From Verrucomicrobiales bacterium (lineage in GTDB: Bacteria > Verrucomicrobiota > Verrucomicrobiia > Limisphaerales > CAIMTB01), in assembly GCA_020845805.1 (NCBI GenBank), contig JADLFD010000035.1:1-49045 (forward strand): a stretch of 49,045 nucleotides of DNA, in the 5' to 3' direction. How positions within the stretch are numbered: position 1 is the stretch's first letter; every line of letters begins with the position of its first letter. The notes under the pieces were generated by a model. It made no database searches. It was given only the letters and a program-made list of their open reading frames with translations, and was not told where the DNA came from. Position numbers and translations under genes: made by a program. Shown in pieces: positions 1-49,045 of this stretch.

Positions 1-51
1 GGCGGACTGGTGGCGGTGGTCGGGGCCGTGATCCACAAGTTGGGTCACTAA
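1..51 (+). CDS. C-terminal fragment of an unidentified protein (GGLVAVVGAVIHKLGH*), truncated by window start
   Basis: Open frame 1 from base 1 to TAA at 49-51; convergent with purM. Confidence 0.3.
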   Translation, partial: GGLVAVVGAVIHKLGH

Positions 52-88
52 CGGCGAAGCCGGCGGGCCGGGGCAAGGTTGGAGACCG

Positions 89-1147
89 TCACACCACCCG
101 CGACTGCCCGGAGCCCTTGGTCACTTCACCGATCGCCCAGGCGGCGTGTCCCTCTTTCCGGACGAAGCGCAGGATGGCCTCGGCCTGGTCTTGAGCCGCG
201 AGGACCACCATGCCGACTCCCATGTTGAACACCTGATAGAGCTCGGTTTCTTCGACGCCACCCTGCTCCTGGATGAGCTGGAAGATGGGGAGCATGTCCC
301 AGGAGCCCTTGCGGATGACGACATCACAGCCGGCGGGGAGCACCCGCGGGATATTGTCGATGAATCCGCCGCCGGTGATATGGGCGAGGGCATGCACGGG
401 GCGGGCTGAGCCGCGATGGAACTTGCGCAGCAGGCGCTGCACCAGCGGCCCGTAGCTGACGTGAACTTTGAGCAGTTCGTCGCCAATGGTGTTCTGGAAA
501 TCGGGCACCCAGGTCTTCGGCTTCATCATCAGCTGGTCGAAGAAGATCTTGCGTGCCAGCGAGTAGCCGTTGGTGTGAAGGCCGCTGGAGGCGATGCCCA
601 GGACCACGTCGCCGCGTTTGACGTGTTTCTGGCCGTTCAACATGGAGGACTTGTCGACCACGCCGACGATGGTGCCGCTCACGTCGTACTCGCCGGCCTG
701 GTAGAAGCCGGGCATTTGCGCGGTTTCGCCGCCGATCAGCGAACAATGGTTTTCGGCACAGGCCTTGGCGAAGCCGCGCACGATATCGGTGAACACGCGT
801 GGCTCCAACTTGCCGGTGCCGAGGTAGTCGAGAAAGAAGAGGGGTTCGGCGCCGAGGACCGCGATGTCATTGACGCAGTGGTTGACGAGGTCCTGCCCGA
901 TGGTGTCGTGGCGGTCCATCGCGAACGCGATCTTGAGCTTGGTGCCCACGCCGTCGACGGAGGAGACGAGGACCGGCTTGGGATGGCGTTTGACGTCGAT
1001 GGCGAACAGGCCGCCGAAGCCGCCCACTTTACCGAGGACCTCTTTGCGATGGGTGGAGGCAAGCAGCTTGGGCAGCGTGCCTTTCACGCGGTTCCCAAGG
1101 TCGATATCAACTCCGGCGGCAGCGTACGCTTTCTTCGATGGGCTCAT
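89..1147 (-). CDS. purM: Phosphoribosylformylglycinamidine cyclo-ligase (AIR synthase)
   Basis: 352 aa ORF with AIR synthase motifs (DGVGTKLKIA, GGETAQMPGFY, HITGGGFIDNIPRVLP); ATG start. Confidence 0.97.
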   Translation of the reverse strand: MSPSKKAYAAAGVDIDLGNRVKGTLPKLLASTHRKEVLGKVGGFGGLFAIDVKRHPKPVLVSSVDGVGTKLKIAFAMDRHDTIGQDLVNHCVNDIAVLGAEPLFFLDYLGTGKLEPRVFTDIVRGFAKACAENHCSLIGGETAQMPGFYQAGEYDVSGTIVGVVDKSSMLNGQKHVKRGDVVLGIASSGLHTNGYSLARKIFFDQLMMKPKTWVPDFQNTIGDELLKVHVSYGPLVQRLLRKFHRGSARPVHALAHITGGGFIDNIPRVLPAGCDVVIRKGSWDMLPIFQLIQEQGGVEETELYQVFNMGVGMVVLAAQDQAEAILRFVRKEGHAAWAIGEVTKGSGQSRVV

Positions 1148-1213
1148 CGGTCAGGGCGGTGACTGTCGGCACCTGGCGCGGTTTTGTCCATGCCAGGCTT
1201 GCTGGCGTGGGGG

Positions 1214-1948
1214 TCAGAGGTGCCGGACCTGGCCGCGGTACTGGGCGAGGAGCGCTTCATTCCAGCCGGGGACGTCGGCATTGCTGCTGGCGTAAATCTC
1301 AGGGGGATGGCCCGCGTGGGTGGCCAGTTCGATGGCGCGCGCCACCAGGGCGTTTACCAGGAAGAGGCCGGCAATGCTGGAGGTGGGCCCGAACTTGCGT
1401 GGGAGCCCGGGCAGGTCGAGCGCGGCATCGCCGATCGGTGACCCATGGTCCAGAACCATCTCGGCCACCTCGAATAGGCGTTTGCCGGAGGCATGGCGGG
1501 AGGGGAAGGCGCGGCTGTGCGCGAGGCTGGTCAGGGCGATGGTGCGCAGGCCGCGCTCGCGCGCCGCGAGCGTCAGTTCGATGGGGACCGCGTTGCGGCC
1601 GGAATTGGAGGCCACGATGAGGACGTCGCCGGCCCTGACGGGGTAGCGATCGAGCAGTTCCTGGGCGCGCCCGGATTCCTGTTCCAGCCGTGAGCTATCG
1701 GCGGCGCTTTGGTGGAGCATGAGTGGGGGATCCAGGATGGCGGCGGCGCGCGCGAGTCCACCGGCACGGTAGAAGACCTCTTCGGCGAGCATGTGCGAGT
1801 GTCCGGTGCCGAAGACGTAGAGGTAGCGGCCGTCCAGCAGTGCTGAGGCGAGCACGGAGGCGGCGTGCTCCAGGCCGGTGCGTTGTGAATCCGCCGCATG
1901 GCGGAGCTGTTCCAGGACGGTGCGCAGGTAGCGGTCGATGACATTCAT
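1214..1948 (-). CDS. SIS-domain sugar isomerase-like protein (UPF0309-like)
   Basis: 244 aa from MNVIDRYL; YLYVFGTGHSHMLAEEVFYRAGG and VLIVASNSGRNAVPIELTLAARERGL are SIS phospho-sugar-binding signatures; the ORF extension to 2506 looks spurious. Confidence 0.85.
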   Translation of the reverse strand: MNVIDRYLRTVLEQLRHAADSQRTGLEHAASVLASALLDGRYLYVFGTGHSHMLAEEVFYRAGGLARAAAILDPPLMLHQSAADSSRLEQESGRAQELLDRYPVRAGDVLIVASNSGRNAVPIELTLAARERGLRTIALTSLAHSRAFPSRHASGKRLFEVAEMVLDHGSPIGDAALDLPGLPRKFGPTSSIAGLFLVNALVARAIELATHAGHPPEIYASSNADVPGWNEALLAQYRGQVRHL

Positions 1949-2137
1949 GCGGCGTGGTGACGGGGCACGTTTGGGGTCTGCGGGTACGATGGCGGGGCGG
2001 ACAATGGCCGCGTGATTCGCGGGAGGTCGAGAGTGGCTTGGAGGTTCCGGGGAGGAAAGCGTGGGTTGGCAGGTGGGACATTCTCCGGTGGCGGCGGATT
2101 CGTTGCCGGAGTTGAAGGAGCCACGCATGCTCGCCCC

Positions 2138-3487
2138 ATGCATGGCACACGTGCGGCCGTCAGCATGGGGATGATCAGCGTCGCCTGCTGGCTCCTGGCG
2201 TCCATGGGTTCGGATGCGGCACGTCCACCGCAGCCGGTGGAACTCCAACTCAACGACGACGGCGGCTGGTGCTGGTTCCAGGACGAGCGCGCGGTGGTCG
2301 TGAAGGACCGGTTGGTGGTGGGCTCGGTGGCCACGGGATATCGGGACCGGGGGCGGCGTGGTGACATCGACGTGATGTCGCTGGATTTGCGCCGGGGAGG
2401 GGTGACCCGGTTCCCGCTGCACCGGGGACTCGAGGCGGATGATCACGACGCTCCTTCGTTCGCCGTGCTGGCGGATGGTCGCCTGTTGACGATGTACGCC
2501 AAGCATGGGAGCGAGAACCGCTTTTATATGCGCCGCACCGTGCGGCCCGCGGACGCGACCGCCTGGACGCGCGAAGAGGTGGTCGTGCCCAGCGAAACCT
2601 CACGCGTCACCTATTCCAACCTGCACCGGCAGCGTGGGGGGCGGATCTTTCAGTTCTTTCGCGGACTCGACGCGTCGTTCAAGCCCTCCTGGATTTACTC
2701 GGACGACGGGGGCGTCCGATGGCAGCGTGGGGGAATCCTGGTGGATATGCCGGACGCCCGGATTCGGCACCGGCCGTATGTGAAGTATGCCTCGGACGGG
2801 CGGGGCGTCATTCACCTGGCGTTCACGGAGGCGCATCCGCGCGACTACGACAACGGCATTCACCACGCGATGATTGTGGGGGACAGGTGGGAGCGCTTGG
2901 GGGCAGGGGTGATTCGCGGTCTGGGGGAGGCGCCGCTGACGACGGCGGAGGCCACGACGATTCAGAGCGGTGCGCCGGATCGAGTCTGCTGGATCCAGGA
3001 TATGGAACTGGACCGGCGCGGGCGCCCGCGGCTGGTCTTCTCCGTGCAGATGAACTCCGCGGGGCGACCTCCGGGCCAGGGAGGCGAGGATCTGCGTTAT
3101 CACTTCGCTGAGTGGGATGGTGCGGCGTGGTCCACGCAGGAGGTGGCGTACGCGGGGCGCCGGTTGTATGCCGGCGAGGACGATTATGCGGGAGGCATCG
3201 CCTTGCATCCGGATGATCCGAACGAGCTGTACCTCTCCACCTCGGTGGACCCGGTCGCGGGGACACCGTTGCCCGGCGGGAAGTATGAACTATTCCGAGG
3301 TCGTCGGTCCGGGGCGCGACCTGGCGTGGACTGGAGTTGGGAGGCTCTGACGCCGGGGGCGAAGGAGGATCAACTGCGCCCGCTGGTGCCGAGGTGGCGC
3401 AAAGGACGGACGGTACTTCTTTGGCTCAGCGGCACGTACCGTTCGTACACCGACTACGATCTGGCAGTGCGCGCACGGGTTTGGTGA
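2138..3487 (+). CDS. Secreted BNR repeat-containing protein (BNR_4-like beta-propeller)
   Basis: N-terminal hydrophobic segment, then WCWFQDERAVVV, DDHDAPSFAVLADGRLLTMYAKHG, IYSDDGGVRWQRGG; start could be 2138 or 2165. Confidence 0.7.
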   Translation: MHGTRAAVSMGMISVACWLLASMGSDAARPPQPVELQLNDDGGWCWFQDERAVVVKDRLVVGSVATGYRDRGRRGDIDVMSLDLRRGGVTRFPLHRGLEADDHDAPSFAVLADGRLLTMYAKHGSENRFYMRRTVRPADATAWTREEVVVPSETSRVTYSNLHRQRGGRIFQFFRGLDASFKPSWIYSDDGGVRWQRGGILVDMPDARIRHRPYVKYASDGRGVIHLAFTEAHPRDYDNGIHHAMIVGDRWERLGAGVIRGLGEAPLTTAEATTIQSGAPDRVCWIQDMELDRRGRPRLVFSVQMNSAGRPPGQGGEDLRYHFAEWDGAAWSTQEVAYAGRRLYAGEDDYAGGIALHPDDPNELYLSTSVDPVAGTPLPGGKYELFRGRRSGARPGVDWSWEALTPGAKEDQLRPLVPRWRKGRTVLLWLSGTYRSYTDYDLAVRARVW

Positions 3488-3518
3488 TGGCGTGCGCCCG
3501 TGTCCACCTGGCCGGAGG

Positions 3519-3549
3519 CGCCGCCCTGCCGGTAGGGAGGCGGGCGGCG
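3519..3549. terminator. GC-rich hairpin between convergent BNR gene and gyrA (CGCCGCCC...GGGCGGCG)
   Basis: 8-bp perfect inverted repeat with 15-nt loop in a convergent intergenic region; no U-tract. Confidence 0.35.
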
Positions 3550-3656
3550 GCGGCCGAGTAAGGCGAAGGCTCCGGATTGAACGTATCGACGGCCACGATC
3601 CGGGCCGACCATCCCGGCGCTTTCTGAATGGCGGCCGAGATCGAAGGAGGAGGCGC

Positions 3657-6317
3657 TCAGGGCGCCGTGGGAGTGGGAAGGATGCCCTCGGCGGGAGGGG
3701 CGGGTTCCTCGCCCTCTTCACTGATGACGGGGGCGATGGCCGTGAGGCGGTCCTCGGCGTCGAGGTTGATGAGTTTGACCCCCATGGTATTGCGACCGGC
3801 TTCGCGGATTTCCCGGACCTGGATGCGCACCATCTGGCCCCCTGCGGTGATGAGCATCAGTTCGTCCTGTTCGCGCACGGCGAGGGCGCCCACCACGCGG
3901 CCGGTCTTCTCGGTGGTCTTCATGGTGATGATGCCTTTGCCACCGCGGCTTTGGACGCGGTACTCGTCGAAGGCGGTGCGTTTGCCGATGCCGTTGTCCC
4001 CGGCGACCAGCAGCGTGGAGTCGGCGCTCACCACGGCGAGGGCCACCACCCGGTCCTGGGCGTCGAGTTCGATGCCTTTGACGCCGGCGGCGGGGCGGCC
4101 CATGGAGCGGACTTGGTCCTCCTGGAAGCGGATGCTCATGCCCTCCGAGGTGATGAGCACGACCTCGTTGAATCCGGTGGTGAGGCGGACCTCGATGAGC
4201 CGGTCCCCAGCCTCGATGCCAATGGCGATGATGCCGCCTTTGCGCACGTTGGAGAAGTCGGCGAGCGCGGTCTTTTTCACCGTGCCCTGCTGGGTCGCGA
4301 AGAAGAGGAACCCGGGCTGTTGCCAGGTGAGATCTTCTTTGCCGGGGCCGAGCACGGACGGGATGCGGATGAGCGCGGCGATCTTCTCGTCGGGGCGGAG
4401 TTCGAGCAGGTTGGCGATGCTGCGCCCCTTGGAGGCACGTCCCATGTCCGGGATTTCGTGAACCCGCTCGACATAGACGCGCCCGGTGCTGGTGAAGAAC
4501 ATCAGGTAGTCGTGCGTGCCGGCGGTGAACAGGTGTTCGATGAAATCGGCGGCCTCGCCCTCGACCACGGAGGTCTCGCGCGTGGCCATGCCGATGACCC
4601 CTTTCCCTCCGCGTCGCTGGGCGCGGTAGGAGCTCACGTTGGTGCGTTTGATGAGGCTGTTGTGCGTGATGGTGATGATCACGGCCTCATTGGCGATCAG
4701 GTCCTCGATGGCCATCTCGCCCTCGTCCGGGACGATGTCGGTCAGGCGTTTGGTGGCATGGCGGGCCTTGACGGCCTGCAGTTCGGACTTGATGCGGGCG
4801 AGCACCCGTTCTTCACGCGCGAGGATATCGAGGAGGTCCTTGATGCGCGCGACCAGTTCGTCGTACTCGCCCTTGATCTTGTCGCGTTCGAGGGCGGTGA
4901 GTTGGTAGAGGCGCAGTTCGAGGATCGCGTCGGCCTGGGCCTCGGAGAAGGCGTAGCGTCCGTCGACGATGCGGGCCTCGCTGCGGATCAGGATGCCGAG
5001 GCGCTCGACCGTGGCGCGGGAGAACTCGTAGGCGAGCAGTTTGATGCGCGCTTCGTCGCGATTGGAGGACGAGCGGATGATGCGGATGAAGTCATCGAGG
5101 TGGGCGAGCGCGAGGAGGTAGGCCTCCAGGCGTTCGGCGAGCTTCTCGGCCTCGCGCAATTGGAATCGCGTACGGCGGAGGATGACCTCGCGGCGGTGCT
5201 CGATGTAGCAGTTGAGCACCTCCTTGAGGTTGAGCGTCTTGGGCCGCCCGCCGTCGATGGCGAGCATGTTGACGCTGAAGGATGTTTCGAGCTGGGTGAG
5301 GCGGTAGAGGTTGTTGATGACCACCTTGGGCACCGCGTCGCGTTTGAGTTCGATGACGAGGCGGCAGTTCTCGTCCGACTCATTGCGCATGCCGGAGATC
5401 TCAGTGATCGCTTTTTCGGTGACCAGTTCGGCGATGCGTTTCTCGAGTTCGGCGGGATTGACCAGGTAGGGGACATCGGTGACCACCAACTGGGTGCGGC
5501 CGCCCTTGAGCTCCTCGACCCCGATCTTACCGCGCATTTTCAGGCTGCCTCGGCCGGTGCGGAAGTAATTGCGCACCCCTTCGATGCCGCACACCGCGCA
5601 ACGCTGCGGAAAGTCGGGTCCCTGGATGTAGCGCATCAGGTCGTCGACCGTGAGGGACGGTGTATCGATCAGGGCGCAGACGCCATCAATGACCTCGCCG
5701 AGGTTATGGGGCGGGATGTTGGTGGCCATGCCCACCGCGATGCCGGTGCCGCCGTTGACGAGGAGGTTGGGGAAGGCGGCGGGAAAGACGACGGGTTCGA
5801 CCGTGCGATCGTCATAGTTGGGGACGAAATCGACGGTGTCCTGCTCCATGTCCTGCATCATGACCGCGCCGAGGTGGGCGAGCCGCGCCTCGGTGTAACG
5901 CATGGAAGCCGGAGGATCGCCCTCGACGGAGCCGAAGTTGCCTTGGCCATCGATGAGCTTTTCGCGCATGGCCCAGGGCTGGGCCATGTGGACCAGGGTC
6001 GGGTAGATCGCCTGATCGCCGTGGGGATGGTAGTTACCCATCGTCTCGCCGACGATCTTGGCGCACTTGACGTGTTTCCGGTTGGGTTGCACGCCGAGGT
6101 CGTTCATGGCGTACAGAATCCGGCGCTGGGACGGCTTCAGGCCATCGCGCACGTCGGGCAGGGCGCGCGAAATGATGACCGACATCGAGTAGTCGAGGAA
6201 CGAGTTCTTGATCTCGTCGGCGACGTTGACTTTGGCGATCTTTTCGCCGGCCGCGAAGAGGGGCGTGCGGGAGACCGGTTGCTGCGGCGGGAGATTCGGT
6301 TCGGACGGTTCAGGCAT
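3657..6317 (-). CDS. gyrA: DNA gyrase subunit A
   Basis: 886 aa; [36 protein letters not shown] and C-terminal beta-pinwheel repeats. Confidence 0.98.
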
Positions 6318-6386
6318 GGTGGCGGAAATTGGGATCGTGGCGTGGGGGCGTGCGTTTCGGGCGGCGGCGCGGGAGTCGGGCGCGGC

Positions 6387-8972
<2,586 letters not shown>

Positions 8973-9009
8973 CTAGCGGAATCTCCGACCGATTCCGTTG
9001 CGCGACTGC

Positions 9010-9018
9010 GTTATAACA
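9010..9018 (-). promoter_or_regulatory. Candidate gyrB promoter, extended -10 (TGTTATAAC on minus strand)
   Basis: Reverse complement of gttataaca; about 115 nt upstream of gyrB ATG; no good -35. Confidence 0.4.
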
Positions 9019-9095
9019 TGCTGATTTGCAAATGGTTGCCGTGACTGCCGTGGATCGGGTCAGGCCCCTGGACAACCTCCGCCTGGACGGGCGGC

Positions 9096-12000
9096 TCAGC
9101 GGGTGGATTTAGGGTCCGGCGCGTGGCCGTCGCGGAGCTTCCGCAAGAGCCGAAGCGCCTCGGTGGCCGACCACGCTTGCGCGTCGCATCCGCGGGATTC
9201 GTGCGGCGCATCGCCGTCGAGAACCTCGGGCAAATGGCCGAGGCAGCCGGTGTTCAGGAGGGTGCCCAGGCTGCCCAGGATGGCGAGCGCCGAGGTTCGC
9301 GCCGACAGTTCGTCGGGCCAGGCCACGATCATGGCTTCACACAGCGATGGGAGGAGCCAGCACCAGGCAGTTCCGTTGTGGTAAGCGGGTTTGCGTCGCG
9401 AGTCCTCATCGCCTTCGTACCGCCCCCAGTAGGGGTGATGCGGGTCGTTGAGGAGGCGTCCGTCGGGGGCGTGGATGGGCAGTGGCGGGGAGACCGGAAG
9501 GGGCGCGAGGGAGCGCAGTGCCCCGGGGACGAGGAGATAGCGGATGCTGGCCTCGACCAGACGGCGGGCGTGGGGCCCGGTGATCACGCCCAGGGAGACG
9601 AGGAAGAGGGCATTGGGACGCAGCGCCTGATCGGGCAGCGCCGAGGCCGCCGAGTCACCCGCCGGGGCGTGGAGCACATCGGCAAACCATCCCAAGGATT
9701 CGATCCAGAAGAGTTGTTGCACCGACGCGCGTGCGCGCTGGGCGAGGGTTTCCCAGGCCGCGCCGTCGACGCCTTCCCGAGCGAGGAAATCGAGGACCCG
9801 GATCCAGAGGGCCTGGATTTCCACTGGAAAACCTTGGCGCGGCGTGCCCGCGGGGTAGTTGGTGTCCATCCATGTGAAGTGCGAGGGACTCCAGACCAGC
9901 GCGGTGACGGGATCGACGCGGATGCCGTTGGGCGTGCCTCGAAGATAACCGAGGGCGAGGTCGCGCACGGTCTCGAGCAAGGTGGCGGAGGAACCCTTGG
10001 GCGAGAGGGAGAGGATCGACCGCCCGAGGCACGCTGCTGCTTCCTCCACGAGGACGCCGAACCAGAGGGGGGCATCGCTGGTGTCGCGGTTGGAGGCATT
10101 GGCGCCGTGGATGGAGTTGGGCAGGGTGCCCTGGTCGGCGAAGCGAGCGAAGACGTCCAGGATGCCCAGAACCTCGGTGTGCCAGCCGCCGGCCAGCAGG
10201 CCACGCGCGGCGATGAACGTGTCGCGTCCCCAGTCGAGAAACCACGGGTAACCTGCGATCACGGTCGCCCCTGTGTCCCGACGGACGATGAACTGCTGAC
10301 ACGCGGCGCTCAGCTGGCTCTCGACGTCGTCCCAGGTTGGGTGGCGGACTGATTGGTCCGCGGAGTCGGCGCTTTTGGCTTGGAGGGCGGAACGCACTTC
10401 CGGCGCGTCGGGGGGAAGCGGCGTCGGTTCGCCGTCGAGGACGAGGAGGACCGACTCGCCGGGGGCGAGGGAGATCTCGAACCAGCCGGGGGAGTAGGCA
10501 TCGCCGAAGCCGATCTGGCCGCGCGAGGCCTCGACGGGATGCCCCACGCGTTCGGACCACTCGGGTTGGGGGTGGTATCGGCCACGGCTGGCGAGCACGG
10601 AGACGGCGCGATCGGCGGCAGGGGTGAAGGCAAAGCCGACGCCGTGGGGGGCCGGGTGGAGGTGGCGGTGGAAGTGATGTTCGCTCCCGGGATTCCGTTG
10701 CGTTTCGGCGTGAAAGCTCCGGTCCTCGAGATCTACGCGCAGGACCAGGCGGGCATCGAGCGGCGTGTCCTCGGGTGCGCGTGAGAACGAGAGCGCGGTG
10801 GTATTGCGGCCGGGGAGCATGGCCGCGAGGACCTCGATGCTGGCGGTGCGCCCGTCTCCGGCGTTGACGATGAACGTCCATCGCGCCGGGGATGCCGAGG
10901 TCAGCGCGGCGAGGTTGTGCCGGTCGAGGGCGGAGATGAAGCCGTCGGCGTTGAGCCAGGCCCGCACGCGTTTCACGAGGACGTGCCGATCGACGGGAAG
11001 GGTGGGGTGCAGGTTGGCGGCCAAGGCGGCGTCGTATTTGGAAGCCACGGTGCCGAAGTCTGCTCGGAGCCGGGCCATGCCGCCCCGTCCGTTGGTCAGG
11101 AGGACGACTCCCCGTGGATCGGCGCTGGTTTCAGACGCCGGGGCGGTACCCAGGAAGAGGAGGGGCGAGGGCAGGGGTTCGGCGGCGGAGGGGCCGGAGG
11201 GTTCCAGTTTCAGGCTGGCGCGGAGAGCGGCGGGCTCGTCCCGGGGGGGCACACAGGCGAACCACATGGCGTGCCCACGGATGGATTCAAGATGGAGGCA
11301 AGGCTTGGCTTGGCCGAAGTCGAGAACCGCACGGAACGGCGCCGGATGTTCGATCAGGAGCCACCAACCGGGCGGGACCGCCACGACCCGGGTGGTCTCG
11401 GAGCAGGTCCAGTGGATGACATTCGGGAAGGCGCTTCCCTCGGCTGCGCGGGAGGCCAGCTCGGCGAGGTCCAGGCATGGTCGGCTCCCGGACCTGAGTT
11501 GTCGTGCGAGTTCCGAGAGCGCCGAGAGCATTCGGGCAGGGTGAGTGGCGATCGCGTCGGCGAGGCGCGCAGCTTGGGATTCCGACTCCTCACGCAGCGT
11601 CTCGGCGGGGAGCAGGGCGGTGGCGGCCTGGATGAGCCATGCGCGTCGTTCGCTCCGGCGGCGAAAGGTGTCGCCGGCCTCGGCCAGCCCGCAAGTGGCC
11701 ACGCAGCGCGCCTCGGCCGGGGCCAGGTGGACTTCGCAAGTTTCCGCGGTCCACTTCAGTTCGGGCAGCGAGGCGTCGAGCAGATCATGACGCCAATCCT
11801 CCCGCGGGCCGAGGGCGGAACGCGGCAGGGTGATCGAGGCAGAGCGCTCGAGCGAAGTATTGACGACGACGAGCGCGCGCGCATGCCGGTCCGCCGACAC
11901 GCGCAGCAGGGCGAAGACCGTGGACGCGGGTGGGCTGAGGCGAGTCAGTTCGGCGCCCTGGTAGAAGGCGGGATGCTGGGCCAGCACGCGGTTCAGTTGT

Positions 12001-13442
12001 GCCAGTTCGTCGACGAGGTTGTCGGGCTGGTCCCAGGCGAGTCCGGTGCGTTCGTGGACGCGGATCTTTTCCGCGGCGAGCCATTCGACGCCGGAGGTGA
12101 AGCCGAAGCCGCCTCCGACGGAAGTGAGCGCGCACAATCGGTTGCGGAGGCGGGACCATTTACGTCCGCGGAGGGCGAGCCGTTGGTTGTCGTGGGTTTC
12201 GCTGAAGTGGATGTAGGTCCCCACGCGCCGGCTTTGTTCCAGCGCGTAATCCAGGTAGGACTGCACGTCGGCCGGGGTTTCGTTCTGGAACAGTTCGGAG
12301 TAGGCCCACTGCATGCCGCCGACGGTGAGCAACTGCTCGGTGGCCTCCCAGGAACCGCCGAGTCCTTCGAGCAGAAAGACCACGTCGGGGAATGCCTCGT
12401 GCACGCGCGCGGTGATGTACTGCCAAACGTGCACGGGGATCTTATAGCCCGCGTCGCATCGGAAGCCGTCGACGCCGCGACGGCACCAGGTGAGAAGGGC
12501 TTCGGCGATCAGGTTCCAGAGTGGGACATGGTCCTGATCGAGCTCGACCAAGTCCTCCCAGACCACGCCCCAGGCGCCGGGGCAGGCGAAGCGGCCGTCC
12601 GGCTCGCGGCGAAAGAACTCGGGGTGTTCCTCGAACAAGCGGGAGCCCCATCCGGTGTGATTGATGACGATGTCGAGGAAGAGGCGGGCCTCGCGGGCGT
12701 GGATCTCGCGGGCGAGTTCGCAGAACTGCTCGACGCCGGTGGTGCGTTGATCGAACTCGACGAGCGCCGGGTCGATGGCGGTGAGGTCGAGCGCGGCGTA
12801 GGGGCTGCCCATCGGACCGAAACGCGCGAACACCGTGGGCGTGGGGTTGATGGGTAGCAGCTGGATGATGCGACAGCCGAGGCGGTCGATGACGTGCGGC
12901 AGTTGGCGACGGAGGTCGCGCAACGTCCCGGACGGGGGAAGAACGGCGGTGCCGGTGGAACGCAGGAGTTCGGTGGTTGGGTGATCAGGTTCGGGATGGA
13001 CTTGGGCGAGGTGGCGCGTCGCGCCCATGAGCCGCGTGAACGCGCAGTAGACGGTGTTGGCGGAGCGCGTCCAGGCGGGATGGACGCTGACGCCGAAGTC
13101 GGCGCCGCCGGGCCAGTGTTGGAATCCCTCGGGATCGATGAGGTAGGGTTTCCCCGTGAAAAAGCCCACCTCGGCCAGGACGAGGGTGGTGCTCCAGCGG
13201 GCGCCGTCCCAGGCGAGCGGGATATCATGCCAGCAGGCGCCGAACGGCGCGATGCGCGAGGTGGCGGCCGCGATGATCTCGGCGCGGCGCGCGGCGCCAC
13301 GGCCGAGGTTGGTTCGGAGTCGTGCGCGCCAGCCGTGCTCAGGGGAAGCGGAAGGGCTGGCGTGGATCGTGCATTCGATGCGGTCACCGACATGGCGCAC
13401 GATGCGGGTGCCGGCTGCGGGGCTCGAGGTGATGGGGTCCAT
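9096..13442 (-). CDS. Bifunctional glycogen debranching enzyme-like fusion: GH13 catalytic domain + C-terminal amylo-alpha-1,6-glucosidase (GH133/GDE_C) domain
   Basis: 1448 aa from MDPITSS; GH13-like blocks DIVINHTG, GFRCDAGYK, FLLEGLGG, SETHDNQRL; GDE_C blocks YPWFLDWGRDTFIAARGLL, HGANASNRDTSDAPLWF, YHNGTAWCWLLPSLCEA. Confidence 0.85.
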   Translation of the reverse strand: MDPITSSPAAGTRIVRHVGDRIECTIHASPSASPEHGWRARLRTNLGRGAARRAEIIAAATSRIAPFGACWHDIPLAWDGARWSTTLVLAEVGFFTGKPYLIDPEGFQHWPGGADFGVSVHPAWTRSANTVYCAFTRLMGATRHLAQVHPEPDHPTTELLRSTGTAVLPPSGTLRDLRRQLPHVIDRLGCRIIQLLPINPTPTVFARFGPMGSPYAALDLTAIDPALVEFDQRTTGVEQFCELAREIHAREARLFLDIVINHTGWGSRLFEEHPEFFRREPDGRFACPGAWGVVWEDLVELDQDHVPLWNLIAEALLTWCRRGVDGFRCDAGYKIPVHVWQYITARVHEAFPDVVFLLEGLGGSWEATEQLLTVGGMQWAYSELFQNETPADVQSYLDYALEQSRRVGTYIHFSETHDNQRLALRGRKWSRLRNRLCALTSVGGGFGFTSGVEWLAAEKIRVHERTGLAWDQPDNLVDELAQLNRVLAQHPAFYQGAELTRLSPPASTVFALLRVSADRHARALVVVNTSLERSASITLPRSALGPREDWRHDLLDASLPELKWTAETCEVHLAPAEARCVATCGLAEAGDTFRRRSERRAWLIQAATALLPAETLREESESQAARLADAIATHPARMLSALSELARQLRSGSRPCLDLAELASRAAEGSAFPNVIHWTCSETTRVVAVPPGWWLLIEHPAPFRAVLDFGQAKPCLHLESIRGHAMWFACVPPRDEPAALRASLKLEPSGPSAAEPLPSPLLFLGTAPASETSADPRGVVLLTNGRGGMARLRADFGTVASKYDAALAANLHPTLPVDRHVLVKRVRAWLNADGFISALDRHNLAALTSASPARWTFIVNAGDGRTASIEVLAAMLPGRNTTALSFSRAPEDTPLDARLVLRVDLEDRSFHAETQRNPGSEHHFHRHLHPAPHGVGFAFTPAADRAVSVLASRGRYHPQPEWSERVGHPVEASRGQIGFGDAYSPGWFEISLAPGESVLLVLDGEPTPLPPDAPEVRSALQAKSADSADQSVRHPTWDDVESQLSAACQQFIVRRDTGATVIAGYPWFLDWGRDTFIAARGLLAGGWHTEVLGILDVFARFADQGTLPNSIHGANASNRDTSDAPLWFGVLVEEAAACLGRSILSLSPKGSSATLLETVRDLALGYLRGTPNGIRVDPVTALVWSPSHFTWMDTNYPAGTPRQGFPVEIQALWIRVLDFLAREGVDGAAWETLAQRARASVQQLFWIESLGWFADVLHAPAGDSAASALPDQALRPNALFLVSLGVITGPHARRLVEASIRYLLVPGALRSLAPLPVSPPLPIHAPDGRLLNDPHHPYWGRYEGDEDSRRKPAYHNGTAWCWLLPSLCEAMIVAWPDELSARTSALAILGSLGTLLNTGCLGHLPEVLDGDAPHESRGCDAQAWSATEALRLLRKLRDGHAPDPKSTR

Positions 13443-13520
13443 CTCTGACGCGGTTAGAAGACGCCGCTCCGAAGAGCGGTGCAAGCCGCTCGTGATGAAG
13501 AGTTGGCGGGGAAACAAGAA

Positions 13521-13547
13521 AGGGCGCCCGGGATGGCCGGGCGCCCT
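13521..13547 (-). terminator. Intrinsic terminator downstream of rpoC
   Basis: 11-bp perfect stem AGGGCGCCCGG/CCGGGCGCCCT, 5-nt loop, followed on minus strand by TTCTTGTTTC. Confidence 0.8.
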
Positions 13548-13573
13548 GTGAAGGCCGAGATAGGAAGGGACGA

Positions 13574-16500
13574 TTAGCCGACCAGCGGTTCCTCGTCGGG
13601 GACGAGTTCCATCGGCGGTTCCTCTTCGTTGCTCACATCGACCAGCGCCTTGACCTTGATGTTGCGGTGGTCGGTGAAGCCGGTGCCGGCGGGGATGATG
13701 TGACCCATGATCACGTTCTCCTTGAAGCCGCGGAGGTAATCGTACTTGCCCATGGTCGCGGCATCGGTGAGGACGCGCGTGGTGTCCTGGAAGGAGGCGG
13801 CGCTGAGGAACGACTCCGTCTCGAGCGACGCCTTGGTGACGCCGAGCAGGACGGGTACGGCTTCGGCCGGCTTGCCACCCATCTTCTCCACCCGGTTGTT
13901 CTCGTCCTCGAAGGTGATCTTGTCGATCTGCTCCCCCCAGAGGAACGTGGTGTCGCCGGGTTCCGTGATGCGCACCTTCTTCAGCATCTGGCGGATGATG
14001 ATTTCGATGTGCTTGTCGTTAATGGTGACACCCTGGAGGCGGTAAACCTCCTGAATTTCGTTCACCAAGTGCTCTTGGAGCGCCTGCGGCCCGAGAACGT
14101 CGAGAATCTCGTGCGGGACGATCGGGCCTTCGGTGAGCTGCTGACCCTTCTTCACGAAGTCGCCCTTGAACACGATGACGTGCTTGCCGATGGGGATGAG
14201 GTGTTCCTCCTCCTGGCTCGAGTTGGCGTCGCGCACCACGATGCAGCGTTTGCCACGCACGCTCGGGCCGAAATCGACGATACCGTCGATGCGGGAGATC
14301 TCCGCCGCGTCCTTGGGACGTCGCGCTTCGAAGAGCTCCGCCACGCGCGGGAGACCGCCGGTGATGTCCTTGGTCTTGGAGGTCTTGCGGGGCGTCTTGG
14401 CGAGCAGGGCGCCGGCGGCGAGCCGGGTGCCCTCCTCCACGACGATGTGCGCGCCCGAGGGAATCGGGTAGCTCGCGAGCGGCTCGTCACGATCGTCGGC
14501 GATGATGATCTGCGGGTGCAGGTCCTCCTTGTGATCGATGATCACCACGGCCTCCTGGCCGGTGGTCTCGTCGAACTCGTACTTCATCGTGACGCCCTCG
14601 ATGATGTCGTGGAAGCGGATGTGACCCGCCTTTTCCGAGATGATCGGGACGTTGTACGGATCCCATTGCACGAACATCTGGCCTTCCACCTTCTGCTTGG
14701 CGGCGGTGGTGTGGGCTCCCTTGACCTTGCCGGTGTCCGGGACGGAGATGATCGAGCCGATCGGAACCGGGTAGGTTTCGAGCTCCCGGTTGTTCTCGTC
14801 CATGATGCTGACGGAACCGGTCTTGTTGAGGACGATGTTGCTGCCGTCGTCGAGGGTGACGAAGCGGATATCGTTATAGCGCAGGCTGCCGTCGTGCTTG
14901 GCGCGGATCTGCGGTTGCTTGAACGCACCGGTGGCGGCGCCACCGATATGGAACGTGCGCATCGTCAGCTGCGTGCCGGGTTCGCCGATGGACTGCGCGG
15001 CGATGATGCCGACGGCCTCGCCCATTTCGACCAGGCGGCCGGTGCCGAGGTTGCGGCCGTAGCACTTCTTGCAGATGCCCTGCTTGGTTTCGCAGGTGAG
15101 CACGGACCGGATCTTCAGGCGCTCGAGTCCGAGGCGCGAGATGCGGGCGGCGCGTTCCTCGTCGATGAGGTCGCCGGCGGGAACGATCGGAGTGCGCGGG
15201 TCGTTGGGATCGATGATGTCTTCGGCCGCGTAGCGTCCGAGGGCGCGATCGGCGACCTTCACGACCTCTTCCTCACCCTCGAAGATCGAGTGGACGAAGA
15301 TGCCGTTGGTGGTGGCGCAATCCTCGTAGCGGATGATCACGTCCTGGGCCACATCGACCAGCTTGCGCGTCATGTAACCGGAGTCGGCCGTCTTGAGCGC
15401 GGTATCGGCGAGACCCTTGCGGGCGCCGTGTGTGGAGATGAAGTACTCGAGCACCGTGAGACCTTCACGGAAGTTCGAGAGAATCGGCTTCTCGATGATG
15501 TCACCGGAGGGCTTGGCCATGAGGCCGCGGACGCCGGCCAGCTGGCGGACCTGCGCCTTGTTACCACGCGCGCCGGAGTCGACCATCAGGAACACCGGGT
15601 TGTACTCCCGCTTTCCTTGGTTCTGTTCCAGCGTGCGGAGCATGACCGACGCGATCTGGTCGGTGCAATGCGTCCAGATATCGACGATCTTGTTGTAGCG
15701 TTCGCCCGGGGTGATGACGCCCTTGCGGTACTGCTTCTCGACGTCAGCGATCTGCTTCTGCGCCACCTCGATCTCGTGGGTTTTCTCCCGCGGGATGATC
15801 ATGTCATCGATGCCGATGGAACAACCCGACCGCGACGCTTCGCGGAAGCCGAGTTCCTTCAGCTTGTCGAGGACCTGGACGGTGCGTTCGTGTCCGCAGA
15901 CCTTGTAGCAGTTCCAGATCAGGTCACCGATCTCGCTCTTCTTGATCGGCTTGTTGGGGAAGCCGAGCTCCTTGGGCCAGATTTCTGAGAAGATCACGCG
16001 ACCGACCGTGGTCTCGATCATCTTCTTGGAAGGGTCGCCGTACGGAGGCTTCGGGGAGGTGACCGGGTCCCAGCGCGGATTGTAATCGGGGTTGGCGATG
16101 TGGATCCGATCGTGGGTCTTGAGGTCGCCCTCCATGTGGGCGAAGACCACCTCGTCCTTGGTGCCGAAGAGGCAGTAGCGGTCGCCGTCCTTGCGGGCCT
16201 GGCGCGGTTCCGCGGTGAGGTAGTAACAACCCAGGGTGATGTCCTGGGTGGGCGTCATGATCGGCTTGCCGCTGGACGGGCTGAAGATGTTCAGCGACGC
16301 CATCATGAGCAGGCGCGCTTCCATCTGGGCCTCCACCGAGAGCGGGACGTGCACGGCCATCTGGTCCCCGTCGAAGTCCGCGTTGTAGGCGGTGCAGACG
16401 AGGGGATGGATGCGGATCGCTTCGCCCTCGATCAGCATGGGCTCGAAGGCCTGGATGGAGAGACGGTGCAGGGTGGGGGCGCGGTTGAGGAGCACCGGGT

Positions 16501-17770
16501 GGCCCTTCGTGACTTCCTCGAGGATGTCCCACACCTCGGGCACCTGGCGTTCGATCATCTTCTTGGCCGAGCGCACGGTGTGGACGAGTCCACGCTCCTT
16601 GAGCTTGCGGATGATGAACGGCTCGAACAGGACGAGTGCCATCTTCTTGGGAAGACCGCACTGGTTGAGCTTGAGCTCGGGGCCGATGACGATGACGGAG
16701 CGGCCGGAGTAGTCGACGCGTTTGCCGAGCAGGTTCTGCCGGAAGCGACCCGACTTGCCCTTGAGCATGTCGGAGAGCGACTTGAGCGCACGATTGCCGG
16801 CTCCGGTGACGGGGCGTCCGTGACGACCGTTGTCGAACAGGGCGTCCACCGCCTCCTGCAGCATGCGCTTTTCGTTGCGGATGATGACCTCGGGCGTTTT
16901 GAGCTGGAGGAGGTTCTTCAACCGGTTGTTCCGGTTGATCACCCGACGATACAGATCGTTCAGGTCGGAGGTGGCGAAGCGTCCGCCCTCGAGTGGCACC
17001 AGGGGCCGGAGATCCGGGGGGATGACTGGCAGCACCGTCAGGATCATCCATTCCGGGCGCGACTTGGAGGAGAGAAAGCCCTGAAAGAGCTTGATGCGCT
17101 TGGCGAGCTTCTTGCGGGTCTGTTTGCTCTTGGTCTCCACCATTTGCTGTTGGAGGACCTCGACCTGCGGGGCGAGCTCGATCTTGGCGAGGGCGTCACG
17201 GACGGCTTCCGCGCCCATCTTGGCCACGAAGGCATCGACTCCGTAGGTGGCGCGTGCGTCGCGGAACTCCAGTTCGCTGAGGAGTTGGTGTTGCTTAAGC
17301 GGAGTGTTGCCGGGATCGATGACGAGGTAGTCCTCGTAATAGATCACGCGCTCGAGGTTGCGCGCCGTCATGTCCAGCACCAGACCGATGCGGGACGGCA
17401 TGCACTTGAAGAACCAGATGTGCGAAACTGGCACCGCCAGCTCGATATGGCCCATGCGCTCGCGGCGCACGCGGCTGAGTGTCACCTCGACACCGCAGCG
17501 ATCGCAGACCACGCCACGGTGCTTGATGCGCTTGTATTTGCCGCAAGAGCATTCCCAGTCCTTCACGGGACCGAAGATGCGCTCGCAGAACAGACCGCCC
17601 TTCTCGGGCTTGAAGGTGCGGTAGTTGATGGTCTCCGGGTTCTTGACCTCACCCTTGGACCAGGTGCGGATGGTCTCGGGGGAGGCCACCGAGATGGCCA
17701 CGTGGTCCACCTGGTTGACCTTGTCGAGACCAAGAAGTTCGCGGGCGGTTTCCTTTGCAGTCGTAAGCAT
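13574..17770 (-). CDS. rpoC: DNA-directed RNA polymerase subunit beta'
   Basis: 1398 aa; CSCGKYKR...CDRCGVEV zinc site, [17 protein letters not shown] catalytic loop. Confidence 0.99.
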
Positions 17771-17806
17771 AGGTGCGCGGGGAAGTAGGATCGTCGTCAG
17801 TGCGGG

Positions 17807-20800
17807 TTAGGAGGCGAGGCCGGCCAGCGCGATGGGCGCGGGTTGGCCGGGTTGATCGACCGGTCCGGTGTAGCCCACGCGGACGTCGAGTCCGAGCGAC
17901 TGCATTTCCTTGACCAGCACGTTGAAGGATTCCGGAACACCCGCCTCGAGGGCGTTGTCCCCCTTGACGATGCTCTCGTAGATCCTCGTACGGCCCTGGA
18001 CATCGTCCGATTTGACCGTGAGGAGCTCCTGGAGCGTGTATGCGGCGCCGTAGGCCTCCATGGCCCACACTTCCATTTCGCCGAACCGCTGACCGCCGTA
18101 CTGCGCCTTGCCGCCCAGCGGTTGCTGGGTGACGAGGGAGTAGGGGCCCACGGCGCGGGCGTGGATCTTGTCGGCCACGAGATGGCCGAGCTTCATCATG
18201 TAGATGTAGCCGACGACCACTTCCTGGTCGTAAGCCTCACCCGTGCGTCCGTCATAAAGGATGCTCTTGCCCGCCTCTGAGACGAGGGAGTTGCCCTGTT
18301 CCGTCTTGAGCTTGCTGGAGGCGCGCTTGAGGTGTTCGCGGATCTCGAACTCCTTGATGCCGTCGAACACCGGCGTGGCGAAGCGCATGCCGAGGATGCG
18401 CGCCGCCCAGCCCAAGTGGGTTTCCAGCAGCTGCCCGACGTTCATGCGCGAAGGCACGCCCAGCGGGTTCAGCACGATATCGACCGGGGTTCCGTCGGCC
18501 AGGAACGGCATGTCCTCCTCGGGAACGATCTTGGCGACGACACCCTTGTTACCGTGGCGTCCGGCCATTTTGTCCCCGACGGACAGCTTGCGCTTGGAGG
18601 CGATGTAGACCTTGACCTGCTTGATGATGCCGGGATCGACGTCATCTCCGGATTCGATGCGCTCCATCTCCTCGTCGTGCTGCATCTGGAGATCATCGAA
18701 CTTCTTCTTAAACTGCCCGATGATCTCGTTGATCTTGTTCCGGATCGGGGAGGGGTCGATCTCGATGCGGTCATAGACCTGAGCCAGCTTGCGCAGCAGG
18801 GTCTTGGTGATCTTGCGATTGGCGGGGATGATGATCTCGCCGGTCTCGCTGTTCACGACATCGAGCGGGATCTTCTCGCCGAGCAGGATGTTGGAGAGGG
18901 CCTCGGTGAGCTGCTCGCGCAGTTCCTCGGTCTTCGACTTGTGATCGTCCTGGACCTGCTTGGCCTGTTTCCGGTTGTCGCCATCGACGGTGCGGGCGGC
19001 GACGGTGGAGGCGACGGTCTTCTCGCTGTCCTTCTTCGAGGAGACCTTGACGTCCATGACGATGCCGTAGGTGCCGGAGGGAACCTTCAGGGAGGTGTCC
19101 TTCACGTCGGCGGCCTTCTCACCGAAGATCGCGCGCAGCAGCCGTTCCTCGGGGGCGAGTTCGGTCTCGGACTTGGGGGTGATCTTGCCGACGAGGATGT
19201 CGCCGGGTTTGACCTCAGCGCCGACGCGGATGACGCCGTCGGGTCCGAGGTTCTTCAACGCTTCCTCGCCCAGGTTGGGGATGTCGCGCGTGATTTCCTC
19301 GGGTCCGAGCTTGGTGTCTCGGGCGCCGACCTCGAACTCGTCGATGTGGATGCTCGTGAAGATGTCCTCCTTCACGATGCGTTCGCTGATGAGGATGGCA
19401 TCCTCGAAGTTGTAGCCGTTCCACGGCATGAACGCCACGAGCACGTTGCGACCCAAGGCCAGCTCCCCGTTCTCGGTGCAGGGGCCGTCGGCGATGACCT
19501 GGCCCTTCTTCACGGCGTCGCCCTTGGCGACGAGGGTTTTCTGGTTGATGCAGGTGGCGGCGTTCGAGCGCATGAACTTGCGCACGCTGTAGACGAACAC
19601 GCCGTTGCCCGGGTCGTTTTTGATCTTCTTCTTCGTCTCGGGGAGCTTGCCGTCCGAAGTGATGATGACCTGGCTGCCGGTGACGGAGGCGACCTTGCCG
19701 GTTTCCTCGGCGACGAGAACGGCGCGCGAGTCGCGGGCCACGCGTTCCTCGAGCCCGGTGGCGACGAAGGGCGCTTCGGTGACGAGGAGGGGCACGGCCT
19801 GGCGCTGCATGTTCGAACCCATCAGCGCGCGGTTCGCGTCGTCATGCTCCAGGAACGGAATGAGCGAGGCGGCCACCGAGACGAGCTGCTTCGGCGACAC
19901 GTCCATGTAGTCGATCGCCTTGGGTTCGGCGTCGATGAAATCCCCCTTGCGGCGGCAGGTGACGCGTTCGGTGAGGAAGTTGCCCTTCTCATCGATGGTG
20001 GCGTTGGCCTGGGCGATGACGTAGTTCTCGTCGCGATCCGCGGTGAGATACTCCATCAGGGTGGTCACCTTGCCGTGTTCCACCTTGCGGTAGGGCGTTT
20101 CGATGAACCCGAAGTCATTGATGCGCGCGAAGGTCGCGAGGGATGCGATGAGGCCGATGTTCGGGCCTTCCGGCGTTTCCACAGGGCAGATGCGGCCGTA
20201 GTGGGACGGATGGACGTCGCGGACCTCGAAGCCGGCGCGGTCGCGGGACAGACCCCCGGGCCCGAGCGCGGACAGGCGGCGCTTGTGCGTGAGCTCGGCC
20301 AGGGGGTTGATCTGGTCCATGAACTGGCTGAGCTGGGACCGTCCGAAGAAGTCGCGGATCACCGCCGACAGCGCCTTCGGATTGATCAGCTTCTGCGGCG
20401 TCATGGTGTCCATGCTCTGATCGAACAGAGTCATGCGTTCCTTCACCAGCCGTTCGGTGCGCGCCAGGCCGACGCGGCATTGGTTGGCGAGCAATTCCCC
20501 CACTGTTCGGACGCGGCGGCTGCCCAAGTGATCGATGTCGTCGAGGCTGCCTTCTCCCTTCTTGAGCATGAGCAGGTAGCGCGTGGCCGCGATCAGGTCC
20601 TGCTTGGTGAGGATGCGGGAGTCCTGCTTGTCGGGGAGTCCGAGTTTCTGATTGATCTTGTACCGGCCGACGCGGCCCAGGTCATAGCGCTTCGGATCGA
20701 AGAAAAGGCGCTTGATGAGGGCCCGTGCGTTGGCGGCGGTCGGCGGATCACCGGGACGGAGGCGGCGGTAGATGTCCTTGAGGGCTTCATCCTCGTTCCG

Positions 20801-21721
20801 CGTGGGATCCTTCTTGAGGCATTTGATGACGATGCCGTCATCCACCGTCGTGTCGACCACCTTGATCCGGTTGACGCCCAGCTCGGCGATCTGCTTGACC
20901 ACTACTTTGGAGAGGGGCTCGAAGGCCCGCGCCACCACGATCCCCTTGTCGAGGTCCATGGCATCCTCGATGAGGACCTTGTTCTGGATGTCATCCAGGG
21001 CTTCGGCCTGTTTCACCGAGAGCTCTTCGATGTCGTAGAAGAGGCGCAGGACCTCGTGGTCCGTACCGCGGATCTTCTCGTCGCCCTTCTCCTTGTCGTC
21101 GAGAAAGGCGAGGGCGCGGAAGAAAGTGGTGACCAGGAACTTCCGGCGGCGTTTCTTACGATCCAGGTAGACGTAGAGGAGGTCGCTGGTGTCGAACTGG
21201 GCCTCGTACCAGGAGCCGCGGTCGGGGATGATGCGGAAGCCGTGGAGCATCTTCCCGTTGGCATGCTGGGTGGCTTCGAAGGCGAGACCGGGGGAACGGT
21301 GGAGCTGGCTGACGATGACGCGTTCGGCGCCGTTAATGACGAAGGTTCCCTGAGGGGTCATCAGGGGCAGTTCGCCCATGAACACCTTCTCCTCCTTGAT
21401 GCCGGCTTCCTCCTCGAGGTGGAAGGTGACGTGGAGGGGGGCGCCGAAGGTGAGTCCTTCCCGGATGCAATCCAGCCAGTCGATCTTGGGATCGCCGATT
21501 TCGTAGGAATGGAACTTGAGCACGACTTTGCCGTCGTAACTCTCAATCGGGAACACCTCGGTGAACACGGCCTGGAGGCCGGTGTTCTTCCTGCGGGAAG
21601 GCGCGACGTCGCGCTGGAGAAATTCTTCGTAGGAATTAACCTGAAGCTCGATCAGGTTGGGTGGGGCGATGACCTCGCGGATCTTGCCGAAGTTGGTCCG
21701 TTCCGTCGCGCGGTGTGCCAT
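17807..21721 (-). CDS. rpoB: DNA-directed RNA polymerase subunit beta
   Basis: [63 protein letters not shown]; start chosen at [13 protein letters not shown]. Confidence 0.99.
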
Positions 21722-21914
21722 GGTGATGGGGGCTAGGGGCTGGGGCATTTGCCGGCCGAACACGTACATCGTCCCGAGCGGAGAACAAAAAAGCAGGAGC
21801 CCGGCCGGCGCCGGCTGCCCGCTTTGCTAGTTTTGGCCCTGTGTGTCCCTCCGCCCGGGACGGCAATCGGACACAATCAGGGATGGTTTTTGCCTGGACG
21901 AACAGGAATCGAGA

Positions 21915-21944
21915 CGCGGGGACGGCCAGGCAACCGTCCCCGCG
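21915..21944 (-). terminator. Hairpin in rplL-rpoB intergenic region (candidate attenuator or processing site)
   Basis: 11-bp stem CGCGGGGACGG/CCGTCCCCGCG, 8-nt loop, only weak T-richness after it. Confidence 0.5.
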
Positions 21945-21957
21945 CGTGATAGGGATA

Positions 21958-22347
21958 CTACTTGATCTCGACCTTCGCGCCAGCCTCCTCGAGCTTCTTC
22001 TTGGCGGCGTCGGAATCGGCCTTGTTGGCGCCTTCCAGGACCGGCTTCGGAGCCTCTTCGACCAATTTCTTGGCCTCGGCAAGACCCAGACCCGTCTTGA
22101 TTTCGCGCACGACCTTGATGGCCGCGATCTTCTTGTCCGCCGGAACGGAAACGAGGATCACGTCGAACTCGGTCTTGGCTTCGGCGGCCGGAGCAGCGGC
22201 ACCACCTGCGGCCGGGGCAGCGGCGGCGACGGCGACGGGAGCAGCGGCGGAAACGCCCCAGTCGGATTCGAGTTTCTTCACGAGCTCGGCCACTTCGATG
22301 ACCGTGAGCTTGCCCAGTTGTTCTGCGATTGCGTTGATGTCAGCCAT
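21958..22347 (-). CDS. rplL: 50S ribosomal protein L7/L12
   Basis: 129 aa; Ala-rich hinge and [44 protein letters not shown]. Confidence 0.99.
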
Positions 22348-22483
22348 GGTACTTTCAGTCTCGTCGTCGCCCGCAGCCGCGGGTGAATTGTTCGAAAGAG
22401 CCCTTCCGTCGACGATTTACTCTTAGGGTTTTGGTTGTCCCCGCAGACCTTGGGAGGAACGCGGGAAAGGGGGTGAGGTTGGT

Positions 22484-22996
22484 TCAGGCTTCCTTGGAAG
22501 CTTTCGCGTTGAGGACGCGGGCGAGGCTGGAGGCGGGCTCGTTGAGCACGCGGACGAGCTTGCCCGAGGGCGCCTGGAGGACACCCAGGAGGGTGGCGCG
22601 CAGGACTTCGAGCGGGGGCAGGTCGGCCAACGCGGACAGGGAGGCCGCGTCCAGACGCTGGTTGTCCAGAAACCCGAAGCGCACCTTGGGGCGTTCGAAT
22701 TCGGCGGAGAAGGTCTTGAGCACCTTGGCGACGGCGGAGACATCCTTGGCTCCGGTGACCACGGCGGTCTGTCCGGCCAGGGCGGCTCCGAGGTCGGCCA
22801 CGCCGGCTTCACCGGCGGCGATCTTGAAGATCGTGTTCTTGACCACGTGGATCTCGGCGCCGGACTTCCGGAGCCGCTTTCGCAGCTCATTGAAGTGCTG
22901 GACCTTGAGACCCGTATAGTCGGTGACGATGAAGAACGGGGACTGATTGAGGCGGCCGAGGTACTCGGCGCTGATGAATTTCTTCTCTGGGCGCAT
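22484..22996 (-). CDS. rplJ: 50S ribosomal protein L10
   Basis: 170 aa; L10 motifs (TDYTGLKVQHFNELRKRLRKSGAEIHVVKNTIFKIA), position in operon. Confidence 0.95.
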   Translation of the reverse strand: MRPEKKFISAEYLGRLNQSPFFIVTDYTGLKVQHFNELRKRLRKSGAEIHVVKNTIFKIAAGEAGVADLGAALAGQTAVVTGAKDVSAVAKVLKTFSAEFERPKVRFGFLDNQRLDAASLSALADLPPLEVLRATLLGVLQAPSGKLVRVLNEPASSLARVLNAKASKEA

Positions 22997-23016
22997 GGCG
23001 GTGGGGAGAAAAAGGG

Positions 23017-23709
<693 letters not shown>

Positions 23710-23799
23710 GTGACTTGCGGTTCAAGCGGACCGTGAGGTCCTCCCGCGGTTTAGGTTGTCGGACGGGGGTAAGCTGGGATTGGTACCGGTGGGAATCAA

Positions 23800-24225
23800 T
23801 CAATCGATGACATCGATACCCATGCTGCGCGCGGTGCCGGCGATGACGCGAACGGCGGCGTCTTCGGAGGCCGCGTTGATGTCATCTTTCTTGGTCTTGA
23901 TGATTTCGAGGATCTGCTTGCGCGTCACCTTGCCGACTTTGTCCTTGTTGGGGACCTTGGAGCCGGAGGCGATGCCGGCGGCCTTCTTCAGGAGGGCGGA
24001 AGCGGGCGGGGACTTGGTGATGAACGTGAACGACTTGTCCTGATAGACCGTGATCACGACCGGCACGATCATTCCGCCGGTGTCCTTGGTGCGGGCATTA
24101 AATTCCTTGCAGAATCCCATGATGTTGACGCCGTGCTGACCGAGCGCGGGACCAACGGGGGGGGCAGGGTTGGCCTGGCCACCAGGGATCTGAAGCTTGA
24201 TTTGGGCGGTAACCTTCTTAGCCAT
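23800..24225 (-). CDS. rplK: 50S ribosomal protein L11
   Basis: 141 aa; [37 protein letters not shown]. Confidence 0.99.
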
Positions 24226-24237
24226 GAGAGTAACGGA

Positions 24238-24786
24238 TTAAGCCTTCTCCACTTTCCAGTATTCCAACTCGACCGGGGTATTTCGGCCGAACACGTTGAC
24301 GGTGATCTTGAGTTTGCCCTTTTCGGCGTCGATCTCTTCGATGACCCCGTTGAAGTTCAGGAACGGGCCGTCGTTGATTTTGACCGTTTCGCCGACGCCG
24401 AAGCTGACCTTCGGACGTTCTGCGTCTTCCGACTCTGCCACCTGGGCCTTGATGGCATTGATTTCCTCTTCCGGGACTTCCACGGGGCGTTCCCCGCCCA
24501 CGAAGCCGATGATCCCGGTGGTTTCGCGGATGAAGTACCAGGGCCGATCCAGGAGGCGGTGCTCCTCATCGACCAAGGCAAGATTGATGTAGACGTAACC
24601 CGGGTGGAGTTTCCGCAGCGAAACCGATTTCTTCCCGTTGCGGACCTCGGTGACCTTTTCCATCGGCACGAGGACTTCGGAGATGAACTCCGTCATTTCC
24701 TCGGCTCGAGCCCTTTTTTCGATGTTCTCCTTCACCTTCTGCTCCTGTCCGGAGAGGGTGTGGAGGACGAACCAGCGGTGGCGCAT
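24238..24786 (-). CDS. nusG: Transcription termination/antitermination protein NusG
   Basis: 182 aa; WFVLHTLSGQEQKVKENIE, HPGYVYI, KOW GPFLNFNGVIEEID. Confidence 0.97.
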   Translation of the reverse strand: MRHRWFVLHTLSGQEQKVKENIEKRARAEEMTEFISEVLVPMEKVTEVRNGKKSVSLRKLHPGYVYINLALVDEEHRLLDRPWYFIRETTGIIGFVGGERPVEVPEEEINAIKAQVAESEDAERPKVSFGVGETVKINDGPFLNFNGVIEEIDAEKGKLKITVNVFGRNTPVELEYWKVEKA

Positions 24787-24814
24787 GGGAGGTTTGGGGT
24801 AGGGAGCGGAGAGA

Positions 24815-25072
24815 TCAGATGATACTGCTCACGACCCACGCCATGACCAGTTCCACGACCACGGTGAAGATGCCGAGCATGGCGGTCGAGACCATGACCA
24901 GGACGGTCGAAGCCCAGAGCTCGTCCCGGCTGGGCCAGGTGCATTTGCGGAGCTCCTCCCGGGTCTCGTTGACGTACTTCGTGAGGCGGTTGAGCCACCC
25001 GAGCCGCCACACGATCGCGAAGGCGACCGCGATGACCACCGACCAGACGATAAAGCTTGTTGTCTTGTTCAT
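24815..25072 (-). CDS. secE: Preprotein translocase subunit SecE
   Basis: 85 aa from MNKTTSF; KYVNETREELRKCTWPSRDELWASTVLVM; upstream ORF extension reads through a tRNA. Confidence 0.92.
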   Translation of the reverse strand: MNKTTSFIVWSVVIAVAFAIVWRLGWLNRLTKYVNETREELRKCTWPSRDELWASTVLVMVSTAMLGIFTVVVELVMAWVVSSII

Positions 25073-25078
25073 GAGCAA

Positions 25079-25168
25079 TGGCGGAGGGGGAGGGATTCGA
25101 ACCCCCGGTGCAGTTGCCTGCACAACGGTTTTCAAGACCGCCGCATTCGACCGCTCTGCCACCCCTCC
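25079..25168 (-). tRNA. tRNA-Ser(TGA), CCA encoded
   Basis: GGAGGGG...CCCCTCC acceptor, loop CTTGAAA, long variable arm (TGTGCAGGCAACTGCA), GGTTCGAATCC T-loop, CCA. Confidence 0.95.
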
Positions 25169-25179
25169 ACGGCCGACGC

Positions 25180-25255
25180 TGGCAGGGCGTGAGGGACTTG
25201 AACCCCCAACCAACGGTTTTGGAGACCGCTACTCTACCAATTGAGCTAACGCCCT
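25180..25255 (-). tRNA. tRNA-Trp(CCA), CCA encoded
   Basis: AGGGCGT/ACGCCCT acceptor, loop CTCCAAA, GGTTCAAGTCC, CCA. Confidence 0.95.
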
Positions 25256-25303
25256 GTGTTGCGACGAAGGCGGATCTTGGACCGGATCTACCTCCTGTGA
25301 GCA

Positions 25304-25342
25304 AGGCCGAATCCTTGGGAGAGTCTCCGCCGGATTCGGCCT
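25304..25342 (-). other. Strong hairpin in tuf-tRNA-Trp spacer
   Basis: 11-bp perfect inverted repeat AGGCCGAATCC/GGATTCGGCCT, loop containing GGAG/CTCC. Confidence 0.6.
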
Positions 25343-25353
25343 CAAACCGAGGC

Positions 25354-25374
25354 AAGTTGCCGACGAGCGGCAAC

Positions 25375-25376
<2 letters not shown>
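25354..25376 (-). other. Hairpin overlapping the tuf stop codon
   Basis: 9-bp perfect inverted repeat AAGTTGCCG/CGGCAACTT, loop of 5; tuf TAA is at 25375-25377. Confidence 0.6.
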
Positions 25377-26568
<1,192 letters not shown>

Positions 26569-26671
26569 TGCCTGACTCCTGAGCTTGCGGTCGTTCTGGT
26601 CTGGTCTCGCGTGCGGTTGTCATCACGCCCGTTGTGGCAGCGGTGAAGCTGTCCTTGAACGGGTCGTTTGG

Positions 26672-26747
<76 letters not shown>

Positions 26748-26853
26748 GCCCGCCCCAAACTGGCCCTGCCAGACGACAAAAAGACAAACAGCTCACCTCA
26801 CTTCCGGCGCGAGCTGTGTTGTCCTTTGCGCTGCGGTCCAGTTAGGAACGCCT

Positions 26854-26882
26854 TACTTAGGGAACCGCGCTTCGAGTGTCAA
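26854..26882 (-). promoter_or_regulatory. Promoter for tRNA-Thr-tuf-(secE...) transcript: TTGACA - 17 nt - TAAGTA
   Basis: Perfect -35 consensus at 26877-26882, -10 at 26854-26859, A/T-rich sequence upstream of -35. Confidence 0.6.
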
Positions 26883-27332
26883 ATCGTTTCTAAAGTTCTT
26901 TGATGTGCTGCCGCCGAAAGTGCCGGTGGCGGAGCTCCCGGACTGACCGACCGTCGCTCCGATCGGGGGAATGGGCTTTGGCAAGGAGGGGGCTGGGGCC
27001 GTTCCAGTTGGCGGGGGTAGGGTCCAGTTACCGGGGGGATTTTGGCCCCGGCATGGCGGGCGAAGTCGACGGGGCGCCTCTCTTGGAGGACTCCTCAGGG
27101 CCTTGGCTTTGGGGAAGGCACTCCCGAGGAGCTGGTCGCCGAAGGAAGCATCCCGCCTCGCAACGGATGGGAGGAGCGCTCCGCGCGAGAAAGGTTTTGG
27201 CGGGCCCAAGGCGGGCAGCCATGCTGCGCGGGCGCACCCGAACTCACCTTGGAACCTTCCACTCTTCAATCTTCCGAACCGCGGCATCGAACGGATCCGG
27301 CGAAGCGTGACGGTCCGAGGGAATGGCCCAAA

Positions 27333-28955
27333 GTGGCCGAGGTTCGGTCGAGGCTGCGACGGTTTTGTCTCTGGGGCGGGCTTTTGGGAACCCTGACTCG
27401 GGTGGTGGTTCCCGTGGTTCCTTGGCTGTTGGGGGACTGGTGGGTGGGATTTCCGAGGGGGCTGCGGGCAGCCGGTTTGGGGATTTGGCTGGGATGGGTG
27501 CTGTGGACCGTGTGGAGGCAGGTCGTGCGGCCCTACGGGAAACTCCCGCAAGGGGATGCCCTGGCACTCTTTATCGAGCGCAGCGCGCCGTCCCTGCGCA
27601 GCCGTTTGATCAGTGCGGTCCAGCTGGGGCGGGACTCCTTGGACGCCATTCCAGCGGCGTTTGTCGATCGGCTGCAAGCGGATGCGCATCGTGCCGCGGC
27701 CACCCTGGATCCGAGAACTCTGGTGCCAGTGGAGGGCCTCCGCCGGCAGGCGTGGCGGACGCTTCCCGGGCTGCTGGTGCTGGGGATTTGGCTGGGGTTG
27801 GCCTGGCCCACGAGCGGCATCCTGATCCGGCGCGCCCTCCTCGAGGACGTGGCGGTTCCGCGAAAAACGCGGCTCCTGGAAGTGACGGGTCCGGTGCGGG
27901 TGGGGCGAGGCGACGAGGTCACGTTGCGCGCGCGCGCCGAAGGCATGATTCCCGACGCCGGGGTGCTGGAGATGCGACATGGCTCCGGGCGCGTGCAGAC
28001 CGTCCCGCTGGACCGCGAACCAGGGAAGCCGGGCGCGTTTGCCCGTGTGCTCCCTGGACTGGCCTCCAGTTTCCAGTATCGCGTGCGCGTCAACGATGCG
28101 GAGAGTGAGCCATTTACCGTGGAGGTTCTGCCGAGGCCGCTGATCACCAATCTCACTCTGACGCAGGTGTGGCCGGCCTACACCGGCCGTGGCGAACAGG
28201 TGCGACGCGCCGGGGAGCTCTCGCTGCTGAAGGGGAGTCGGTTGCGGGTGGAGGGTGAGGCCAACCGACCCCTGACCAACGCGGTGCTGCGGATTGGCGG
28301 TGCGGATCGTATGATGGAGGCGGAACTCGATGCGGGGACTCCGGACCGCGTCCGTTTCGAATTCCCGGTGGACGACGAGCGCATCAACAGTTTGACCCTC
28401 GATTTGAAGGATCGCGACGGCATTCCCTCCCGGGACTCGGCCGTGTACGCGGTGGAAGTCGTCCCCGATCGTGCCCCGCAAGTGCGGTTGGTGTTGCCGG
28501 CGAGACGGGAGGAACTGGCCACGCGTCGCGGCACGGTTCTGGTGGCGTTCGAGGCCGAAGACGACGTGGGCTTGGGCGAACTCTGGCTGTGCCATCAGGC
28601 CGCGGGCAGCACGAACACGACGCCGGTACGAGTGGCGTTGGAGGTCGAGAAGGACGTGGGAACGGCGTTGAAGCGTCGGGTGGACTGGGTGATTGCCTCC
28701 ATGAAGCCGGGGCCAGCCGAGGGGGCGATGATCGAATTTTGGATCGAAGCCACGGACCGAAACGACGTCGCGGGCCCGGGGGTCGGGCGCAGTGAGAAGT
28801 ATTTGTTGCGGGTGGTGTCGGAAGCGGAGAAGCGGGCGGATTTGCTGGCCCGCGCGGGGGACGCGATTGGTCGGCTGGGGGACGTGGCCCAAGGGCAGGA
28901 TCGTTTGAATGAATCCCTGGGTCGGATCATTATGCTTCGTCAGACCGCGCCATGA
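27333..28955 (+). CDS. DUF4175-like membrane protein
   Basis: ORF 27042..28955; N-terminal TM helices, GDALALFIERSAPSLRSRLISAVQL, VWPAYTGRGEQVRRAGELSLLKGSRLRV; GTG 27333 is the likely start. Confidence 0.7.
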   Translation: MAEVRSRLRRFCLWGGLLGTLTRVVVPVVPWLLGDWWVGFPRGLRAAGLGIWLGWVLWTVWRQVVRPYGKLPQGDALALFIERSAPSLRSRLISAVQLGRDSLDAIPAAFVDRLQADAHRAAATLDPRTLVPVEGLRRQAWRTLPGLLVLGIWLGLAWPTSGILIRRALLEDVAVPRKTRLLEVTGPVRVGRGDEVTLRARAEGMIPDAGVLEMRHGSGRVQTVPLDREPGKPGAFARVLPGLASSFQYRVRVNDAESEPFTVEVLPRPLITNLTLTQVWPAYTGRGEQVRRAGELSLLKGSRLRVEGEANRPLTNAVLRIGGADRMMEAELDAGTPDRVRFEFPVDDERINSLTLDLKDRDGIPSRDSAVYAVEVVPDRAPQVRLVLPARREELATRRGTVLVAFEAEDDVGLGELWLCHQAAGSTNTTPVRVALEVEKDVGTALKRRVDWVIASMKPGPAEGAMIEFWIEATDRNDVAGPGVGRSEKYLLRVVSEAEKRADLLARAGDAIGRLGDVAQGQDRLNESLGRIIMLRQTAP

Positions 28956-31639
28956 GCCCTTACCTTGAATCCAAGTTTCCTTCCCGGGCGTGCGAGGGCC
29001 TGGGCGCGGTCGCCCCAGGAGCGACCCACGCGCGTCCGGGGCTGAAGCGCCCGGCAGGGGCGTTGGTGCTGGGGCTGGTGCTGATGCTTGGCCTGGTGAT
29101 GGGGCCGGGGATTCTGCGACTCCGGGCCGCGGCATCGCCACGAAATGACGGGGTGGCCCAGGCGCAAGCCGGGCAGGAACAACTGCGGCAGGGGACCGCG
29201 CGGGTCGGGGCTCAACTGGATCTCATCCTGGAAGAGACGCGACGCAACGGTATCACGGGAGAGGACGTGCAACTTCTGGGGGCCATCCGCGGCATCCTGG
29301 GACAATTGAGTGAGGCTGATATGGTGGCGGTAATCAGCCTGCTTCAGGAAGCGCGCGGCAACTTGGAGGGCGGCGTGCAGCGGGCGCGGTTGCTGGATGC
29401 CTTCAGCACCCAGAAAACCGTGGGGGTGAAGCTGCGGCAGATTTTGATGGAGTACCAGCGGCAGCAGGAGTTGAGCGGCATCGCGGCGCGCCTGGAAGAG
29501 TTGGCGGCGAGGCAGCACGTGGCCATGCGCGACGTGCGCGAGCTGGCGGCTTCCGTGGCCGGGCGGAAGAAGGAGTGGCTGGCGGAGAATCACCGTATCT
29601 CGCTTCAGCTGCAGGTGAGCGAGCAGCAGTCCCTGCGCGACGAGGTGGAAGCGGTCATCCGCCGGCTCACCGGTTGGAAATCCGAGGACGAAGAGGACGA
29701 CTCCGCGGCACGGGCCGCCGAGGTGCTGCGGGACCCCGCGGTGATTCAGTTGGCGCGCCGGTTGGACCGCGTAGTGCTCGATCTCAACCAGGGATTGATG
29801 CTGAGCGCGGCGGGAGGGCAGCGCGAAGTTCGTGGATTGCTGCGCGAAGTCGCTCGTCAGTTGCAGCCTCCGCAGGACGAGTTGGACGCGCTGCAAGCCT
29901 CGCTGCACGAGGTGGAGGGACTGTTGGGGCGGCAGGAGGAGACCCAGGCTTCGACCCGTGCGTTGCCGGATCGCGCGGCGAAGCTGGAACCGCTCGTGCG
30001 TTCCCTGGCCGAGTTGGTGGATGACACCGACGTGGCACGGCTGGCCTCAGCACGCGTGGACAACGAAGTGGCGGAGCAGATCGGGGCCGCGGTGGGGCGG
30101 ATGCAGGAGGCGCGTGGAGCGTTGGAGGGGGCCACGGGGGAATGGCGTGCCCGACGACTGGCGGCCACCACCCAGCAGGAACTGGCCGTGGCGCGGTTGG
30201 AGACGGCGCGTCGGATCCTCCAGGAACGCATCGACGCCTTGGAGAAACGCCGGGAGGCCATGGTGGATCCCATGTCCAATCTCAAGCAGGTGCGGGACGA
30301 CGTGGCGGAATTATTGCGGCGCGAGCAGGAGCTGAAAGCGGCGGCGGCGGAGGTAGCCACGGACCCGGCCAAGCTTCGGCCGATGGCCCCGTCGCAAGGC
30401 GATATCGGCGATCGAAGTGAGGATACGGCGCGGCGGGCGGCCGTGGATTCCACCGAGGCCGCGGAGCAGATCGCGGAGGCCACCGCTCAAATGCGTCGAT
30501 CGCAGCGGAGTCTGGGCGAGGGCCGGAACGAGGCGGGGGCCCAGCAGGCGGCGGTAGACGCCCTGAGCCGCGCCCTGGCCATCCTGGACGAACAGATGGC
30601 GGCGCTGGAGGCAGCGGAGAAGGAGTTGGCGGACCTGGAAAAGCTGCTGCAGGAATTGATCGCGCTCATCGAACGTCAGAAGAAGCTCAACGCCGAGACG
30701 GCGCGCCTGGCGCGCAAGATGAGCGGGCGCGAACCCAAGGTGGTCGGCACCGATCAGAACGCGATCGCGTCGGCCACCCGCGATCTGGAAGGGCGCGTGC
30801 CTCCCAGTGTTCCCCAAGCGGCGACCTATCTCGGGGACGGCGCCACGCAGATGGTCCTGGCGGGCAATGAGCTGGGATCCGCTCGGGCGGCGGAAGCCCG
30901 ACCCGCGCAGGATGAAGCCCTGGAGAATCTGCTGCGGGCGCGACGCGAGTTGGAGGAGCGCATCGCCCAGTTGAAGGACATGCTGGGGGAGCCCGCCGAG
31001 GAGGCTTCGTTGGAGGAGTTGGCCAAGATGGTCAAGGAGGCGCAGCACGACACGACGGAAGCGTTGGCGGCGGATCAGATGCCAAAGAAGGCCACGGGTC
31101 TACACGAAGCGGGAGAGCATATTGAGCCCGCGACCTCCGGGCGCATGGGGCGGGTGCCGCGCATGATCCGCGATGCGCTGCAGCAGGCCGATCGCTCGCT
31201 CCAGGAGGGGTCAGCTTCTGCCGAGGCGGGGGACGGGGCGTCCGCCGACCGGGAGGGAGCGAAGGCGCAGGAGGCTTTGGCAGCGGCGGCGGCGGCTTTG
31301 GACCTGGCCATGGCCGGGATGGGGCAGCAGCCCGGCGAGGGTGAGGGGCAGGGTGGCCAAGGCAAAAACCCGTCTGCGAGCCAGGGTCGTGGCCGCGGCA
31401 AGAAGCCGGGCGCGGTCGCGGGGAAAGGTACGGGGGACGCCGGAAACTTTTTTGGTGCGGGGGGTGCTGACGGGCCCAAGCGTGCGGCTGCCGGCGGTGG
31501 GAAATTCATTGGTCTCCCGGCGCGCGAACGCGCGGCGCTGCTGCAGTCGCAGGGCGAGCGGTACCCACAGGAGTACGCGCCGCAGATCGAGCAATATTTG
31601 AAGAACCTCTCCGACCAGGTGCAGGGGGCGCCGCGATGA
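28952..31639 (+). CDS. Large coiled-coil envelope protein with Gly-rich C-terminal region
   Basis: 895 aa; N-terminal hydrophobic segment, long Ala/Glu/Arg-rich heptads, GEGEGQGGQGKNP..., LPARERAALLQSQGERYPQEYAPQIEQYLKNLS; ATGA overlap with upstream gene. Confidence 0.75.
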   Translation: MSPYLESKFPSRACEGLGAVAPGATHARPGLKRPAGALVLGLVLMLGLVMGPGILRLRAAASPRNDGVAQAQAGQEQLRQGTARVGAQLDLILEETRRNGITGEDVQLLGAIRGILGQLSEADMVAVISLLQEARGNLEGGVQRARLLDAFSTQKTVGVKLRQILMEYQRQQELSGIAARLEELAARQHVAMRDVRELAASVAGRKKEWLAENHRISLQLQVSEQQSLRDEVEAVIRRLTGWKSEDEEDDSAARAAEVLRDPAVIQLARRLDRVVLDLNQGLMLSAAGGQREVRGLLREVARQLQPPQDELDALQASLHEVEGLLGRQEETQASTRALPDRAAKLEPLVRSLAELVDDTDVARLASARVDNEVAEQIGAAVGRMQEARGALEGATGEWRARRLAATTQQELAVARLETARRILQERIDALEKRREAMVDPMSNLKQVRDDVAELLRREQELKAAAAEVATDPAKLRPMAPSQGDIGDRSEDTARRAAVDSTEAAEQIAEATAQMRRSQRSLGEGRNEAGAQQAAVDALSRALAILDEQMAALEAAEKELADLEKLLQELIALIERQKKLNAETARLARKMSGREPKVVGTDQNAIASATRDLEGRVPPSVPQAATYLGDGATQMVLAGNELGSARAAEARPAQDEALENLLRARRELEERIAQLKDMLGEPAEEASLEELAKMVKEAQHDTTEALAADQMPKKATGLHEAGEHIEPATSGRMGRVPRMIRDALQQADRSLQEGSASAEAGDGASADREGAKAQEALAAAAAALDLAMAGMGQQPGEGEGQGGQGKNPSASQGRGRGKKPGAVAGKGTGDAGNFFGAGGADGPKRAAAGGGKFIGLPARERAALLQSQGERYPQEYAPQIEQYLKNLSDQVQGAPR

Positions 31640-32796
31640 GCGCGGATTCGCATCATGACCTTCGTCCGGGCGTCGGGAGATGCCGACCGGAGTTCGGGTC
31701 CCGAATCAGGAGGCGAATCCTGGGCTGGGGCTGGGTGATGCTCGTCCTGTGCCTGGGTCACGGGACCGTGCCGGGGGCGGAGACGGCTCCCCGGCGTGAA
31801 GATCCGGCGGCGGCCAGCCTGAAACTGGACGCCACGACCGACGTCCCGGTGGTGGATCCGAGCACGGAGGAATTGATCCGTGCGGCGGTCCGGTTCCTGG
31901 CTTCCAAACAGCTGCCCAACGGTTCGTGGGGGATGACGGATTTTGAGCGGCGGCATCCAGTGGCTATGACCGGCTACACCTTGATGGCTTTCCTGGCGGC
32001 CGGCCATTTGCCGGGCGAAGGCGAGGAAGGCAAGGCAGTGCGGTCTGGACTCCAATACCTGCTCGACGTGGCCAAGCCGGACGGGACCTTCGGCGATCGC
32101 AACCTCGGGCAGTACATGTACAACCACGGCGTGGCCACCATCGCGCTGGCCGAGGTCTATGGTCAGAGCCCTTCGCCTGATCTGAAGGTCAAGCTGGACC
32201 GCGCCATCCGGCTCATCATCACCTCGCAGAATGCGGAGGGAGGGTGGCGGTATCGCCCCGTCGCCCAGGACGCCGATGTTTCGGTGACGGTGTTGCAGGT
32301 CGTCGGGTTGCGCGCTGCCAAGAACGCGGGCATCGACGTGCCGCAGGAGACCATCGAGCGCGCAGTGAAGTATGTGCGGACCTGTTTCGATCCGGGATCC
32401 GGCGGTTTCACTTATCAGCCGGGCAACCGGGCGCCGGGTTATGCCCGAACGGCAGCGGCGATCTATTCGCTCCAGGTTTGTGGTGTCTACGACGATCCCC
32501 TCGTGCAGCGTGGTTCCGAGTATCTGATCAAGAACTGGGGGCAGCGAGAATGGTTCACCTACGGGACGTTTTATTCCGTTCCCGCCCAGTACATGCTGGG
32601 TGGCGAGGCGTGGAAATTCTGGTACCCGCGCATGCGCACCCAGTTGCAGCGGCAGGCCATACGGGAGGGGGACCGCGCCTACTGGGACGGGTCGATGGAC
32701 ATGGGGTCCAACGGGCTGGGGCCCATTTATGCCACCGCTGTTTACACTGCGGTGCTCGCGATGCCGTGGAACTACGTCCCCATCTACCAGCGATGA
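31636..32796 (+). CDS. Prenyltransferase/squalene oxidase repeat (alpha/alpha-toroid) protein
   Basis: 386 aa; repeated toroid motifs FLASKQLPNGSWG, YLLDVAKPDGTFGD, IITSQNAEGGWRY, SGGFTYQPGNRAPGYARTAAAIYSLQ; signal-like N terminus. Confidence 0.8.
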   Translation: MSADSHHDLRPGVGRCRPEFGSRIRRRILGWGWVMLVLCLGHGTVPGAETAPRREDPAAASLKLDATTDVPVVDPSTEELIRAAVRFLASKQLPNGSWGMTDFERRHPVAMTGYTLMAFLAAGHLPGEGEEGKAVRSGLQYLLDVAKPDGTFGDRNLGQYMYNHGVATIALAEVYGQSPSPDLKVKLDRAIRLIITSQNAEGGWRYRPVAQDADVSVTVLQVVGLRAAKNAGIDVPQETIERAVKYVRTCFDPGSGGFTYQPGNRAPGYARTAAAIYSLQVCGVYDDPLVQRGSEYLIKNWGQREWFTYGTFYSVPAQYMLGGEAWKFWYPRMRTQLQRQAIREGDRAYWDGSMDMGSNGLGPIYATAVYTAVLAMPWNYVPIYQR

Positions 32797-34139
32797 GAAT
32801 TTTCGCCGCGTTGTTGTTTCTGGGGAGCATGGTCTGGACCTCGGCCCAGGCGGCGGCGCGCCCGGGCACCGTGCGCGTGGTGACGGGCGACACCGTGCAG
32901 GGTTTGGTGACGGCGGCCACCAACGGGTTGGCAGTGTCTCCCGCGTCCGGGGAGCCCAAGATCATCCCGTGGGCCCAGTTGATGGAAGCCACCTTCGGGG
33001 ACGCTACGCCGCCCGCGGCTTCGATTACTGCGCCCGCTACGCCCGCAACAGCGACGGCGGCGCCTACCGAAGTGGGCGGGTGGAACGGAGTGCCAGTCGG
33101 AACCACCCTGGCCGGCAAACTCGAGGAGGCCCCGGAGCACCTGTTGGTCACCGGACAAGGCCGCGGGCTGATGGGCAATGCGGACGCCTGTTTTCTGGCG
33201 GAGCGAAAACTGGACGGGTCGGGTCAGGTATCCGCCTCGCTGGAATCCTTCGATGGCCAGGCGCCCGAGGCAGCGGCGGGGATCATGCTGCGCGACAACC
33301 TGGGGGAGGCGGCGGCCTATGCGTTCCTGGGGCAGCGCGTCGGCTCGGGCGTTTGTTTCCAGTACCGGCAGATCGCGTCGGGTATGACCATGCGCGTGAC
33401 CAATGTCGCCATGCAGCTGCCGGCCTGGCTGAGATTATCGCGGGTCGGGGGGGCGATCCTGGCGGAGGTCTCCACCGACGGTCTGCAATGGAGCCAGGTG
33501 GGGCGTGTGAACGTGAACCTGGGGCAGAACGTCCGCGCGGTTTTGGCAGTGGCCAGTGGCTCGGATGAGGCGGCCGCCACGGCGCGCTTTCGCAAGCCCG
33601 CCGTGGGTGCGCGGGGCCTGGGTTACGTGGCGTCCACCGGCTATCCTCGGCTGCGGCTGCGGGGCGGTTCCACCTTGGTGGGACCGGTCGAATCCGCGGA
33701 CGATTCCGTGGTTCGGCTGGGAGGGCCGTGGAAGGGGACGATGGTTTCGTTGCTGAATGTCGCGCGCCTGGAGTTTGCACCGCTCAGTCCGGATCACGAG
33801 GCCCGATTGGCGGACGAACGCGTGGGCGTCATGCTGGCCGACGGCGATTTCCTTGACGGTCGGTTGCGGGGAATCGCCACCAATACCGCCACCCTCAGTT
33901 CGTTGCTGTTCGGGTTTCGCAAGTTCGCCCTCGGCAGCGAGGCTGCGGTGGTCGTGGTCGGTTCCCCGGAAGAGGACGACACGCGGTTTCAGGTGTTGAT
34001 GAAAAATGGTTCCGAACTACGCGCGCGCGATCTCGGCACCTCAGGCGAGACGCTGCTGGTGGAGGCGCCGCTGCTGGGGGCGCTGCGTGTGGATTGGAAT
34101 GAGGTGAGCCGCATCCAGCGTTTTGCGGAACCCCGTTAA
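32793..34139 (+). CDS. Secreted protein with central DUF1349-like beta-sandwich domain
   Basis: MRIFAALLFLGSMVWTSAQAA signal peptide; AAGIMLRDNLGEAAAYAFLG...PAWLRLSRVGGAILAEVSTDGLQWSQVGRVNVNLGQNVRAVLAVASGSD; ATGA overlap with upstream gene. Confidence 0.7.
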   Translation: MRIFAALLFLGSMVWTSAQAAARPGTVRVVTGDTVQGLVTAATNGLAVSPASGEPKIIPWAQLMEATFGDATPPAASITAPATPATATAAPTEVGGWNGVPVGTTLAGKLEEAPEHLLVTGQGRGLMGNADACFLAERKLDGSGQVSASLESFDGQAPEAAAGIMLRDNLGEAAAYAFLGQRVGSGVCFQYRQIASGMTMRVTNVAMQLPAWLRLSRVGGAILAEVSTDGLQWSQVGRVNVNLGQNVRAVLAVASGSDEAAATARFRKPAVGARGLGYVASTGYPRLRLRGGSTLVGPVESADDSVVRLGGPWKGTMVSLLNVARLEFAPLSPDHEARLADERVGVMLADGDFLDGRLRGIATNTATLSSLLFGFRKFALGSEAAVVVVGSPEEDDTRFQVLMKNGSELRARDLGTSGETLLVEAPLLGALRVDWNEVSRIQRFAEPR

Positions 34140-34151
34140 GGGAGCGGTGCC

Positions 34152-34823
34152 ATGGCGTGTTCGCTCTCGCAGCACGACGATCCGGCACGTGGAGCTGGGG
34201 GCCGGATCCCGGGGATCCGCAACCGAAACGTACGCCGACGCTTGCTCCGGGTGGTCGGTATCGGGTTCGCGTGCGCCCTGCTTTCTTCCTGCACGGGAAC
34301 CCAGCCCCCAGGTCCACTTCACTCGTCCGCAAAGCCACGTCCCACCGTGGTGCCGTCGGAACCGCGGCAGGATCCGTCCTCGGACGGATCGGATTGGGCG
34401 CGAACCGCGTTGGAGCAGGGCGCAGATCCGGAGGCGTTGGCCGCCACGTTTCGTCGAGTTCCGGGCGGAGAGTTGGAGCTGCTGGCGCGGATGCTCAACG
34501 CCGCCATGCACGAGTCTCGAGACGTGGGGGCTGCGCTTCGCGTGGCGGCGGGACTGGCGGGGCAGGCCGAGTTGGATCGCGCGGGCTGCCGGGTGGTGGG
34601 CGAGGTCGCGGGTCGCGTCTGCTGCCTGCGCGGATCGTTTGCAGCGCGCGCCTTGGATGGACTGGCGGATGCGGTTCGGGCGGGGTCGGCGCCGGTCTGT
34701 CTGGACGCGGAGACTGCCGGTCGGCTGGAGGTGATGCGGGCCTCACCCGATCGTGACCTGGCTGCCTCCGCGGGGACGCTGCTGGAGCTTTTGCTGGGGC
34801 TTCCGCACGGACCGGGGTCCTGA
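34152..34823 (+). CDS. Putative lipoprotein of unknown function
   Basis: 223 aa ORF; hydrophobic stretch ending in lipobox LSSC; 12 nt after previous gene. Confidence 0.6.
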   Translation: MACSLSQHDDPARGAGGRIPGIRNRNVRRRLLRVVGIGFACALLSSCTGTQPPGPLHSSAKPRPTVVPSEPRQDPSSDGSDWARTALEQGADPEALAATFRRVPGGELELLARMLNAAMHESRDVGAALRVAAGLAGQAELDRAGCRVVGEVAGRVCCLRGSFAARALDGLADAVRAGSAPVCLDAETAGRLEVMRASPDRDLAASAGTLLELLLGLPHGPGS

Positions 34824-34956
34824 GGAGGGGAACCGGGCTGGCTGCGCGGAAAGGTGAGCTTCTCGCGGCTCCGACTTGGTGCAGGGCGCGGGGTGGGAAG
34901 CCTCGGAGCTTTCAGGGGCCCGCGACCGGAGTGGGGAGTGGTGCGGGGGATCCCGA

Positions 34957-36237
34957 TTACACCAGGTGCTTGATCAGGACCTTGGAATTCCGTCCGCTGG
35001 CGTCGTAGCGCTCCCGTCGGGACGGGGGCAGATCTTCCGGCGAGCCCTCGACGAAGCCGGCCTTGGATTGGAAGAAGGTGAAGGCCTGGGTGGAGAGCGC
35101 GATGAGTTGGTGCACTCCCGCTTCGCGTGCCTTGTCTTCGACGAAGCCGATGAGTTTGCGGCCGAGCCCCTGGTTTTCGTGGGCGGGGCTGACGAAGAGG
35201 TAGGCGAGTTCGGCTTTGCGCTGTTCCGGGTAGAGATGGAGCGCCACGCAGGCGACCGGATTCCGGTCGATCTCGTAGAGGTAATAGTCCCCGATCTGCC
35301 GCTCGATTTCGGCGCGCGTGCGCTTCATCAGCTCGGCGCTGTTCACGCTCTTGCGTGTGAGCATGAGGATCTGGCGGATGTCTTTTTTGAGGGCGCGCCG
35401 GATCTGCTCGTATTCGTTGGCGTAGACGAGGGTGCCGATGCCTTCGTTGGAGAACACCTCGGCGAGCAGCGCGTCATCCTGGCAGCCGTTGATGATGTGG
35501 ACGCGCGGCACTCCGGCGTGGCAGGCCTGGGCGGCGAATTGGGCCTTGGGCAGGAGCTCGGGCGGAAAGTCGGCGCGCTGCCGCTGCAGCAGGAGATCGA
35601 GTTCGGAAGCCAGGATCTGGCGGATGAGTTGGCCGCCGCAGGTGAGGCCTTCGTAGCTGGTCACGTAGATGATCTTGGCGGCTTTGAGGGATTCGCCGAT
35701 GGCCACGGCGATGGCGTCCGAATTGACGCGATAGGTGCGGCCCTCACCGTCGAAACCCAGTGGCGGGATGACGGGAATGATGCCCTGGGTGAGCAGCGCC
35801 TGCAGCATCTCGTGGTCGATGCGTTCGACCTTGCCGGTGAACTGCTGGTCCACGCCGTTGAGGATGCCTTGGGGATGGCCAATGACGGCGTTGGGGGACG
35901 CGGCCCGCAGGTCATTCGTGGACAGCCCTTCGAGAATCTCGTGAGTGAGGCGGTTGGCGGCGGTGAGCGAGAGCTTGAGGGTGTTTTCGTCCGTGATGCC
36001 CACGCCGTCCAGATTGGTGGCGGTGAGGTTCGATTCCGTGGCCAGTTGCCGGATCATGGCGGCGGCGCCGTGGACGAGGAGGATGCGGATGTTCAACGAG
36101 CGCAGGACCGCCACATCCAGCAGGATGTTAGCGAAGTTCTCGTTCATCACCACGGCGGCGTCGACGCTGAGAACGAACGTGCGCTCGCGAAAGCGAGGGA
36201 TGTACCGCAGGATGCCGCGGAGGTCGGTGGGTTTCAC
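34957..36237 (-). CDS. argA: Amino-acid N-acetyltransferase (N-acetylglutamate synthase), AAK-GNAT fusion
   Basis: 426 aa; kinase-like fold (NIRILLVHGAAAMIRQLA) plus GNAT (ELAYLFVSPAHENQGLGRKLIGFVEDKAR); GTG start. Confidence 0.88.
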   Translation of the reverse strand: MKPTDLRGILRYIPRFRERTFVLSVDAAVVMNENFANILLDVAVLRSLNIRILLVHGAAAMIRQLATESNLTATNLDGVGITDENTLKLSLTAANRLTHEILEGLSTNDLRAASPNAVIGHPQGILNGVDQQFTGKVERIDHEMLQALLTQGIIPVIPPLGFDGEGRTYRVNSDAIAVAIGESLKAAKIIYVTSYEGLTCGGQLIRQILASELDLLLQRQRADFPPELLPKAQFAAQACHAGVPRVHIINGCQDDALLAEVFSNEGIGTLVYANEYEQIRRALKKDIRQILMLTRKSVNSAELMKRTRAEIERQIGDYYLYEIDRNPVACVALHLYPEQRKAELAYLFVSPAHENQGLGRKLIGFVEDKAREAGVHQLIALSTQAFTFFQSKAGFVEGSPEDLPPSRRERYDASGRNSKVLIKHLV

Positions 36238-36409
36238 TTCGTAGTGGTCATGGGCCGCGCCAGGGGCAGCGGACGGGCGATTTAGTGAGGGCAGCGGGAC
36301 TCCGTGGCAACGGAAAAGCGCGGCGGAGGGCCGGGTGTGGGCGTGGCGATTCCGCGATCATTCGGGAAAAGCCCTTGAATGGGGAGGGGCGGCGTCGCTA
36401 TGCAACCAC

Positions 36410-37033
36410 ATGCCTCTGCTGCTGGCGAAGGGCGGATGGGTTTTCTGGCTGATCCTGGTGACGGGCGCGATCGCGGTCGCGGTCTTCATCGAGCGTCTGC
36501 TTCATTATCACCGCGCCCAGATCAATTCCGTCGAGTTCCTGAACGGCGTGAAGAACGTGTTGAAACGCGCGAACATCGTCGAGGCGGTGTCCATTTGCGA
36601 CGCCACGCCCGGGCCGGTGGCGCGCATGGTGAAAGTGGCCATTCTGAATCGCGACCGCGGCCGGGAAGGCATGCGCGAGGCGCTGGAGGAGGCGGGGTTG
36701 GTGGAGGTGCCGCGACTGGAGGAAAAGCTGGGGGTGCTGGCCACGGTGGCGCAGATCGCGCCGCTCATGGGGTTGTTCGGCGCGGTGATCGGCTTCATGC
36801 GCGTCTTCTGGCGGGTGCAGGTCACCGGGTTGCCGCTGCAGCCGCCGGAGTTTGCCGCCGGCATGTGGCAGGGCCTGATCTGCCTGGGCGCGGGAATCGC
36901 GGTGGCGGTGCCCGCCTATGTGGCGCACAACTTTCTCGTCTCGAGGTTGAACGATGTGCTGCTCGAAATGGAGACTTCCTCGACGGAGATCATTCATCTG
37001 CTGAGCGGACGCGCCGAGAGCACTTCGTCATGA
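36410..37033 (+). CDS. MotA/TolQ/ExbB proton channel family protein
   Basis: MPLLLAKGGWVFWLILVTGAIAVAVFIERLLHYHRAQ, IAPLMGLFGAVIGFMRVF, ICLGAGIAVAVPAYVAHNF. Confidence 0.88.
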   Translation: MPLLLAKGGWVFWLILVTGAIAVAVFIERLLHYHRAQINSVEFLNGVKNVLKRANIVEAVSICDATPGPVARMVKVAILNRDRGREGMREALEEAGLVEVPRLEEKLGVLATVAQIAPLMGLFGAVIGFMRVFWRVQVTGLPLQPPEFAAGMWQGLICLGAGIAVAVPAYVAHNFLVSRLNDVLLEMETSSTEIIHLLSGRAESTSS

Positions 37034-37461
37034 GACTGACGCGCTCCATCAAGATGCTGCGCGGTCCGATCGACGCCTCGGCGCTGGCGGGGACCTTGTT
37101 TCTGCTGTGGACCGCAACCTTGATGCATTCCTCGTTGGTGCTGCCTCCGGGGCTGCGTCTGCAACTGCCGGAGGCCAAGGGCCTGTGGGGCGAGGTGATC
37201 CCTGAGATGTCCCTCGCGGTCGATGCGCGTCACCGCATCCTGTTCGAGCACCAGTTGGTGGCGGAGACCAATCTGGCGCCCCTGCTGCGGGCTCGCGCGC
37301 GCCAGTACGGCACCAACGCCAGTCTCCTGTTGATGGCGGATCGCGGGGTGACCACGGAGGTATTGCTCAGGCTGGGCAATCTCGCTCGGGAAGCAGGGGT
37401 CGCCGAGGTGGTGATCGCCTCCAGTCCGACCTTGGCGACCGAGGTGGGGGAGGGGCCGTGA
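37030..37461 (+). CDS. ExbD/TolR-like biopolymer transport protein
   Basis: MRLTRSIKMLRGPIDASALAGTLFLLWTATLMHSSLVLPPGLRLQLPEA; ATGA overlap with exbB-like gene. Confidence 0.82.
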   Translation: MRLTRSIKMLRGPIDASALAGTLFLLWTATLMHSSLVLPPGLRLQLPEAKGLWGEVIPEMSLAVDARHRILFEHQLVAETNLAPLLRARARQYGTNASLLLMADRGVTTEVLLRLGNLAREAGVAEVVIASSPTLATEVGEGP

Positions 37462-38255
37462 GTGTGGTGACGACGGCACGCCGTGACTGGTGGCGTTGGT
37501 TTCGTCAGCCTTGGGTCGTGCTGGCGGCCGGGGTCCTGGTGATGGAGTTCGTGGTGCTGTGGGCGGTGTCGGCCAAAGGCCATTGGGGCACGGGAAAATC
37601 CCCGCGTGCGCGGCATTCCCTGGCGCCGCTGGCGGACGTGGACACCAGGTTGAGCCAGTGGCTCTGGGTGATGCATCCCGGGATCATGCTCGCACCGACC
37701 ACCAAGGATTTCTCCGGGGCGGCATGGATGGTCCGCAAAGGCGTGGAGGTGGAGTTCGAAAGCCTGAAGCCCACCGTGCAACCCCTCCCTTACGAACCGC
37801 TGCCGCGAGTGGTGACTGAGGTTGGGCTGGGATTGCGCAGCGGACGATCCCACGACTGGCAGTGGGAGCTGCCGACGGTGCCGCTGACATTTCCCGCGGT
37901 GTCCGCACTTCCGTTTCCCGCCACCACCTCCGCGCGGTTGGAGCAAGGTGGGTCGAGCCTCGTCCTACGGTTGGCAGACGAATTGCCGCTGGCCCCGGCG
38001 GGAACCGCGCCGGAACGATTGGTATTGCGCCTGACCGTCGACCGCCAAGGGGCGGTGGCCGCGCCACCTTTGGTCTGGGAGAGCAGCGGCGATGCGGCAT
38101 TGGACGCGGCCCTGGTGTCTCGCGCGTTGCGCTGGACGTTTGAAGTCCCCGCCGATCGCCAGGCACCGGGCGGGGATTTCTCGGTGCTCGTCCGGGTGGA
38201 TTGGGGAATTCAGACTGTAGCGGCGCCGACCCCTACGCCCGGCGTAACCCCATGA
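37458..38255 (+). CDS. TonB-like protein (N-terminal TM, TonB C-terminal-like domain)
   Basis: One TM helix near N terminus; C-term RLTVDRQGAVAAPPLVWESSGDAALDAALVSRALRWTFEVP; GTG start overlapping previous stop (GTGA). Confidence 0.65.
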   Translation: MSVVTTARRDWWRWFRQPWVVLAAGVLVMEFVVLWAVSAKGHWGTGKSPRARHSLAPLADVDTRLSQWLWVMHPGIMLAPTTKDFSGAAWMVRKGVEVEFESLKPTVQPLPYEPLPRVVTEVGLGLRSGRSHDWQWELPTVPLTFPAVSALPFPATTSARLEQGGSSLVLRLADELPLAPAGTAPERLVLRLTVDRQGAVAAPPLVWESSGDAALDAALVSRALRWTFEVPADRQAPGGDFSVLVRVDWGIQTVAAPTPTPGVTP

Positions 38256-38482
38256 GACCGGACTTCGTGCTCTTCGCCGTGATGGCCTGCCCGCTGGTGG
38301 GGTTGGTGGCGCTGTGGCTGCTGAACGCCATGCGTCGCCGGCGATTCCTTGCCGGCCCGGCTGAGGATCGCGTGTTCCGATGCTCGCGCTGTGCGTGCGT
38401 TTACACCGACGACCCGGACGTGGATCTCTCTCGTTGCCCCCAGTGCGGGCTGATGAACGAGAGTTTCGATTTCCGCGCGTAA
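38252..38482 (+). CDS. Small membrane protein with zinc-ribbon motif
   Basis: MRPDFVLFAVMACPLVGLVALWLL TM, then FRCSRCACVYTDDPDVDLSRCPQCG; ATGA overlap with previous gene. Confidence 0.65.
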   Translation: MRPDFVLFAVMACPLVGLVALWLLNAMRRRRFLAGPAEDRVFRCSRCACVYTDDPDVDLSRCPQCGLMNESFDFRA

Positions 38483-38483
38483 G

Positions 38484-38499
38484 CCGGCCTGCGGGCCGG
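38484..38499. terminator. Short GC hairpin between convergent genes
   Basis: CCGGCC-TGCG-GGCCGG; no U-tract. Confidence 0.3.
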
Positions 38500-38514
38500 A
38501 ACTGGGCCGGGCCG

Positions 38515-39804
38515 CTACGCGGTGTGACGCAGGACGGCGACGAAGGCGCCATCCACCCCATCCGGCACCGGCGCCAGTTGCCGTGATTGCTCCAGTCGGA
38601 AGGCAGGTTGCGCAGCGAGGAAGGCGTCGACCATGCCCTGGTTTTCCTCCGGTTCGATGCTGCAGGTGCTGTAGACGAGACGTCCGCCGGGACGCAGACG
38701 TTTGGCCGCCGTTTCCAGCAACCGCTTTTGGAGGGCGCAGCAGCGTTCGAGGTCCGGGGGGCCGAGTCGCCAGCGCGCGTCGAGGCGCCGGCGCAGCACG
38801 CCAGAGTTGGAGCACGGGGCATCCACGAGCACGGCATCAAAGGGGCCGGCCGCTTCGCGATCGTCGGGAACCGTCACTTCCACGTCTGCGCCGAGGCGTT
38901 CACAATTCTGTTTGAGACGTTCGCGCCGGGTGGGGTCCGGGTCGCAGGCGACCACCGTGCCGTCGTTGTCGAGGAGTTGGGCGATGTAGGTGGTCTTGCC
39001 GCCCGGAGCAGCGCAGAGATCCAGGATGCGCTCCCCGGCCTTGGGCTCCAGCAAGCGGACGGAGGCGAGGGTGCTGGGGTCCTGGATGTAGTACCATCCC
39101 GAGTTGAAGCTCGGAAGCCGTTCGAGGGGAGGGTGGCGTTTGAGTTGGAAGACCAGGTGGGAACCGGTCCAGTCCCAGGTTTTGAAGTCGTAGTCGACCC
39201 CCTCGGTGCGCCAGGACTCGATGACCTTGGCGGCATCGGACTTCAGGGTGTTGATGCGCGCGAACGCGACGGCGGGGGTATTATTCCAGGCGAGCAGGGA
39301 TTGGACATCCGCGGCGGGCATGCGCTTCTGCCAGCGATCGACGAGCCAGCGGGGATGCGACCAGCCGAGGGCGGGATCCTCGGTCTTCAAGCGTGCCAAG
39401 GTGGCGCGCGTCTCGGCATCGGCGCGGGTGTAGTTCCGCAGCATCGCGTTGATGAACCCGGCGTATCCGTCGAAGCCGAGGCTGCGGGCGCAGGCCACCG
39501 TCTCGTTGACTGCGGCGTGATCTGGGATCCGGTCCAGCCAGAAGAGTTGGTAGAGCCCGAGGCGAAGGAAGACGCGCGCCTGGGGCGCGGGAAGCCGGTC
39601 GAAAGACTTCGCGTCGATCATCCAATCGAGCGTGGCCCGCCAGCGTACGGCACCAAAACAAAGCTCCTGAACCAAGGCTCGATCATCCTGTCGCAACCGT
39701 GTTTCCGCGAGCTCGCGGGTGAGTATGTCTTCCACGAACCCTCGCCCCTCGTTGTGGGCGAGGAGGATCCGTACGGCATTTTCTCTTGGTTTTTGCCAGA
39801 CCAC
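38515..39804 (-). CDS. rsmB: 16S rRNA (cytosine-C5)-methyltransferase, RsmB/NOL1 family
   Basis: NusB-like N domain; ILDLCAAPGGKTTYIAQLL, VLVDAPCSNSGVLRRRLDARW, LVYSTCSIEPEEN; start GTG 39804 or TTG 39843. Confidence 0.92.
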   Translation of the reverse strand: MVWQKPRENAVRILLAHNEGRGFVEDILTRELAETRLRQDDRALVQELCFGAVRWRATLDWMIDAKSFDRLPAPQARVFLRLGLYQLFWLDRIPDHAAVNETVACARSLGFDGYAGFINAMLRNYTRADAETRATLARLKTEDPALGWSHPRWLVDRWQKRMPAADVQSLLAWNNTPAVAFARINTLKSDAAKVIESWRTEGVDYDFKTWDWTGSHLVFQLKRHPPLERLPSFNSGWYYIQDPSTLASVRLLEPKAGERILDLCAAPGGKTTYIAQLLDNDGTVVACDPDPTRRERLKQNCERLGADVEVTVPDDREAAGPFDAVLVDAPCSNSGVLRRRLDARWRLGPPDLERCCALQKRLLETAAKRLRPGGRLVYSTCSIEPEENQGMVDAFLAAQPAFRLEQSRQLAPVPDGVDGAFVAVLRHTA

Positions 39805-39845
39805 GCCGGATGTTTGCGGATCCGTCGGCGGCGGGCCAGACAAGT

Positions 39846-41747
39846 ATGAAGGACGAACTCGATAGACTGGTAGCGATCGGCAAACTGGAGCGGCGTCATG
39901 TCGAGCCGCTGTCGGCCTTGCATGGTGCCGGGTATTGCCTGCATCGCGCCTGGGGCTGCGGCAAGGTCACGGGCCTGGATCCCGTGCTGGGCCGGCTCAC
40001 CATTGATTTTGCCGGGAAACCCGGGCACGGCATGGATTTGGCTTTCGCGGCCGAGTCGCTCAAGCCCGTTCCACCCGCACACATCCTGGTGCGCAAGCTG
40101 ACCGAGTTGCCGGCGCTCCGGCAACTGGCCGTGACTCAACCCACCGAATTGTTGCGCATTGCGCTCGCCAGCTTCGGCGGACGCGCCACGCAGGATCAGG
40201 TGCAGAACGTGTTGGTTCCCGACGTCATCAAAGCCGACTGGAAGAAATGGTGGGAGGGGACGAAGCGCGCGTTGCGCAAGGACGGGCATTTCCAAATTCC
40301 CGCCAAGAAGACGGATCCCATACTGCTGCTCGAACAGGCCGTGGGTGCGCGGGAGCGATTGGTCTCGGACGTGCACCTTGCCAAGGGGCTGAAGGCGCGG
40401 CTGCTGACCGTGCTGGAGTTGATGAAGAGTCTGGAGGACGTGGGCGACAAGCCGACGGTGGGCGACGAGGTCATCCATTTGTTGAATCCCGAGATCCAGA
40501 GCCACATGAAGACCATGCCCGGCCTCGCGATCGAGGCGGTGCTGGTGCGCGACGATCTGCGGCAGGCGACGGGGGCGGCGGCGGTGGCGGGCGAACTGTC
40601 CACGGCGGATGTTTGGGCCGGCAACCCCACGGTGTTGGCGGTGCTGGCGGAAGCTTCGGTCGGCAAGCACTCGCGCGTGCTGGATTCGTTCCGTTCGGCG
40701 CATCCGGAGACCTGGGCGGAATCCATCCTGGGGATGATGAACGACGCCACGGCCAAAGTGGCGGGCGAGATGGCGGACCTGCTGCTGCGTGGCAATCAGG
40801 GTCAGGCCCTCAAGGAGAAGATCGTGCGTCTGGTGAGCCAGCACGCCGCCACCAGCGAGCTGTTGCTCTGGCTGGCTCGGGCACGCTCCGACGTCTTCGC
40901 GGACGTTCTCGGGCCTGAGGTCTTCCGCGCCATGCTGACGGCCATCGAGCGGGATCAGTTCCTGGAGAAGAAATCCAACAAGCTGCGCGACTACGTCCTG
41001 GACGACCAGGGATTGATCGTCGAGTTGATCGAGTCGGCTGACATCGATCTGATCAAGGATCTGACGCGCGCGCTCCAGTTGTCGCCGAGCTTCGACGACA
41101 TGGACAAGCGCTCGTTGCTGGCGCGCATCGTGAAGGCGTTTCCCTCCGTGCAATCGCTGATCTCGGCGGAGCACGTGAAGCAGGACATCACGCTCCTGGT
41201 GACCTGGGAGAGCCTCGAACGTCGCAAGAACGAGTATCACGAGCTGGTCAACAAGACGATTCCGGCCAACGCCAAGGACATTGCCCTCGCGCGCAGTTAC
41301 GGCGACCTGCGCGAGAATCACGAATACAAGGCGGCCAAGGAGCAGCAGAAGGTGCTGATGCGCCGCAAGGGCGAGCTGGAGCGCGATCTCGGTCGCGCGC
41401 GAGGTACCGACTTCTCCAATCCCCGCGTGGATGTGGTGAGCCCGGGCACGGTGGTTACCGTGGCGGAAGCCGGTTCGGCGCACCACGAAGCGTTCGTGAT
41501 CATGGGGGCTTGGGATTTCGATCTCGAGAAGGGGGTCATTAGTTACCTCAGCCCGATCGCGCAGAGCCTGCTGAACAAGGCGGTTGGTGATGAAGTGGAG
41601 TTCGACTTCGAAGGATCGCGGAAGCGGTACCGGGTGGTGTCCATCGCCCCGGCGCCGGCTCCCAAGCCTGTGGTAGGGGAATCCTCCGAGCCCGACGCCC
41701 CGGCGGCGGGTGAGTCGGGATCGGGCGTCACGCCGACCGCGGGATGA
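39846..41747 (+). CDS. Long GreA/GreB-type transcript cleavage factor with ~450 aa N-terminal extension
   Basis: 633 aa; C-terminal GreA features ARSYGDLRENHEYKAAKEQQKVLMRRKGELERDL and GVISYLSPIAQSLLNKAVGDEVEF. Confidence 0.85.
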   Translation: MKDELDRLVAIGKLERRHVEPLSALHGAGYCLHRAWGCGKVTGLDPVLGRLTIDFAGKPGHGMDLAFAAESLKPVPPAHILVRKLTELPALRQLAVTQPTELLRIALASFGGRATQDQVQNVLVPDVIKADWKKWWEGTKRALRKDGHFQIPAKKTDPILLLEQAVGARERLVSDVHLAKGLKARLLTVLELMKSLEDVGDKPTVGDEVIHLLNPEIQSHMKTMPGLAIEAVLVRDDLRQATGAAAVAGELSTADVWAGNPTVLAVLAEASVGKHSRVLDSFRSAHPETWAESILGMMNDATAKVAGEMADLLLRGNQGQALKEKIVRLVSQHAATSELLLWLARARSDVFADVLGPEVFRAMLTAIERDQFLEKKSNKLRDYVLDDQGLIVELIESADIDLIKDLTRALQLSPSFDDMDKRSLLARIVKAFPSVQSLISAEHVKQDITLLVTWESLERRKNEYHELVNKTIPANAKDIALARSYGDLRENHEYKAAKEQQKVLMRRKGELERDLGRARGTDFSNPRVDVVSPGTVVTVAEAGSAHHEAFVIMGAWDFDLEKGVISYLSPIAQSLLNKAVGDEVEFDFEGSRKRYRVVSIAPAPAPKPVVGESSEPDAPAAGESGSGVTPTAG

Positions 41748-42415
41748 GTGGTTCAGGTCCGTGGACAGAGGGTGGCGTCGAGGGGTTGCTGCTACGTCAG
41801 TTGCGTTGGCGGTACGCGGTGAAGTCATTTGATCCCGCGCGTCCCATTCCGGCGGCGACTTGGGAGGCCCTGGAGGAGGCGCTGGTCCTGACGCCTTCCT
41901 CGTTCGGGTTGCAGCCGTGGCGGTTCCTCGTGCTGACCGATCCTGCGCTACGCCGGCAACTGGTCCCCCACTCCTGGGGGCAGAGTCAGGTGGTGGACTG
42001 TTCCCATTACGTGGTGTGCTGTCTGCGCCGCGGGTTGGGGCTAGGCGACATCGAGCGTTACCTCCAACGGATTTCCGAAGTGCGCGGCGGTGAGGTGGCA
42101 CGGTTGGCCGGCCTGCGTTCGCTGCTGGTCAAGACGCTGGTGGACGGGCCGCTTCAGAGCTCGATTGACGAATGGGCTGCCCGGCAGGTGTACATCGCCC
42201 TGGGTAACTTCATGACCGCGGCCGCGGTGGCAGGGGTGGATACCTGCCCGATGGAGGGAATCGAACCGGCTCGGTACGACGAAATCCTGGGGCTGACCGC
42301 GACCGGATACGCCACCGTGGTCTGTTGCGCGGCCGGGTATCGATCCGCCTCCGACAAGTATGCGAGCCTGCCAAAGGTCCGTTACCCGCGTTCTGAAGTG
42401 ATCGAGCGTCGGTGA
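41744..42415 (+). CDS. Nitroreductase family NAD(P)H-dependent oxidoreductase
   Basis: RYAVKSFDPARPIPAATWEALEEALVLTPSSFGLQPWRFLVLTD; ATGA overlap with GreA-like gene. Confidence 0.87.
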   Translation: MSGSGPWTEGGVEGLLLRQLRWRYAVKSFDPARPIPAATWEALEEALVLTPSSFGLQPWRFLVLTDPALRRQLVPHSWGQSQVVDCSHYVVCCLRRGLGLGDIERYLQRISEVRGGEVARLAGLRSLLVKTLVDGPLQSSIDEWAARQVYIALGNFMTAAAVAGVDTCPMEGIEPARYDEILGLTATGYATVVCCAAGYRSASDKYASLPKVRYPRSEVIERR

Positions 42416-42462
42416 GGTCCGGGCTCCCTCGTGCCGGGCGAAGGATTGATGTCTGGAGCACT

Positions 42463-42478
42463 TGCTTCGGGGGAAGCA
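42463..42478. terminator. Hairpin between convergent nitroreductase and DUF1343 genes
   Basis: TGCTTC-GGGG-GAAGCA; no U-tract. Confidence 0.25.
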
Positions 42479-42510
42479 GCGATGCCCGGGGTCCTGGCGA
42501 CGAGGGGCCT

Positions 42511-43797
42511 TCAGGGATAGAGGAGGTACGGCTGACGGCGTTCGCGGAAGGCGACCTCATCCGTGCGCCAGGAGCGGACGATATCCTTCGCGGAGCGGCC
42601 CGCCTGCAGTTGGCGGCGGAGGGAGTCCGACCCGGCGACTTTGTCGAACATGGTCCAACTTTTTCCGCGACTCACCGCCTGTCGGAACAGGTCGCGGCCG
42701 CTGGTTTTCTTGATGGCTTCGAGGGCGTAAAGATTGATGGCCACCAGCGGGGCGGTGTCAGGCCGGGTAAACTCCAGCCGGACCCCACGGACTTCCTGGC
42801 CGTCGGCCTCGGATCGGTTCATGTCCTGGGCGAAGGGGTGGAAGGTGACGCCACTGAGTTTCTGTGCGTTGAGCGCGGCGGCGAGCCGGCGGGGATCGAG
42901 GTACGGGGCTCCGATGATCTGGAAGGAGAGGGGCGAGCCGGTGCCGAGATTGACGCCCCCGATCTCGCCCAGCATGCCCGTGGCCACGAGGTAGAGCGGC
43001 GAGTTTCCGTAGGGGACGTTGGGAGAACTGGCGACCCAGCGGAGCCCGGTATCGTTCCAGGTCATCGACCGCGTCCAGCCGCGCATGGGCACCACGGTGA
43101 GCGCGCAACGGTTGGTGATCCAGCGTTCGCCTTGGATCATACGGGCCAGTTCCCCGGCCGTGAGGCCGTAGGCGTAGGGGATGGGCCACTGTCCCACGAA
43201 CGACTTGAAGCGCGGGTCCAGCCGGGCTCCTTCCACGCGGGTTCCCCCAAGCGGGTTGGGGCGATCCAGCACCATGACCGCGACCCCAGCGGCGCCGCAG
43301 GCGTCCAGCATCAGGCCCAGGGTGCTGATGTAGGTGTAGCTCCGGCAGCCGGTGTCTTGGATGTCATAGACCATCACGTCGATCCCCTCGAGCATGCGCG
43401 GGGTCGGCCGGCGGAGCGGGCCCTGACCGTAGAGCGAATAGATCGGCAGGCGGGTGGAGGGTTCGATGGCGTTCGGGACCTCGACACCGGCACGGGCGCG
43501 CCCGTCGAAGCCGTGCTCGGCCCCGAAGAGCGCGACCACTTTGACCCCGGGCGCCCGCGCGAGGCGACGCCAGGTGGGCTCCCCGGCTCGGGTGACTCCG
43601 GTGGGATTGGTGAGGACACCCACGCGTTTGCCTCGAAGCGGGGCAAAGTCCAGGGACTCCAGCACATCGATACCGGGGAGTACCGTGGCTTTGGCGGATT
43701 TGGGGGTGGCCGCAGCAGCGTCGGTAGCGAACACCGCGTGGCAGATCAGGAGGGCAACCGCCGCAACCCAGCTGGCCGCGGTGGAGAGGGATCGCAT
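42511..43797 (-). CDS. DUF1343 / NamZ-like exo-beta-N-acetylmuramidase
   Basis: 428 aa; signal peptide; GKRVGVLTNPTGV, ALFGAEHGFDG, IYSLYG, MVYDIQDTGCRSYTYISTL, VLDRPNPLGG. Confidence 0.88.
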   Translation of the reverse strand: MRSLSTAASWVAAVALLICHAVFATDAAAATPKSAKATVLPGIDVLESLDFAPLRGKRVGVLTNPTGVTRAGEPTWRRLARAPGVKVVALFGAEHGFDGRARAGVEVPNAIEPSTRLPIYSLYGQGPLRRPTPRMLEGIDVMVYDIQDTGCRSYTYISTLGLMLDACGAAGVAVMVLDRPNPLGGTRVEGARLDPRFKSFVGQWPIPYAYGLTAGELARMIQGERWITNRCALTVVPMRGWTRSMTWNDTGLRWVASSPNVPYGNSPLYLVATGMLGEIGGVNLGTGSPLSFQIIGAPYLDPRRLAAALNAQKLSGVTFHPFAQDMNRSEADGQEVRGVRLEFTRPDTAPLVAINLYALEAIKKTSGRDLFRQAVSRGKSWTMFDKVAGSDSLRRQLQAGRSAKDIVRSWRTDEVAFRERRQPYLLYP

Positions 43798-43841
43798 GAG
43801 CGGAGGGGATTTGGGCTGGCCGCGGGTCGCGCCTGGGCAGG

Positions 43842-44690
43842 CTACTCCAGGGAGGGCCAGCGGGTGCCGTCGGCGAAAACCACTCCTTCCACGCCTAGCC
43901 GCACACTCTTGGTGAACTGCGGGACGAAGAAGGCCTGGAGGTTGACGGGGGAGGAGGTGGCTCCGCCTACCACGGCCGGGGAGTCGGAGTGCACGGTGGT
44001 CCAGCGCCCAAGTCGAACGCCGCGGCGGTCCAGGTACTCCAGCTCGATTTTCAGTTCGCGCACGGGGCGTGAATCTTCGTTGCGGGCCAGAACCCGAAGG
44101 AGGCGAAGCTGATTCGGGGCGGGGTCCCCGAGCTGCAGGACCTCCAGTTGGACCGGCGGGCGCGCGGGGTCACGGTCCGAGTCGGCGGAGCGGCGGCCAG
44201 GTGTGGAAGGAGTGGACGACTCGTTCCCGGGGCCAGGGTTTTTAGGCGGTGTGACGGAAGCGGGGGACGACGGGGCCCGGGCTGCTTTGGCGGGGGCACC
44301 CGGCGTGGCTTCAGGGTGGACCATGGTGTCCGTAGGGGGAGGCGGAGCCGAGGATTCAGACACTGGCGCCCCTTCCTGCGACGCTGAAGACGTGGAGGTC
44401 GTGAGCGTGATTTGGGCATCCTGTGCCGACCAGATCATCAGGAAGGCGCCGAAGATCGCGACCAGCCCGGAGCCCAGGATCAGCATGGCCGGCGCGCGGG
44501 CGATGCGCCAACGGAGGATGGCAAAAGCCAGGCCGACAAATGGTCCGATGGGGAGGAAGATCGAGGCTACCAGGAGCCAGCCCCAGACCTGCTCCCGATG
44601 TTGGAAGGCGACCCGCGTGAGCCAGATCCAACCCGCCAAACCGAGTGCTCCGCCCGCGAACATCAAAAAGCTTCCAGCACTCAGTCCCAT
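43842..44690 (-). CDS. Hypothetical membrane protein with Pro/Ser/Ala-rich linker
   Basis: 282 aa; three predicted TM helices, low-complexity linker, C-terminal beta-rich domain. Confidence 0.6.
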   Translation of the reverse strand: MGLSAGSFLMFAGGALGLAGWIWLTRVAFQHREQVWGWLLVASIFLPIGPFVGLAFAILRWRIARAPAMLILGSGLVAIFGAFLMIWSAQDAQITLTTSTSSASQEGAPVSESSAPPPPTDTMVHPEATPGAPAKAARAPSSPASVTPPKNPGPGNESSTPSTPGRRSADSDRDPARPPVQLEVLQLGDPAPNQLRLLRVLARNEDSRPVRELKIELEYLDRRGVRLGRWTTVHSDSPAVVGGATSSPVNLQAFFVPQFTKSVRLGVEGVVFADGTRWPSLE

Positions 44691-44942
44691 GGGAGTTCCC
44701 GAGAGCTAAGGGCAGACGGGGATCATGAGCAAGGTTGATCGTGTTCCGAGTCTGCGGGAATCGATGCCTGGCGTAGCCGACGCGGGGCGGGTGATGAATT
44801 ATCCGGCGGGCATTGCGGAAACGAGGTGTTCCGACCGTGGGGGTGCGATTCAGCCGGGGCAGGGCGACGGGTTGGGGGGGCAACGAGTGTGAGTTCGCGT
44901 TTGCAAGCTGGCGCAGGGTTCGAACAATCCGCGCTCCGTAAC

Positions 44943-46763
44943 ATGGCAGAGCCCAAGGTTCATTCGTACGACGAGAGCAAGATCCAGACCCTGTCCTCGA
45001 TCGATCACATCCGGAAGCGCACCGGCATGTATATCGGTCGGCTGGGGGATGGCAGCCACTACGACGATGGCGTGTACATCCTGATGAAGGAGGTGGTCGA
45101 TAACGCGGTGGACGAGTACATCATGGGCCACGGACGCCAGGTCGAGATCCGCACCTCTCCGGAGGAGATCTGCGTGCGCGATTTCGGGCGGGGCATACCC
45201 CTGGGCAAAGTCATCGAGTGCGTCAGTCAGATCAACACGGGCGCCAAGTACAACGACCAGGTCTTCCAGTTCTCGGTGGGGTTGAACGGCGTCGGGACCA
45301 AGGCGGTGAACGCCCTTTCGGAAAGCTTCCTGGTGCGCAGCCATCGGGAGGGGCAGTTTGTGGAGGCCACGTTCAAGCGGGGCAAACTGGTCCAGGAGAA
45401 GAAGGGGAAGACCACCGAGCCGGACGGCACCTTCGTGTCATTCCGGCCCGACCGGGAGATTTTCAAGTCGTTCGAATTGCAGGACGAACACATCGAGCAT
45501 CGTTTGCGGCACTACGCGTATTTGAACGCCGGCCTCAAGCTGCGCTGGAACGAGCGCGAGTTCATCTCACGCAAGGGCTTGCTGGAATTGGTGATGGACG
45601 AGATTAAGGAGGAGGCGATCTATGCGCCGCTCTATTTCCAGTCCAAGACACTCGAGTTCTGTCTCACCCACAGCAACAGCCGCTTTGGGGAGACGTTCTG
45701 GTCCTTCGTCAATGGTCAGTACACCTCCGACGGCGGGACGCATCTGAGCGCGTTCCGGGAAGGTCTGCTGAAGGCGATCAATGAGCTGGCGGGGGGGAAG
45801 TTCGAAGGGGATGACGTGCGGGAGAGTATGGTCGGCGCGATCGCCATTCGGCTGCAGGATCCGGTGTTCGAGTCCCAGACCAAGAACAAGCTCGGCAACA
45901 CGGAGATCCGCGGTGATCTGGTGAACCGCGTCCGCGAGGAGGTGCTGCACTATCTCCATCGCGATAAGGTGACCGCGGACAAGATCATCGCCAAATGCAG
46001 CGACACGCAGCAGATGCGGAAGGAGTTGCAGGAGGTCAAGAAGCTCGCGCGCGAGCGCTCCAAGGCCATATCCCTGCGCATTCCGCAGCTCAAGGATTGC
46101 CGGGTGCATCTCGATCGGGCGAAGGGCAAGGGGGAGAACTCCATGGTCTTCCTGTGCGAAGGCGTGAGTGCGGCAGGGTCGATCACCTCGTGTCGTGACG
46201 TGAGCACGCAGGCGATCTTCACCCTGCGGGGCAAGCCGCTGAACGTCTGGGATCTCAAGCGCGACGTGATGTACAAGAACGATGAGATGTACAATCTCAT
46301 GCGGGCCCTCGACATCGAGGACTCGATCGAGAACCTGCGCTACGGGAAGGTGATCCTGGCGACGGACGCCGACGTGGACGGGCTGCACATCCGCAATCTG
46401 ATGATCACCTATTTCTTCCGGTTCTTTGAGGATCTGGTGAACGACGGGCGGCTGCACGTGCTGGAGACGCCGCTCTTCCGCGTGAGGAACAAGGCGGAAA
46501 CCGTCTACTGCTACTCCGAGGCCGAGCGCGATGAGGCGGGGAAGCGCCTGGGGCGTTCTCCGGAGGTCACTCGGTTCAAGGGACTCGGCGAAATCTCGCC
46601 CAAGGAGTTCAAGCAATTCATCGGGGACGACATGCGTCTGGCGCGCGTCGAGTTCGCGCCGAAGCCGGAGTCCACGCACATCCTGGGATTCTACATGGGA
46701 CGCAACACTCCGGAGCGACGCGATTACATCATGGAGAACCTGGTGGTCGCGGCGGAGGACTGA
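44943..46763 (+). CDS. parE: Second type II topoisomerase subunit B (ParE/GyrB family)
   Basis: 606 aa; IRKRTGMYIGRLGDG, GVGTKAVNALSE, DADVDGLHIRNLMITYF, VTRFKGLGEISPKEF; Toprim reads FLCEGVSAAGS. Confidence 0.88.
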   Translation: MAEPKVHSYDESKIQTLSSIDHIRKRTGMYIGRLGDGSHYDDGVYILMKEVVDNAVDEYIMGHGRQVEIRTSPEEICVRDFGRGIPLGKVIECVSQINTGAKYNDQVFQFSVGLNGVGTKAVNALSESFLVRSHREGQFVEATFKRGKLVQEKKGKTTEPDGTFVSFRPDREIFKSFELQDEHIEHRLRHYAYLNAGLKLRWNEREFISRKGLLELVMDEIKEEAIYAPLYFQSKTLEFCLTHSNSRFGETFWSFVNGQYTSDGGTHLSAFREGLLKAINELAGGKFEGDDVRESMVGAIAIRLQDPVFESQTKNKLGNTEIRGDLVNRVREEVLHYLHRDKVTADKIIAKCSDTQQMRKELQEVKKLARERSKAISLRIPQLKDCRVHLDRAKGKGENSMVFLCEGVSAAGSITSCRDVSTQAIFTLRGKPLNVWDLKRDVMYKNDEMYNLMRALDIEDSIENLRYGKVILATDADVDGLHIRNLMITYFFRFFEDLVNDGRLHVLETPLFRVRNKAETVYCYSEAERDEAGKRLGRSPEVTRFKGLGEISPKEFKQFIGDDMRLARVEFAPKPESTHILGFYMGRNTPERRDYIMENLVVAAED

Positions 46764-46803
46764 AGCCGGGCGGCGCGCGAGGCCTGTCTGGCCACGGGGT
46801 GGG

Positions 46804-48636
46804 TCAGGGGGCCGACGCTGAGGCGCCGGCGCCGGAATCCGACCCGGGTGCTGGCGCGGGCGGCGTCACATACCAATCCCGCCGGAGCCAGTCCGTGAGC
46901 TGCGCGATTTCCTGGGCGGTGATGACCTGATCGCGCGCGTAGGCGGGCATGCGGTCGTTGCGTTTGCCGTAGAAATGGTCGCTGGTGGGGTCGCCGATGA
47001 AGTCGATGAGCCATTGGCGCGAGCCATAGCCGGTGAGGCGCGGTGCGGTGGCGTTTTCGTTCGGCTTACGGAACTCGTGGCACTCTGTGCAGCGCATGGC
47101 CTCGGTGTCGATGAGACGCCGGCCGGCGGCGATGTCCGATCCCTCGGCTGCGTCGGCCGCGCGCTGGGAGGGCAGGGCGGCCTCGGCCGACACCGCCTTG
47201 AGGACCTTGGCGAGGTCGGCCTTCTGCGCGTCGTTGAATCCCGCGACCGTCCGTTTCACGAAGCGCACCATCTTGCCTTCTTTGAAACGAGTGCCGCCGA
47301 AGTAATCCGCGGAATCCACGTGCGCGGGATCGACGAACTTCGTCAGCCAGGCGCGCGAGGCGAAGTCTTTGAGGTCGGGTGCGGACGCGGCGTCCGCGGG
47401 GGTGCCGCCCATGCCATCATGGCCCCCGAACCGATGGCAGCTGGCGCAATGCTGGGCGAATAGGCGTGGGCCGCGGGTGGCGGGGTCGTCGCGCAGCAGC
47501 GCGGCGGCGCCTCCGACGGGAATGCCGGCCGGGGCGGCGGCGAGTTCCTTGGCTCGGGCGGCATCGGCCCTGGCCTGGGCGACGGCACGTGCGAAGTCCG
47601 GATCGTTCCGGTCCTGTCGCAGGGCGAGGATGGTGAGGATGGACGCGGCCAGGACAAGGGCGCCGAGGAAGGCCAGGTTGAAGGCGTGGCCACCCCGACG
47701 CCGTGCGATGAACGGCATGAGGAAGAGCACCCCCATGGTCAGTGACGGCAGGACGACGGCGCCGAGGACTTCGGTTTCACCTGGGAAGTACTTCAGCATC
47801 TGGAACAGGAACAGGAAGTACCACTCCGGTCGCGCGGCGCTGTAGGGTTCCGAGGCGTCAGCCGGAGCGTCGAGAGGCGTTCCCACGTAGACCGCGAGGA
47901 ACAGCACCGCGCCCATGATCACCAGGCACGCGACGGCGTCCTTGAGGAGTTGGTCAGGCCAGAAGTAGGCGTCGGGCTTGCGGAACGGCTCCTTGGCTTT
48001 GATGCCGTGCCGGCGGAACAGGAGGATATGGACGACCGTCAGCGCGACCAGTGCGGCGGGAAGCACGCCGGCGTGCAAGGCGAAGAACCGCGTCAGGGTG
48101 TGGTGTCCGTAGTCGGTGCCGCCCAGCATCATCTGCTGGAGGTAAGGGCCGACGACCGGGGTGACCGCGACGATGTTGGTGGCGACGCGGGTGGCCCAGT
48201 AGCCCTTTTGGTCCCAAGGCAGCAGGTAGCCGGTGAGCGAAAGGCCCATCACCACGGCGAGGAGCGCGATGCCAAACCAGAAATTCACCTCGCGTGGCGC
48301 GCGGTAGGCGCCATCGATCATCACCTGGGCCAGGTGCAGCACGAGCAGGACGTTCATGGCCTGCGCGGTGAAATGATGGATCCCGCGGACGAGCCAGCCT
48401 CCCCACATGACATGCTCGATGTAGAACACGCTCTCCCAGGCCGTCTGGGAACTGGGGCTGTAGGCGGCCCACAGGACGATTCCGGTGAGCACCTGGATCA
48501 GGAAGGTGAAGGTCAGCGTCGAGCCCCAGATGTAGCGCCATCGCGCCCCGCCGGGGACGCGTTCAAAGAGCGCCTCCTGCAGGAGGTGCTTCCAACCGGT
48601 GCGGTCGTCGAGCCAGGCGGAGAGGGAGCGGAACAT
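46804..48636 (-). CDS. Cytochrome b (b6 + subunit IV regions) fused to diheme cytochrome c
   Basis: 610 aa; heme b His pairs HHFTAQAMNVLLVLH and LHAGVLPAALVALTVVH, PEWY motif, then CASCH and CTECH. Confidence 0.9.
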   Translation of the reverse strand: MFRSLSAWLDDRTGWKHLLQEALFERVPGGARWRYIWGSTLTFTFLIQVLTGIVLWAAYSPSSQTAWESVFYIEHVMWGGWLVRGIHHFTAQAMNVLLVLHLAQVMIDGAYRAPREVNFWFGIALLAVVMGLSLTGYLLPWDQKGYWATRVATNIVAVTPVVGPYLQQMMLGGTDYGHHTLTRFFALHAGVLPAALVALTVVHILLFRRHGIKAKEPFRKPDAYFWPDQLLKDAVACLVIMGAVLFLAVYVGTPLDAPADASEPYSAARPEWYFLFLFQMLKYFPGETEVLGAVVLPSLTMGVLFLMPFIARRRGGHAFNLAFLGALVLAASILTILALRQDRNDPDFARAVAQARADAARAKELAAAPAGIPVGGAAALLRDDPATRGPRLFAQHCASCHRFGGHDGMGGTPADAASAPDLKDFASRAWLTKFVDPAHVDSADYFGGTRFKEGKMVRFVKRTVAGFNDAQKADLAKVLKAVSAEAALPSQRAADAAEGSDIAAGRRLIDTEAMRCTECHEFRKPNENATAPRLTGYGSRQWLIDFIGDPTSDHFYGKRNDRMPAYARDQVITAQEIAQLTDWLRRDWYVTPPAPAPGSDSGAGASASAP

Positions 48637-48642
48637 GGCGGG

Positions 48643-49045
48643 TCAGACGGGGATTTTCTCGGCCGTGCCCATGCGGAAGTTCTGGAACTGCACCCAGACC
48701 TCCTTGCCGTTGCGAATCTCGACCGGCAGTGAATCGAGCCCCCGCGCCGACGGATTCCCTACACCGGAGACCGCGCCATCGACGGAGAAGGCGCTGTTGT
48801 GACACGGGCAATAGAACTGGCTCTTCCCGGGTTGGTAGTCGACGAAACAACCAGCGTGTGGGCAGATGCTGTGCACCGCGGTCACCGTCTGGTCGGCGGC
48901 TCGGCGCAGATACACCGCGCCCACTGCGGTGCGCGGGAAGCGGTTCCAGGCGTCCACGCGGTCCGCCAGGACCGCGAACTTGCGCGGACCTCCGTCGGCT
49001 GGAAGGGCATCCAGCGTGGTGATCCGCGAGAATCCCGCCGCCGAA
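48643..49045 (-). CDS. Rieske iron-sulfur protein (5' end beyond window)
   Basis: CPHAGC ... CPCHNSAF; frame stays open to window edge. Confidence 0.88.
   Translation of the reverse strand, partial: SAAGFSRITTLDALPADGGPRKFAVLADRVDAWNRFPRTAVGAVYLRRAADQTVTAVHSICPHAGCFVDYQPGKSQFYCPCHNSAFSVDGAVSGVGNPSARGLDSLPVEIRNGKEVWVQFQNFRMGTAEKIPV

Follow-up and report, generated by a model that had tools for sequence, protein, structure and literature searches.

We analysed a window of 49,045 nucleotides from contig JADLFD010000035.1 of a Verrucomicrobiales bacterium, which contains five consecutive genes for envelope proteins, here labelled A to E. Genes A, B, C and D (plus E) very probably make up the downstream half, with the membrane and periplasmic components, of a larger MoxR/DUF58/BatA/VWA gene set. 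The full order of this set is MoxR, DUF58, BatA/VWA, a VWA/GATase-like gene, A, B, C and D. It is of the MoxR/DUF58/VWA (Bat-like) kind and is distinct from the classical Bat operon. A preliminary description of the window, made from its sequence, had considered none of the five products assignable to a known pathway, a view that is not supported, given the contiguity of the set with MoxR, DUF58, BatA and VWA genes in several families. The further proposal of an undescribed system stands insofar as no paper found in the open-licence literature describes the gene set, but the kind of system to which it belongs is already known.

Organization of the Gene Set

The positions of the five genes are given in Table 1. 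ATGA stop/start overlaps occur at 28952 (A/B), 31636 (B/C) and 32793 (C/D), and D and E are spaced by 12 nt; on re-check, the coordinates and junctions reported in the preliminary description were all exact. The third-position GC content of 0.75-0.81 across A to E, together with the presence of homologues in relatives, indicates that these are real coding genes. Homologues of A, B, C and D are present in four further genomes of the window's genus. Upstream, A is separated from an EF-Tu gene on the opposite strand by 764 nt containing tRNA-Thr. On the 3' side of E lies an N-acetylglutamate synthase-type gene (argA) on the minus strand, followed by ExbB-ExbD-TonB genes. A promoter scan found nothing.

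Table 1. Positions of genes A to E in the window
Gene	Coordinates	Strand	Remarks
A	27333..28955	+	GTG start, 540 aa
B	28952..31639	+	895 aa
C	31636..32796	+	386 aa
D	32793..34139	+	448 aa
E	34152..34823	+	223 aa, lipoprotein

The tight coupling of the genes had been taken to signify a stoichiometric complex. Gene order is indeed kept in relatives, but the exact ATGA overlaps are not, and in three relatives of the same genus A and B are separated by 9-19 nt. Overlaps of this type are also ordinary within the window, since ExbB and ExbD (ATGA at 37030) and ExbD and TonB (GTGA at 37458) overlap likewise. Because the exact overlaps are not kept in relatives, coupling was rejected as evidence for a complex; the gene set is, in addition, broken in two in some families. 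An envelope-spanning complex is itself a plausible candidate.

The ExbB-ExbD-TonB-type trio (36335-38255, plus strand) adjoins the operon in two other genomes (G069 and G120) but not in a third (G013). A functional link to the trio was rejected, as argA intervenes on the opposite strand and the trio is not beside the operon in G013. At three loci of the same genus (L031, L032 and L033) an L,D-transpeptidase-like gene, missing from this position in the window, lies between D/E and argA. Elsewhere in the window, a 1134-aa open frame (18332-21736) antisense to rpoB is probably a by-product of high GC content.

Association with MoxR, DUF58 and VWA Genes

MoxR, DUF58, BatA, VWA, A, B and C are contiguous in families f8, f13, f24 and f37, with D mostly the next gene, so that adjacency of MoxR, DUF58 and VWA to the gene set is found in several related families. 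At linked loci the distance from DUF58 to A is 5.5-7.1 kb and that from A to C is 3.7-5.7 kb.

A search for orthologs covered 146 genomes of the order. Orthologs of C form a sharp upper tier of ∼55-84% identity in 35 of these genomes, distinct from a paralogue tier at ∼27-40%. Every one of the 35 C-bearing genomes has a DUF58 ortholog, and 109 of the 146 are without C, A and DUF58. A was found in 33 genomes, of which 31 also have C. Presence varies even within family f12, where one genome (G068) has A, C and DUF58 and two others (G011 and G098) have none of them above the search thresholds. Shared ancestry inflates co-occurrence p-values, and we therefore rely on contiguity and on the joint pattern of presence and absence. 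The distances of C and DUF58 correlate at 0.92 over nine genomes, a value that common descent alone would likewise yield.

A scan of named genomes returned 80 loci, nearly all from Verrucomicrobiota and including Roseibacillus, Prosthecobacter and Chthoniobacter; a few (L133, L136 and L137) are labelled Planctomycetota. Chthoniobacter flavus Ellin428 (L134) has C together with a D-like gene. A, B and C lie on one strand at 21 of the 80 loci, and VWA is upstream at 18 of these 21, the exceptions being the three loci of the window's genus. A phylum-wide draw, for which the threshold was strict and few candidates were scored per genome, added at least one further genome among 288. The neighbourhood check suggested in the preliminary description has thus been carried out, and the arrangement is kept both within the genus and beyond it, in further families of the order and among named Verrucomicrobiota records. 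The recurrence of A-B-C-D or B-C-D in relatives bears out the idea of a conserved, co-inherited envelope set of uncharacterized proteins.

Paralogous Loci and Relation to Bat Operons

Several paralogous MoxR-DUF58-BatA operons are present within the order, for example at G000:C711 and related loci, and the seven DUF58 matches in the window's genome (G000) indicate that the module is expanded there. Other MoxR-DUF58-BatA-VWA operons of the order encode a protein of ∼1040 aa that joins an A-like half to a coiled-coil-like half. A toroid protein directly follows this fused protein, and D-like proteins are encoded in the paralogous operons too. The fusion of A-like and coiled-coil halves makes A and B probable partners.

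The MRP-subfamily MoxR-DUF58-VWA clusters, including Bat (Bacteroides aerotolerance), have the same core of MoxR, DUF58 and BatA-type VWA genes in the same order and, like the gene set, have membrane partners downstream of that core. In the Bat operon, however, the downstream half is BatC/BatD/BatE, whereas here it is A (Ig-like/DUF4175-like), B, C and D. Matches to BatD lie in a separate MoxR-DUF58-BatA locus (for example G099:C304 and G013:C30; C646 in the window's genome) and not beside the gene set, and membership of the classical Bat operon was rejected on this basis. BatD is a membrane protein with β-rich periplasmic domains, as A also appears to be. This resemblance and the common core could mean that A to D replace BatC/BatD and that the set serves the function of the classical Bat operon, in stress or oxygen tolerance. 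We consider such a role unlikely, as a Bat-type operon that includes a BatD match exists apart from the gene set in the same genomes and no Pfam BatD match was found in A or in the one fused paralogue checked. Work on Bat elsewhere points both ways: moxR and batA mutants of Riemerella show altered stress survival (PMC11834572), but oxidative protection by Bat was not seen in Leptospira (PMC3557215).

Division of the Gene Set between Contigs

In families f12, f26, f30, f39, f40, f41, f46 and f48 A is the last gene of the head of the gene set, and a different contig carries C along with B and often D. In the window's genus, all five genomes have MoxR, DUF58-BatA-VWA and A-B-C-D on three different contigs. 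The window's genome carries MoxR on G000:C413 (73% identity, with the nucleotide-binding motif GVPGLAKT intact) and DUF58-BatA-VWA on G000:C67, the proteins of which have intact VWA DxSxS motifs (DGSES, DHSAS and DQSAS). The contigs are from draft genomes, and assembly breaks could account for some of the separations seen in other families, but several split contigs extend well beyond the gene sets, for example G048:C75 and C99, and G069:C23 and C191. The break point varies between families and agrees within them, and in most split families A remains with the head rather than with B and C. Natural splits at differing points show which blocks of genes stay together.

The separation seen in the window's genus is a point against a single co-regulated system, and could be read to mean that A to E are an independent system, merely adjacent to the MoxR operon in some relatives. 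This is improbable given that the DUF58 head is kept in all C-bearing genomes, that the break point differs by family, and that A mostly splits off with the head and not with B-C.

Properties of the Encoded Proteins

The prediction that all five products are membrane-bound or exported was supported, by membrane helices in the model of A, a hydrophobic segment in B, a lipobox in E and, as judged by eye, signal-peptide-like N termini in C and D, which fall under the hydropathy threshold applied. The earlier labels for A (DUF4175-like) and D (DUF1349-like) correspond to matches that exist, both of them below the Pfam cut-offs: A matches DUF4175 at 1e-5 with 24.2 bits (curated cut-off 27.3) and D matches DUF1349 at 0.008. 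Sequence searches of the PDB with A and with D gave no match.

The structure model of A (pLDDT 84.9) begins with three predicted membrane helices, continues with a series of Ig-like periplasmic domains and closes with a helix at the C terminus; its fold matches are multi-Ig proteins. By profile comparison, A matches the first half of the ∼1040-aa DUF4175-like paralogues with an E-value of 1.7e-33 over 528 columns. The Acinetobacter baumannii division protein AdvA is annotated DUF4175 (PMC7481262) and has this label and membrane helices in common with A, but the likeness is by label only, A's DUF4175 score being under the cut-off.

B is coiled-coil-like, with a composition rich in A, L, E, R, G and Q. 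Hydropathy analysis gives a single hydrophobic segment, at the N terminus, and an alignment of 17 sequences reveals a conserved C-terminal motif; no Pfam family was found for B. The sequence evidence that B is homologous to the coiled-coil-like half of the fused paralogues is only suggestive. A reading of B as cleanly corresponding to the C-terminal half of these DUF4175-like fusions was rejected, the profile comparison being too weak. The weakness of this homology is a point against a single system.

C is, as judged from its sequence, an exported single α/α toroid of the squalene-cyclase/prenyltransferase superfamily. It scores 46.1 bits (4.4e-12) against SQHop_cyclase_C, for which the cut-off is 26.1, but only 37.3 bits against TIGR01507, for which the cut-off is 431, and so belongs to the superfamily but is not a full two-domain squalene-hopene cyclase. 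A PDB sequence search with C matched solely cyclases and cyclase-like proteins. The motif DAD[VI]SVT is present in 18 of 18 aligned orthologs, in place of DxDDTA, the canonical catalytic motif of squalene-hopene cyclases. That C is a periplasmic cyclase or transferase acting on prenyl or triterpene substrates, in an operon that modifies envelope lipids, would accord with its superfamily and its invariant DAD motif, but is hard to credit for an exported protein remote from known prenyl substrates that has one toroid of ∼320 aa (amounting to half a squalene-hopene cyclase), lacks the canonical motif and has no lipid enzymes among its neighbouring genes.

In the structure model of D, short all-β segments flank an exchangeable domain, which by Pfam is ConA/DUF1349-like in the window and PA14 in many relatives. 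The model of the ConA-like domain matches 3mep with a TM-score of 0.77 over the target. These domain types suggest that D may bind glycan via its ConA-like or PA14 domain. D is duplicated at three loci (L042, L043 and L048), where one of the copies carries a long coiled-coil tail and another up to three PA14 domains.

E has a hydrophobic N-terminal segment ending in the lipobox LSSC. It is fast-evolving: phmmer gave 4e-9 and 9e-9 in two relatives, and a third has a visibly similar lipoprotein. Homologues of E are distant and confined to genomes of the same genus. E is thus a genus-level addition, which leaves A-B-C-D and the upstream half as the conserved unit.

Proposed Mechanism and Relation to Other MoxR Systems

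The best explanation overall, that A to D are half of a MoxR system with a glycan-directed output, is on balance probable. It accommodates the gene set, its order, its co-inheritance and the folds of A and D, all of which are observed. A more tentative scheme for the path from MoxR to a glycan structure can be drawn from the types of domain present and from studies of MoxR in other bacteria (PMC11834572, PMC6803598); in it, every contact between proteins, the direction in which the system acts and its substrate are putative. Cytoplasmic MoxR, using ATP, would remodel or load the DUF58/BatA/VWA membrane complex, its action on this inner-membrane complex running through the metal-binding VWA domains. 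The complex would then act on A; the membrane helices and Ig-like domains of A, together with B's long coiled coil, may relay the change into the periplasm. There C could serve as a docking scaffold and D would present its carbohydrate-binding (ConA-like or PA14) domain. The output would be to assemble or maintain a glycan structure at the surface or in the periplasm, perhaps under stress conditions. It is possible, though doubtful, that the set is a distinct Verrucomicrobiota-type, MoxR-powered trans-envelope machine for surface-glycan assembly or sensing, unlike Bat, in which the VWA complex would bear the D domain by way of a toroid and an arm built of coiled coil and Ig domains.

MoxR-DUF58-VWA clusters recur among bacteria and their targets are mostly obscure. 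The gene set supplies defined, co-inherited envelope partners whose folds are recognizable, among them a protein with an exchangeable domain that probably binds glycan, and through the A to D partners the target of the MoxR module becomes testable in Verrucomicrobiota.

Two other known systems bear comparison. The bifidobacterial PFNA operon (pkb2-fn3-aaa-atp-duf58-tgm; PMC6803598), like the gene set, couples MoxR and DUF58 to an outward-facing β-sandwich (FN3) protein, but has a kinase, FN3 and a transglutaminase and is without a toroid or a PA14/ConA-like protein. The MoxR-vWA ternary conflict systems (PMC7159879) share the MoxR and vWA couple with the gene set; none of their third components was seen, the partners here being envelope proteins. 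One MoxR from a paralogous operon scores 41.1 bits against PF20030 (bpMoxR), for which the cut-off is 27, but far higher, at 209 bits, against AAA_3.
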